DNA of 26,881 nucleotides from a virus. The translations under genes were made by a program, and so were the position numbers. Under the pieces are notes generated by a model. That model was given only the letters and a program-made list of their open reading frames with translations, searched no databases and was not told the origin of the DNA. The stretch lies in the IMG/VR virus record IMGVR_UViG_3300011113_000691, positions 1 to 26,881 of that record; one strand, written 5' to 3'. Of the stretch, positions 1-26,881 are shown in pieces; positions within the stretch are counted from its first letter, which is position 1; the number at the start of each line of letters is the position of its first letter.

Positions 1-32
1 ATCAGAAAACCTCCGAGGTTTTCTGATTTTTT
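1..32 (+). terminator. Rho-independent terminator of an upstream gene
   Basis: A perfect 12-bp stem (1-12 with 16-27) closes a 3-base CCG loop and is followed by six T residues. It should end a plus-strand transcript that enters from outside the window. Confidence 0.85.
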
Positions 33-195
33 ATCCTCCATTTCATTCCGGATAGTAGTCTGGACGGGACGCCTCCTGGACGGGATGGCGCAGGTATCGA
101 GAGGACCGGGCGTTTCCCCCAAACTAATTTAATTTCTTATCGGTCCTACACTCAGAACCGAGCGAGACGTAACCCCTTATATCCCAAGGGTTTAC

Positions 196-223
196 TTGAC
201 TTGTCCCTTCTATGGGGTATATT
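196..223 (+). promoter_or_regulatory. Early-type promoter TTGACT-N16-TATATT
   Basis: TTGACT at 196-201 and TATATT at 218-223, 16 bases apart as in the other early promoters of this window. The expected start is about 230, just before the long hairpin at 242-304. Whether it drives an ORF or a structured RNA is unclear. Confidence 0.55.
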
Positions 224-235
224 ATGGTACTGTTC

Positions 236-634
236 ATGCGTCCGATAGCCCTCCCTGCCCCTGTGCGCGTTATTATCAGACTTGTCGGGGCAGGGAGTTA
301 TCGGATGTTTATGGCCTCCCGGGTTATCGGTGCTATACTTATCACCCTCGGGGTTATCGGTCTAGCCGGCGCTATGGTTATTCGCCCTATTCAAGAAAAT
401 AAAATTTCTCTAAGGACGGGACAGAACCTGGACGGGACCCAGAGCTCTTCGTCTTCCCAGATCTATGGCTACTATCAAGGGCCATTCAGGCCCTTGAAGA
501 CCGGTAGCTACACGTACCTGGACGGGATTCAGAGCTCTGGGACGGTATTTCCCATTTTTAAACAAAATTGTCCAAATGCTGGACGGTACGAAGACCTGGA
601 TGGCTTTCTGGTCCCTTCAAACCCTCAAAAATAA
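236..634 (+). CDS. Doubtful ORF, possible small membrane protein
   Basis: The frame is open for 132 codons from ATG 236, six bases after the expected start of the promoter at 196-223; ATG 212 lies inside the promoter spacer. Residues about 29-48 form one hydrophobic segment (VIGAILITLGVIGLAGAMVI). The second half carries the repeated LDG(T/I)QSS, which is simply the translated DNA repeat. No Shine-Dalgarno sequence and no recognised family. The same bases form strong hairpins (242-304 and 468-508), so this could equally be a structured RNA that happens to be open in one frame. I recognise no function. Confidence 0.3.
   Translation: MRPIALPAPVRVIIRLVGAGSYRMFMASRVIGAILITLGVIGLAGAMVIRPIQENKISLRTGQNLDGTQSSSSSQIYGYYQGPFRPLKTGSYTYLDGIQSSGTVFPIFKQNCPNAGRYEDLDGFLVPSNPQK
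242..304 (+). other. Long imperfect stem-loop
   Basis: CTCCCTGCCCC (251-261) pairs perfectly with GGGGCAGGGAG (287-297). The outer CCGATA (242-247) pairs with TATCGG (299-304) across a small internal loop. This gives 17 bp around a 25-base loop. It lies 12 bases after the predicted start at 230. A second nested hairpin lies at 468-508 (CAAGGGCC/GGCCCTTG inside GCTAC/GTAGC). The two suggest a structured transcript. Confidence 0.5.
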
Positions 635-1005
635 TTAAAATTCTGGACGGCATATAGAATCCGTACCTGCAGTGTCGGACAGTGTACACAAATTGTCCAA
701 ATTAAAGAATAATTTGTCGTAATATACGATTTAAGGGCTCTTATAGAGGGGTACCTGGATAGGTTTTTGTAAAAACCCTTAAAGATCTCTCAAAATTTAA
801 TAAAATTTGTGTTATTAATCTCTGTATAAGGCTATTAGAGGCTTTAGATGCCTCGGATGCCTCTGGAGCGGTTGGAGTGGCTGAAAGGGCTTGGCGGGGG
901 GTTTAAAGACTATTAAAGGGGTTTTAGAGGGATGGGGTCTAACTCAAACTTTCTAAAATATTCTTCAAATTTCTTTACCCCTCTTCCGCCTATACAGACC
1001 CCTCT
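635..1005. other. Gene-free stretch, G-run rich
   Basis: No open frame on either strand has a credible start, a Shine-Dalgarno sequence or a recognisable product. The segment 860-940 is rich in GG and GGGG runs (for example GGCGGGGGG near 895), unlike the A+T-rich remainder of the window. No terminator, tRNA or strong promoter was recognised. Confidence 0.4.
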
Positions 1006-1422
1006 TTACCCCTCTTTAGAATCATCCTCTACTGGCTCAATATTCTCCATATCAGCCTTATCAATAACATACGCTGATATGGTCTTTTTCTTTTCTATAT
1101 GGTGGGCTTTCTTTATTCGATTTAACCCGTCTGTAATGGAAATAGTACCGTCTTCTTGCCTTACCCCCAATACTGGTACGCTGGTATCAGCCTTTTCCAT
1201 TCTTTCTCTATGATCTTTATTATCCATATCATATTGCTTATCCCACCATTCTAAAGCATCAGTTTGGGATATGGGCAAATCTTTTACAAAAAATTCTTTC
1301 TTTGATTTGGCAAAATTGTAGATATCCTTGACTCGGTACTTCTTCCCAGTCTCGTCATTTGTGGCGATCTGTTGATCCCAATTTTCTACGGCTTCTGTTA
1401 AAAATTTTTTGAAACTTTTCAT
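1006..1422 (-). CDS. ParB-like domain protein with capsid-targeting leader
   Basis: 138 aa. The N-terminus MKSFKKFLTE|AVEN matches the T4 internal-protein leader type (MKTYQEFIAE|A in T4 IPIII), with an LTE prohead-protease site after residue 10. Residues about 81-121 (SVPVLGVRQEDGTISITDGLNRI, then SAYVID) resemble the start of the ParB/sulfiredoxin fold, in which DGLHR is the typical motif; here it is DGLNR at 98-102. I infer a protein packaged in the head and trimmed, with a nucleotide- or DNA-related role. It is the last gene of the 2251-to-1006 operon, starting 6 bases after the stop of the gene before it. The leader is a clear pattern match; the ParB call is moderate. Confidence 0.75.
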   Translation of the reverse strand: MKSFKKFLTEAVENWDQQIATNDETGKKYRVKDIYNFAKSKKEFFVKDLPISQTDALEWWDKQYDMDNKDHRERMEKADTSVPVLGVRQEDGTISITDGLNRIKKAHHIEKKKTISAYVIDKADMENIEPVEDDSKEG

Positions 1423-1428
1423 AAAATT

Positions 1429-1791
1429 TTAGTCGAAGTGGTAATCGACATCCTTGAGTTTGTATCCTCTGTCTGTTAGCCCCTTTACAGTCTTGTGGGC
1501 TGCTTCCCGAATATTCTCATCTGAACCGATTGGGAAGTGTTCTTCCTTGCCCTCTGAATTTATCATTTTTACTGTTGCCTTAAACTTTTTAGTATGAGGC
1601 ATGTCTAGATAGACATCATAATTTTCATGAATTTCTTCTTCGGCTTCTTTTTTTATTTCTTTCATCGGCTTTTCAATTCTTTGTTCAGTTTGCCGATCTT
1701 TTCTTTCTTTCTTTTCTAAAAATTCGGGACTTAAGGTTGTTTCCTCTGCCCCCAATTTTTGCTCTTTGATGTAATTTTTAAAACTTTTCAT
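1429..1791 (-). CDS. Small charged virion-type protein with capsid-targeting leader
   Basis: 120 aa. The leader MKSFKNYIKE|QKLG ends in IKE, a likely prohead-protease site. Residues about 17-60 are extremely rich in Lys and Glu and predicted helical or coiled coil (EKKERKDRQTEQRIEK). The C-terminal half looks like a small alpha/beta domain (YDVYLDMP, FKATVKMINSEGKEE, and a final helix with LTDRGYKLKDVDYHFD). It starts one base after the stop of the upstream gene (TAA-T-ATG), so translation is probably coupled. No family recognised; the leader suggests an internal head protein. Confidence 0.75.
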   Translation of the reverse strand: MKSFKNYIKEQKLGAEETTLSPEFLEKKERKDRQTEQRIEKPMKEIKKEAEEEIHENYDVYLDMPHTKKFKATVKMINSEGKEEHFPIGSDENIREAAHKTVKGLTDRGYKLKDVDYHFD

Positions 1792-1792
1792 A

Positions 1793-2251
1793 TTAGTATT
1801 GGGCGGAGCCTACGTGCTTTTGATAAGTTGTTGCAAATATGTCGGGAGCCACAACTCCATAATCACCTTCTCCATGTCGAACAATCATATCACCTGGATT
1901 ATACGAAAGTTCACCCCAAGAAGTTTTTAAAACTCCGGAGTGATCTGCTGGTCGAACTTGTTTTAATATTTTTTTAGGTGTTGCAATTCCCTTTTCATCT
2001 ACATCATAAAGAGCTTCAAATCTATCGGGAGCAATTGGATATCTTTCACCTTTTGGCCCAGTTACTATGCTGTGCCCCGCTTCATATTTTACCGGGCCTT
2101 CCAGAGTTTCAATGGTTCCCGCATCTTTTGCAATTTCATATTGAATTGGTTTTGGTGGTTTGAATGCAGTAAAAGTAGTGTCGTGTTCAAACCAATCATC
2201 TGTAATACCGGTTTGAGGTTGTTCCATTAAAAATTGTTTAAACTTTTTCAT
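1793..2251 (-). CDS. Capsid-targeted protein with two internal PGD-type repeats
   Basis: 152 aa. Start ATG 2251 is fixed by a late promoter 5 bases upstream and by the leader MKKFKQFLME|QPQ with an LME site; the open frame runs much further upstream but only antisense to the 2354 gene. Two repeats of about 32 residues are visible: 51-83 (GPVKYEAGHSIVTGPKGERYPIAPDRFEALYD) and 112-143 (WGELSYNPGDMIVRHGEGDYGVVAPDIFATTY). Both have the form PGD-x-I(V)-x6-Y-x-V-x2-D-x-F-x2-(T/L)Y, seen in various phage and bacterial proteins of unknown role. First gene of a three-gene operon. Internal head protein is the inference. Confidence 0.8.
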   Translation of the reverse strand: MKKFKQFLMEQPQTGITDDWFEHDTTFTAFKPPKPIQYEIAKDAGTIETLEGPVKYEAGHSIVTGPKGERYPIAPDRFEALYDVDEKGIATPKKILKQVRPADHSGVLKTSWGELSYNPGDMIVRHGEGDYGVVAPDIFATTYQKHVGSAQY

Positions 2252-2256
2252 GTAAC

Positions 2257-2264
2257 TATTTATG
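2257..2264 (-). promoter_or_regulatory. Late promoter CATAAATA
   Basis: On the minus strand CATAAATA is followed by 5 bases and the ATG at 2251. It matches the T4 late consensus TATAAATA in 7 of 8 positions. Confidence 0.75.
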
Positions 2265-2284
2265 CCCTTTTTGTTCCCAAGTCG

Positions 2285-2312
2285 TTGACTGGGAGTGCCT
2301 AGGTGATATAGT
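2285..2312 (+). promoter_or_regulatory. Early promoter TTGACT-N16-TATAGT
   Basis: TTGACT at 2285-2290 and TATAGT at 2307-2312. The expected start is near 2319, leaving a leader of about 35 bases that carries a Shine-Dalgarno sequence, in contrast with the leaderless promoters downstream. Confidence 0.75.
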
Positions 2313-2353
2313 ATGAGCCTAACAGCAATCACCCCCTCCATAGGAGTATGCAA

Positions 2354-2986
2354 GTGAAAAGTTTGGCCATCAAAGTAAAATCCTACCCCCGTCACAAGCC
2401 CATACTCACCAAGAAAATCAAAATTGAGATTGATTCTGAACTTGCTTCGGGTCCTAAAAATGTGAGTGTGACGGCAATTGTCTATACCAAAAAAGAAATC
2501 CCAAACCGCCTGATTAACAGCGCACCCGATGGTGCGAGTGCATTCTTTTTGGATAATGCGGCAGAAGAAAACAACCCAAAGCAGTTTGGTCTCAAGTTTT
2601 TTTACTATCGTGCGACGGAAGCCTATTGCGCTTGGAAGCGTCAACAGTTGGCGGCAGAAGTTGGCCTTGCTCCTCCCGTTGGTAAAATGATTGTCTTGAT
2701 GCATGGTAATCGAATTCTTCACTACGGCTATCAAACTGCTGTTGCCAATACTGACTTTAAACAGTCAGATATCAGTCCAAAACTGGTTAACGAGTTGAGC
2801 AAAAATCTTGAAAAAATTAATATTCCTGAAGACTATTGTGTTGACTGCTGTTGTACTTACGATGATGACGGCAATCCTGTTTACGATAGTGTTCTTGGAG
2901 AAGATCTTCATCAGAATAACTATGCCATTTGGCGAGGCAATCTAGTTTGCATTGATTTCGGCATTGATTCGGTGTCTTCTTCTTGA
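2354..2986 (+). CDS. Protein kinase-like (APH-fold-like) protein
   Basis: 210 aa from GTG 2354. ATG 2348 is also in frame but lies one base from the AGGAG at 2342-2346, whereas GTG 2354 is 7 bases away, so GTG is preferred. The C-terminus holds the catalytic signature of the kinase/aminoglycoside phosphotransferase fold: D184-L-H-Q-N-N189, the correct D-to-N spacing, then a short strand and I-D201-F-G203. Upstream, a segment with EAYCAWKRQQLAAEVGLAPPVG fits the helix-C region of small phage kinase-like proteins (GLAPPV is common there). The protein stops eight residues after DFG, so the usual activation segment and C-lobe are missing. It may be a minimal kinase or a substrate-binding mimic. 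First gene of the plus-strand early block. Confidence 0.6.
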   Translation: MKSLAIKVKSYPRHKPILTKKIKIEIDSELASGPKNVSVTAIVYTKKEIPNRLINSAPDGASAFFLDNAAEENNPKQFGLKFFYYRATEAYCAWKRQQLAAEVGLAPPVGKMIVLMHGNRILHYGYQTAVANTDFKQSDISPKLVNELSKNLEKINIPEDYCVDCCCTYDDDGNPVYDSVLGEDLHQNNYAIWRGNLVCIDFGIDSVSSS

Positions 2987-3010
2987 CTAACCTTTAACAC
3001 GGAGTATAAT
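2983..3010 (+). promoter_or_regulatory. Early promoter TTGACT-N16-TATAAT-N6-ATG
   Basis: TTGACT 2983-2988, TATAAT 3005-3010, start codon at 3017. The -35 overlaps the stop codon of the kinase-like gene. The expected transcription start coincides with the A of the ATG, so the message should be leaderless. Confidence 0.85.
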
Positions 3011-3016
3011 AAGACT

Positions 3017-3316
3017 ATGAACACCGAGAAGAACTATGTTGTCATCACTTTTGATAGACATGGACAATTCGATGGCCCTCCGTATCTTGCTACAGAAGAG
3101 GAAGCCATCAATGATTGCCTTGAATTCAATATTGGTCACTGCGGATTTGATGGGGAGAGTGAGCAACTAACTGAAGATATTGGCAAGGTTGAAGATTTGC
3201 TGAAGAAAAAGCAATACAAAGAGGCTTGGGAACTTTGGGTGGATTTGGAGCTTATTGATGAGTGCTCTCGCCATATGGGGTGGTACGAGTTGGGAAAGAA
3301 GGAAAAAACACTATGA
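3017..3316 (+). CDS. Small acidic phage protein of unknown function
   Basis: 99 aa, first gene behind the leaderless early promoter at 2983-3010. No Shine-Dalgarno sequence precedes the ATG. The N-terminal part reads as a beta strand (NYVVITFDRHGQF) followed by an acidic helix (EEEAINDCLEF); the C-terminal part is helical and Trp-rich (KEAWELWVDLELIDECSRHMGWYELG). Its stop overlaps the next start as ATGA, which argues for co-translation with the 145-aa gene. No family recognised. Confidence 0.75.
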   Translation: MNTEKNYVVITFDRHGQFDGPPYLATEEEAINDCLEFNIGHCGFDGESEQLTEDIGKVEDLLKKKQYKEAWELWVDLELIDECSRHMGWYELGKKEKTL

Positions 3317-3750
3317 ACAAGACTATCGCAATGAAATGGGTCAAGGCTCTTCGCTCTGGCAAGTACGAACAGGGTGTGGGATTTCTCTGTCAGGTCAACA
3401 GCAAGGGCAAGAAGCACTGCTGCTTGGGTGTTCTGACCGAGATGTATCAGGCCGAGCAGAAGGCTAAGAAGAAGAAAGTTATTCCCACCAAAGTCTCTGA
3501 CGAGTATATTGATGACTCTACTGCAGTATCTGGGTTGAAACTACTTGAAGTCGTGAAGTACGGCGGTGGTGAGGATGCTGCTCAGGGACTTCCCGTTGCC
3601 GTCAAGCGTTGGGCTGGCATGGAGGGCAGGCTTGGGGAGTTTGGTGATGACTGCCACGATTACTACAAAAGTCTGTCGCACATGAATGATAGCGGTTGGT
3701 CGTTCAAAAAGATTGCCAACTTCATCGAAAAGAACTACGAGAATCTTTGA
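3313..3750 (+). CDS. Conserved phage protein of the CCLGVL type, unknown function
   Basis: 145 aa. ATG 3313 is chosen because it overlaps the preceding stop as ATGA; the frame is open further upstream. The start MNKTIAMKWVKALRSGKYEQG followed by KKHCCLGVLTEMYQ is a pattern I know from many phage proteins of unknown function, where a short basic helix is followed by a CCLGVL motif and later a segment like GLPVAVKRWAGM. The C-terminus (SHMNDSGWSFKKIANFIEKNY) is also typical of that family. No enzymatic motif. Early gene, co-transcribed with the 99-aa gene. Confidence 0.8.
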   Translation: MNKTIAMKWVKALRSGKYEQGVGFLCQVNSKGKKHCCLGVLTEMYQAEQKAKKKKVIPTKVSDEYIDDSTAVSGLKLLEVVKYGGGEDAAQGLPVAVKRWAGMEGRLGEFGDDCHDYYKSLSHMNDSGWSFKKIANFIEKNYENL

Positions 3751-3791
3751 TGCCCGACTACCAACCCATAGATTCTCTTTCTTATCCTTGA
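3750..3791 (+). pseudogene. 13-codon remnant duplicating the start of the 4005 gene
   Basis: The bases 3750-3774 match 4005-4029 at 23 of 25 positions, encoding MPDYQPID against MPNYQPID. After this the frame runs into a TGA that sits on the -35 of the next promoter. The remnant begins on the last base of the preceding stop (TGATG). The most economical reading is that a promoter-plus-gene cassette (3775-4004) was inserted with duplication of the target, leaving a stub of the original start. Confidence 0.6.
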
Positions 3792-3815
3792 CTTACCTAC
3801 CAACGAGAGTATACT
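3788..3815 (+). promoter_or_regulatory. Early promoter TTGACT-N16-TATACT-N6-ATG
   Basis: TTGACT 3788-3793, TATACT 3810-3815, ATG at 3822. Same exact spacing as at 2983; a leaderless message is expected. Confidence 0.85.
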
Positions 3816-3821
3816 AATACC

Positions 3822-3998
3822 ATGGCTACCAAGACTAAAAAGACTTCTACCTCGCTTACTGATCGTGTGGACAACATGATTGAAAAAATTTCTGATCTTG
3901 CGTGCGAAGTGAGTGATGGTAATCTCAGCCCCAATCAGGTCTATGACCGGTTGGACAAGATTTGTTCCGACCTTAAAAACATGCGGGACTTCCTGTAA
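3822..3998 (+). CDS. Small helical protein on a repeat-flanked cassette
   Basis: 58 aa, behind its own leaderless promoter. The N-terminus is basic and Thr/Ser-rich (MATKTKKTSTSLTDR); the rest forms two predicted amphipathic helices (VDNMIEKISDLACEVSDG and PNQVYDRLDKICSDLKNMRDFL), suggesting a small helical hairpin or dimer. It lies between the two copies of a 25-base direct repeat, so it looks like a recently gained single-gene module. No family recognised. Confidence 0.7.
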   Translation: MATKTKKTSTSLTDRVDNMIEKISDLACEVSDGNLSPNQVYDRLDKICSDLKNMRDFL

Positions 3999-4004
3999 AG
4001 TACT

Positions 4005-4244
4005 ATGCCCAACTACCAACCAATAGATTACCGCCTACGTTGCCATACCAAGCGCACCGATCTCCCTGCGGATGTTCTGCGGGACATTGGTGAGGCGTAT
4101 GCGGAGATTACGAGATTGCAGCAGGAACGTGACGAGGCAAGGCGGGAAATCTGTGAGTCAACAGCAGAGTCTGCGGACCTATACCCAAGAGAGTTTGCCG
4201 AAAAGATGGGTTGGGACTGCTACAAGGAGAACACCAATGTCTGA
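4005..4244 (+). CDS. Small phage protein, unknown function
   Basis: 79 aa. The sequence has a helical EITRLQQERDEARREICES segment and a C-terminus of the form FAEKMGWDCYKE. Its first 25 bases are duplicated at 3750. The stop overlaps the next gene by 8 bases. Proteins with such ERxxARRE helices are common in phage early regions, without known role. Probably translated by coupling or read-through from the cassette promoter at 3788. Confidence 0.75.
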   Translation: MPNYQPIDYRLRCHTKRTDLPADVLRDIGEAYAEITRLQQERDEARREICESTAESADLYPREFAEKMGWDCYKENTNV

Positions 4245-4419
4245 TGTAGACATCGTTACATGGCTCCGCAGCATTCTGCACAATGACCGTTCCGTTGAAC
4301 TTCGTTGTCAGGAAGCTGCCAATGAGATTGAGCGGTTGCGCACTGAACTTGAATATGTTAAGAATCAACTTGCAGATATGGAAGATGATTACTTCCGAAT
4401 CAGGAGGCACGATGAGTAA
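4237..4419 (+). CDS. Small coiled-coil phage protein
   Basis: 60 aa from ATG 4237, which lies inside the end of the preceding gene. The pattern W-L-R-x20-C-Q-E-A-A-N-E-I-E-R-L-R-x-E-L belongs to a very common group of small phage proteins that end in a coiled coil (here residues about 27-52). The 5908 gene has the same organisation. No function is known for this group. Overlaps the next start by 8 bases. Confidence 0.75.
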   Translation: MSDVDIVTWLRSILHNDRSVELRCQEAANEIERLRTELEYVKNQLADMEDDYFRIRRHDE

Positions 4420-4726
4420 GAAGATGACCAAAGAGCGTTGGAACTACCTCATGCAGCCTTTCGATGGCAATGAGGATGTCATGCTCACCGCAGAGGAACT
4501 GAACGAGGGATGGCATTGGTGCGAGGAGTGGGACGGTCTGCTCATCCATGTGGATGACGATGAGTTTGTCTCATGCACTTGTGGCTTCATGGAAAAGTTC
4601 CGCACACCGGAACGCATCAAAGCAATGCAGGACAAGATTGCCAAGTGGAAGGGTCCGCAGGACGCGATGCAGCGGCTTGCTGACTTGGATGAAGAGTTGG
4701 GATTGAATCCCGGACAGGAAAAATAA
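4412..4726 (+). CDS. Conserved phage protein of the GWHxCxEWDG type
   Basis: 104 aa. ATG 4412 is preceded by a full AGGAGG (4402-4407), the best Shine-Dalgarno sequence of the window, although spacing is only 4 bases. The central motif L-T-x-E-E-L-x-E-G-W-H-W-C-x-E-W-D-G-L-L-I, followed by an acidic run and C-T-C-G-F, is a family I recognise from many phage genomes without assigned function; the three Cys and His could bind metal. Last of four overlapping genes. Its composition is more G+C-rich than the virion genes. Confidence 0.8.
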   Translation: MSKKMTKERWNYLMQPFDGNEDVMLTAEELNEGWHWCEEWDGLLIHVDDDEFVSCTCGFMEKFRTPERIKAMQDKIAKWKGPQDAMQRLADLDEELGLNPGQEK

Positions 4727-4728
4727 AA

Positions 4729-5190
4729 ATGGGTATTGCAACATCTACAATTTACGGACAGGGCCAAAGCTTTTCTAGATCAGTAGACCAAGGCTCTACT
4801 TATCTTGAGTATTCTTATACTAATAGAATTGGATTTGATTCAAATTTTGAAATCACCACGCCTATTAGACCGTCCCTTTATTGTCCTACCGTCAGTAATT
4901 ATCCACAGGTTGACAAGTCTTTCTTCATGGGATCATTTGATGGGTTTTGGGTTCATAAAATTTATAATGATGGACACCTTGTAATGACTGTTCAGGGTGT
5001 CAATCAAGATTTGTTTATTCCAACACAGCATGACCGTGTGGAAAGTGTTTCTATGGGAAACATGACTAATGAGGTTATTCCATGCCCGGATTGTCCGGTG
5101 CGACCTCCGGTTCCTGCACCTGGAGTTAGTGTTTTAATTTGTGTTGCAACTATTTGCGCTTTCACTAGATCGCGTCTAAATAAAACGTGA
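4729..5190 (+). CDS. Surface-type protein with PEP-CTERM-like tail
   Basis: 153 aa. The body is Ser/Tyr-rich and looks beta-structured (STYLEYSYTNRIGF, DGFWVHKIYNDGHLVMTVQG). The C-terminus carries CPDCPVRPPVPAPG, a hydrophobic stretch (VSVLICVATICAF) and a final basic RSRLNKT. This order, VPxPG plus membrane segment plus Arg cluster, is the layout of exosortase-recognised PEP-CTERM tails, but there is no signal peptide at the N-terminus, so a simple tail-anchored membrane protein is at least as likely. The start ATG 4729 is 2 bases after the preceding stop. It is translationally coupled to the next gene (GTGA overlap). Confidence 0.65.
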   Translation: MGIATSTIYGQGQSFSRSVDQGSTYLEYSYTNRIGFDSNFEITTPIRPSLYCPTVSNYPQVDKSFFMGSFDGFWVHKIYNDGHLVMTVQGVNQDLFIPTQHDRVESVSMGNMTNEVIPCPDCPVRPPVPAPGVSVLICVATICAFTRSRLNKT

Positions 5191-5312
5191 ATAGCAGCGG
5201 TATACCATATTCAATACCTTTATGGGCTTTTATAGCAGTTGTTTGCTTACCAATTATTGGAGCAATATTTGCTGAAATATTAATATGGTGGAAAAATAAA
5301 GATAGATATTGA
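5187..5312 (+). CDS. 41-aa single-pass membrane peptide
   Basis: GTG 5187 overlaps the stop of the 153-aa gene (GTGA). The peptide begins MNSSGIPYS, followed by one membrane helix (LWAFIAVVCLPIIGAIFAEILIW) and a charged end (KNKDRY). Coupling to a tail-anchored protein suggests that the two act together in the membrane. A role in lysis (holin- or spanin-like) is possible but nothing specific shows it. The gene ends 2 bases before tRNA-Pro. Confidence 0.6.
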   Translation: MNSSGIPYSIPLWAFIAVVCLPIIGAIFAEILIWWKNKDRY

Positions 5313-5314
5313 TA

Positions 5315-5388
5315 CGGGTATTAGCTCAGCTTGGTAGAGCGCTTGCTTTGGGAGCAAGAAGTCGTTGGTTCAAATCCAGCATGCCCGA
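5315..5388 (+). tRNA. tRNA-Pro (TGG)
   Basis: Full cloverleaf. The acceptor CGGGTAT pairs with ATGCCCG, anticodon loop TTTGGGA gives TGG, T-arm GTTGG-TTCAAAT-CCAGC, discriminator A; no encoded CCA. It lies between a membrane peptide and the early promoter at 5393. Confidence 0.93.
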
Positions 5389-5392
5389 TTAC

Positions 5393-5420
5393 TTGACTAA
5401 TTCATTGGATGGGATATAAT
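5393..5420 (+). promoter_or_regulatory. Early promoter TTGACT-N16-TATAAT-N6-ATG
   Basis: TTGACT 5393-5398, TATAAT 5415-5420, ATG 5427. It begins 5 bases after the tRNA-Pro discriminator base. A leaderless message is expected; this promoter probably also feeds tRNA-Glu. Confidence 0.87.
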
Positions 5421-5426
5421 AAACAT

Positions 5427-5591
5427 ATGAAAACTCTATTGAATAAACTTGCAATTCCTTTCATTGTTCTTATTGCTATTAATATTATTGGGTTTATTTA
5501 TAGCAAAAACTTTGAGGGTGCTGTAATTGGAAGTATTGTTGGAATGATTGTTGCATTTCTTGCTACAGAAATTCGTGCTAAATTTGATTGA
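5427..5591 (+). CDS. 54-aa two-helix membrane peptide
   Basis: The start is placed at ATG 5427 by the promoter spacing; an upstream ATG at 5409 lies in the promoter itself. Two hydrophobic helices (LAIPFIVLIAINIIGFIY and AVIGSIVGMIVAFLATEI) are joined by a short KNFEG turn, with a basic RAKFD end. Unknown role; small two-helix phage peptides can be holins or membrane-protein modulators. It is followed after 5 bases by tRNA-Glu. Confidence 0.7.
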   Translation: MKTLLNKLAIPFIVLIAINIIGFIYSKNFEGAVIGSIVGMIVAFLATEIRAKFD

Positions 5592-5596
5592 TAAAA

Positions 5597-5670
5597 GGCC
5601 CCTTCGTCTAGTTGGTCCAGGACACGGCCCTTTCAAGGCCATAACATGGGTTCGAATCCCGTAGGGGTCA
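5597..5670 (+). tRNA. tRNA-Glu (TTC)
   Basis: The acceptor GGCCCCT pairs with AGGGGTC, anticodon loop CTTTCAA gives TTC, T-arm ATGGG-TTCGAAT-CCCGT, discriminator A. The outermost anticodon-stem pair is a C-A mismatch. The AGGGG of its 3' acceptor strand lies 5 bases upstream of the next start codon. Confidence 0.93.
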
Positions 5671-5672
5671 TT

Positions 5673-5921
5673 ATGAATAAGAAACAAGAAAAGTTATTTT
5701 GGTGGGCTGCAACTCTAGGTTCATATGCCCTTTCTCTTTATGTTGTCTATCGTATTTTAGTAGATCCTTCTGCTAAAAATATGGCTCTTGTACATACATT
5801 TGGTATGTCTCTTATTTGCTATCTTACCACCTCTGCTCTAATTTCCATTTATGATTACGAGTGGGAAGCCAATAAAAACAATGACTCCTTTAGAAAGGAT
5901 CCACACCGTGGAGACAAATGA
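5673..5921 (+). CDS. Small membrane protein, unknown function
   Basis: 82 aa from ATG 5673, two bases after the end of tRNA-Glu. Two hydrophobic segments: about residues 8-30 (LFWWAATLGSYALSLYVVYRILV) and 40-63 (LVHTFGMSLICYLTTSALISIY). The hydrophilic tail ends NNDSFRKDPHRGDK. The only Shine-Dalgarno-like sequence is AGGGG inside the tRNA-Glu acceptor stem, which would be removed if the tRNA is processed first. Overlaps the next gene. Confidence 0.65.
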   Translation: MNKKQEKLFWWAATLGSYALSLYVVYRILVDPSAKNMALVHTFGMSLICYLTTSALISIYDYEWEANKNNDSFRKDPHRGDK

Positions 5922-6111
5922 TATTGAGTTTCGTTTGAGAGAGTTGGCTACCAAATGGAAACACGCTAACATGGATGTACACGATGTGTGCAGGGACGCG
6001 GCAGAAGAAGTTAGAATTCTTCGTCTAAAACTTTCTCATATCGAACAACTTTCTGCACCAAAATTTTATCCTTATACTGATCTTGGATGGGGCAAAGGAA
6101 AAGATGAGTGA
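5908..6111 (+). CDS. Small coiled-coil phage protein
   Basis: 67 aa from GTG 5908, which has AAGGA at 5895-5899, 8 bases upstream. ATG 5881 in the same frame would add nine residues but has no Shine-Dalgarno sequence. The layout IEFRLRELATKW-x8-DVCRDAAEEVRILRLKLSHIE is that of the widespread small phage proteins with a C-terminal coiled coil, like the 4237 gene. Function unknown. Its end overlaps the methyltransferase start by 8 bases. Confidence 0.7.
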   Translation: METNDIEFRLRELATKWKHANMDVHDVCRDAAEEVRILRLKLSHIEQLSAPKFYPYTDLGWGKGKDE

Positions 6112-6670
6112 TACAGTTGATCGGCGTAATTTGATTGATCACTATAAGTATTGGAACGACGATGCTATACGAGCAGACCTTGATGACAAGCGTCTTAATT
6201 ATTCAGTTGTTTGTTGCAATATTGGGAATGACTTTAATATTGCTACCGTCATTCGCAATGCTAATGCGTTTCTTGCGAAAGAAGTTGTAATTTACGGAAG
6301 CAAAAAGTATGACAGACGTGGGACGGTAGGTACACACCATTACACAAACTTTCGCCATGTAAAAACTATTGACGACTTGGGAGATTATATTTTTCTAAAG
6401 CGTTCAGCATATTGTGGACACGTTAAAGTTATTGGTATTGATAATGTACCGGACGCGATGGACGTAAACACATATAACTTTGATATTGGTATACATTACA
6501 TTATGGTATTTGGACAGGAACAAATAGGCATTCCGGCAGATGTGCTAAGTATCTGTGATGATGTTGTTTATATTCCACAGTACGGATCTGTACGCAGTAT
6601 TAATGTTGGATGTGCCAGTTCTATTATAATGAACAATTATTGTTCAAAGATTTACTCCTTCGTAGTGTAA
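6104..6670 (+). CDS. SpoU/TrmH-family RNA 2'-O-methyltransferase
   Basis: 188 aa, near the usual size of the SPOUT catalytic domain. All three SpoU motifs are present: motif 1 at 39-53 (N-I-G-N-D-F-N-I-A-T-V-I-R51-N-A), motif 2 at 134-144 (MVFGQEQIGIP, with E139) and motif 3 at 157-172 (IPQYGSVRSINVGCAS, with N167), which form the knotted SAM site. The enzyme should methylate a ribose 2'-OH in tRNA or rRNA. ATG 6104 follows AAAGGA and overlaps the previous stop. The last 15 bases, including the stop, lie inside tRNA-Gln. Position within a tRNA cluster suggests a tRNA substrate (inference); the N-terminal 30 residues lack a known RNA-binding domain. Confidence 0.88.
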   Translation: MSDTVDRRNLIDHYKYWNDDAIRADLDDKRLNYSVVCCNIGNDFNIATVIRNANAFLAKEVVIYGSKKYDRRGTVGTHHYTNFRHVKTIDDLGDYIFLKRSAYCGHVKVIGIDNVPDAMDVNTYNFDIGIHYIMVFGQEQIGIPADVLSICDDVVYIPQYGSVRSINVGCASSIIMNNYCSKIYSFVV

Positions 6671-6726
6671 CGGTAGCACCAGAGACTTTGGATCTCTTTG
6701 TCTAGGTTCGAATCCTAGCGAAGGAA
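6656..6726 (+). tRNA. tRNA-Gln (TTG)
   Basis: The acceptor TCCTTCG pairs with CGAAGGA, D-arm GTGT-AACGGTA-GCAC, anticodon loop CTTTGGA gives TTG, T-arm CTAGG-TTCGAAT-CCTAG, discriminator A. The first 15 bases are also the last five codons of the SpoU gene, including its TAA stop within the D-stem. Confidence 0.93.
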
Positions 6727-6739
6727 TTGGAAAATTATT

Positions 6740-7000
6740 ATGAAAAAAATTAAACCTGTTGGCAAATGGATTCTCGCAAACTCTTTAATCGGTGGTCAAA
6801 AGACTACCGAGGCTGGAATCATTTACCAAGAAAAATCTAAGTCTAAAATTATTCCCGCAAAGGTTGTTGCAATCGGAAATAAACTTACTGAAGATATTAA
6901 AGTTGGTGATGTGATTTGGTGGGATGTAAGTAAGATCAAGGACGGATTTGATAGTAGTCACGTTGTCCACCAAGACTGGGTAGAGATGGTTGAGCGTTAA
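6740..7000 (+). CDS. GroES-like co-chaperonin
   Basis: 86 aa, close to the bacterial GroES size of about 97. MKKIKPVGKWILAN matches the first strand of GroES (KPLxDRVLV), TTEAGIIYQE the start of the mobile-loop region (TAGGIIxP), IPAKVVAIGNKL the next strand (GxVVAVGxG), and DIKVGDVIWWD the VKVGDxVL strand. T4 and many relatives encode such a protein (gp31) to adapt host GroEL for capsid-protein folding; the same is inferred here. It follows tRNA-Gln. Its stop overlaps the stop of the convergent hydrolase gene (bases 6997-7000). Confidence 0.82.
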   Translation: MKKIKPVGKWILANSLIGGQKTTEAGIIYQEKSKSKIIPAKVVAIGNKLTEDIKVGDVIWWDVSKIKDGFDSSHVVHQDWVEMVER

Positions 7001-9159
7001 AAAGTGTAAATTCCATTTAATATAATTTTACCATTGGGAATTGTTGAACCAGCTAAAGAGTTAAAATGTAATTTTAATCCTGTAATATTACTCAACGTTA
7101 AACCAGAAACTTTATTTTTAAAATCTGAAGCTAAAAATAATATTGTTCCGGGAATACAGTTCATTGACGAAAGTGAATTAGCATTACCCGTAAACCCATT
7201 TCTATTTTCTACCAATCCAGGCTGATCCATTATTCCAAAATTATTTTGCCGACTGTTTATTGTAGCTGATGTGGCACCACTATTACAAATTAGTTCTAAA
7301 TTAAAATTACAATATAAGTTTGAACTAAAAGTTGGTTTTATTGGATATGAAATCGGCCCAGTATTACTGGTTGAATGAATAATTCCAGCCATTACACCAA
7401 TATAAGAATTACCAGATAAATTCAAAGGTGATGCAGATAAATCATATGTTATATTTTTATTTGTCCCATCATAAACAAATATATATCCAGAATTGCCAGT
7501 ATATCCTGTTGTCATAACTGAAAACGATTCATTAGGATATATTGTAGACAATTGATTTTGCCAAGAGTTTAAAAAGCCTCCTGACAAACCTCGCACTGTG
7601 GTAGCACCAGAAATATTTGTTGTAAATTTATTTGTATTTGAATATCTTTCTATAAATTCTATTTCATTCTCCCCAATTTTAAAAAACAATTGTCCAGATG
7701 CCATTTTTTGTTTTTTATATTCGCTTTCATAATCAAAATTATTTGTATAATAATATTTTTTTATCTTATTTTTAAAACAAATTGAATAATATTGTAATAA
7801 TCTTTCTGCAATTAAATATAATGTGATAGAATCATTATTAAAAGATTTAATGGGATTTGATATAAATGAAGGAGATTCATTTGCTGGCAACTGGAGTACA
7901 CCATTTGGTAAAATTGGAATTGTTGGAAATGTGGGACCAGAAGAAACAGGAGAAAATGGAAATGCCAAATCTTCGTGAGAAAAATATTTTGCCAAGTATC
8001 CTGCCACAAACGTATTACTATTTGCCATTAATTGAAGACTATCATATGTCTCAAGGTCTCTACCATTTACAAAAAAGGTTGGGTAACTATTTGCAGCATT
8101 TCCTATATTAGATCCTTCTAAGCTAGAAATAGCAACAATATCTTGTAAAGAAATATCGGGTAAAGAAGGAATTGAATTATTATTAGTTAATTGATCAACA
8201 AAAGCAGCGATTGAAGCAGCCCCAACACTATGCCCTATTAAAAATATTTTATCAAAATCAATTTTATTGTTAAAAATTCCATTTTCAAATTTATTAGAAT
8301 ATAATTGAAGATGCCTAATAATCATTGCTGGTCTTGATCCAGAAGATGGTGCCGACACATTATCACCAGCTTCTTTACACACACAAATTACCACATAACC
8401 ATAAGATGCAAAAATATTTGCATAGGTATCATAATTCATAAAATTATGATTTTGACCGTGCAGTATTAAAAGTAACGGGCAAGCAGCTAAAGATTCCAAT
8501 TCAGAGGGATAAAAAAATCTTTGAGTTTCATTAGAAAAAAGTCCAGCATTATTTGTGTAAACTTCTAACATTTCATTAAATGAAAAATTTTGTGGACTAA
8601 AAATGTCAATATTTTTCATTGCTACCGAATATGGTCCATTTTGAAATGTATCAAACATCAATTTAAAATCATTTACTATATCTCCATTTTGTAAAGACTG
8701 AGTTAAAATAGGAGAAGAAGTATTTGTTATTCGAAAAATAATTTTATATTCTTTGCATAATTGATAACACTCTTCTTGTGTAGAAATATCACACAAATCA
8801 TCGTGTGTAAGTGTAAATGTTTTGTCAACACCAGATAAACTTTGTCTAAGAATTCCGTCAGATAAATTTGCACTGGATAAAGAATAGGTTTTAATTGATG
8901 CATTTACAAAATTATCATTTCCATCAATTGAGCTACATAAAAAAACTATTAAAGATTTTGTATTAGTATTAATACTTTGTGATGTTACTGTCGGAAGACT
9001 AGCATTTGAAAAAAGTTCATTTAAATAATTTAAATTTATTGCAAAATAAATTGGAGCAGTACATTTAATAGTATCACTAAATGCAAAATCTAATTCATAA
9101 TCTGAAAATACTTTATTTTTTAATACAGAGGTAACAAGTGGATTTATTGTAATTGCCAT
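6997..9159 (-). CDS. Large virion-type protein with alpha/beta-hydrolase domain
   Basis: 720 aa. Residues about 1-220 are beta- and Ser/Asn-rich without a known domain. Residues about 225-400 form an alpha/beta-hydrolase: LLLILHG at 229-235 supplies the oxyanion region, GHSVG at 309-313 the nucleophile elbow with Ser311, FFVNGRD the acid Asp368, and FSHEDLAF the base His395. Residues from about 490 to the end look like beta-rich fibre or adhesin sequence (many S/T/N/G). The enzyme is probably an esterase, lipase or deacetylase acting on host surface polymers. The start overlaps the upstream stop (TAATG), so it is coupled to the 724-aa gene. Virion location is inferred from the late operon. 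Confidence 0.75.
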   Translation of the reverse strand: MAITINPLVTSVLKNKVFSDYELDFAFSDTIKCTAPIYFAINLNYLNELFSNASLPTVTSQSINTNTKSLIVFLCSSIDGNDNFVNASIKTYSLSSANLSDGILRQSLSGVDKTFTLTHDDLCDISTQEECYQLCKEYKIIFRITNTSSPILTQSLQNGDIVNDFKLMFDTFQNGPYSVAMKNIDIFSPQNFSFNEMLEVYTNNAGLFSNETQRFFYPSELESLAACPLLLILHGQNHNFMNYDTYANIFASYGYVVICVCKEAGDNVSAPSSGSRPAMIIRHLQLYSNKFENGIFNNKIDFDKIFLIGHSVGAASIAAFVDQLTNNNSIPSLPDISLQDIVAISSLEGSNIGNAANSYPTFFVNGRDLETYDSLQLMANSNTFVAGYLAKYFSHEDLAFPFSPVSSGPTFPTIPILPNGVLQLPANESPSFISNPIKSFNNDSITLYLIAERLLQYYSICFKNKIKKYYYTNNFDYESEYKKQKMASGQLFFKIGENEIEFIERYSNTNKFTTNISGATTVRGLSGGFLNSWQNQLSTIYPNESFSVMTTGYTGNSGYIFVYDGTNKNITYDLSASPLNLSGNSYIGVMAGIIHSTSNTGPISYPIKPTFSSNLYCNFNLELICNSGATSATINSRQNNFGIMDQPGLVENRNGFTGNANSLSSMNCIPGTILFLASDFKNKVSGLTLSNITGLKLHFNSLAGSTIPNGKIILNGIYTF

Positions 9160-11333
9160 TATAATTCACCTATCAAAATTAAATTTTTACTTGATGTGTC
9201 GTATTTGTATATTTTATTGTTTTTTGAAAAAAACTCACCCGTATTATTATAAGTAAAATTATAATCTTTCAACGATTCAGAAAAAGATTTTTCAAAAATT
9301 AAAGGTTTATATGATAAATTATTATTTATTGAAAATAACAATGTTTGATTATTAAAATTAATAAAGACAAAATTATTTGAAACAAAAATACTTGTTATAG
9401 TGTCATCTAAAATATTTGTAGATATTGGGTATGCAAATTCTGAATTTGGACAATTACTTGGATTCTGTAAATAGGGTTTTGTTGCCACAACACCGATTCT
9501 AATTTTATAATTATTTGACATGGTGCTATTATTAAAAAACGTAGATTCTAATAGAGAAGATTTATCGGAAGAATACATAATTTTTATTAATCCAGAATCA
9601 TTTATATTTGGTGTTGGTGTAGCTAATGAATTTGCGGTGCTTTTATTCCAATCTTGATACTGAAAAGAATCTATATTATTTTCAGCCATATTATAAGTTC
9701 TATACACTCTTATATTTTTTATATTTTCTCCAGTAACTCCTGTCAATATTTGAGAAACATGATATGTATGCGTATCGTTTATGCCAATTTTTGTATTTAA
9801 AACTTCTTCATTTATAAATGGTTTTATGTTATAAAGATTTGGCGATGATGAAGGAACTTCATTATTTTGATTGAATAGGATTAATGAGCCCCTAATAAAA
9901 CTTTTTTCAGCAAAAGAACCAACTATATTTTCATTAAAAAATGTTAATCCAGATGGATTGTATAATCTGATATCACTTATATTTTTACCAAAAATTATAG
10001 GTAAAGTGGGATTTAATCTTAAATAACTTTTATCTTCATAATATTGATTATTTACTTTGTTTATTATAGTAAATTGCTTTACACCAGGTAGAGTTGTTAA
10101 TTCAAAATTTTCAATTAAATAATCATCTGTGGGTGGTAGATGAAAATCATAAAAGGGAAAATCAAGGTTATCATAAACAACTTGTTTTTGAAAATTATTA
10201 GTAACTGCATTTGCAAATGTCCACCCAGGAGCATTTGCTGGCAAATATCTTGGTGAATAAGCATTTATAAAAGATGATTTATAGTTTATCTGATCTTCTC
10301 TTAATGCCAATGTGCTACTTGCAAAAGAATAATTTTTACATTTTAAATCATCAAATCTAAAAACACCACAATCAACAATAGTACTAGATTCTCTCTCTAA
10401 ACTAGATAACGTTGGGTTATTATAACTAGTAAATTGTCTCAAAAATGATTGACCATCAACACCAGATTTTTTAAATACCATCTGTGCGTGAGTTGTATGT
10501 ATTTTTTTAAACTTTTGAGCGTTTACAGATTGATAATTTCTTTTATAATAACACACTAAAGAACTGGCTCCGTATGATACAGCTCTAGTATCATATATAC
10601 TGGGATCTCTTGTAAGATTATTTGTACTAATTGCTAAACCTAAAAAGTCTTTATCAGCTGCAATAAGAGATCCAAAATTTGGGATGTCTTCTGTTATTGT
10701 TTGTAATATATGATTTGTATTAGCATTTACAAAATAGACAGATTTGTTACTTGGGAGAGAAAATATTATATAATTTCCATCATTTGAAATCAAACATTTT
10801 TGATTGTCTGTGCCAGAAAAACCAATTGGTATGGAAACAGATTTTTCTAGTGTAAATTCTATAGTGGGAGAATAAGAAGCCGAGTATAATTTTAATAAAT
10901 TATCTTCAAGCAAACCAACATAAGAACCATCATCAGAAAAAAACGAAACAATAGTTTGTTTTGAATAATCACCATCGCTATAAAAATCTAAATTATTAAA
11001 AAATATTAAGTCTTCTAAAGAATTTGCTATTTTTCCAAAAGAATTCATCCATTCATTTGTTATTGAATTAAAATAAAATATGCCGTGTGGTGTATTTACT
11101 AACTTCCAATTTTTATTAGAAGAATCAATTTTATTTTCAAATAAAGGTTTTTTAATTCCTTTTTCAAACAAAGCACCCACTTTATTTGAAACTGATTCAT
11201 TTAATTTTGAATGATCTTGATTTTTTAATTCATTATAATTTTTAACTATATCTTTTTTTCCAGGTAAATATCTACGAATTGCCGGATCGGTATAACCAAA
11301 CTGATTTAAAAAGTCATCATTGGGGTGTGGCAT
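9159..11333 (-). CDS. Large virion-type protein, unknown fold (propeller-like stretches)
   Basis: 724 aa from ATG 11333. This internal ATG is preferred over ATG 11351 because a CATAAATA late promoter lies exactly 5 bases upstream of it and overlaps the longer start. Several segments read like beta-propeller blades (TIVSFFSDDGSYVGLLEDNLLKLY, QKCLISNDGNYIIFSLPSNKSVYFVNANT); other parts are Asn/Ser/Tyr-rich. No signal peptide or enzyme motif. With the hydrolase protein it forms a two-gene operon, ending in a TAATG overlap, so a tail-fibre or host-recognition assembly is the best guess. Very A+T-rich. Confidence 0.7.
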   Translation of the reverse strand: MPHPNDDFLNQFGYTDPAIRRYLPGKKDIVKNYNELKNQDHSKLNESVSNKVGALFEKGIKKPLFENKIDSSNKNWKLVNTPHGIFYFNSITNEWMNSFGKIANSLEDLIFFNNLDFYSDGDYSKQTIVSFFSDDGSYVGLLEDNLLKLYSASYSPTIEFTLEKSVSIPIGFSGTDNQKCLISNDGNYIIFSLPSNKSVYFVNANTNHILQTITEDIPNFGSLIAADKDFLGLAISTNNLTRDPSIYDTRAVSYGASSLVCYYKRNYQSVNAQKFKKIHTTHAQMVFKKSGVDGQSFLRQFTSYNNPTLSSLERESSTIVDCGVFRFDDLKCKNYSFASSTLALREDQINYKSSFINAYSPRYLPANAPGWTFANAVTNNFQKQVVYDNLDFPFYDFHLPPTDDYLIENFELTTLPGVKQFTIINKVNNQYYEDKSYLRLNPTLPIIFGKNISDIRLYNPSGLTFFNENIVGSFAEKSFIRGSLILFNQNNEVPSSSPNLYNIKPFINEEVLNTKIGINDTHTYHVSQILTGVTGENIKNIRVYRTYNMAENNIDSFQYQDWNKSTANSLATPTPNINDSGLIKIMYSSDKSSLLESTFFNNSTMSNNYKIRIGVVATKPYLQNPSNCPNSEFAYPISTNILDDTITSIFVSNNFVFINFNNQTLLFSINNNLSYKPLIFEKSFSESLKDYNFTYNNTGEFFSKNNKIYKYDTSSKNLILIGEL

Positions 11334-11338
11334 GTAAG

Positions 11339-11346
11339 TATTTATG
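11339..11346 (-). promoter_or_regulatory. Late promoter CATAAATA
   Basis: CATAAATA on the minus strand, 5 bases before ATG 11333. It decides the start of the 724-aa protein. Confidence 0.8.
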
Positions 11347-11356
11347 GTCAAATAAA

Positions 11357-11383
11357 AAACTCCCCGAACAACACGGGGAGTTT
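11357..11383 (-). terminator. Rho-independent terminator
   Basis: A 10-bp stem (AAACTCCCCG 11357-11366 with CGGGGAGTTT 11374-11383) and a 7-base loop. On the minus strand it is followed by a run of T, so it ends the 13030-to-11405 operon just before the next late promoter. Confidence 0.88.
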
Positions 11384-11404
11384 AATATTTTATTATCTTT
11401 TTAA

Positions 11405-11833
11405 TTAGTCACCTGTAAAGCGAGGAGCTTCACCTGCTGCGCCATATCCTGCACTTTGTGGATTAATTTTTGCTTGCGCATTTCTCATTTTTTGAATTGA
11501 TGCTTTTCTAATTTTTGCCGCATTTGCAATATGTTCTGCTGGGAAGCCTGCTTGAATTAAATCATCAGTAACATTATCTCCTTTTTCCGAGGGATCACGT
11601 ATGAATAGTTGTAACATGTCATGTACATCTGAAGGCATCATTTTCTTTCCAGATTCCCCCGGCAAGGTATCAAAATATGCTTTTTTTGCATTATTGACAA
11701 AGCCAATAAATTGTTCCCAGTTTCCTTCTTCTTGTGTTTCCTCTTTAATAACTTTAGGAAAACCACCGTATTGGAATGGGCCTCCGCCAACGGCTCGGCC
11801 TTCGTTAATATATTGTTTCTTTTCGTGTTTCAT
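11405..11833 (-). CDS. Virion-type protein with short capsid-targeting leader
   Basis: 142 aa. The N-terminus MKHEKKQYINE|GRAVGGG contains an INE site followed by Gly, which fits the T4-type prohead-protease rule. Residues about 38-110 are helical (WEQFIGFVNNAKKAYFD, DVHDMLQLFIRDP, DDLIQAGFPAEHIANAAKIRK), and the end is Ala/Gln/Gly-rich. No family recognised. It has its own late promoter (ACTAAATA, 5 bases upstream) and is followed by a terminator. Confidence 0.72.
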   Translation of the reverse strand: MKHEKKQYINEGRAVGGGPFQYGGFPKVIKEETQEEGNWEQFIGFVNNAKKAYFDTLPGESGKKMMPSDVHDMLQLFIRDPSEKGDNVTDDLIQAGFPAEHIANAAKIRKASIQKMRNAQAKINPQSAGYGAAGEAPRFTGD

Positions 11834-11838
11834 AAAAT

Positions 11839-11846
11839 TATTTAGT
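11839..11846 (-). promoter_or_regulatory. Late promoter ACTAAATA
   Basis: Minus-strand ACTAAATA, 5 bases before ATG 11833; it overlaps the 3' end region of the nucleotidyltransferase gene only by adjacency. Weaker match to TATAAATA (6 of 8). Confidence 0.6.
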
Positions 11847-11849
11847 AAT

Positions 11850-12695
11850 TTACATACTTAATCTTTGATCTTGTGTAGAGCGTACATAATCTGTCATTTT
11901 ATCTAGGTAACCCAAATTTCTAAGTTCTTTAAAAACTACATTTTCAACACTAAGCTCACCAGATTTTTTTAATCCAGCACTTCTCATATTTTTAATTTTA
12001 GTTTTTAATTTTTCAAAAGATTCATCTGTGGCGTTAGAGGAAATTAAATCTTCAATTTTGTGAATATAATCGTTTACTTTCTTTTGAACATGCGTTGAAT
12101 CAACATCATGCTCAGCGTGTGTAGGTTTGGTAATCCATTCATTTTTTGTCAAACTGTAAGAACCCTGATCTGCCGGCACAGATTCTTTAATATCTTGAGC
12201 ATAAATTTCAACATCATGACCTAATATTGAAATATTGTGAGTTAAGGACCAGAGTTGTTTTTTATCTTTTAAATATTCATCAATTAGATCTGGGCAATCT
12301 GCAATTTTAGATTTGTCAACAAGTATATGCAAATCTATATCTGAGTGTGGAGTATAAGCATAACTAGCATTTCCACCAACAAAAATAAAATCCAATACAG
12401 ATTCAGATGGTAAGTTAACCCATTCTATCCAAGTTTTTCCTATGTCAATTAATTTTTTACGAATATCTTCCTTCAACTTATCATTTTCCCAAAGTTGAGG
12501 GTTTAACTCGTCATGATATTGAAATGTTAAATTATAATTTTCTTCAAGATGTTCTTTGAATGTTTTTCTTTTTTTCTTTGATAATTCAATGGCAGTTAGT
12601 TGTTTTTGAGCGGCCTCTTTTGAAGAATGTGTACCGAGAGTCTTCTTTCCAGAAGAGTCTTTTACGATCCACTTATCACCAGAGTTAACAATCAT
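11850..12695 (-). CDS. Nucleotidyltransferase (pol beta-like NTase fold)
   Basis: 281 aa. Residues about 8-40 (KWIVKDSSGKKTLGTHSSKEAAQKQLTAIE) form a small W-x-V-x4-G-x3-L-G-x-H domain that often precedes or accompanies phage head proteins. Residues 43-52 (RKTFKEHLEE) resemble an internal capsid-targeting leader with an LEE site. The catalytic core is FVGGNASYAYTPHSDIDLHILVD: GG at 107-108, S111, and the metal ligands D119 and D121 of the S-D-I-D-L motif, with E163 in HDVEIY as the likely third acid. Such NTases transfer nucleotides to proteins, RNA or small molecules; the substrate is not visible. Coupled to the upstream gene by TAATG. Confidence 0.82.
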   Translation of the reverse strand: MIVNSGDKWIVKDSSGKKTLGTHSSKEAAQKQLTAIELSKKKRKTFKEHLEENYNLTFQYHDELNPQLWENDKLKEDIRKKLIDIGKTWIEWVNLPSESVLDFIFVGGNASYAYTPHSDIDLHILVDKSKIADCPDLIDEYLKDKKQLWSLTHNISILGHDVEIYAQDIKESVPADQGSYSLTKNEWITKPTHAEHDVDSTHVQKKVNDYIHKIEDLISSNATDESFEKLKTKIKNMRSAGLKKSGELSVENVVFKELRNLGYLDKMTDYVRSTQDQRLSM

Positions 12696-13030
12696 TATTT
12701 CTTCTTTAGTTTACGAAGAGTTAAAGCCAGACGAGCACGCTTACCCATTTTGCCACCCTTTTTGGCAGCTTTTTCTAATTTAGCTTCAGGAATATCTTTC
12801 CCCTCTTTAACTTTAAGAGATTTACGAAGAGCGCCTGGTTTTTCAATTGCTTTTTGAATCCATTTCTTCTTTTTCTTTTCTTCTTCAGTTAAAACATGTT
12901 CAAGAAGTTCCTCACTAATTTCTAAATCTTCACAAAGAGAATCAATAATTTCATCAGCAGTGTCAAGTTCTTCTCTTAAATTTTCAATAGTTTGAACGAG
13001 TTGATTAATTTCATTAATTAGTGGATCCAT
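12695..13030 (-). CDS. Acidic-basic bipartite protein of the KPGALR family
   Basis: 111 aa. The N-terminal half (about 1-50) is an acidic predicted coiled coil; the C-terminal half is strongly basic and contains KKWIQKAIEKPGALRKSLKV, then KEGKDIPEAKLEKAAKKGGKMGKRARLALTLRKL. I recognise this C-terminal pattern (WIxxAIxKPGALR-x-LGVKxGxxIP-x-AAKKGGKxGxRARLAxTL) from many phages, sometimes as part of virion proteins; a DNA- or RNA-binding role is likely but unproven. ATG 13030 has AAAGGA 7-8 bases upstream and lies 27 bases from a CATAAATA late promoter, so this late gene does have a leader. First gene of a three-gene operon. Confidence 0.78.
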   Translation of the reverse strand: MDPLINEINQLVQTIENLREELDTADEIIDSLCEDLEISEELLEHVLTEEEKKKKKWIQKAIEKPGALRKSLKVKEGKDIPEAKLEKAAKKGGKMGKRARLALTLRKLKKK

Positions 13031-13046
13031 AATATTATCCTTTTAT

Positions 13047-13074
13047 TGGCTTTTAACTATTTATGTGGTAAGAT
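13047..13074 (+). promoter_or_regulatory. Early-type promoter variant TTGGCT-N16-TAAGAT
   Basis: TTGGCT 13047-13052, TAAGAT 13069-13074, ATG 13083 after 8 bases. The spacer length matches the other early promoters, but the hexamers are weaker. Confidence 0.45.
13058..13065 (-). promoter_or_regulatory. Late promoter CATAAATA
   Basis: Minus-strand CATAAATA located 27 bases upstream of ATG 13030, with a Shine-Dalgarno sequence in between. It overlaps the spacer of the divergent early promoter at 13047-13074. Confidence 0.65.
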
Positions 13075-13082
13075 ATCTAACA

Positions 13083-13283
13083 ATGAATAACAAAGAACTA
13101 GAAGAGCTAATTTACGAATACGGACATACCATGTATCGACTTGGCAGAATGGAAACTGATGATAAAGCATCCACCAAAGATTATAATAAAGTTCTTTCCC
13201 AAAAAGAAAAGATTGTCGAAAAATTAAAAGATTGTTTTAAACCTTCTTCAAAGGCAGCAAAAACTTTAGGAATAATATGTTGA
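13083..13283 (+). CDS. Small helical phage protein, unknown function
   Basis: 66 aa from ATG 13083, the start consistent with the promoter. The first part (MNNKELEELIYEYGHTMYRLGRMET) is an amphipathic helix; a second charged helix is SQKEKIVEKLKDCF. Its 3' end overlaps the convergent 64-aa gene by 18 bases. Proteins starting with such ELEELIxEYGxxMYRLG helices occur in T4-like phages without assigned role. Confidence 0.65.
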   Translation: MNNKELEELIYEYGHTMYRLGRMETDDKASTKDYNKVLSQKEKIVEKLKDCFKPSSKAAKTLGIIC

Positions 13284-13460
13284 GCCAAAGGTATTGGCAA
13301 TTATTTTATCTATTTGGTCAGGAGAATATTGTCTCAGTTTTTCCATCAATTCTTTTCTTAAAGCCCTTTTCCATTCATCTAGACCAATTTGAGATTTATC
13401 TTCGCCGGATTTAAAATTTTCCGGTTTTATTGCTTGTTGAACATTATAGACATTGCCCAT
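13266..13460 (-). CDS. Small helical late protein, unknown function
   Basis: 64 aa from ATG 13460, chosen because CATAAATA lies exactly 5 bases upstream; the frame runs on upstream but only opposite the 13471 gene. The sequence after residue 25 is helical and basic (GLDEWKRALRKELMEKLRQYSPDQIDKIIANTFGS). No family recognised. Its late promoter includes the start codon of the divergent 13471 gene on the other strand. Confidence 0.62.
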   Translation of the reverse strand: MGNVYNVQQAIKPENFKSGEDKSQIGLDEWKRALRKELMEKLRQYSPDQIDKIIANTFGSTYYS

Positions 13461-13465
13461 ACATA

Positions 13466-13473
13466 TATTTATG
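13466..13473 (-). promoter_or_regulatory. Late promoter CATAAATA, overlapping a divergent start codon
   Basis: Minus-strand CATAAATA, 5 bases before ATG 13460. On the plus strand the same bases read TATTTATG, whose ATG (13471) starts the divergent gene. Confidence 0.65.
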
Positions 13474-13773
13474 CCAAGAATAAGAAAAACATCCACACAA
13501 CCAAAAAGAAAAGTTAAAAAGATTATAAAAATTGAAAGACCAATATATCCAGAATATATTGAAAATTTTATAAAAGAAGTAGAAAACAAAACTTTATGTA
13601 CAGTAAAAGTTGACCAATATGCAGATAAAAATTCTTATCATGTTGGTGTTTTAACAAAAGAGGGGCGTAGATATCGTTGCATTTGGATGGTTAGCTTTGC
13701 TACAGAATCAGTTCATTTGGCTTTATTTTGGAACTCAGAATCATATAAAAATTACATAAAAAATAATACCTAA
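13471..13773 (+). CDS. Basic phage protein, unknown function
   Basis: 100 aa. The N-terminus is strongly basic (MPRIRKTSTQPKRKVKKIIKI), followed by PIYPEYIENFIKEVE, then a beta-rich C-terminal half with Trp and Phe (YHVGVLTKEGRRYRCIWMVSFATESVHLALFWNSE). The basic tail suggests nucleic-acid contact (inference). No recognised family and no clear promoter of its own; the ATG is 10 bases from the divergent gene. Confidence 0.6.
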   Translation: MPRIRKTSTQPKRKVKKIIKIERPIYPEYIENFIKEVENKTLCTVKVDQYADKNSYHVGVLTKEGRRYRCIWMVSFATESVHLALFWNSESYKNYIKNNT

Positions 13774-13776
13774 ATA
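13769..13776 (+). promoter_or_regulatory. Late promoter CCTAAATA
   Basis: CCTAAATA followed by 6 bases and ATG 13783. It partly contains the TAA stop of the preceding gene, so a coincidental match is possible. Confidence 0.5.
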
Positions 13777-13782
13777 TTATGT

Positions 13783-14253
13783 ATGATTGTTGATTACAAT
13801 TATAAAACACATACAGAAACGCCAATTATTGGCGCAACTATTTATTATCCTCCAGCAAAAAATAATAAAGGTATACTTTTTACAAGTGCAGACTATAGAA
13901 ATCCTAATAATGATCTGGCGCAAGGTTTAATGCCAAAAATTAATTTTTTAACCCCTTCGGGTGATTTAATTGGAATAACTTTCGTTGCAGGTATAGCTTT
14001 GACTGGAAGTTTTAATGATTTCTTTTTTAATTTTAGATTTGAAAATAGTACTGTCAATAATTTGAATCCAAATATAACTACTGATGTAAATTTTTATCCT
14101 GGGACTGGGCTATCAGCTAGACCATCAGGAGGTTTTCATTTTTTTCCAATAACCTATCACTCTATAGAATATAATTATAACTTAACTGTAACTCCTGGAG
14201 TTTGCGCTGCTGTTGGTTGGGTTTCACAACCTTTTATTATTACACTTTATTAA
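13783..14253 (+). CDS. Beta-rich virion-type protein, unknown function
   Basis: 156 aa. ATG 13783 is chosen because ATG 13779 meets a stop after four codons. The sequence is rich in Asn, Phe, Tyr and Thr with alternating hydrophobic strands (DLIGITFVAGIALTGSFNDFFFNFRFENSTVNN, NYNLTVTPGVCAAVGWVSQPFIITLY). The pattern fits a small jelly-roll-like or decoration protein, without recognisable homology. It heads a group of small plus-strand genes, 13783-14821, that have late promoters. Confidence 0.65.
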   Translation: MIVDYNYKTHTETPIIGATIYYPPAKNNKGILFTSADYRNPNNDLAQGLMPKINFLTPSGDLIGITFVAGIALTGSFNDFFFNFRFENSTVNNLNPNITTDVNFYPGTGLSARPSGGFHFFPITYHSIEYNYNLTVTPGVCAAVGWVSQPFIITLY

Positions 14254-14254
14254 A

Positions 14255-14554
14255 ATGAGAAGCTATAAAAAAGTAAAAGAAATATTAACAAATGAAGCAA
14301 ATAAAATCAGTGAAGCCAAAGCTTTGCTTGTTGTTGCAGATGTTTCTTTAGCCTCTGATATTCCATATAATATTCATTTATTAAATACAAACGGTTCTAC
14401 TACAGGTGTAACACTTTTTGTATTTGCTAGTACATCCAGTGTATTAAGTGCTGCAAATAAACCAAATTGGTCCCTTGTTCCATTTCAAATATCTTATTTT
14501 TCATATGATGAAAGTGCATATCCCAATGCTTTAAAGTTTTATGGTCTATACTAA
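14255..14554 (+). CDS. Small virion-type protein with MRxxKKVK start
   Basis: 99 aa from ATG 14255, one base after the preceding stop. The N-terminal MRSYKKVKEILTNEA is close to the capsid-targeting leaders and shares MR-x-(Y/F)-KKVK with the next gene. The rest is beta-rich (NIHLLNTNGSTTGVTLFVFASTSS) and ends in FYGLY, again like the neighbours (YELF, ITLY). No family recognised. It may be a divergent relative of the 83-aa gene, sharing a similar beta layout. Confidence 0.65.
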   Translation: MRSYKKVKEILTNEANKISEAKALLVVADVSLASDIPYNIHLLNTNGSTTGVTLFVFASTSSVLSAANKPNWSLVPFQISYFSYDESAYPNALKFYGLY

Positions 14555-14556
14555 AA

Positions 14557-14564
14557 GATAAATA
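14557..14564 (+). promoter_or_regulatory. Late promoter GATAAATA
   Basis: GATAAATA, 5 bases before ATG 14570, in the short gap after the 99-aa gene. Confidence 0.72.
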
Positions 14565-14569
14565 ATATT

Positions 14570-14821
14570 ATGAGAACATTTAAAAAAGTAAAAGCATTTG
14601 GTACTGGGACCGGTTACACCGGTGGGAAAAGCAATGAAGCTATATTATTTCAAAATGGACAAGCTACGGCTACCTCAATAACTATTCAAAGCCTAACACC
14701 ACAAGGATCTATTCAATACGTTGGTCCATTTTCTATTTCAGCAAATCAAACTTTTATTTATCCAATATTTGCATATGGTTGGACGGCTTCAGCTTCAATA
14801 AGAGCTTATGAATTATTTTAA
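14570..14821 (+). CDS. Small virion-type protein with MRxxKKVK start
   Basis: 83 aa directly behind a late promoter with no Shine-Dalgarno sequence. MRTFKKVKAFGTGTGYTGGKS is followed by a beta-rich domain (EAILFQNGQATATSITIQSLTPQGSIQYVGPFSIS). The N-terminal motif is shared with the 14255 product. I infer a small structural protein made late. No enzymatic motif. Confidence 0.65.
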   Translation: MRTFKKVKAFGTGTGYTGGKSNEAILFQNGQATATSITIQSLTPQGSIQYVGPFSISANQTFIYPIFAYGWTASASIRAYELF

Positions 14822-14824
14822 TTT

Positions 14825-15025
14825 ATGGCAAAAGAAGTCCGTTGCCTGATAACAAATAGATTATTACAAATAGACGAATGGTATTGGTATTCGTGGGAAA
14901 TGGAAGCCCCTATTTCTGCCCAGGGACTAGCAGAATTAGAAACACGTAGATTTGACCCCGATGACGAATTCGCCAAACTTCTTTGGGAAGAATGGGAATG
15001 GTCCCGAGAAATCGGAAATAAGTAA
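14825..15025 (+). CDS. Trp-rich acidic small protein
   Basis: 66 aa. Seven Trp residues, in YWYSWEMEAP and LLWEEWEWSREIG; two Cys-Leu-Ile turns near the start (EVRCLITNRLLQIDEWYW) resemble the first strands of zinc-ribbon-like phage peptides, but only one Cys is present. It starts 3 bases after the preceding stop and ends one base before the convergent 308-aa gene. Function unknown. Confidence 0.6.
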   Translation: MAKEVRCLITNRLLQIDEWYWYSWEMEAPISAQGLAELETRRFDPDDEFAKLLWEEWEWSREIGNK

Positions 15026-15026
15026 A

Positions 15027-15953
15027 TTAAGAATTTTTTCTAAGCTGACCTTGAATGGTGGCCAAAGCTCTTTGAGCAAACTCTCTATGAGCAGGCGGAT
15101 GTTTTTCTGGATTTCTCATTACATTTAAAATGGCAGCAAGGGGTTCTTGTCCTGCTTTTAAAAATCCTTTAGGAAAAGCTCCATAATCTTTTGGTGTTTC
15201 AGCAGATGGCCCAGTTCGCATAGAACCTCGTTGTGACATTGCATCACCAATAGCCTCACGACGATTTAAAAGATATTCGTCTGTAGAATCTTCATCCCCA
15301 TCATTATCAATATCTTTATCTTCTTTACCAACTGGATCTAATTTTTCATTCATCATTTTTTTAATTTTTACCAAAATTGACTCTGCTACTTCACCAGTTC
15401 TTCCAGAATAATCGCTCCAATATCTCGATTCTTCATCCTCTTCATACTTTTCTTCTTCGGCTTTTTGAGCTTCCAATTCTGCAGTTTCAGCGCGAGCTTG
15501 TGCTGCCAAGTCATATGATGGAAGTTTGGTTAGTGGTGGATCTTCTATAACTCCATCCTGCCCATCATCAGCTACTGTATTTGCATCACCTTCTGGCATA
15601 GCATTAATTGGACCTTTAGCTTTTGCCATAGCTGCAGCAACTTGAGCATCTTTTAATTGTTTTGCATTAATAAATGCACCAACATCACCACCGGCTTGGG
15701 CTATAGTTTGTGTGGTTACTGGACCAGTTTTTGCTAATTCCTGAGCAAACATTTTTGTTTCTTCTGGATCTATATTTGGTTTGCCGTGTTCTACCGGTTT
15801 AATTGGTTCAAGGCCCTTTTCTAATTTTTGTATTCTAGAGGCATCTGTAATTTTACGAGCTTTTTCTTCGTTTAATTGAATACCATTTTGACGGGCTTGC
15901 ATTGCTGCATTTTTAAGGGTATGAATCCAACTATAATAACCTTGATTTTTCAT
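15027..15953 (-). CDS. Acidic virion-type protein with calcium-loop-like motif
   Basis: 308 aa. An N-terminal helical leader (MKNQGYYSWIHTLKNAAMQARQNGIQLNE|E) ends in LNE at 27-29, a candidate prohead-protease site. Residues 205-235 contain DPVGKEDKDIDNDGDEDSTDEYLLNRR, a D-x-D-x-D-G-D-x-D calcium-loop-like motif that I know from many T4-like marine phage proteins, often followed by the same NRR-x-AI helix. The centre is Ala/Glu-rich and probably coiled coil (AAQARAETAELEAQKAEEEKYEEDEE). An internal head or scaffold-associated protein is the inference. The late promoter is 5 bases upstream of the start. Confidence 0.75.
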   Translation of the reverse strand: MKNQGYYSWIHTLKNAAMQARQNGIQLNEEKARKITDASRIQKLEKGLEPIKPVEHGKPNIDPEETKMFAQELAKTGPVTTQTIAQAGGDVGAFINAKQLKDAQVAAAMAKAKGPINAMPEGDANTVADDGQDGVIEDPPLTKLPSYDLAAQARAETAELEAQKAEEEKYEEDEESRYWSDYSGRTGEVAESILVKIKKMMNEKLDPVGKEDKDIDNDGDEDSTDEYLLNRREAIGDAMSQRGSMRTGPSAETPKDYGAFPKGFLKAGQEPLAAILNVMRNPEKHPPAHREFAQRALATIQGQLRKNS

Positions 15954-15958
15954 AAAAA

Positions 15959-15966
15959 TATTTAGA
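15959..15966 (-). promoter_or_regulatory. Late promoter TCTAAATA
   Basis: Minus-strand TCTAAATA, 5 bases before ATG 15953. It abuts the divergent early promoter starting at 15968. Confidence 0.65.
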
Positions 15967-15967
15967 C

Positions 15968-15995
15968 TTGACTTAACTTCACTTTATGTTATACT
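15968..15995 (+). promoter_or_regulatory. Early promoter TTGACT-N16-TATACT-N6-ATG
   Basis: TTGACT 15968-15973, TATACT 15990-15995, ATG 16002. It should drive the 42-aa gene and the tRNA-Gly/Thr/Tyr cluster. Confidence 0.87.
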
Positions 15996-16001
15996 GTTTC
16001 T

Positions 16002-16130
16002 ATGGATTATGGTTCACATGGTGCAGGCAAAGGAAGCTCTCCTCGCCCTGTAAATATGGAAACTTACGGTAAAAATTACGAAGCAATTTTTGGTAAAAAG
16101 AAAAAGATAAAAAGAAAGAAAAAGAAGTAA
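16002..16130 (+). CDS. 42-aa basic-tailed phage peptide
   Basis: MDYGSHGAGKGSSPRPVN is followed by METYGKNYEAIFG and a tail of 11 residues, ten of them Lys or Arg. The G-S-x-P-R-P-x-Y-x-x-N-Y-(D/E)-A-I-F-G pattern recurs in very small proteins of many phages, function unknown. The start is fixed by the leaderless promoter. The tRNA-Gly begins 7 bases after the stop, so the peptide and three tRNAs form one early unit. Confidence 0.75.
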   Translation: MDYGSHGAGKGSSPRPVNMETYGKNYEAIFGKKKKIKRKKKK

Positions 16131-16136
16131 AATTTT

Positions 16137-16208
16137 GCGGATGTAACTCAATGGTAGAGTGCTAGCCTTCCAAGCTTGCTGTTGAGGGTTCGAATCCCTT
16201 CATCCGCT
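16137..16208 (+). tRNA. tRNA-Gly (TCC)
   Basis: The acceptor GCGGATG pairs with CATCCGC, anticodon loop CTTCCAA gives TCC, T-arm GAGGG-TTCGAAT-CCCTT, discriminator T. One T-T mismatch in the anticodon stem. Confidence 0.93.
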
Positions 16209-16210
16209 TT

Positions 16211-16282
16211 TCCACTTTAGCTCAACGGCAGAGCAGTGCTTTTGTAAAGCACAGGTTGCGGGTTCGAATCCCACAAGTGGCT
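16211..16282 (+). tRNA. tRNA-Thr (TGT), mismatched first pair
   Basis: D-arm GCTC-AACGGCA-GAGC, anticodon stem GTGCT/AGCAC with loop TTTGTAA gives TGT, T-loop TTCGAAT. The acceptor TCCACTT pairs with AAGTGGC in six positions but has T against C at the outermost pair, and the T-stem has one C-A mismatch. Still a good tRNA candidate. Confidence 0.88.
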
Positions 16283-16285
16283 TTT

Positions 16286-16367
16286 GCGAGTATACTCAAG
16301 TGGTCAACGAGGACGCGCTGTAAACGCGTTGGCATTGCCTACGGGGGTTCGAATCCCTCTGCTCGCA
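16286..16367 (+). tRNA. tRNA-Tyr (GTA), long variable arm
   Basis: The acceptor GCGAGTA pairs with TGCTCGC, anticodon loop CTGTAAA gives GTA, a GGC-ATT-GCC variable arm marks a type II tRNA as usual for bacterial Tyr, T-arm GGGGG-TTCGAAT-CCCTC, discriminator A. Confidence 0.92.
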
Positions 16368-16370
16368 TTC

Positions 16371-16389
16371 GGCAGACTATAACTCTGCC
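16371..16389 (+). other. Short hairpin after the tRNA cluster
   Basis: GGCAGA (16371-16376) pairs with TCTGCC (16384-16389) around a 7-base loop. There is no T-run after it, so it may be an end-processing or stability element rather than a terminator. Confidence 0.4.
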
Positions 16390-16393
16390 AATA

Positions 16394-16401
16394 TATAAAT
16401 A
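16394..16401 (+). promoter_or_regulatory. Late promoter TATAAATA (exact T4 consensus)
   Basis: TATAAATA, 5 bases before ATG 16407. It is the only exact 8 of 8 match to the T4 late consensus recognised here. Confidence 0.85.
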
Positions 16402-16406
16402 TTTGT

Positions 16407-16808
16407 ATGCACAACTTATTTGAAAATTGTCTGACATCTAAAAAACAAGGTTCGCTGGGCGAGGCAAGAGCAGTTTACGAATATACCAAATTGGGTTTTA
16501 TAGTTTCAAAACCATTACAAGATTGTGATTATGATCTAGTAGTGGAAAAAAATGGATTATTAAAAAGAATTCAAGTTAAAACAACCACACAAATTCCCAA
16601 AGGCAAATATTTTGTTTGTAATTTAAGAGTTCTTGGTGGAAACCAATCGTTCAATACAGCAAAAAATAGAAATCCAGAAGCGTATGATGAATTATTTGTT
16701 TTAGCAAATAATGGAGATTGTTGGAGCATTCCAGTAAATAATTTTAATGCATTAAGCACTTTAACTTTAGATAAAAGATTTGAACAGTATAGATTGATAA
16801 CTAAATAA
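16407..16808 (+). CDS. PD-(D/E)XK nuclease, I-Ssp6803I-like homing endonuclease
   Basis: 133 aa. KKQGSLGEARAVYEYTKLGFIVSKPL gives the N-terminal helix with Glu19, followed by D41-Y-D43-LVV and IQVKT with Q56 and K58. This G-x-x-G-E-A ... YDLV ... (I/V)QVKT layout is that of the PDDEXK_5/I-Ssp6803I group, homing endonucleases first seen inside a tRNA-fMet group I intron of cyanobacteria. The length fits the family (about 150). It lies free-standing between tRNA-Tyr and two tRNA-like RNA folds, behind a late promoter. It may be a homing nuclease targeting a tRNA gene or a simple phage nuclease. Confidence 0.78.
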   Translation: MHNLFENCLTSKKQGSLGEARAVYEYTKLGFIVSKPLQDCDYDLVVEKNGLLKRIQVKTTTQIPKGKYFVCNLRVLGGNQSFNTAKNRNPEAYDELFVLANNGDCWSIPVNNFNALSTLTLDKRFEQYRLITK

Positions 16809-16814
16809 TTCTAC

Positions 16815-16896
16815 GCGTAGTTCAGTGTGTGATGCTGACTAGGATCATCGACTTGCAAGCGGTGATTGAGCATGGGTGCAGGCCCCTCGCTACGCT
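16815..16896 (+). ncRNA. tRNA-like structured RNA, unidentified
   Basis: 82 bases closed by a 7-bp stem, GCGTAGT (16815-16821) with GCTACGC (16889-16895). Inside, TCAG/CTGA makes a D-arm-like hairpin, ATCATCGA-CTTGCAA-GCGGTGAT a long anticodon-like arm whose loop would read TGC (Ala), and GGG-TGCAGGC-CCC a third arm without a normal T-loop. The segment TAGTTCAGTG...GATGCTGAC looks like real tRNA D-arm sequence. It is not a standard tRNA. A decayed, inserted or otherwise altered tRNA-Ala is one explanation; I am not sure that it is a gene. Confidence 0.35.
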
Positions 16897-16898
16897 TT

Positions 16899-17015
16899 AG
16901 GTGATCGGCGTGGTGAGAACACGCAGTCTTGAGAAGAGACGTGCCGGCGTAAAACGGTCTACGGTTAATCGACCGACAAAGCTGGACAAATGGGTTTAAA
17001 TCCCATATCACCTTT
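16899..17015 (+). ncRNA. tRNA-like structured RNA with T-arm, unidentified
   Basis: 117 bases closed by a perfect 7-bp acceptor-like stem, AGGTGAT (16899-16905) with ATCACCT (17008-17014). In order: a 5-bp D-like arm (GCGTG/CACGC), an anticodon-like arm (GTCT/AGAC), a 47-base variable region with a bulged stem (GTGCCGGC with GCTGGAC) enclosing CGGTC/GACCG, and a T-arm ATGGG-TTTAAAT-CCCAT just before the acceptor strand. The order matches a tRNA with an oversized variable arm, but T33 is absent and the T-loop lacks C56. It is separated from the preceding tRNA-like fold by TT, like the tandem tRNAs upstream. The next gene starts 2 bases later. Confidence 0.4.
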
Positions 17016-17016
17016 T

Positions 17017-17634
17017 ATGCATAACATTAATATTCCTCATTTTTATTGCTATTTAAGAAAAGAACACATGTATCAGCATCAAGATCATGTTGGTGAATTT
17101 GACAAAGTTTTGGTATTTGGCGCTCAATCTTGTGCTGGATATGCCATGACTTTTCATGTCATGACTGATTACGGCATTGTACGCAGCCGCGTACCAGTTC
17201 ATATGCTTTGCTGGAAGTCAGACGCCCCATTAATGCCATTAGATCATCTTCAGTTATGGGATTGCTTCCATGAAAATGTATCCATGGTAGAGTATGATGC
17301 TCTTTTTGATTGCAGGGCAAAAGTTGTCCTAAAAGATCATTCTGAACATTGGGGTGATTATGTGATGACCTTTGATTGGTACAGAAATGCCTATTCGGAG
17401 GAACCCACCCAATACAAGTGTCTACACATGATTGCATTGGACAATGGAAACTATACACTTCAGCCAAATAATAGAATTTTTTGGAAAAATATGTCTTTTG
17501 TTACCAAGCCATTCCCCGAGAAGCCTGACTTTAAAGTTGACAACAAGGCTTGGAAGTGCGAAGGAGAAAGTGATCGGTGGATAATCGACGGGCATGACGA
17601 CAATTATTACTATGATATAAAGTCAACTAAATAA
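17017..17634 (+). CDS. Conserved phage protein, unknown function
   Basis: 205 aa from ATG 17017; an ATG at 16990 in the same frame lies in the T-arm of the preceding RNA fold and is not favoured. The pattern IPHFYCYLRKEHMY-x-HQ-x-GEF-x-VFG, HMLCWKSDAP, HLQLWDCF and HKCLHMIALDNGNYTLQPNNRI, as read here, is one I recognise from hypothetical proteins of many phages; the LQLWDCF and ALDNGNxxxQPNNRI blocks are the most constant. No catalytic motif is apparent. No Shine-Dalgarno sequence precedes the start, so it may be translated after RNA processing. Confidence 0.75.
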   Translation: MHNINIPHFYCYLRKEHMYQHQDHVGEFDKVLVFGAQSCAGYAMTFHVMTDYGIVRSRVPVHMLCWKSDAPLMPLDHLQLWDCFHENVSMVEYDALFDCRAKVVLKDHSEHWGDYVMTFDWYRNAYSEEPTQYKCLHMIALDNGNYTLQPNNRIFWKNMSFVTKPFPEKPDFKVDNKAWKCEGESDRWIIDGHDDNYYYDIKSTK

Positions 17635-17639
17635 AAATG

Positions 17640-17931
17640 GTATTGTTGATATTGGATTGAAATGCGACAACACAGGGGTTCAATTCCCCTCGGCTCCATT
17701 AGCCTAACCGAAGGATTCTGCAATTCCTTAGAGATGGCGAGTCAAGTCCCCGTAGCAGCGGGGCAAACCCCGAAGTCCTAGGCTTCGGGAATCTAGGGGC
17801 TGAAATGGCTTCGATTGGCGCAAAGTAATGAAGAAGGAGATACCCGTTACTGGCAACGAGGAACGTGAAACAACAGTTGCAAATTTAATTGCCAACGAAA
17901 TGGCAATGGCTGCTTAAAGCAGTGGGGTTCA
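17640..17931 (+). ncRNA. ssrA: Circularly permuted (two-piece) tmRNA
   Basis: The acceptor piece comes first: T-arm AGGGG-TTCAATT-CCCCT (17674-17690), acceptor strand CGGCTCC (17691-17697), discriminator A 17698, no encoded CCA. After a 97-base intervening segment (17699-17795) with two strong hairpins, the coding piece starts GGGGCTG (17796-17802), which pairs with CGGCTCC, then shows the tmRNA signature GGCTTCGA. TTGGCGCA (17815-17822) pairs with TGCGACAA (17663-17670) as helix P2 with one mismatch. The tag frame from GCA 17879 encodes ANLIANEMAMAA and a TAA (17915-17917), located in the loop of a small hairpin. It rescues stalled ribosomes and tags products for proteolysis. Outer ends are approximate. 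Confidence 0.88.
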
Positions 17932-17964
17932 CCCGGTTTCCCGCATCTGAAAACCGGGCTTTTT
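17932..17964 (+). terminator. Rho-independent terminator of the tmRNA
   Basis: CCCGGTTT (17932-17939) pairs with AAACCGGG (17951-17958) around an 11-base loop and is followed by CTTTTT. The next early promoter starts 3 bases later. Confidence 0.88.
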
Positions 17965-17966
17965 AT

Positions 17967-17994
17967 TTGACTATTAACATTATGGATATATACT
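17967..17994 (+). promoter_or_regulatory. Early promoter TTGACT-N16-TATACT-N6-ATG
   Basis: TTGACT 17967-17972, TATACT 17989-17994, ATG 18001. Same exact geometry as the other four leaderless early promoters. Confidence 0.87.
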
Positions 17995-18000
17995 CTAGTC

Positions 18001-18174
18001 ATGCCTAACTCAAAGCAACGCATTATTAATCGTAAGCATAAAAAGCGTAAGGGGCTCATTGCTCGCAAACGCGCTACTAGCCTCATGGAGGCAAAAGTTG
18101 GTACACTTCGTTCGCTTGACGCGATTGGCCAACTTCCTATCTCTGTCAAGCAAGCAAGGTTACCAAATGGCTAA
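18001..18174 (+). CDS. 57-aa basic peptide
   Basis: MPNSKQRIINRKHKKRKGLIARKRATSLMEAKVG contains 13 Lys or Arg among its first 27 residues, followed by a neutral tail (LRSLDAIGQLPISVKQARLPNG). It resembles short basic nucleic-acid-binding peptides, some of them ribosomal-protein-like in appearance, but no family is recognised. Start set by the leaderless promoter; the stop overlaps the next ATG by 8 bases. Confidence 0.65.
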   Translation: MPNSKQRIINRKHKKRKGLIARKRATSLMEAKVGTLRSLDAIGQLPISVKQARLPNG

Positions 18175-18466
18175 AACTGATACGCAAATGTCTCTTGCCG
18201 ATGTTCGCAAGAAGTATGATTTTATTGATTGTTTTTTTACTTATTATGATGGAGATAAATCTACATTTGATTTTTATGGCACCGATGCGACTGGTTACGA
18301 GGTAAGAATTTCTTTAGGTGGTTGCCCAGCATGGATTAAAAACATTTCATTTGGGCCCAATGATCCACTAAATATTAGTGATGCGCTTGAGCGTCATGTT
18401 CGCTACATTTCTGTTACAGATAATCGTAGCAAAATTGTATACGAACAAATTTTTGACACAAACTAA
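18167..18466 (+). CDS. Small protein, unknown function
   Basis: 99 aa. ATG 18167 overlaps the end of the basic peptide gene; an upstream start at 18059 would lie inside it. Sequence MAKTDTQMSLADVRKKYDFIDCFFTYYDGDK is followed by alternating strands (TFDFYGTDATGYEVRISLGGCPAWIKNISFG) and an RHVRYISVTDNRSKIVYEQIF end, so a small alpha/beta domain is likely. No family recognised. Second gene of the early unit starting at 17967. Confidence 0.68.
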   Translation: MAKTDTQMSLADVRKKYDFIDCFFTYYDGDKSTFDFYGTDATGYEVRISLGGCPAWIKNISFGPNDPLNISDALERHVRYISVTDNRSKIVYEQIFDTN

Positions 18467-18474
18467 GGAGTAGT

Positions 18475-18894
18475 ATGAATAATTCAGATAACAATGATTT
18501 TCAAAACTGGCAAAATGGAAATGATGACGAAGATATGCGCAACCCAAATAATTGGAATCCAAAGGGTGGGTTTTTCTATTATGGGCCAAGTGAAAACTTT
18601 AAAAAAATGTTTAACAACAACAATCCAGAAGACTTTTTTGAAAATATGAAAGATTATCTTCACATGGATGATATGTTAAATCAATGGTCAAAACAAATGA
18701 ATCCAAAACCTTCTCCAAGAAGGCAGCAAAAGTCTAAAAATGTACCACAAAAAACTACTATGTTTTCACAAGAAGATTACATGAAGTTAATTGAAATTCG
18801 TGGATATCTAAACATTACTGGACAAATTGCTCATGTAAGAGCATTGGACAAAGTTATCAATCAAATTATTATTATTCCAAAGGATCCAAAATGA
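18475..18894 (+). CDS. Asn-rich protein, unknown function
   Basis: 139 aa, preceded by AAGGAG 5-6 bases from the ATG, one of the few clear Shine-Dalgarno sequences. The first 65 residues are dominated by Asn, Asp, Phe and Met and likely disordered; a basic linker (NPKPSPRRQQKSK) leads to a helical C-terminal part (DYMKLIEIRGYLNITGQIAHVRALDKVINQIIII). No family recognised. The stop overlaps the next start as ATGA. Confidence 0.7.
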   Translation: MNNSDNNDFQNWQNGNDDEDMRNPNNWNPKGGFFYYGPSENFKKMFNNNNPEDFFENMKDYLHMDDMLNQWSKQMNPKPSPRRQQKSKNVPQKTTMFSQEDYMKLIEIRGYLNITGQIAHVRALDKVINQIIIIPKDPK

Positions 18895-19109
18895 CTAATT
18901 ATACTCCAGGGAGCGCATATAATGACGGATACCGTGCTCGTATGAGTGGAATGCCAAATAATTCATTTATTAATGAAAACCCAGTTTATATTCAAGAATG
19001 GCTTGTTGGTTGGGAAGATGCACATCAAAAAGTAATCAATGAAGCAAGAAGTAATGTTGGTTGTGCAAAACCAAATTGCTGCAAGAAGAAAAAGTTTATT
19101 CAAGATTGA
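18891..19109 (+). CDS. RMF-like small protein with Cys-rich tail
   Basis: 72 aa. AYNDGYRARMSGMPNN ... NPVYIQEWLVGWEDAHQ follows the layout of ribosome modulation factor and its relatives: G-Y/E-A-x4-G, N-P-Y-like turn, W-x2-G-W-x2-A (here G13, G20, N30-P31, W37, G40-W41, A44). RMF binds 16S rRNA and drives ribosomes into inactive dimers; whether this one binds ribosomes is an inference. The tail VGCAKPNCCKKKKFIQD adds three Cys and four Lys, not typical of RMF. The 3' end overlaps the convergent 517-aa gene by 10 bases. Confidence 0.6.
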   Translation: MTNYTPGSAYNDGYRARMSGMPNNSFINENPVYIQEWLVGWEDAHQKVINEARSNVGCAKPNCCKKKKFIQD

Positions 19110-20653
19110 CGACCGCGCTCTATTACACCACGAATACGACTTAATAATTTTCTATAAGTTTGTGTAGATAAATGTTTTTCCATTTCTCCCATCAACTCAG
19201 TATCTCCGCGATAAACGGCATTTTGTGTTAAAATTGGAGCCACTTGAGAACTACCAATATCACGTCCACGAACTCTAAATTCTGGCCCTTCTTTTGGTAA
19301 ACGAACATCCAATCTAGGATAAATTAAATCTTTCCATACTAAATCGGAATAAGCTTCAATATTTTTTTGTGGTACAACAGTTAACAATCCTGGAAAATTA
19401 AATCTTCCTTTACCGCTAGCCGAAGGAACAACAAGCCAAGGAGTTTTACTCAAACTTCTTTTTAAAATACCAGTTAATGTTGGATAATTTTCTGGAGAAA
19501 TTTTAGTAGCAGCATCTCTTACTTTTTGCTTATCTCCAGATGTTTTAGGTTGATTTTGTAAAAGATCTTGAACTTTTTTTAACCCTGTTAAATTTGCAGT
19601 TTGAGGTAACCATGCAAATGGTGTGGTATTTTCACCTTTTGTATCTGCACCTATAAGTTCATCAGTTTCTGGAACATACAATGTAGTGTCTGCACCAGAT
19701 TGTGTGACAGGTTGCTTGTATGCACGCACTGTAGAAGAAGCTACTTTAACTGGATCTGTCGGATTTTGTAATAAATTGTGAATCCCTCCAAATAACGTCC
19801 CAACTCGTTGTAAAAATGCACCTCTTTTTAATCGTCCATTGTCAGATTTATCAATTTTTTGTGGATTAATAATAATATCTGCACCTTGTCCAACAACATC
19901 CTTCATAGCTTTTTCATTATTTTCAGTTAGCGACAAATTATCCAATTTATATTCTTCCATAAAACTCAATGGCTTAAATTTAATCCAGTAGATATCAGAT
20001 TCACCTGTATCTGGATTCATAGATCTTAAAGCCATATGACCTTTTGGATTTCTTCTTTGATATCTTTGTAAGTAGCGTTTAGTATCGCTATCGGGAACAT
20101 GTTTCCATGCTTTTGCATTCTTAAATGAAGTCATTTCTTCTGGACAAACATCAAACATTTCACAATTATCCATACCACTTAAAACTGGTTGAGTCCTGCG
20201 TGTAGTTCCCATTGCAGGATCATATCCAGAAACAGAACCAGTATTATAAGCAGGAGAAGTGCCAGCAGTTGCCATACCAGCAGCACCCATATCTTCACAA
20301 AGTTCAATATAACTTACATCATTATGACCATTTAACAAAAGATTGGCTTCTACCAATCCCATAAATTCCGAATCTGTAATGCCAAATTCTTTTGCTTCTT
20401 CGCCAAATAGCTGCATGGTGCTCATATAATTGCCCAATTTAGCCTTTGTTATTCCCATAGGTAATTCAGCAAAAATTTTCTTTAATTTAATTATTAAATA
20501 TTCTAGCGGATCAATGCTGCTCTCAGGTTTTAAAAAGTTTCCATTTGCATCTATTGCCCCAGCTTGATAAGCAGACAAAGAAGTATAGGGGTCTGAAATA
20601 CCCTGTGCAAATGTGTTAAAATAAAATGATGGAACGTAAGGAGGTGCAGCCAT
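19100..20653 (-). CDS. Large late protein, unknown function
   Basis: 517 aa. No recognisable catalytic motif. The N-terminus MAAPPYVPSFYFNTFAQGISDPYTS looks like an extended virion-protein arm and lacks the capsid-targeting leader. Two Cys-containing segments (VSYIELCEDMGAAGMATAG and DNCEMFDVCPEEM) lie in the first 180 residues, and the last 60 are rich in Arg and Glu. A late promoter (AATAAATA) sits 6 bases before the start and supports a virion or morphogenesis role. It is the first gene of its own unit and the largest unknown of the block. Confidence 0.7.
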   Translation of the reverse strand: MAAPPYVPSFYFNTFAQGISDPYTSLSAYQAGAIDANGNFLKPESSIDPLEYLIIKLKKIFAELPMGITKAKLGNYMSTMQLFGEEAKEFGITDSEFMGLVEANLLLNGHNDVSYIELCEDMGAAGMATAGTSPAYNTGSVSGYDPAMGTTRRTQPVLSGMDNCEMFDVCPEEMTSFKNAKAWKHVPDSDTKRYLQRYQRRNPKGHMALRSMNPDTGESDIYWIKFKPLSFMEEYKLDNLSLTENNEKAMKDVVGQGADIIINPQKIDKSDNGRLKRGAFLQRVGTLFGGIHNLLQNPTDPVKVASSTVRAYKQPVTQSGADTTLYVPETDELIGADTKGENTTPFAWLPQTANLTGLKKVQDLLQNQPKTSGDKQKVRDAATKISPENYPTLTGILKRSLSKTPWLVVPSASGKGRFNFPGLLTVVPQKNIEAYSDLVWKDLIYPRLDVRLPKEGPEFRVRGRDIGSSQVAPILTQNAVYRGDTELMGEMEKHLSTQTYRKLLSRIRGVIERGRQS

Positions 20654-20659
20654 TTATAA

Positions 20660-20667
20660 TATTTATT
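20660..20667 (-). promoter_or_regulatory. Late promoter AATAAATA
   Basis: Minus-strand AATAAATA, 6 bases before ATG 20653. It overlaps the last codons of the gene upstream. Confidence 0.65.
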
Positions 20668-21061
20668 GTTCTGTCTGTCTCAACTTTCGATCAATGCGGG
20701 GATCAGTATTAACTTCTGAGTAGTTAAATTCTGGTAACTTTTGAATATTAAATTCAAGAAATACCGTAAAAGATTTGAGGTAAGAATACAACCTTGGCTC
20801 GACCTTATAAAATAAGATACGAGCCGCATTTTCTTCTCCAAATACATTTTTTAAAATTATTATATGATTTAAAATTAACCGTTCTCTTATAGATTTTAAA
20901 GTTTTATGTTTATGAACTTTTTGGAGTAATCTTTTAACGTATTTTACACGTTTTAAATCATCCATAAATTCATTACGACCAGTGCATTCACTATTAAAAT
21001 AACACAACTGGCAAAACTCTAAAAAAGTATCCTCGGTTAAAGGCTTACTTTTATCAAGCAT
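20663..21061 (-). CDS. Conserved T4-like phage protein, unknown function
   Basis: 132 aa from ATG 21061, 7 bases after the preceding stop. GTG 21091 or 21085 in the same frame would add 8-10 residues and overlap the previous gene; both are possible. The sequence LDKSKPLTEDTFLEFC, then EFMDDLKRVKYVKRLLQKV, LKSIRERLILNHIIILKNVFG and YSYLKSFTVFLEF, follows a family common in T4-like and marine myoviruses (DDLKR-x-KYLKRL, ERLILNHIIVLYNVFG), function unknown. Helical, no enzymatic motif. Part of the late block. Confidence 0.75.
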   Translation of the reverse strand: MLDKSKPLTEDTFLEFCQLCYFNSECTGRNEFMDDLKRVKYVKRLLQKVHKHKTLKSIRERLILNHIIILKNVFGEENAARILFYKVEPRLYSYLKSFTVFLEFNIQKLPEFNYSEVNTDPRIDRKLRQTEQ

Positions 21062-21068
21062 CAAAAAA

Positions 21069-21620
21069 TTAATGTTGGCATCCACAGTCACTCTCGCCCG
21101 TATTATACGAAGATGTTTCAGTCGGGGTGATTACAAGAGTTACACGGCGAAGGTGATTCGGTTGTTTCTCAACATTCATTGTCAAGGCTAAAGAATAGCC
21201 TAATTTTTCTTTGATTCCATCTCCCTGCTTAAAGCCCTTTTTATTTACATCATCATATGGATTTTGACCATAAACACCTAATTGTGGGCTACCATATTGA
21301 ACCAATTCATATGTGCTCATACCATCTGAAACTTTTTGTGCTGGGCACATAAAATCTAGACCAAAATGATTTAGTTTTTGTTTTACGACTCCCAAAAGAC
21401 TATCTGGATCGATATAATCTTTAGAAGAAAAAGTATGAAGCATAGCGTTAATTGCATCAATTTGTCTGGGTAAAGCTAAATTAAATGTTCCCTTATCAGT
21501 TAAAGTGGAGGAACCCAATTTTCCCTGGGGATCACCAATATAAAGGCCACCGCCTTCGGTATGTTCCCCAGCATTTTCAGCAATTACGTCGATATTTTTA
21601 AGGAGTGTTTTAAATTTCAT
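21069..21620 (-). CDS. Virion-type protein with capsid-targeting leader and Cys/His tail
   Basis: 183 aa. MKFKTLLKNIDVIAE|NAGEH carries an IAE site at residues 13-15, as in T4 IPIII (FIAE|A). The body is Gly/Asp-rich with mixed strands; the last residues, GESDCGCQH, contain two Cys and one His that could bind a metal. No family recognised. ATG 21620 has AAGGAAC 4-5 bases upstream. A TAAATAAT sequence upstream of the ribosome site could be a weak late promoter, so this gene may be read from both its own and the upstream promoter. Confidence 0.72.
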   Translation of the reverse strand: MKFKTLLKNIDVIAENAGEHTEGGGLYIGDPQGKLGSSTLTDKGTFNLALPRQIDAINAMLHTFSSKDYIDPDSLLGVVKQKLNHFGLDFMCPAQKVSDGMSTYELVQYGSPQLGVYGQNPYDDVNKKGFKQGDGIKEKLGYSLALTMNVEKQPNHLRRVTLVITPTETSSYNTGESDCGCQH

Positions 21621-21631
21621 GTTGTTCCTTA

Positions 21632-22780
21632 TTATTTAGTTCTATTTTTAATCAACCCATATAAATCGCTGTTATAAACAGACTCATTTAAAGTTTTAAT
21701 TGAATTGTTAGTTATATCTTCGGCAATCTTTTTCCACTTTCCGCCTTTGCTCTTATAGCATTTTGCAGCCCAAGCATTGGCATACGCCGAAGGATAAACA
21801 TCAAATTTTGCTTTTGCTTGAGAAATACAAGAAGACCATTTGCTTGGATTTTTTGGTTTATTTTTCTTTTCTTCAAAAAGATTAACATCTTCTTTTAACA
21901 TTGCGCTAACTGGTTTAGCACTCCAAGTTCTACAGGCCCAATAGCGAGCCTTCCATTTTGGTCCAGGATTATCACAGTTATGACGAGCTCGGAAATTTCT
22001 TCTGCGATCTGGATCATCGCGCTTAATTTCCATATTAGGATCACCGAAGTTTACCTTAACTACATTTCCCCTATCATTTCGAACATAAACTTTGTACTTT
22101 TTAACATCACCGCGCATAATTTTGTTTAGTTTAACTTTTTTCTTGTCATCTTCATAAATGTCGATCATATCCCCATATTCATTTGTTTCATCGCCTTCTG
22201 TAACATCAACAAAACCCATAGTAACATCGGGTGCAAAATTTTCAGTGATAATATCACCATCTTCTGTAGTAAATGTTACAGTATGTACATTTTCACTAAT
22301 TTCAACCATATCAACATTTAAAATTTGTCCGGATTCATTAATTACTAGATCGCATGGAAGTAAATCTTTTGCTTCAATAGTAGAGAAGGGAAGAGCGTGT
22401 ACAACATTTAAATTTTCAACAATAAAATATTCAAATGTTTCTTTTACTTCAGTTACACCTGTTTCAACGTATACTGGTTTCTTTCCTTTTCCTTCTACAG
22501 CTCCCTTTTTACCTCTGCCGGCTTTTCTTTGAGCAGCGCGTTTACGTCTTACAAAGCTAGCAATTTTTTCTTTGCCAAGTTTTTTAGCTTTTTGTTTGCT
22601 CAAACAGGCAGCATAAGCATCACCCTCATCTGCATCACCGCATTTACCAACACGTTCACCTTTTGTATTATAACGATCCCACCCGGGGCCACCTCCAGCA
22701 GATTCTTTATTAAACCACTTACCTAAACCAGATTTGGCATATACTTTTTCTAGTAAAATTTCAAGATCGTTATATTTCAT
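21632..22780 (-). CDS. Three-module Cys-rich virion-type protein
   Basis: 382 aa. ATG 22780 overlaps the preceding stop as ATGA, which is preferred over a TTG two codons upstream. Module 1, about 18-95 (KWFNKESAGGGPGWDRYNTKGERVGKCGD, AYAACLS, FVRRKRAAQRKAGR), module 2, about 228-290 (KYKVYVRND, VKVNFGDPNMEIKRD, FRARHNCDNPG, ARYWACRTWS), and module 3, about 310-350 (KNPSKWSSCISQAKAKFDVYPSAYANAWA), are each patterns I know from separate phage proteins. An LLE site lies at 9-11, and further (L/I)xE sites occur. The middle section, 120-200, is acidic and beta-rich. Possibly an internal core protein cut into pieces. Confidence 0.75.
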   Translation of the reverse strand: MKYNDLEILLEKVYAKSGLGKWFNKESAGGGPGWDRYNTKGERVGKCGDADEGDAYAACLSKQKAKKLGKEKIASFVRRKRAAQRKAGRGKKGAVEGKGKKPVYVETGVTEVKETFEYFIVENLNVVHALPFSTIEAKDLLPCDLVINESGQILNVDMVEISENVHTVTFTTEDGDIITENFAPDVTMGFVDVTEGDETNEYGDMIDIYEDDKKKVKLNKIMRGDVKKYKVYVRNDRGNVVKVNFGDPNMEIKRDDPDRRRNFRARHNCDNPGPKWKARYWACRTWSAKPVSAMLKEDVNLFEEKKNKPKNPSKWSSCISQAKAKFDVYPSAYANAWAAKCYKSKGGKWKKIAEDITNNSIKTLNESVYNSDLYGLIKNRTK

Positions 22781-25152
22781 GACCAATCCTTGTTTTGTTT
22801 TTCACCTTTTTTATGTCCGTTATCTGAACGGTTATCGGAACGATCACGGACACGTAAATTATTTATGCCTTTGGAGCCACCATGTCTGAGAGGCTTTTTA
22901 TGATCGATGTCTTTTCCATCGCCTTTTTTAACTCTTCCTTTTTTGATCATCATTTCTCTGGCTTTAGTTCTTGCAGCTCTTTCTTTTCTTTGCTTTGGTT
23001 TTCCGTGATAATTTCTATATTCTTGCTTATAATTTCTTTTATATTCTTCAATAACCAAATCATCAAAAACCATTTGAATTAATTCTGGATATTTGAGCAT
23101 TCTATTTTTTGCATTTTCAAATATAGATTTAAGATTAATCATTAATGGTTCAGCATCTTCGGTAAGTAAATTTTGTTGAGAAATTAATACTCCAACTTCA
23201 CCATCAGTAATTAATTCGTTTCTTAATAAAGTTGCAAGAACAAAATCATTCGTTAAACCTTCTATTAAAAGATCGTTTAAAATAATCACACATTCACCTA
23301 AGACAGCATTAGTAACGTTCTCGCCTTTCATTACTGGAATCTTTGTAGTTTTATTTCCAATAGTTACATAATTATACTGAACTGCATTTAAATCTTTTGT
23401 ATTAAATCCAGGAAGAAGGCTAGCATTTAATAAGAAATCATTGGTCTTAAGTAAATGATTTACTACAATCTCCATTGGATTAATTTTATCTTTTTGAACA
23501 AGCATTTGTTCAATAGAAGGTTTTTTAGGTTCTACTGCTTCAATAACTGTGGCAAAGCTTTTAAGCATTGAGGCTGCTGATGGTTTATAATTTGTAATAT
23601 TAGAAGATGAGATTACATCTTTTGATGGAACAACATCAAGATTTGAATCTTTTGCAACTGTTGCAAAATATTCATCTGTTAGAGGAAAAATACCATTAAT
23701 TGTTATTAAGTGATTCGGGGCCATGGCTGGATCTGTAATTCCATCACCGCGCAATACAGTTTTAAGTAAACTGTCAATAACTGCACTTTTTATAACACTC
23801 TTAGTTGTTCCACCCTTTAACATATCTTTAGCTTGTGATTGCCAAGCTTTTTGATAATTTTGAAAAGATGCAGCTGGATTTAGTTGACCGTTTTCATCTA
23901 TTACTGTACCCATTTCCGAGCCATCTGGACCAGTAATTTTAGTTTTTTGAAGTTTAGCTAAAAGTTTAGGATTTTTTTGAATTTCACCCATCAATTCTTC
24001 TGGAACTAAGGTATTACTAAAAGTTCCTTGGATTTCATCCATAGTTTGTATAGTTTGGTTCATTTTTTTATCTTGAGCCATTAACTGTGGATTCATTAAG
24101 GTTTGTGTTAATGCACGCGCAACAAAACCTCTAAAGTTTTTATTTGACTGATCAAATTGATTTGTTGAAAGGGAAATTTCACCACTGGCTGCAACTTTAA
24201 ACTTATAGTTGCCACATTGTAAATCTGGATTACCTTCCGAACTTACAGGTTGATTTCCTGATTCTACATTTGTTAGCAATGTCTGAAGACATTGATCACC
24301 AATTTGTGAGAGAATTTTTCTTGCAGTAAAGAATGCGGAACGAGTAAAGTCTTTTGCATCTGGTGCAAGAGCCAAGTAAGTTTGAAGTTCTTGATCGCTA
24401 GCTCCTGCTTTCAATTTAGCCAAGAATACCAAAGCATTTAAGACCTGTTGGTTATAAGGAGAATTGCTTAAATTACTCAAACCAAATTCAACACTTAAAT
24501 TTTCATAAGAAAGTTTATCAAAATTATTATTGGTTGGTGGCTTGCGTGTCATTTGGAAATATTGAGCACGCAACTCTGGTGGCATAGAAGCCAATTGTTC
24601 TGGAGTCATTTGGGCCATAGTCTCAAACATTTGAGCCTGACTCATTTTTTTGGCTTTTGTTTTTTCTTTCTTTACCTTTTCTTCTTCACTTTTTGGTCTT
24701 GCTTCTTCTCTGCGCTCTTTTTCTTCACCAGTTTCAGCTTTTTTACCACGCTCTTTGGCTTCTTTTTGCTTCACATCACCCAATAAAAGTTTAGAAGCTC
24801 TAGTTTGTTCAAATTTATCTTCTGTGGTTGCTCTCTTAGCTTCATCCATACTCAACACATCTTTGTTTAGCTTTGTATGTTGAGAAGCATTAAATGAATC
24901 TTTAAAAATTAACTGTATAGAACCACCACGGGTTTTAACCAATAGAATGTCTTTTAAAAGTTCTTGTTTTGGTTTGCGCTCTCTTGGTGTTTCGCGGGCA
25001 CGCTCTGCACGTTTACGTGCTGCATCCCTAGCCTTTGCATCAGCTGTAGCCGATTTAGCTCTTTCTTTTTTTTCTGCGGCTCCAACTTGTTCTGGGGCCT
25101 CATTTAAAATTTTCACATCAAAAATATGGTTTAAAAGGGTTTTAAAGTTCAT
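22777..25152 (-). CDS. Large internal-head-type protein with C-terminal HNH-like domain
   Basis: 791 aa from ATG 25152; a TTG two codons upstream lies too close to the promoter. The leader FKTLLNHIFDVKILNE|APEQ ends in LNE. Residues 20-170 are a highly charged Lys/Glu/Arg/Ala-rich helix, followed by a long globular region without known domains. The C-terminus (about 690-791) is a HNH-like nuclease domain: RAARTKAREMMIKKG, then D-I-D750-H751-K-K-P-L and N764-N765-LRV with NRSDN. The usual order in such phage domains is DxDH, N-NLRV, NRS. A DNA-acting enzyme delivered with the genome is an inference. The end overlaps the next gene by 4 bases. Confidence 0.8.
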   Translation of the reverse strand: MNFKTLLNHIFDVKILNEAPEQVGAAEKKERAKSATADAKARDAARKRAERARETPRERKPKQELLKDILLVKTRGGSIQLIFKDSFNASQHTKLNKDVLSMDEAKRATTEDKFEQTRASKLLLGDVKQKEAKERGKKAETGEEKERREEARPKSEEEKVKKEKTKAKKMSQAQMFETMAQMTPEQLASMPPELRAQYFQMTRKPPTNNNFDKLSYENLSVEFGLSNLSNSPYNQQVLNALVFLAKLKAGASDQELQTYLALAPDAKDFTRSAFFTARKILSQIGDQCLQTLLTNVESGNQPVSSEGNPDLQCGNYKFKVAASGEISLSTNQFDQSNKNFRGFVARALTQTLMNPQLMAQDKKMNQTIQTMDEIQGTFSNTLVPEELMGEIQKNPKLLAKLQKTKITGPDGSEMGTVIDENGQLNPAASFQNYQKAWQSQAKDMLKGGTTKSVIKSAVIDSLLKTVLRGDGITDPAMAPNHLITINGIFPLTDEYFATVAKDSNLDVVPSKDVISSSNITNYKPSAASMLKSFATVIEAVEPKKPSIEQMLVQKDKINPMEIVVNHLLKTNDFLLNASLLPGFNTKDLNAVQYNYVTIGNKTTKIPVMKGENVTNAVLGECVIILNDLLIEGLTNDFVLATLLRNELITDGEVGVLISQQNLLTEDAEPLMINLKSIFENAKNRMLKYPELIQMVFDDLVIEEYKRNYKQEYRNYHGKPKQRKERAARTKAREMMIKKGRVKKGDGKDIDHKKPLRHGGSKGINNLRVRDRSDNRSDNGHKKGEKQNKDWS

Positions 25153-25158
25153 CTCCAA

Positions 25159-25761
25159 TTATTTAGGCTCTGGAGATTCCCCATATTTTTCTAGTGGATT
25201 GTATAACTTTAAATTTTTATGTGTTTTTGCCACACCCCGTGCAAGCTTTTTTACAGCATCATAATCTAAATTATTAAGTTTTGAAAATTGTTTTAGATTA
25301 CTTACGGTAAATATTTCACCAGTATTAATATCTTGAAATGTTGCCGTTTTTACTGGAATAATTTTTTTAGGTTTTGGTTCTTCAAGATTTTCATGTGAAC
25401 CTACACCTTCTTTAACAGCTCGGATTTCTACCGCTGTCCAGCCTTTATAAGTCTTTCGCTTACCATTTAATAGTTCACAAATTTTTACTGGTGTTAGGCC
25501 GTGTTTCTCACCAAACTCTGTCATGCTTTCAAAAAATACTTTTTCTTCAGTACCCACACGTTTTAACCAGTAACCATTATGTTCTTTTACAGGATTAGTC
25601 CAAACCCAATAACGACCCTCTTGTGTAAAAAAACCACCATGTTCCTGAACAAATCTAGCACGATGTTTGGATGCTTTTGAATTATCATTCATCATGGTCC
25701 ATAATTTTGTACCACGATTATTTACTTCATTCCAAACAGTTTTTTCTTCACGATAAGCCAT
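25159..25761 (-). CDS. NUMOD1-like repeat protein without nuclease domain
   Basis: 200 aa. Two segments of about 38-40 residues look like NUMOD1 helix-turn-helix repeats, found in the DNA-binding part of HNH and GIY-YIG homing endonucleases: 73-110 (EKVFFESMTEFGEKHGLTPVKICELLNGKRKTYKGW) and 148-188 (GEIFTVSNLKQFSKLNNLDYDAVKKLARGVAKTHKNLKLY). The first half (SKHRARFVQEHGGFFTQEGRYWVWTNPVKE) contains no recognisable HNH or GIY-YIG residues. It may be a homing-endonuclease relic or a repurposed DNA-binding protein. It overlaps the upstream exonuclease gene by 14 bases. Confidence 0.65.
   Translation of the reverse strand: MAYREEKTVWNEVNNRGTKLWTMMNDNSKASKHRARFVQEHGGFFTQEGRYWVWTNPVKEHNGYWLKRVGTEEKVFFESMTEFGEKHGLTPVKICELLNGKRKTYKGWTAVEIRAVKEGVGSHENLEEPKPKKIIPVKTATFQDINTGEIFTVSNLKQFSKLNNLDYDAVKKLARGVAKTHKNLKLYNPLEKYGESPEPK
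25160..25167 (-). promoter_or_regulatory. Possible late promoter CCTAAATA
   Basis: Minus-strand CCTAAATA, 7 bases before ATG 25152. It overlaps the last codons of the NUMOD-repeat gene (PK-stop), so a coding coincidence is possible. Confidence 0.45.
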
Positions 25762-26416
25762 TTGTTTTTCTATAATCTGTTATTAAATGCTTCAAATGTT
25801 TAACGTATTTAATTGGCCTATCTTGAAAAACTTGCTTTATACCATCCTCACAAGCAATTAAAATAGCAAAATTATCAACAATTATTCCTGTTCTTTCTTG
25901 AAACATTAATGCATATGCACATGCCTGTGCAAAATAATTATCGATGTCTGATTCTCTTTTTTCTTTTGTGCTGGCTTTAAAGTCTATAATAGAGAGTTTA
26001 CCATCATATTCAGCAATACAATCTGTTCTACCAGCAAGACCAAGAGTTTTAGACCATAAAGGTGTTTCAAGAGCAACTATGTTGTCAATTTTATCTAGTT
26101 CAGGTTTTAACAATGAAAATAATGCTTTATTATTTGAATGGAGATTGTCAAAGTCTATATTTTCATTTTTAAGATATTGCTCAATTAAACTATGAAACTT
26201 TGTTCCCCGAGATGTTACTCTTTTGCTTTCCTCTGGATTTTTTTCTCTCCATTTAGCAAAAAAATGTTGTTTGCGAAAACCAACAACAGTCGTTACTGAT
26301 GGAAAAATTCCATCTGGAGTTTCATATAATCGTTTACCTTCAGAACTTACTTCTTTTAAAGTTCCTTCCAGTAAAATTTGTTTATGTGTAAAACTTTTAT
26401 TTGATACTAATGACAT
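25748..26416 (-). CDS. PD-(D/E)XK exonuclease, MGME1/Cas4/RecB-like
   Basis: 222 aa. The motifs of this nuclease group are all visible: VTSRGTKFHSLIEQYL with H75, the GLAGRTDCIAEYDGKLSIIDFKAS block with D132, D145 and K147, and the trailing Q164-x3-Y168 motif in YFAQACAYALMF. Such enzymes degrade single- or double-stranded DNA from an end, using Mg2+; T4-like marine phages commonly carry one among their late or recombination genes. The start ATG 26416 has no Shine-Dalgarno sequence. An ATAAATA-type element lies about 45 bases upstream (26461-26467). Confidence 0.85.
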   Translation of the reverse strand: MSLVSNKSFTHKQILLEGTLKEVSSEGKRLYETPDGIFPSVTTVVGFRKQHFFAKWREKNPEESKRVTSRGTKFHSLIEQYLKNENIDFDNLHSNNKALFSLLKPELDKIDNIVALETPLWSKTLGLAGRTDCIAEYDGKLSIIDFKASTKEKRESDIDNYFAQACAYALMFQERTGIIVDNFAILIACEDGIKQVFQDRPIKYVKHLKHLITDYRKTNGLS

Positions 26417-26464
26417 ATAAAATCACTTTCACAGTATATCACAAATTATGTAATATACAAATAT

Positions 26465-26881
26465 TTATCGTTGAACTTGACGACGTGCAAATTGACCGAT
26501 TGCCTCAATTCCCAAATTTAAATCAATTGGAGTTAGTTTACCTTTTTCTGAAACCTCTTTACCTGAATCACTTGCACCCATTCCAAATGGAAATCCTGGT
26601 AAAGGCAATCTTGGTCCCTTTCTAGTTTTTGGAGGAGCTTTGGTGCTGGTGCCAGTGCTTGAGCCGGTGCTTGAGGCGGTACTTGAGCCGGTGCTTGGAG
26701 CTGAAGCCGGTGCTTGAGCAGGTGCTTGAGCAGGTGCTTGAGCAGGTGCTTGAGCAGGTGCTTGAGCAGGTGCTTGAGCAGGTGCTTGAGCAGGTGCTTG
26801 AGGAGGTGCTTGAGCAGGTGCTTGAGCAGGTGCTTGAGCAGGTGCTTTACCTGCTTCTGGTACTTTTGTTTCTTTACCTAC
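26465..26881 (-). CDS. Partial gene with (APAQ)n repeats, C-terminal part only
   Basis: The frame is open from the window end to the TAA at 26465-26467; the 5' part lies outside. It gives 138 codons: VGKETKVPEAGK, then 11 units of the tetrapeptide APAQ (one as APPQ), a degenerate Ser/Thr/Gly/Pro stretch (APSTGSSTASSTGSS), and a C-terminal segment with GPRLPLPGFPFGMGASDSG and IDLNLGIEAIGQFARRQVQR. The repeats form a flexible proline-alanine linker as seen between domains of virion or surface proteins. A C-terminal end that is short, amphipathic and basic could serve as an anchor. Upstream of the exonuclease in the same direction, hence probably late. Confidence 0.7.
   Translation of the reverse strand, partial: VGKETKVPEAGKAPAQAPAQAPAQAPPQAPAQAPAQAPAQAPAQAPAQAPAQAPAQAPASAPSTGSSTASSTGSSTGTSTKAPPKTRKGPRLPLPGFPFGMGASDSGKEVSEKGKLTPIDLNLGIEAIGQFARRQVQR
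26714..26845 (-). repeat. 11-copy, 12-base tandem repeat
   Basis: TTGAGCAGGTGC on the plus strand (GCACCTGCTCAA on the coding strand) is repeated 11 times without gaps; one unit has a single base change. Degenerate copies with CCGGTGC continue at about 26656-26713. Copy number is likely to vary by slippage. Confidence 0.92.

Follow-up and report, generated by a model that had tools for sequence, protein, structure and literature searches.

Known permuted tmRNAs and the phage locus

Permuted tmRNAs are established to arise from one precursor that tRNA enzymes cut in two, the halves remaining paired (Keiler et al. 2000, as cited in PMC9004378 and PMC10085705). In a survey of phage tmRNAs, ARAGORN assigned 53 of 133 unique structures to the two-piece form, 50 of these being aquatic (PMC9004378). 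The merged Rfam model of permuted tmRNAs, RF04321, has its base pairs confined to the tRNA domain (PMC11915505).

The window analysed here, whose 26,881 bases make up an entire IMG/VR virus record and are probably a phage genome fragment, carries a gene that is a new member of these already known two-piece phage tmRNAs. It shares with RF04321 the gene order, the acceptor and P2 pairings, GGnTTCGA and the Ala-Ala end of the tag, but differs in its 8-residue tag and in a conserved pseudoknotted element in the spacer. Among the three older permuted models the best is that of betaproteobacterial tmRNA, RF01850, with which the window shares a tag ending in AMAA; its score of 46.9 bits nevertheless stays below the cut-off of 84, and relatives of the gene reach 30.6–63.3 bits. 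The marine phages Melnitz and Pelagibacter phage Mosig are likewise T4-like with a permuted ssrA gene, however, Mosig encodes the CCA and has a short spacer resembling one plain hairpin, and the gene of Melnitz is alpha-like, a glutamine riboswitch being predicted for it (PMC9004378). Phage RNA with a structure of its own also lies next to a tRNA-like end in the theta ribozymes at gut-phage tRNAs, but these form an HDV-like double pseudoknot, whereas the intervening segment (IVS) of the present gene has a different topology and matches no HDV family.

An earlier note on this DNA, made from the letters alone, had recognized a permuted phage tmRNA, which stands; its reading of the tag and the novelty that it implied do not, the latter because 53 two-piece phage tmRNAs had already been published (PMC9004378), and it missed the structured, swappable IVS. 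It is the combination of a structured, exchangeable spacer with uniform 8-residue tags that makes the family a variant which we have not found described; a search of the open-access literature, to which it was confined, returned no description of such an IVS element.

Anatomy of the permuted tmRNA gene

The gene occupies positions 17639–17917 of the plus strand, to which all tmRNA features given below refer. It is delimited by a full-length match to RF04321 (cmscan; 84.8 bits against a gathering cut-off of 47, E = 3.5e-15), and ARAGORN calls a permuted tmRNA (tmRNA*) at the same location. Both checks thus bear out the circular permutation proposed in the earlier note, as they do the placement of the acceptor half upstream of the coding half. 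The acceptor half comprises the 5' strand of P2 (TGCGACAA, 17663–17670), the T-arm AGGGG-TTCAATT-CCCCT (17674–17690), and the acceptor 3' strand CGGCTCC (17691–17697) with the discriminator A17698. CCA is not encoded after A17698, the bases that come next being TTA, which open a type-1 IVS of 97 nt (17699–17795) bounded by the two acceptor strands. The coding half begins with the acceptor 5' strand GGGGCTG (17796–17802), at whose 5' end RNase P cleavage is expected by analogy with known tmRNAs; 3' of this strand sits GGCTTCGA, and further on follow the tag codons and a TAA ending at 17917.

The acceptor strands pair over 7 bp; two of these are G-U pairs, among them G3·U70, which specifies alanine identity. 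P2 pairs the strand at 17663–17670 with TTGGCGCA (17815–17822) over 8 positions, with a single A·G mismatch. Both pairings agree with the counts originally given, 7 bases with G-T pairs and 8 with one mismatch, and the gene's own terminator, also proposed then, corresponds to a terminator-like hairpin at 17932–17964 (CCCGGTTT...AAACCGGG followed by TTTTT). This hairpin was read by eye and is present in the computed fold; it is missing from the consensus scan list because of its 11-nt loop.

Covariation of the tRNA domain

Relatives of the gene were gathered from many metagenomes by means of DNA patterns and of the protein encoded next to it (16990–17634). RF04321 has one match each in 23 of 37 searched records, which extend up to 147 kb, and 22 of these matches lie above the cut-off. 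With the two gene pieces of 29 distinct relatives set side by side, 94.7% of the cells are paired and both sides have changed at 13 of 20 pairs. The covariation score is 0.294, as compared with 0.131 in shuffled alignments (0 of 500 reach 0.294), and slid controls do not exceed 0.084; since the shuffles ignore relatedness, greater weight is given to these slid controls and to the range of pair types.

In the acceptor stem 100% of cells are paired, a value that is partly built in, since most alignment rows were chosen by a script demanding at least 6 of 7 acceptor pairs; the double changes, found at two of its pairs, and P2, which lay outside the filter, are unaffected. Acceptor pair 4 occurs as G-C, A-U, C-G and, in L006, U-A. 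G3·U70 and the discriminator A are invariant in the 29 relatives, of which two features only the discriminator formed part of the extraction filter. In P2 all 8 pairs are doubly changed with 87% of cells paired, and in the T-arm, paired in 99% of cells, double changes occur at 3 pairs. Compensatory changes, whose lack among relatives would have spoken against the original proposal, are accordingly seen in both the acceptor and P2 pairings. Taken together, the cmscan E-value, the agreement of ARAGORN and the covariation in relatives exclude a chance match. A possible extension of the acceptor stem by UUAG/CUAA was discarded, its pairing being lost in relatives.

A short tag peptide

Two tag frames are open in the window, one starting at GCC 17891 and one at GCA 17879. 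The former (17891–17917) reads GCC AAC GAA ATG GCA ATG GCT GCT TAA, that is ANEMAMAA, and the latter gives ANLIANEMAMAA, the tag proposed in the earlier note. We compared 28 distinct tag regions, for which the Ala-Ala-stop ending belonged to the search pattern and the open frame upstream of it did not. The 8-codon frame, starting at GCN (GCC or GCT) and ending in Ala-Ala and a stop, is open in 28 of 28, and yields ANEMAMAA, ANELAMAA, ANQLAMAA, ANYMAMAA, AAPMAMAA, AAPMRMAA, ANRMAIAA and others. The frame from GCA 17879, in contrast, is broken by a 1-nt indel in 14 of the 28, with early stops or run-on as a result; a single base between GCA and the codons that follow puts this frame out of register with the conserved end. 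Furthermore, ARAGORN reads ANEMAMAA in the window, and when the gene is aligned to RF04321, GCC-AAC falls on the model's resume codon, GCa-AAC. The tag is therefore most likely the 8-residue ANEMAMAA encoded by 17891–17914, as judged from frame conservation, and the original reading is not supported. A start at GCA 17879, while still conceivable for genes that, like the window's, have both frames open, is improbable, even though GTTGCA is invariant, ARAGORN gives 12-residue tags in some relatives (L057, L091, L006), and the ACAGUU upstream of GCA resembles the resume context of E. coli. A resume point that shifts with the indel, to CAA in the longer form, would retain 12 codons and is a weaker alternative. 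The short tag corrects the way in which tags in such genes should be read.

The tag end of the beta_tmRNA consensus, GCaaUgGCCGCcUAA, likewise reads AMAA, and this common ending makes a betaproteobacterial host plausible. As a separate observation, in the window (17891–17931) and in relatives the tag codons form the hairpins AUUGCC...GGCAAU and CUGCU-UAA-AGCAG, which appear to covary (GCC/GGC with GCT/AGC; CCGC/GCGG in L078), so RNA pairing may shape the peptide.

Structure of the type-1 intervening segment

The type-1 IVS is a structured RNA with two hairpins whose loops can pair, a near-invariant linker and strong covariation. Its conserved core (17699–17764) is recognized by a covariance model, R1, built from the type-1 family itself, with 89.6 bits (E 2.6e-21). 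For the aligned type-1 cores the covariation score is 0.214, whereas shuffles give 0.110 (none of 500 attains the score) and slid controls no more than 0.075; in the first alignment the score was 0.184, with 0.093 in shuffles.

The core starts with an almost invariant TTAGCCTWA. Hairpin 1 (17709–17731) has its stem at 17709–17715/17725–17731, with double changes at 6 of 7 pairs, and is followed by the linker AYGGCGANNMAAGU (17734–17747), defined by invariant columns of the aligned cores. Hairpin 2 (CCCCG-UAGCAG-CGGGG, 17748–17763; stem 17748–17752/17759–17763) is paired in 99% of cells; its closing pair is G-C, A-U or U-A, and a U·G pair of the relatives is C-G in the window. A competing hairpin with CGA/UCG was rejected, being broken in L007, L004 and L062, whereas CCUCG/CGGGG holds. 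The loop of hairpin 1, CUGCAA (17718–17723), is complementary to GCAG in the loop of hairpin 2 (17755–17758). This CUGC(AA)/(UU)GCAG complementarity is found as CUGC/GCAG everywhere except in L057, which has CUGU/ACAG; one covarying pair together with invariance makes such a kissing contact likely rather than proven. A further pairing, GCC 17702–17704 with GGC 17736–17738, is present in the minimum-energy folds of the 4 type-1 segments tested, and as it never varies it lies beyond the reach of covariation.

Downstream of the core, an optional hairpin 3 (17769–17789) varies in the sequence of its stem with the pairing kept in 8 versions, and is missing in eight relatives (L009, L072, L079, L080, L081, L090, L097 and L100). 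Its palindromic apical letters differ among relatives (CCTAGG, GCTAGC, CCCGGG). CCTAGG also occurs in the marine-type spacers of L048 and L058, and a loop-loop dimer contact is possible.

Distribution and exchange of spacer types

The type-1 motif was matched in 37 viral stretches by one pattern and in 47 by a second, and all distinct matches of the second lie inside permuted tmRNAs. Five matches of the first fall outside any tmRNA: the viral L094 and L101, and L087–L089, the latter being its only matches among 84,980 bacterial and archaeal species, as scanned with an exact pattern that would overlook diverged versions. All five are loose matches that look like chance and were rejected as true type-1 elements. 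R1 gives a single strong match in each type-1 phage record, with none at any other place in it, and no strong match in Mosig or Flavobacterium phage immuto.

The spacers of relatives measure 71–99 nt (type 1), 122–167 nt (type 2) or 5 nt. Type 2 is an unrelated structured element of about 122–167 nt, GGUUAGCGGC...CCUUCCUAACC, found in tmRNAs only and carried by L034, L035, L075, L076, L078, L084, L085, L103 and L104. In L104 (1729–2000) it has extra flanking bases, TTCAAAAC before and GCTTACTTATAC after, and these flanks on both sides suggest GGTTAG...CTAACC as the borders of the element. In twelve records, including L006, the 5-nt spacer TTCAC alone separates the acceptor halves. The coding half of L006 is 92–94% identical to that of type-1 genes, and the coding halves of the type-2 carriers L034 and L035 are 96% identical to that of the type-1 relative L037. 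As spacer types differ on coding halves that are more than 92% identical, one and the same tmRNA backbone has acquired, lost or exchanged the IVS.

Permuted phage tmRNAs of a distinct group (L048, L050, L058, L060, L066, L068) encode the CCA and have a spacer of 99–102 nt closed by a long helix, with other tags, e.g., AANDDYYGDVRLAA in L068.

Proposed maturation and possible role of the spacer

The window gene holds every part needed for maturation of a two-piece tmRNA, and we consider it highly probable that the locus encodes a working permuted tmRNA that is matured by host enzymes from a single precursor, charged with alanine and used with host SmpB to add ANEMAMAA tags. The precursor would be transcribed as one RNA behind the upstream gene (16990–17634). 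Host tRNA enzymes would mature it, RNase P cutting 5' of G17796 and the 3' side being trimmed after A17698 and supplied with CCA; addition by the host is assumed since CCA is absent after A17698 and also after the three tRNAs of the window (16137–16368). The predicted product consists of two RNAs joined by the acceptor and P2 helices, which would be charged through G3·U70 and would transfer first its own alanine and then ANEMAMAA to stalled peptides. The model of the SmpB family (PF01668) gave no match in 22 phage records, of which 9 are longer than 90 kb and most are fragments, although the model detects SmpB in 10 of 14 control genomes, and the partner is therefore assumed to be host SmpB.

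As maturation is expected to remove the IVS, the conserved fold of this segment should either serve at or before that stage or be selfish. Our best guess is that this discarded, modular spacer keeps the precursor folded in such a way that processing during infection is fast and accurate, and we favor such a processing aid over ligand or protein sensing, with self-cleavage in third place. Relatives with a 5-nt spacer show that a structured spacer is not strictly required for such a tmRNA. More generally, we tentatively suggest, while holding it to be short of an even chance, that IVSs are sites at which RNA modules that fold on their own can be exchanged. Type 1, with its kissing hairpins and conserved linker, would then be an undescribed class that actively controls or performs maturation, whether by cleaving itself, sensing a ligand or recruiting a nuclease, and type 2 would be a second such class.

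A conserved linker combined with kissing hairpins is a frequent arrangement in riboswitches, which lends some appeal to a spacer that binds a ligand or a protein, as a riboswitch-like element or a nuclease docking site, and so tunes tmRNA maturation. The ssrA region of phage Melnitz, for which a glutamine riboswitch has been reported (PMC9004378), points the same way. However, IVS types 1 and 2 match no Rfam family at E-values up to 10 in the window and relatives, riboswitches and the glutamine riboswitch (glnA RNA) included, and the position inside the tmRNA gene gives no obvious expression platform, so that such a function is rather unlikely.

Self-cleavage of the spacer would free the tmRNA ends in cis and lower the need for host RNase, and theta ribozymes beside gut-phage tRNAs, proposed to free tRNA ends (PMC10879173), provide a precedent. 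The fold, a compact pseudoknot whose unpaired letters hardly vary (UUAGCCUAA and AYGGCGANNMAAGU), and the placement exactly between both ends to be freed are in keeping with a ribozyme. We nonetheless regard it as quite unlikely: in the window and in type-1 relatives no Rfam ribozyme, among them twister, twister-sister, HDV, hammerhead, pistol and hatchet, is matched at E-values up to 10, an HDV-like topology does not fit, and the 5-nt relatives manage without the element. Twister had been hinted at by GCCUAAC and CAAGUCC, and was rejected since Rfam gave no match and covariation assigns some letters of AAGUCC to hairpin 2; readings as twister-sister, as an HDV-like RNA and as glnA were likewise weighed and discarded.

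The tag-less tmRNA of phage DS6A inhibits the endogenous tmRNA in E. coli (as cited in PMC11915505), and this example, like the lack of an SmpB match in the phage records, could point to a degenerate tmRNA or a decoy that blocks rescue in the host. Such a role is very improbable, because the tag, the stop codon, the acceptor stem and G3·U70 are all conserved in the family despite sequence change.

These findings bear on why phages carry tmRNA and on how permuted tmRNA precursors mature. A large phage family keeps a covarying, swappable RNA fold in a piece that would be discarded, and sister phages with a 5-nt spacer supply a natural deletion control, which together open the spacer's function to direct tests in vitro and in laboratory E. 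coli.

Phage context

The tmRNA gene is borne by an uncultured T4-like phage. This context is firm, as the window is a whole virus record, the neighboring genes are phage-like and the same gene occurs in related virus records of up to 147 kb. The proteins adjoining the tmRNA resemble proteins of T4-like cyanophages, of pelagiphages and of Flavobacterium phage immuto. A DNA search of INPHARED gave matches to tRNAs or the T-arm only, which indicates that a cultured close relative is absent from it, and the plasmid set searched held no match to the window.

Three further observations concern other genes of the record. Two neighboring large ORFs of 720 and 730 aa on the minus strand (6997–11351) are without PHROG or Pfam match. 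The product of the gene upstream of the tmRNA (16990–17634), with 60% identity to a Flavobacterium phage protein, matches PHROG 3704 (ferredoxin), and its relatives are named PurM in several deposited phages, so that the annotations conflict. A candidate HNH/I-HmuI-like homing endonuclease is encoded on the minus strand at 25159–25761, adjoining a PD-(D/E)XK exonuclease gene (25748–26416).

Follow-up and report, generated by a model that had tools for sequence, protein, structure and literature searches.

We found that a 791-residue protein of an uncultured phage is, judging from its sequence and predicted structure, probably an internal head protein of the T4 type that bears a predicted nuclease. 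The gene was revealed in the 26,881-base virus record IMGVR_UViG_3300011113_000691 (the whole of it is called the window below), which probably represents only part of a larger genome. An explanation in which this HNH nuclease is packaged in the phage head and ejected into the next host is somewhat probable in outline, and that every step of it is right is less likely.

The protein is encoded by a 791-codon open reading frame on the minus strand (Table 1), and the opposite (plus) strand of 22777–25152 is full of stops. An earlier note, made from the letters of this DNA, had placed a 791-residue frame at this position; the frame stands and its strand is corrected here to minus. An in-frame TTG was found two codons upstream of the ATG, and a start there would give 793 aa. 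The note had also described a long charged helix, of which the charge holds and the single long helix does not, the K/E-rich stretch at about residues 129–171 being disordered in the AlphaFold model. Charged helices were predicted at residues 25–35, 39–53 and 719–738, the last within the C-terminal domain. The conserved N-terminal module (residues 40–128) matched no known family.

Table 1. Coordinates in the window of the HNH-protein gene, its parts and the neighbouring genes.
Feature	Position	Strand	Evidence or remark
Whole gene, 791-aa protein	22777..25152	minus	ATG at 25152, stop at 22777-22779
Leader, residues 1-18 (MNFKTLLNHIFDVKILNE)	25099..25152	minus	predicted gp21-like prohead protease cut after E18
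Conserved N-terminal module, residues 40-128 (DAARKRAER..IQLIFKDSFN..FEQTRASKLL)	24769..25035	minus	conservation
Charged disordered linker, residues 129-171	24640..24768	minus	pLDDT ~30
Body core, residues 236-510	23623..24447	minus	remote relative of cyanophage S-RIM50 gp064 (phrog_22045)
HNH nuclease domain, residues 704-791 (~88 residues)	22780..23043	minus	Pfam, PHROG, structure searches
First catalytic motif, D748-I-D750-H751	22900..22911	minus	invariant
N765, middle Asn of HNH motif	22858..22860	minus	invariant
N774, last metal-ligand position of HNH motif	22831..22833	minus	invariant, fused and standalone members
PD-(D/E)XK exonuclease family (phrog_298)	25748..26416	minus	80/80 loci
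Upstream neighbour, 200-aa NUMOD-like DNA-binding protein, no recognised nuclease domain	25159..25761	minus	80/80 loci
Downstream neighbour, 384 aa	21632..22786	minus	weakly related to S-CREM2 gp160 (E 2e-6)
Downstream neighbour, 183 aa, start resembles HNH-protein leader (MKFKTLLKNIDVIAEN)	21069..21620	minus	leader profile
DUF7207 (phrog_407) neighbour	20663..21091	minus	counterpart of S-CREM2 gp159, E 1.7e-21
Last gene of conserved cluster, 517 aa	19100..20653	minus	synteny

A single-sequence search gave the first full-length relative, at 48% identity, and a two-sequence alignment found at least 94 relatives in IMG/VR, of which 80 were kept. Sixty-four distinct relatives were extracted besides the window protein, and 43 of them together with it composed the non-redundant 44-sequence alignment. 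The relatives are 45–77% identical to the window protein along nearly all of its length, and they occur in at least 94 IMG/VR stretches; among the features conserved in them are the site in the leader and the residues of the HNH motif. The gene, its leader and its HNH motifs are therefore not the product of chance, and a chance motif was rejected on these sequence grounds. The last 90 or so residues are the best conserved, with a mean commonest-residue frequency of 0.85 against 0.42–0.72 elsewhere. No full-length match was found in 50,697 INPHARED phage records, and the 791-aa protein drew no meaningful match from PDB sequence searches, NCBIfam or PADLOC. Bacterial genomes gave a single match, on an 8-kb contig in a Chitinophagaceae MAG, too weak for host assignment. 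The contigs of the two longest relatives (G001, 136 kb, and G002, 126 kb) encode Gp23 (E about 1e-134) and a Peptidase_S77 (E 3e-39 and 1e-41, respectively); capsid and protease were seen on these two contigs, the 26.9-kb window fragment itself being without them. By sequence, the protein thus belongs to a large family of uncultured T4-like phages.

Residues 704–791 almost certainly have an HNH fold. Pfam HNH matched residues 745–768 with E 0.0022 (18.5 bits, under the curated cut-off of 21.4), and PHROG 4590, a family of unknown function, matched residues 703–788 with E 1.7e-21 and was matched by all 44 members of the alignment. The C-terminal motifs DxDH, NNLRV and NRSDN pointed out in the earlier note are located as claimed, in KDIDHKKPL (D748, D750, H751), NNLRV (N765) and SDNRSDN (N774, N778). 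A domain-only model (62 sequences, pLDDT 76) showed a beta-beta-alpha arrangement, with helices at 9–17 and 20–38, strands at 48–52 and 67–71 and a helix at 72–77. The note had proposed a comparison with HNH folds, and the structure searches returned mostly these. Most of the 49 rows from Foldseek against PDB are HNH proteins, including colicin E9/E7, pyocins, the Gme HNH nickase 4h9d, Cascade-HNH, McrA and the NmeCas9 HNH; the best E is only 0.52, and the call from this search was made because the list is consistent, the individual E-values being weak. A second structure aligner ranked the HNH nickase 4h9d first (Z 4.5, 64 residues, 5.0 A), and matches in BFVD were phage proteins named "HNHc domain" with 38–50% identity. 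HNH nucleases of known structure, such as colicin E9/E7, 4h9d and Cascade-HNH, have in common with our domain the beta-beta-alpha metal core and the D-H, N and N/H positions, but they have no significant sequence similarity to residues 704–791, and their architectures and biology are other.

Nine residues (D748, D750, H751, N765, N774, R775, D777, N778 and H780) showed no variation in the 44 orthologues; among them is H751, the His whose conservation had been put forward as decisive. The invariance of D748, H751 and N774 is what a functional HNH site would be expected to show, and the domain is under purifying selection, with dN about 0.09–0.15 and a dS of 1.1 against the closest relative, saturated against all others. 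From sequence and model, the domain is very likely an active nuclease. The fold might instead have been kept for DNA binding without cutting, organising DNA in the head; the domain is indeed strongly basic, and the second Asp of the motif is lost in some standalone relatives (DVNH, DVAH, DVHH). However, five catalytic-type residues are invariant in 44 of 44 long proteins, and D748, H751, N774 and two Arg are unchanged over 62 fused and standalone copies, so that we regard binding alone as quite improbable.

The same HNH domain exists as separate phage proteins of 70–115 aa, which are abundant: at least 546 stretches were confirmed, some of them being the long protein itself, and one of the 80 standalone-search matches kept is the long protein. 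In INPHARED, 27 records matched the domain when a trimmed family-consensus query and a looser E-value limit were used; the HNH domain of the window protein alone matched nothing there, probably through masking of its Lys-rich sequence by low-complexity filtering. Known phages with a standalone copy are ICP2 (gp12), the Pelagibacter phage HTVC025P (gp27, annotated HNH endonuclease) and P-RSP2. Many of the standalone genes lie between the small and large terminase genes, and others upstream of helicase or primase genes. These PHROG 4590-type proteins, such as ICP2 gp12 and HTVC025P gp27, have the same core residues and are about 42–68% identical to the family consensus, but they have neither leader nor body and are found near terminase, head-tail, helicase or primase genes. 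Because the domain also exists in this abundant standalone form, the long protein looks, from sequence, like an old fusion of a standalone HNH module to another protein.

Such a module could also be a mobile or homing endonuclease that was fused to a structural gene as a selfish passenger, and both the varied contexts of the standalone copies (terminase, helicase and primase neighbours) and the NUMOD-like domain in the upstream gene, a domain typical of homing endonucleases, would suit this origin. Against it, the HNH domain is missing from no relative (truncated matches such as L070 stop at the sequence edge), it is the best-conserved part of the protein, and its distances track those of the body (Mantel r 0.44, p 0.001; control module r 0.47). 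Since no relative lacks the domain and its divergence is correlated with that of the body, it does not look like a passing mobile element; no sporadic presence and no mobility independent of the host gene was seen, and the homing element, which we consider very improbable, was rejected.

The leader that the earlier note had called capsid-targeting is present at the N-terminus, where the window protein begins MNFKTLLNHIFDVKILNE/APEQ (slash, predicted cut site). The (I/L/V/M)xE site was found within residues 6–26 in all 64 members tested, whereas 26% of random windows of that length from the same proteins contain such a motif; the leader site ends at residue 8, 11, 12 or 18 and is usually followed by Ala (LTEA, LFEA, LQEA, LNEA and others). 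In the AlphaFold model of 44 sequences, a helix at residues 3–17 is followed by disorder. The leader has a longer form, MNFxxLL...(L/I)xE, which lies outside the strict T4-type pattern (MKSFKxFLxE); the strict pattern was found in 13 ORFs of G001, G002 and the window, with 0.17 expected from shuffles. A profile of the leader weakly matched the start of an otherwise unrelated neighbour of 183–185 aa (E 0.0057 in G001 and 0.026 in the window).

In T4, internal proteins reach the prohead core by means of a leader of about 10 residues, and their N-termini are cut by gp21 (PMC9958956); for gp21 itself, nine residues are reported removed (PMC9958956). The S77 proteases of G001 and G002 start with MKLITEITE/D and MKLITELTE/D, so their (I/L)xE site at residue 9 agrees with the nine residues removed from T4 gp21. 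Because the two longest relatives are T4-like, with gp23 and an S77 prohead protease, the leader of the 791-aa protein fits targeting to the prohead core and cleavage after E18 (LNE/A). T4-type internal head proteins likewise carry at the N-terminus a short leader that closes with an (I/L)xE-type site, are accompanied by a T4-like capsid and S77 protease as in the relatives' genomes, and, as our protein apparently would be, are non-structural cargo. Among the T4 proteins, however, the IPs are small and inhibit restriction, and Alt is an ADP-ribosyltransferase, whereas here an HNH protein of about 770 residues is predicted for the mature form, its packaging being suggested by the leader. No sequence relation was found between the 791-aa protein and the T4 internal proteins. 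Polyvalent virion-packaged proteins have several effector domains per packaged polypeptide (PMC5512222). In the 791-aa protein one effector domain is recognisable, beside a body of no assigned function.

The gene lies in a conserved cluster. Seven genes in the same order (exonuclease, NUMOD-like, HNH gene, 384-aa, 183-aa, DUF7207 and 517-aa) were found in 62 of 80 loci, and the first three stand together in all 80. Relatives of DUF7207 occur in cyanophages, the Methylophilales phage Melnitz and the Sinorhizobium phage phiM12, and leader-like starts were found around the DUF7207 gene in Melnitz and P-RSM4. In purified virions of the cyanophage S-CREM2, mass spectrometry detected several products of the DUF7207 cluster and the gp6/gp12–gp15 group, with gp160 and gp154–156 among the proteins detected, and the authors state that contamination by co-purified proteins cannot be excluded (PMC10665884). 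The strict leader pattern picks out three S-CREM2 proteins: gp6 (SAM hydrolase), gp14 (kinase) and gp154 (cytidylyltransferase). Each of them was among the virion proteins (Fisher p 0.013, an association resting on three proteins). Based on leader conservation, the T4-type protease and capsid of the relatives, synteny with the virion cluster and the leader proteins of S-CREM2 detected by mass spectrometry, the 791-aa protein is likely to be packaged in the phage head.

The cyanophage also offers a comparable protein: S-CREM2 gp12, of 869 aa and annotated as Cas9/Csn1-like, was found in virions with 28 peptides (PMC10665884). It is likewise a large protein of a T4-like cyanophage, with a leader-like LRFASFMAE/A and, by eye, a DH...N...N motif; unlike in the 791-aa protein, the leader-like stretch starts 17 residues in and the HNH-like motif is internal. 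Pfam gave no HNH match for gp12 and profile search no homology to the 791-aa protein, and gp12 is best seen as an analogue rather than a proven homologue.

A nuclease carried into the core need not act in the next host. The HNH domain could work during head assembly or DNA packaging, in trimming, resolving or cutting: the terminases of many phages are aided by HNH proteins, in other phages, genes of the same HNH family lie between those for the small and large terminase, and the leader would place the protein in the prohead, the site of packaging. We hold this role to be unlikely, as the gene stands beside the exonuclease and NUMOD-like genes in 80 of 80 loci and not beside terminase, and gp17, with which T4-like phages package, is not known to have an HNH partner. 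A terminase partner was rejected since terminase adjacency was not found and the fixed neighbours are the exonuclease and NUMOD-like genes. If the protein is packaged, it is fairly probable that it acts on DNA in the new host.

The body of the protein was less readily placed. The whole-protein model (44 sequences) had a mean pLDDT of 72 and a pTM of 0.45, and a PDB structure search with it revealed no credible body fold, which for so large a model is not evidence of a new fold. Among predicted viral structures, an uncharacterised 276-aa protein of S-RIM50 was matched (Foldseek E 3.4e-7, probability 1.0), as was a protein of S-IOM18; from its length and phage, we infer that the S-RIM50 protein is gp064, whose gene lies two genes upstream of the cytidyltransferase gene gp062. 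With hhalign, body residues 236–510 aligned colinearly with residues 8–259 of the gp064 family at E 2e-4, and ten column-shuffled controls gave E 0.04–0.66. A sequence-profile search of the body found no match in Melnitz, phiM12, P-RSM4, S-CREM2, S-IOM18 or S-RIM50. The gp064 family (PHROG 22045) thus shares the predicted fold of the body and lies in the corresponding region upstream of the cytidyltransferase, but its member is of 276 aa and without leader or HNH. It also has a conserved PEPKTDV...CS(V/M)K stretch, PD-(D/E)XK-like by eye (Pfam gave no support for this nature of the family), that does not seem to be kept in the HNH-protein family. As the corresponding positions seem to be lost in the 791-aa protein, one may speculate that the HNH domain has taken the place of an older activity.

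From the computed gene, leader conservation, HNH fold and residues, cluster, and the protease and capsid of the relatives, we infer the following course. After its synthesis, the protein would be directed by its leader into the prohead core of a T4-like phage, where a gp21-like (S77) prohead protease would clip it after E18, and the mature protein of about 773 residues would stay in the head. As a non-structural internal head protein, it would exit together with the DNA at infection. The HNH domain would then act as a metal-dependent DNase in the infected cell, cutting most likely host or competing DNA; by comparison with characterised HNH enzymes, H751 would be its general base and D750 and N774 would bind the metal. 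The conserved body may be a carrier, DNA-binding or regulatory part, and the NUMOD-like neighbour might supply DNA targeting. We put forward tentatively that an abundant, uncultured T4-like lineage packages and injects a large pre-made DNase that arose by adding a free-standing HNH domain to an old internal-protein core. Because the cyanophage relative of the core has a nuclease-like motif of its own, the injection of a nuclease may go far back in the history of the gene cluster.

Internal proteins that are packaged in the head are familiar, and so are HNH nucleases; a single conserved, widespread protein of T4-like phages that unites the two appears to be undescribed in the literature searched, which covered few subscription papers. 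T4-type head cargo known so far consists mostly of host-defence inhibitors or modifiers of host proteins. Current annotation misses the HNH-protein family, since it occurs widely in metagenomic viral data but in none of the 50,697 phage records searched. Through the leader rule, candidate injected proteins of T4-like genomes could be listed from sequence alone. A packaged DNase, if true, would be active before the expression of any phage gene and would need to leave the phage genome uncut, so that a question of self-protection arises.

Two more small proteins of the window begin with textbook T4-type leaders (MKSFKKFLTEA and MKSFKNYIKEQ), and the set of packaged proteins in this phage is therefore probably larger, its candidate members being recognised by leader sequence. 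A leader-like LRFASFMAEA was also present in gp12 of cyanophage S-CREM2, an 869-aa protein annotated as Cas9/Csn1-like that matched PHROG 3561 (function not assigned in PHROG) and is among the proteins detected in virions (PMC10665884). A second type of protein start recurred in the relatives' genomes (L109-L123), where otherwise different proteins begin roughly as M.YLTNYYKNLSEQLQ...LLE; this start is perhaps another packaging signal. One of the contigs carrying it, G002 (IMGVR_UViG_3300007735_000800), may be a chimeric assembly; the ORF make-up at its ends, positions 1-3000 and 120000-126277, was quite unlike the rest of the 126-kb contig.

In each of the 80 loci the HNH-bearing gene had, as its immediate upstream neighbour, a gene for a NUMOD-like DNA-binding protein, which is a possible functional partner of the HNH protein; no nuclease domain was recognised in the window copy. 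The motif PEPKTDV...CS.K was invariant across an uncharacterised cyanophage family (gp064 of S-RIM50 and its relatives L222-L245), and judged by eye it looks like a PD-(D/E)XK nuclease site.

Positions of the features discussed
Feature	Location	Strand	Basis
Small protein pair	window 1006-1422, 1429-1791	-	leader sequence
tmRNA-like gene	window 17609-18008	+	ARAGORN
NUMOD-like protein	window 25159-25761	-	
S-CREM2 gp12	L211:4205-6814		
S-RIM50 gp064	L220:44672-45502		
Second-start example	G001 132046-132973		
Second-start example	G002 101349-102389		

The window also contained six tRNA genes, and ARAGORN predicted a tmRNA-like gene with the tag ANEMAMAA, which, if real, would be unusual cargo for a phage.
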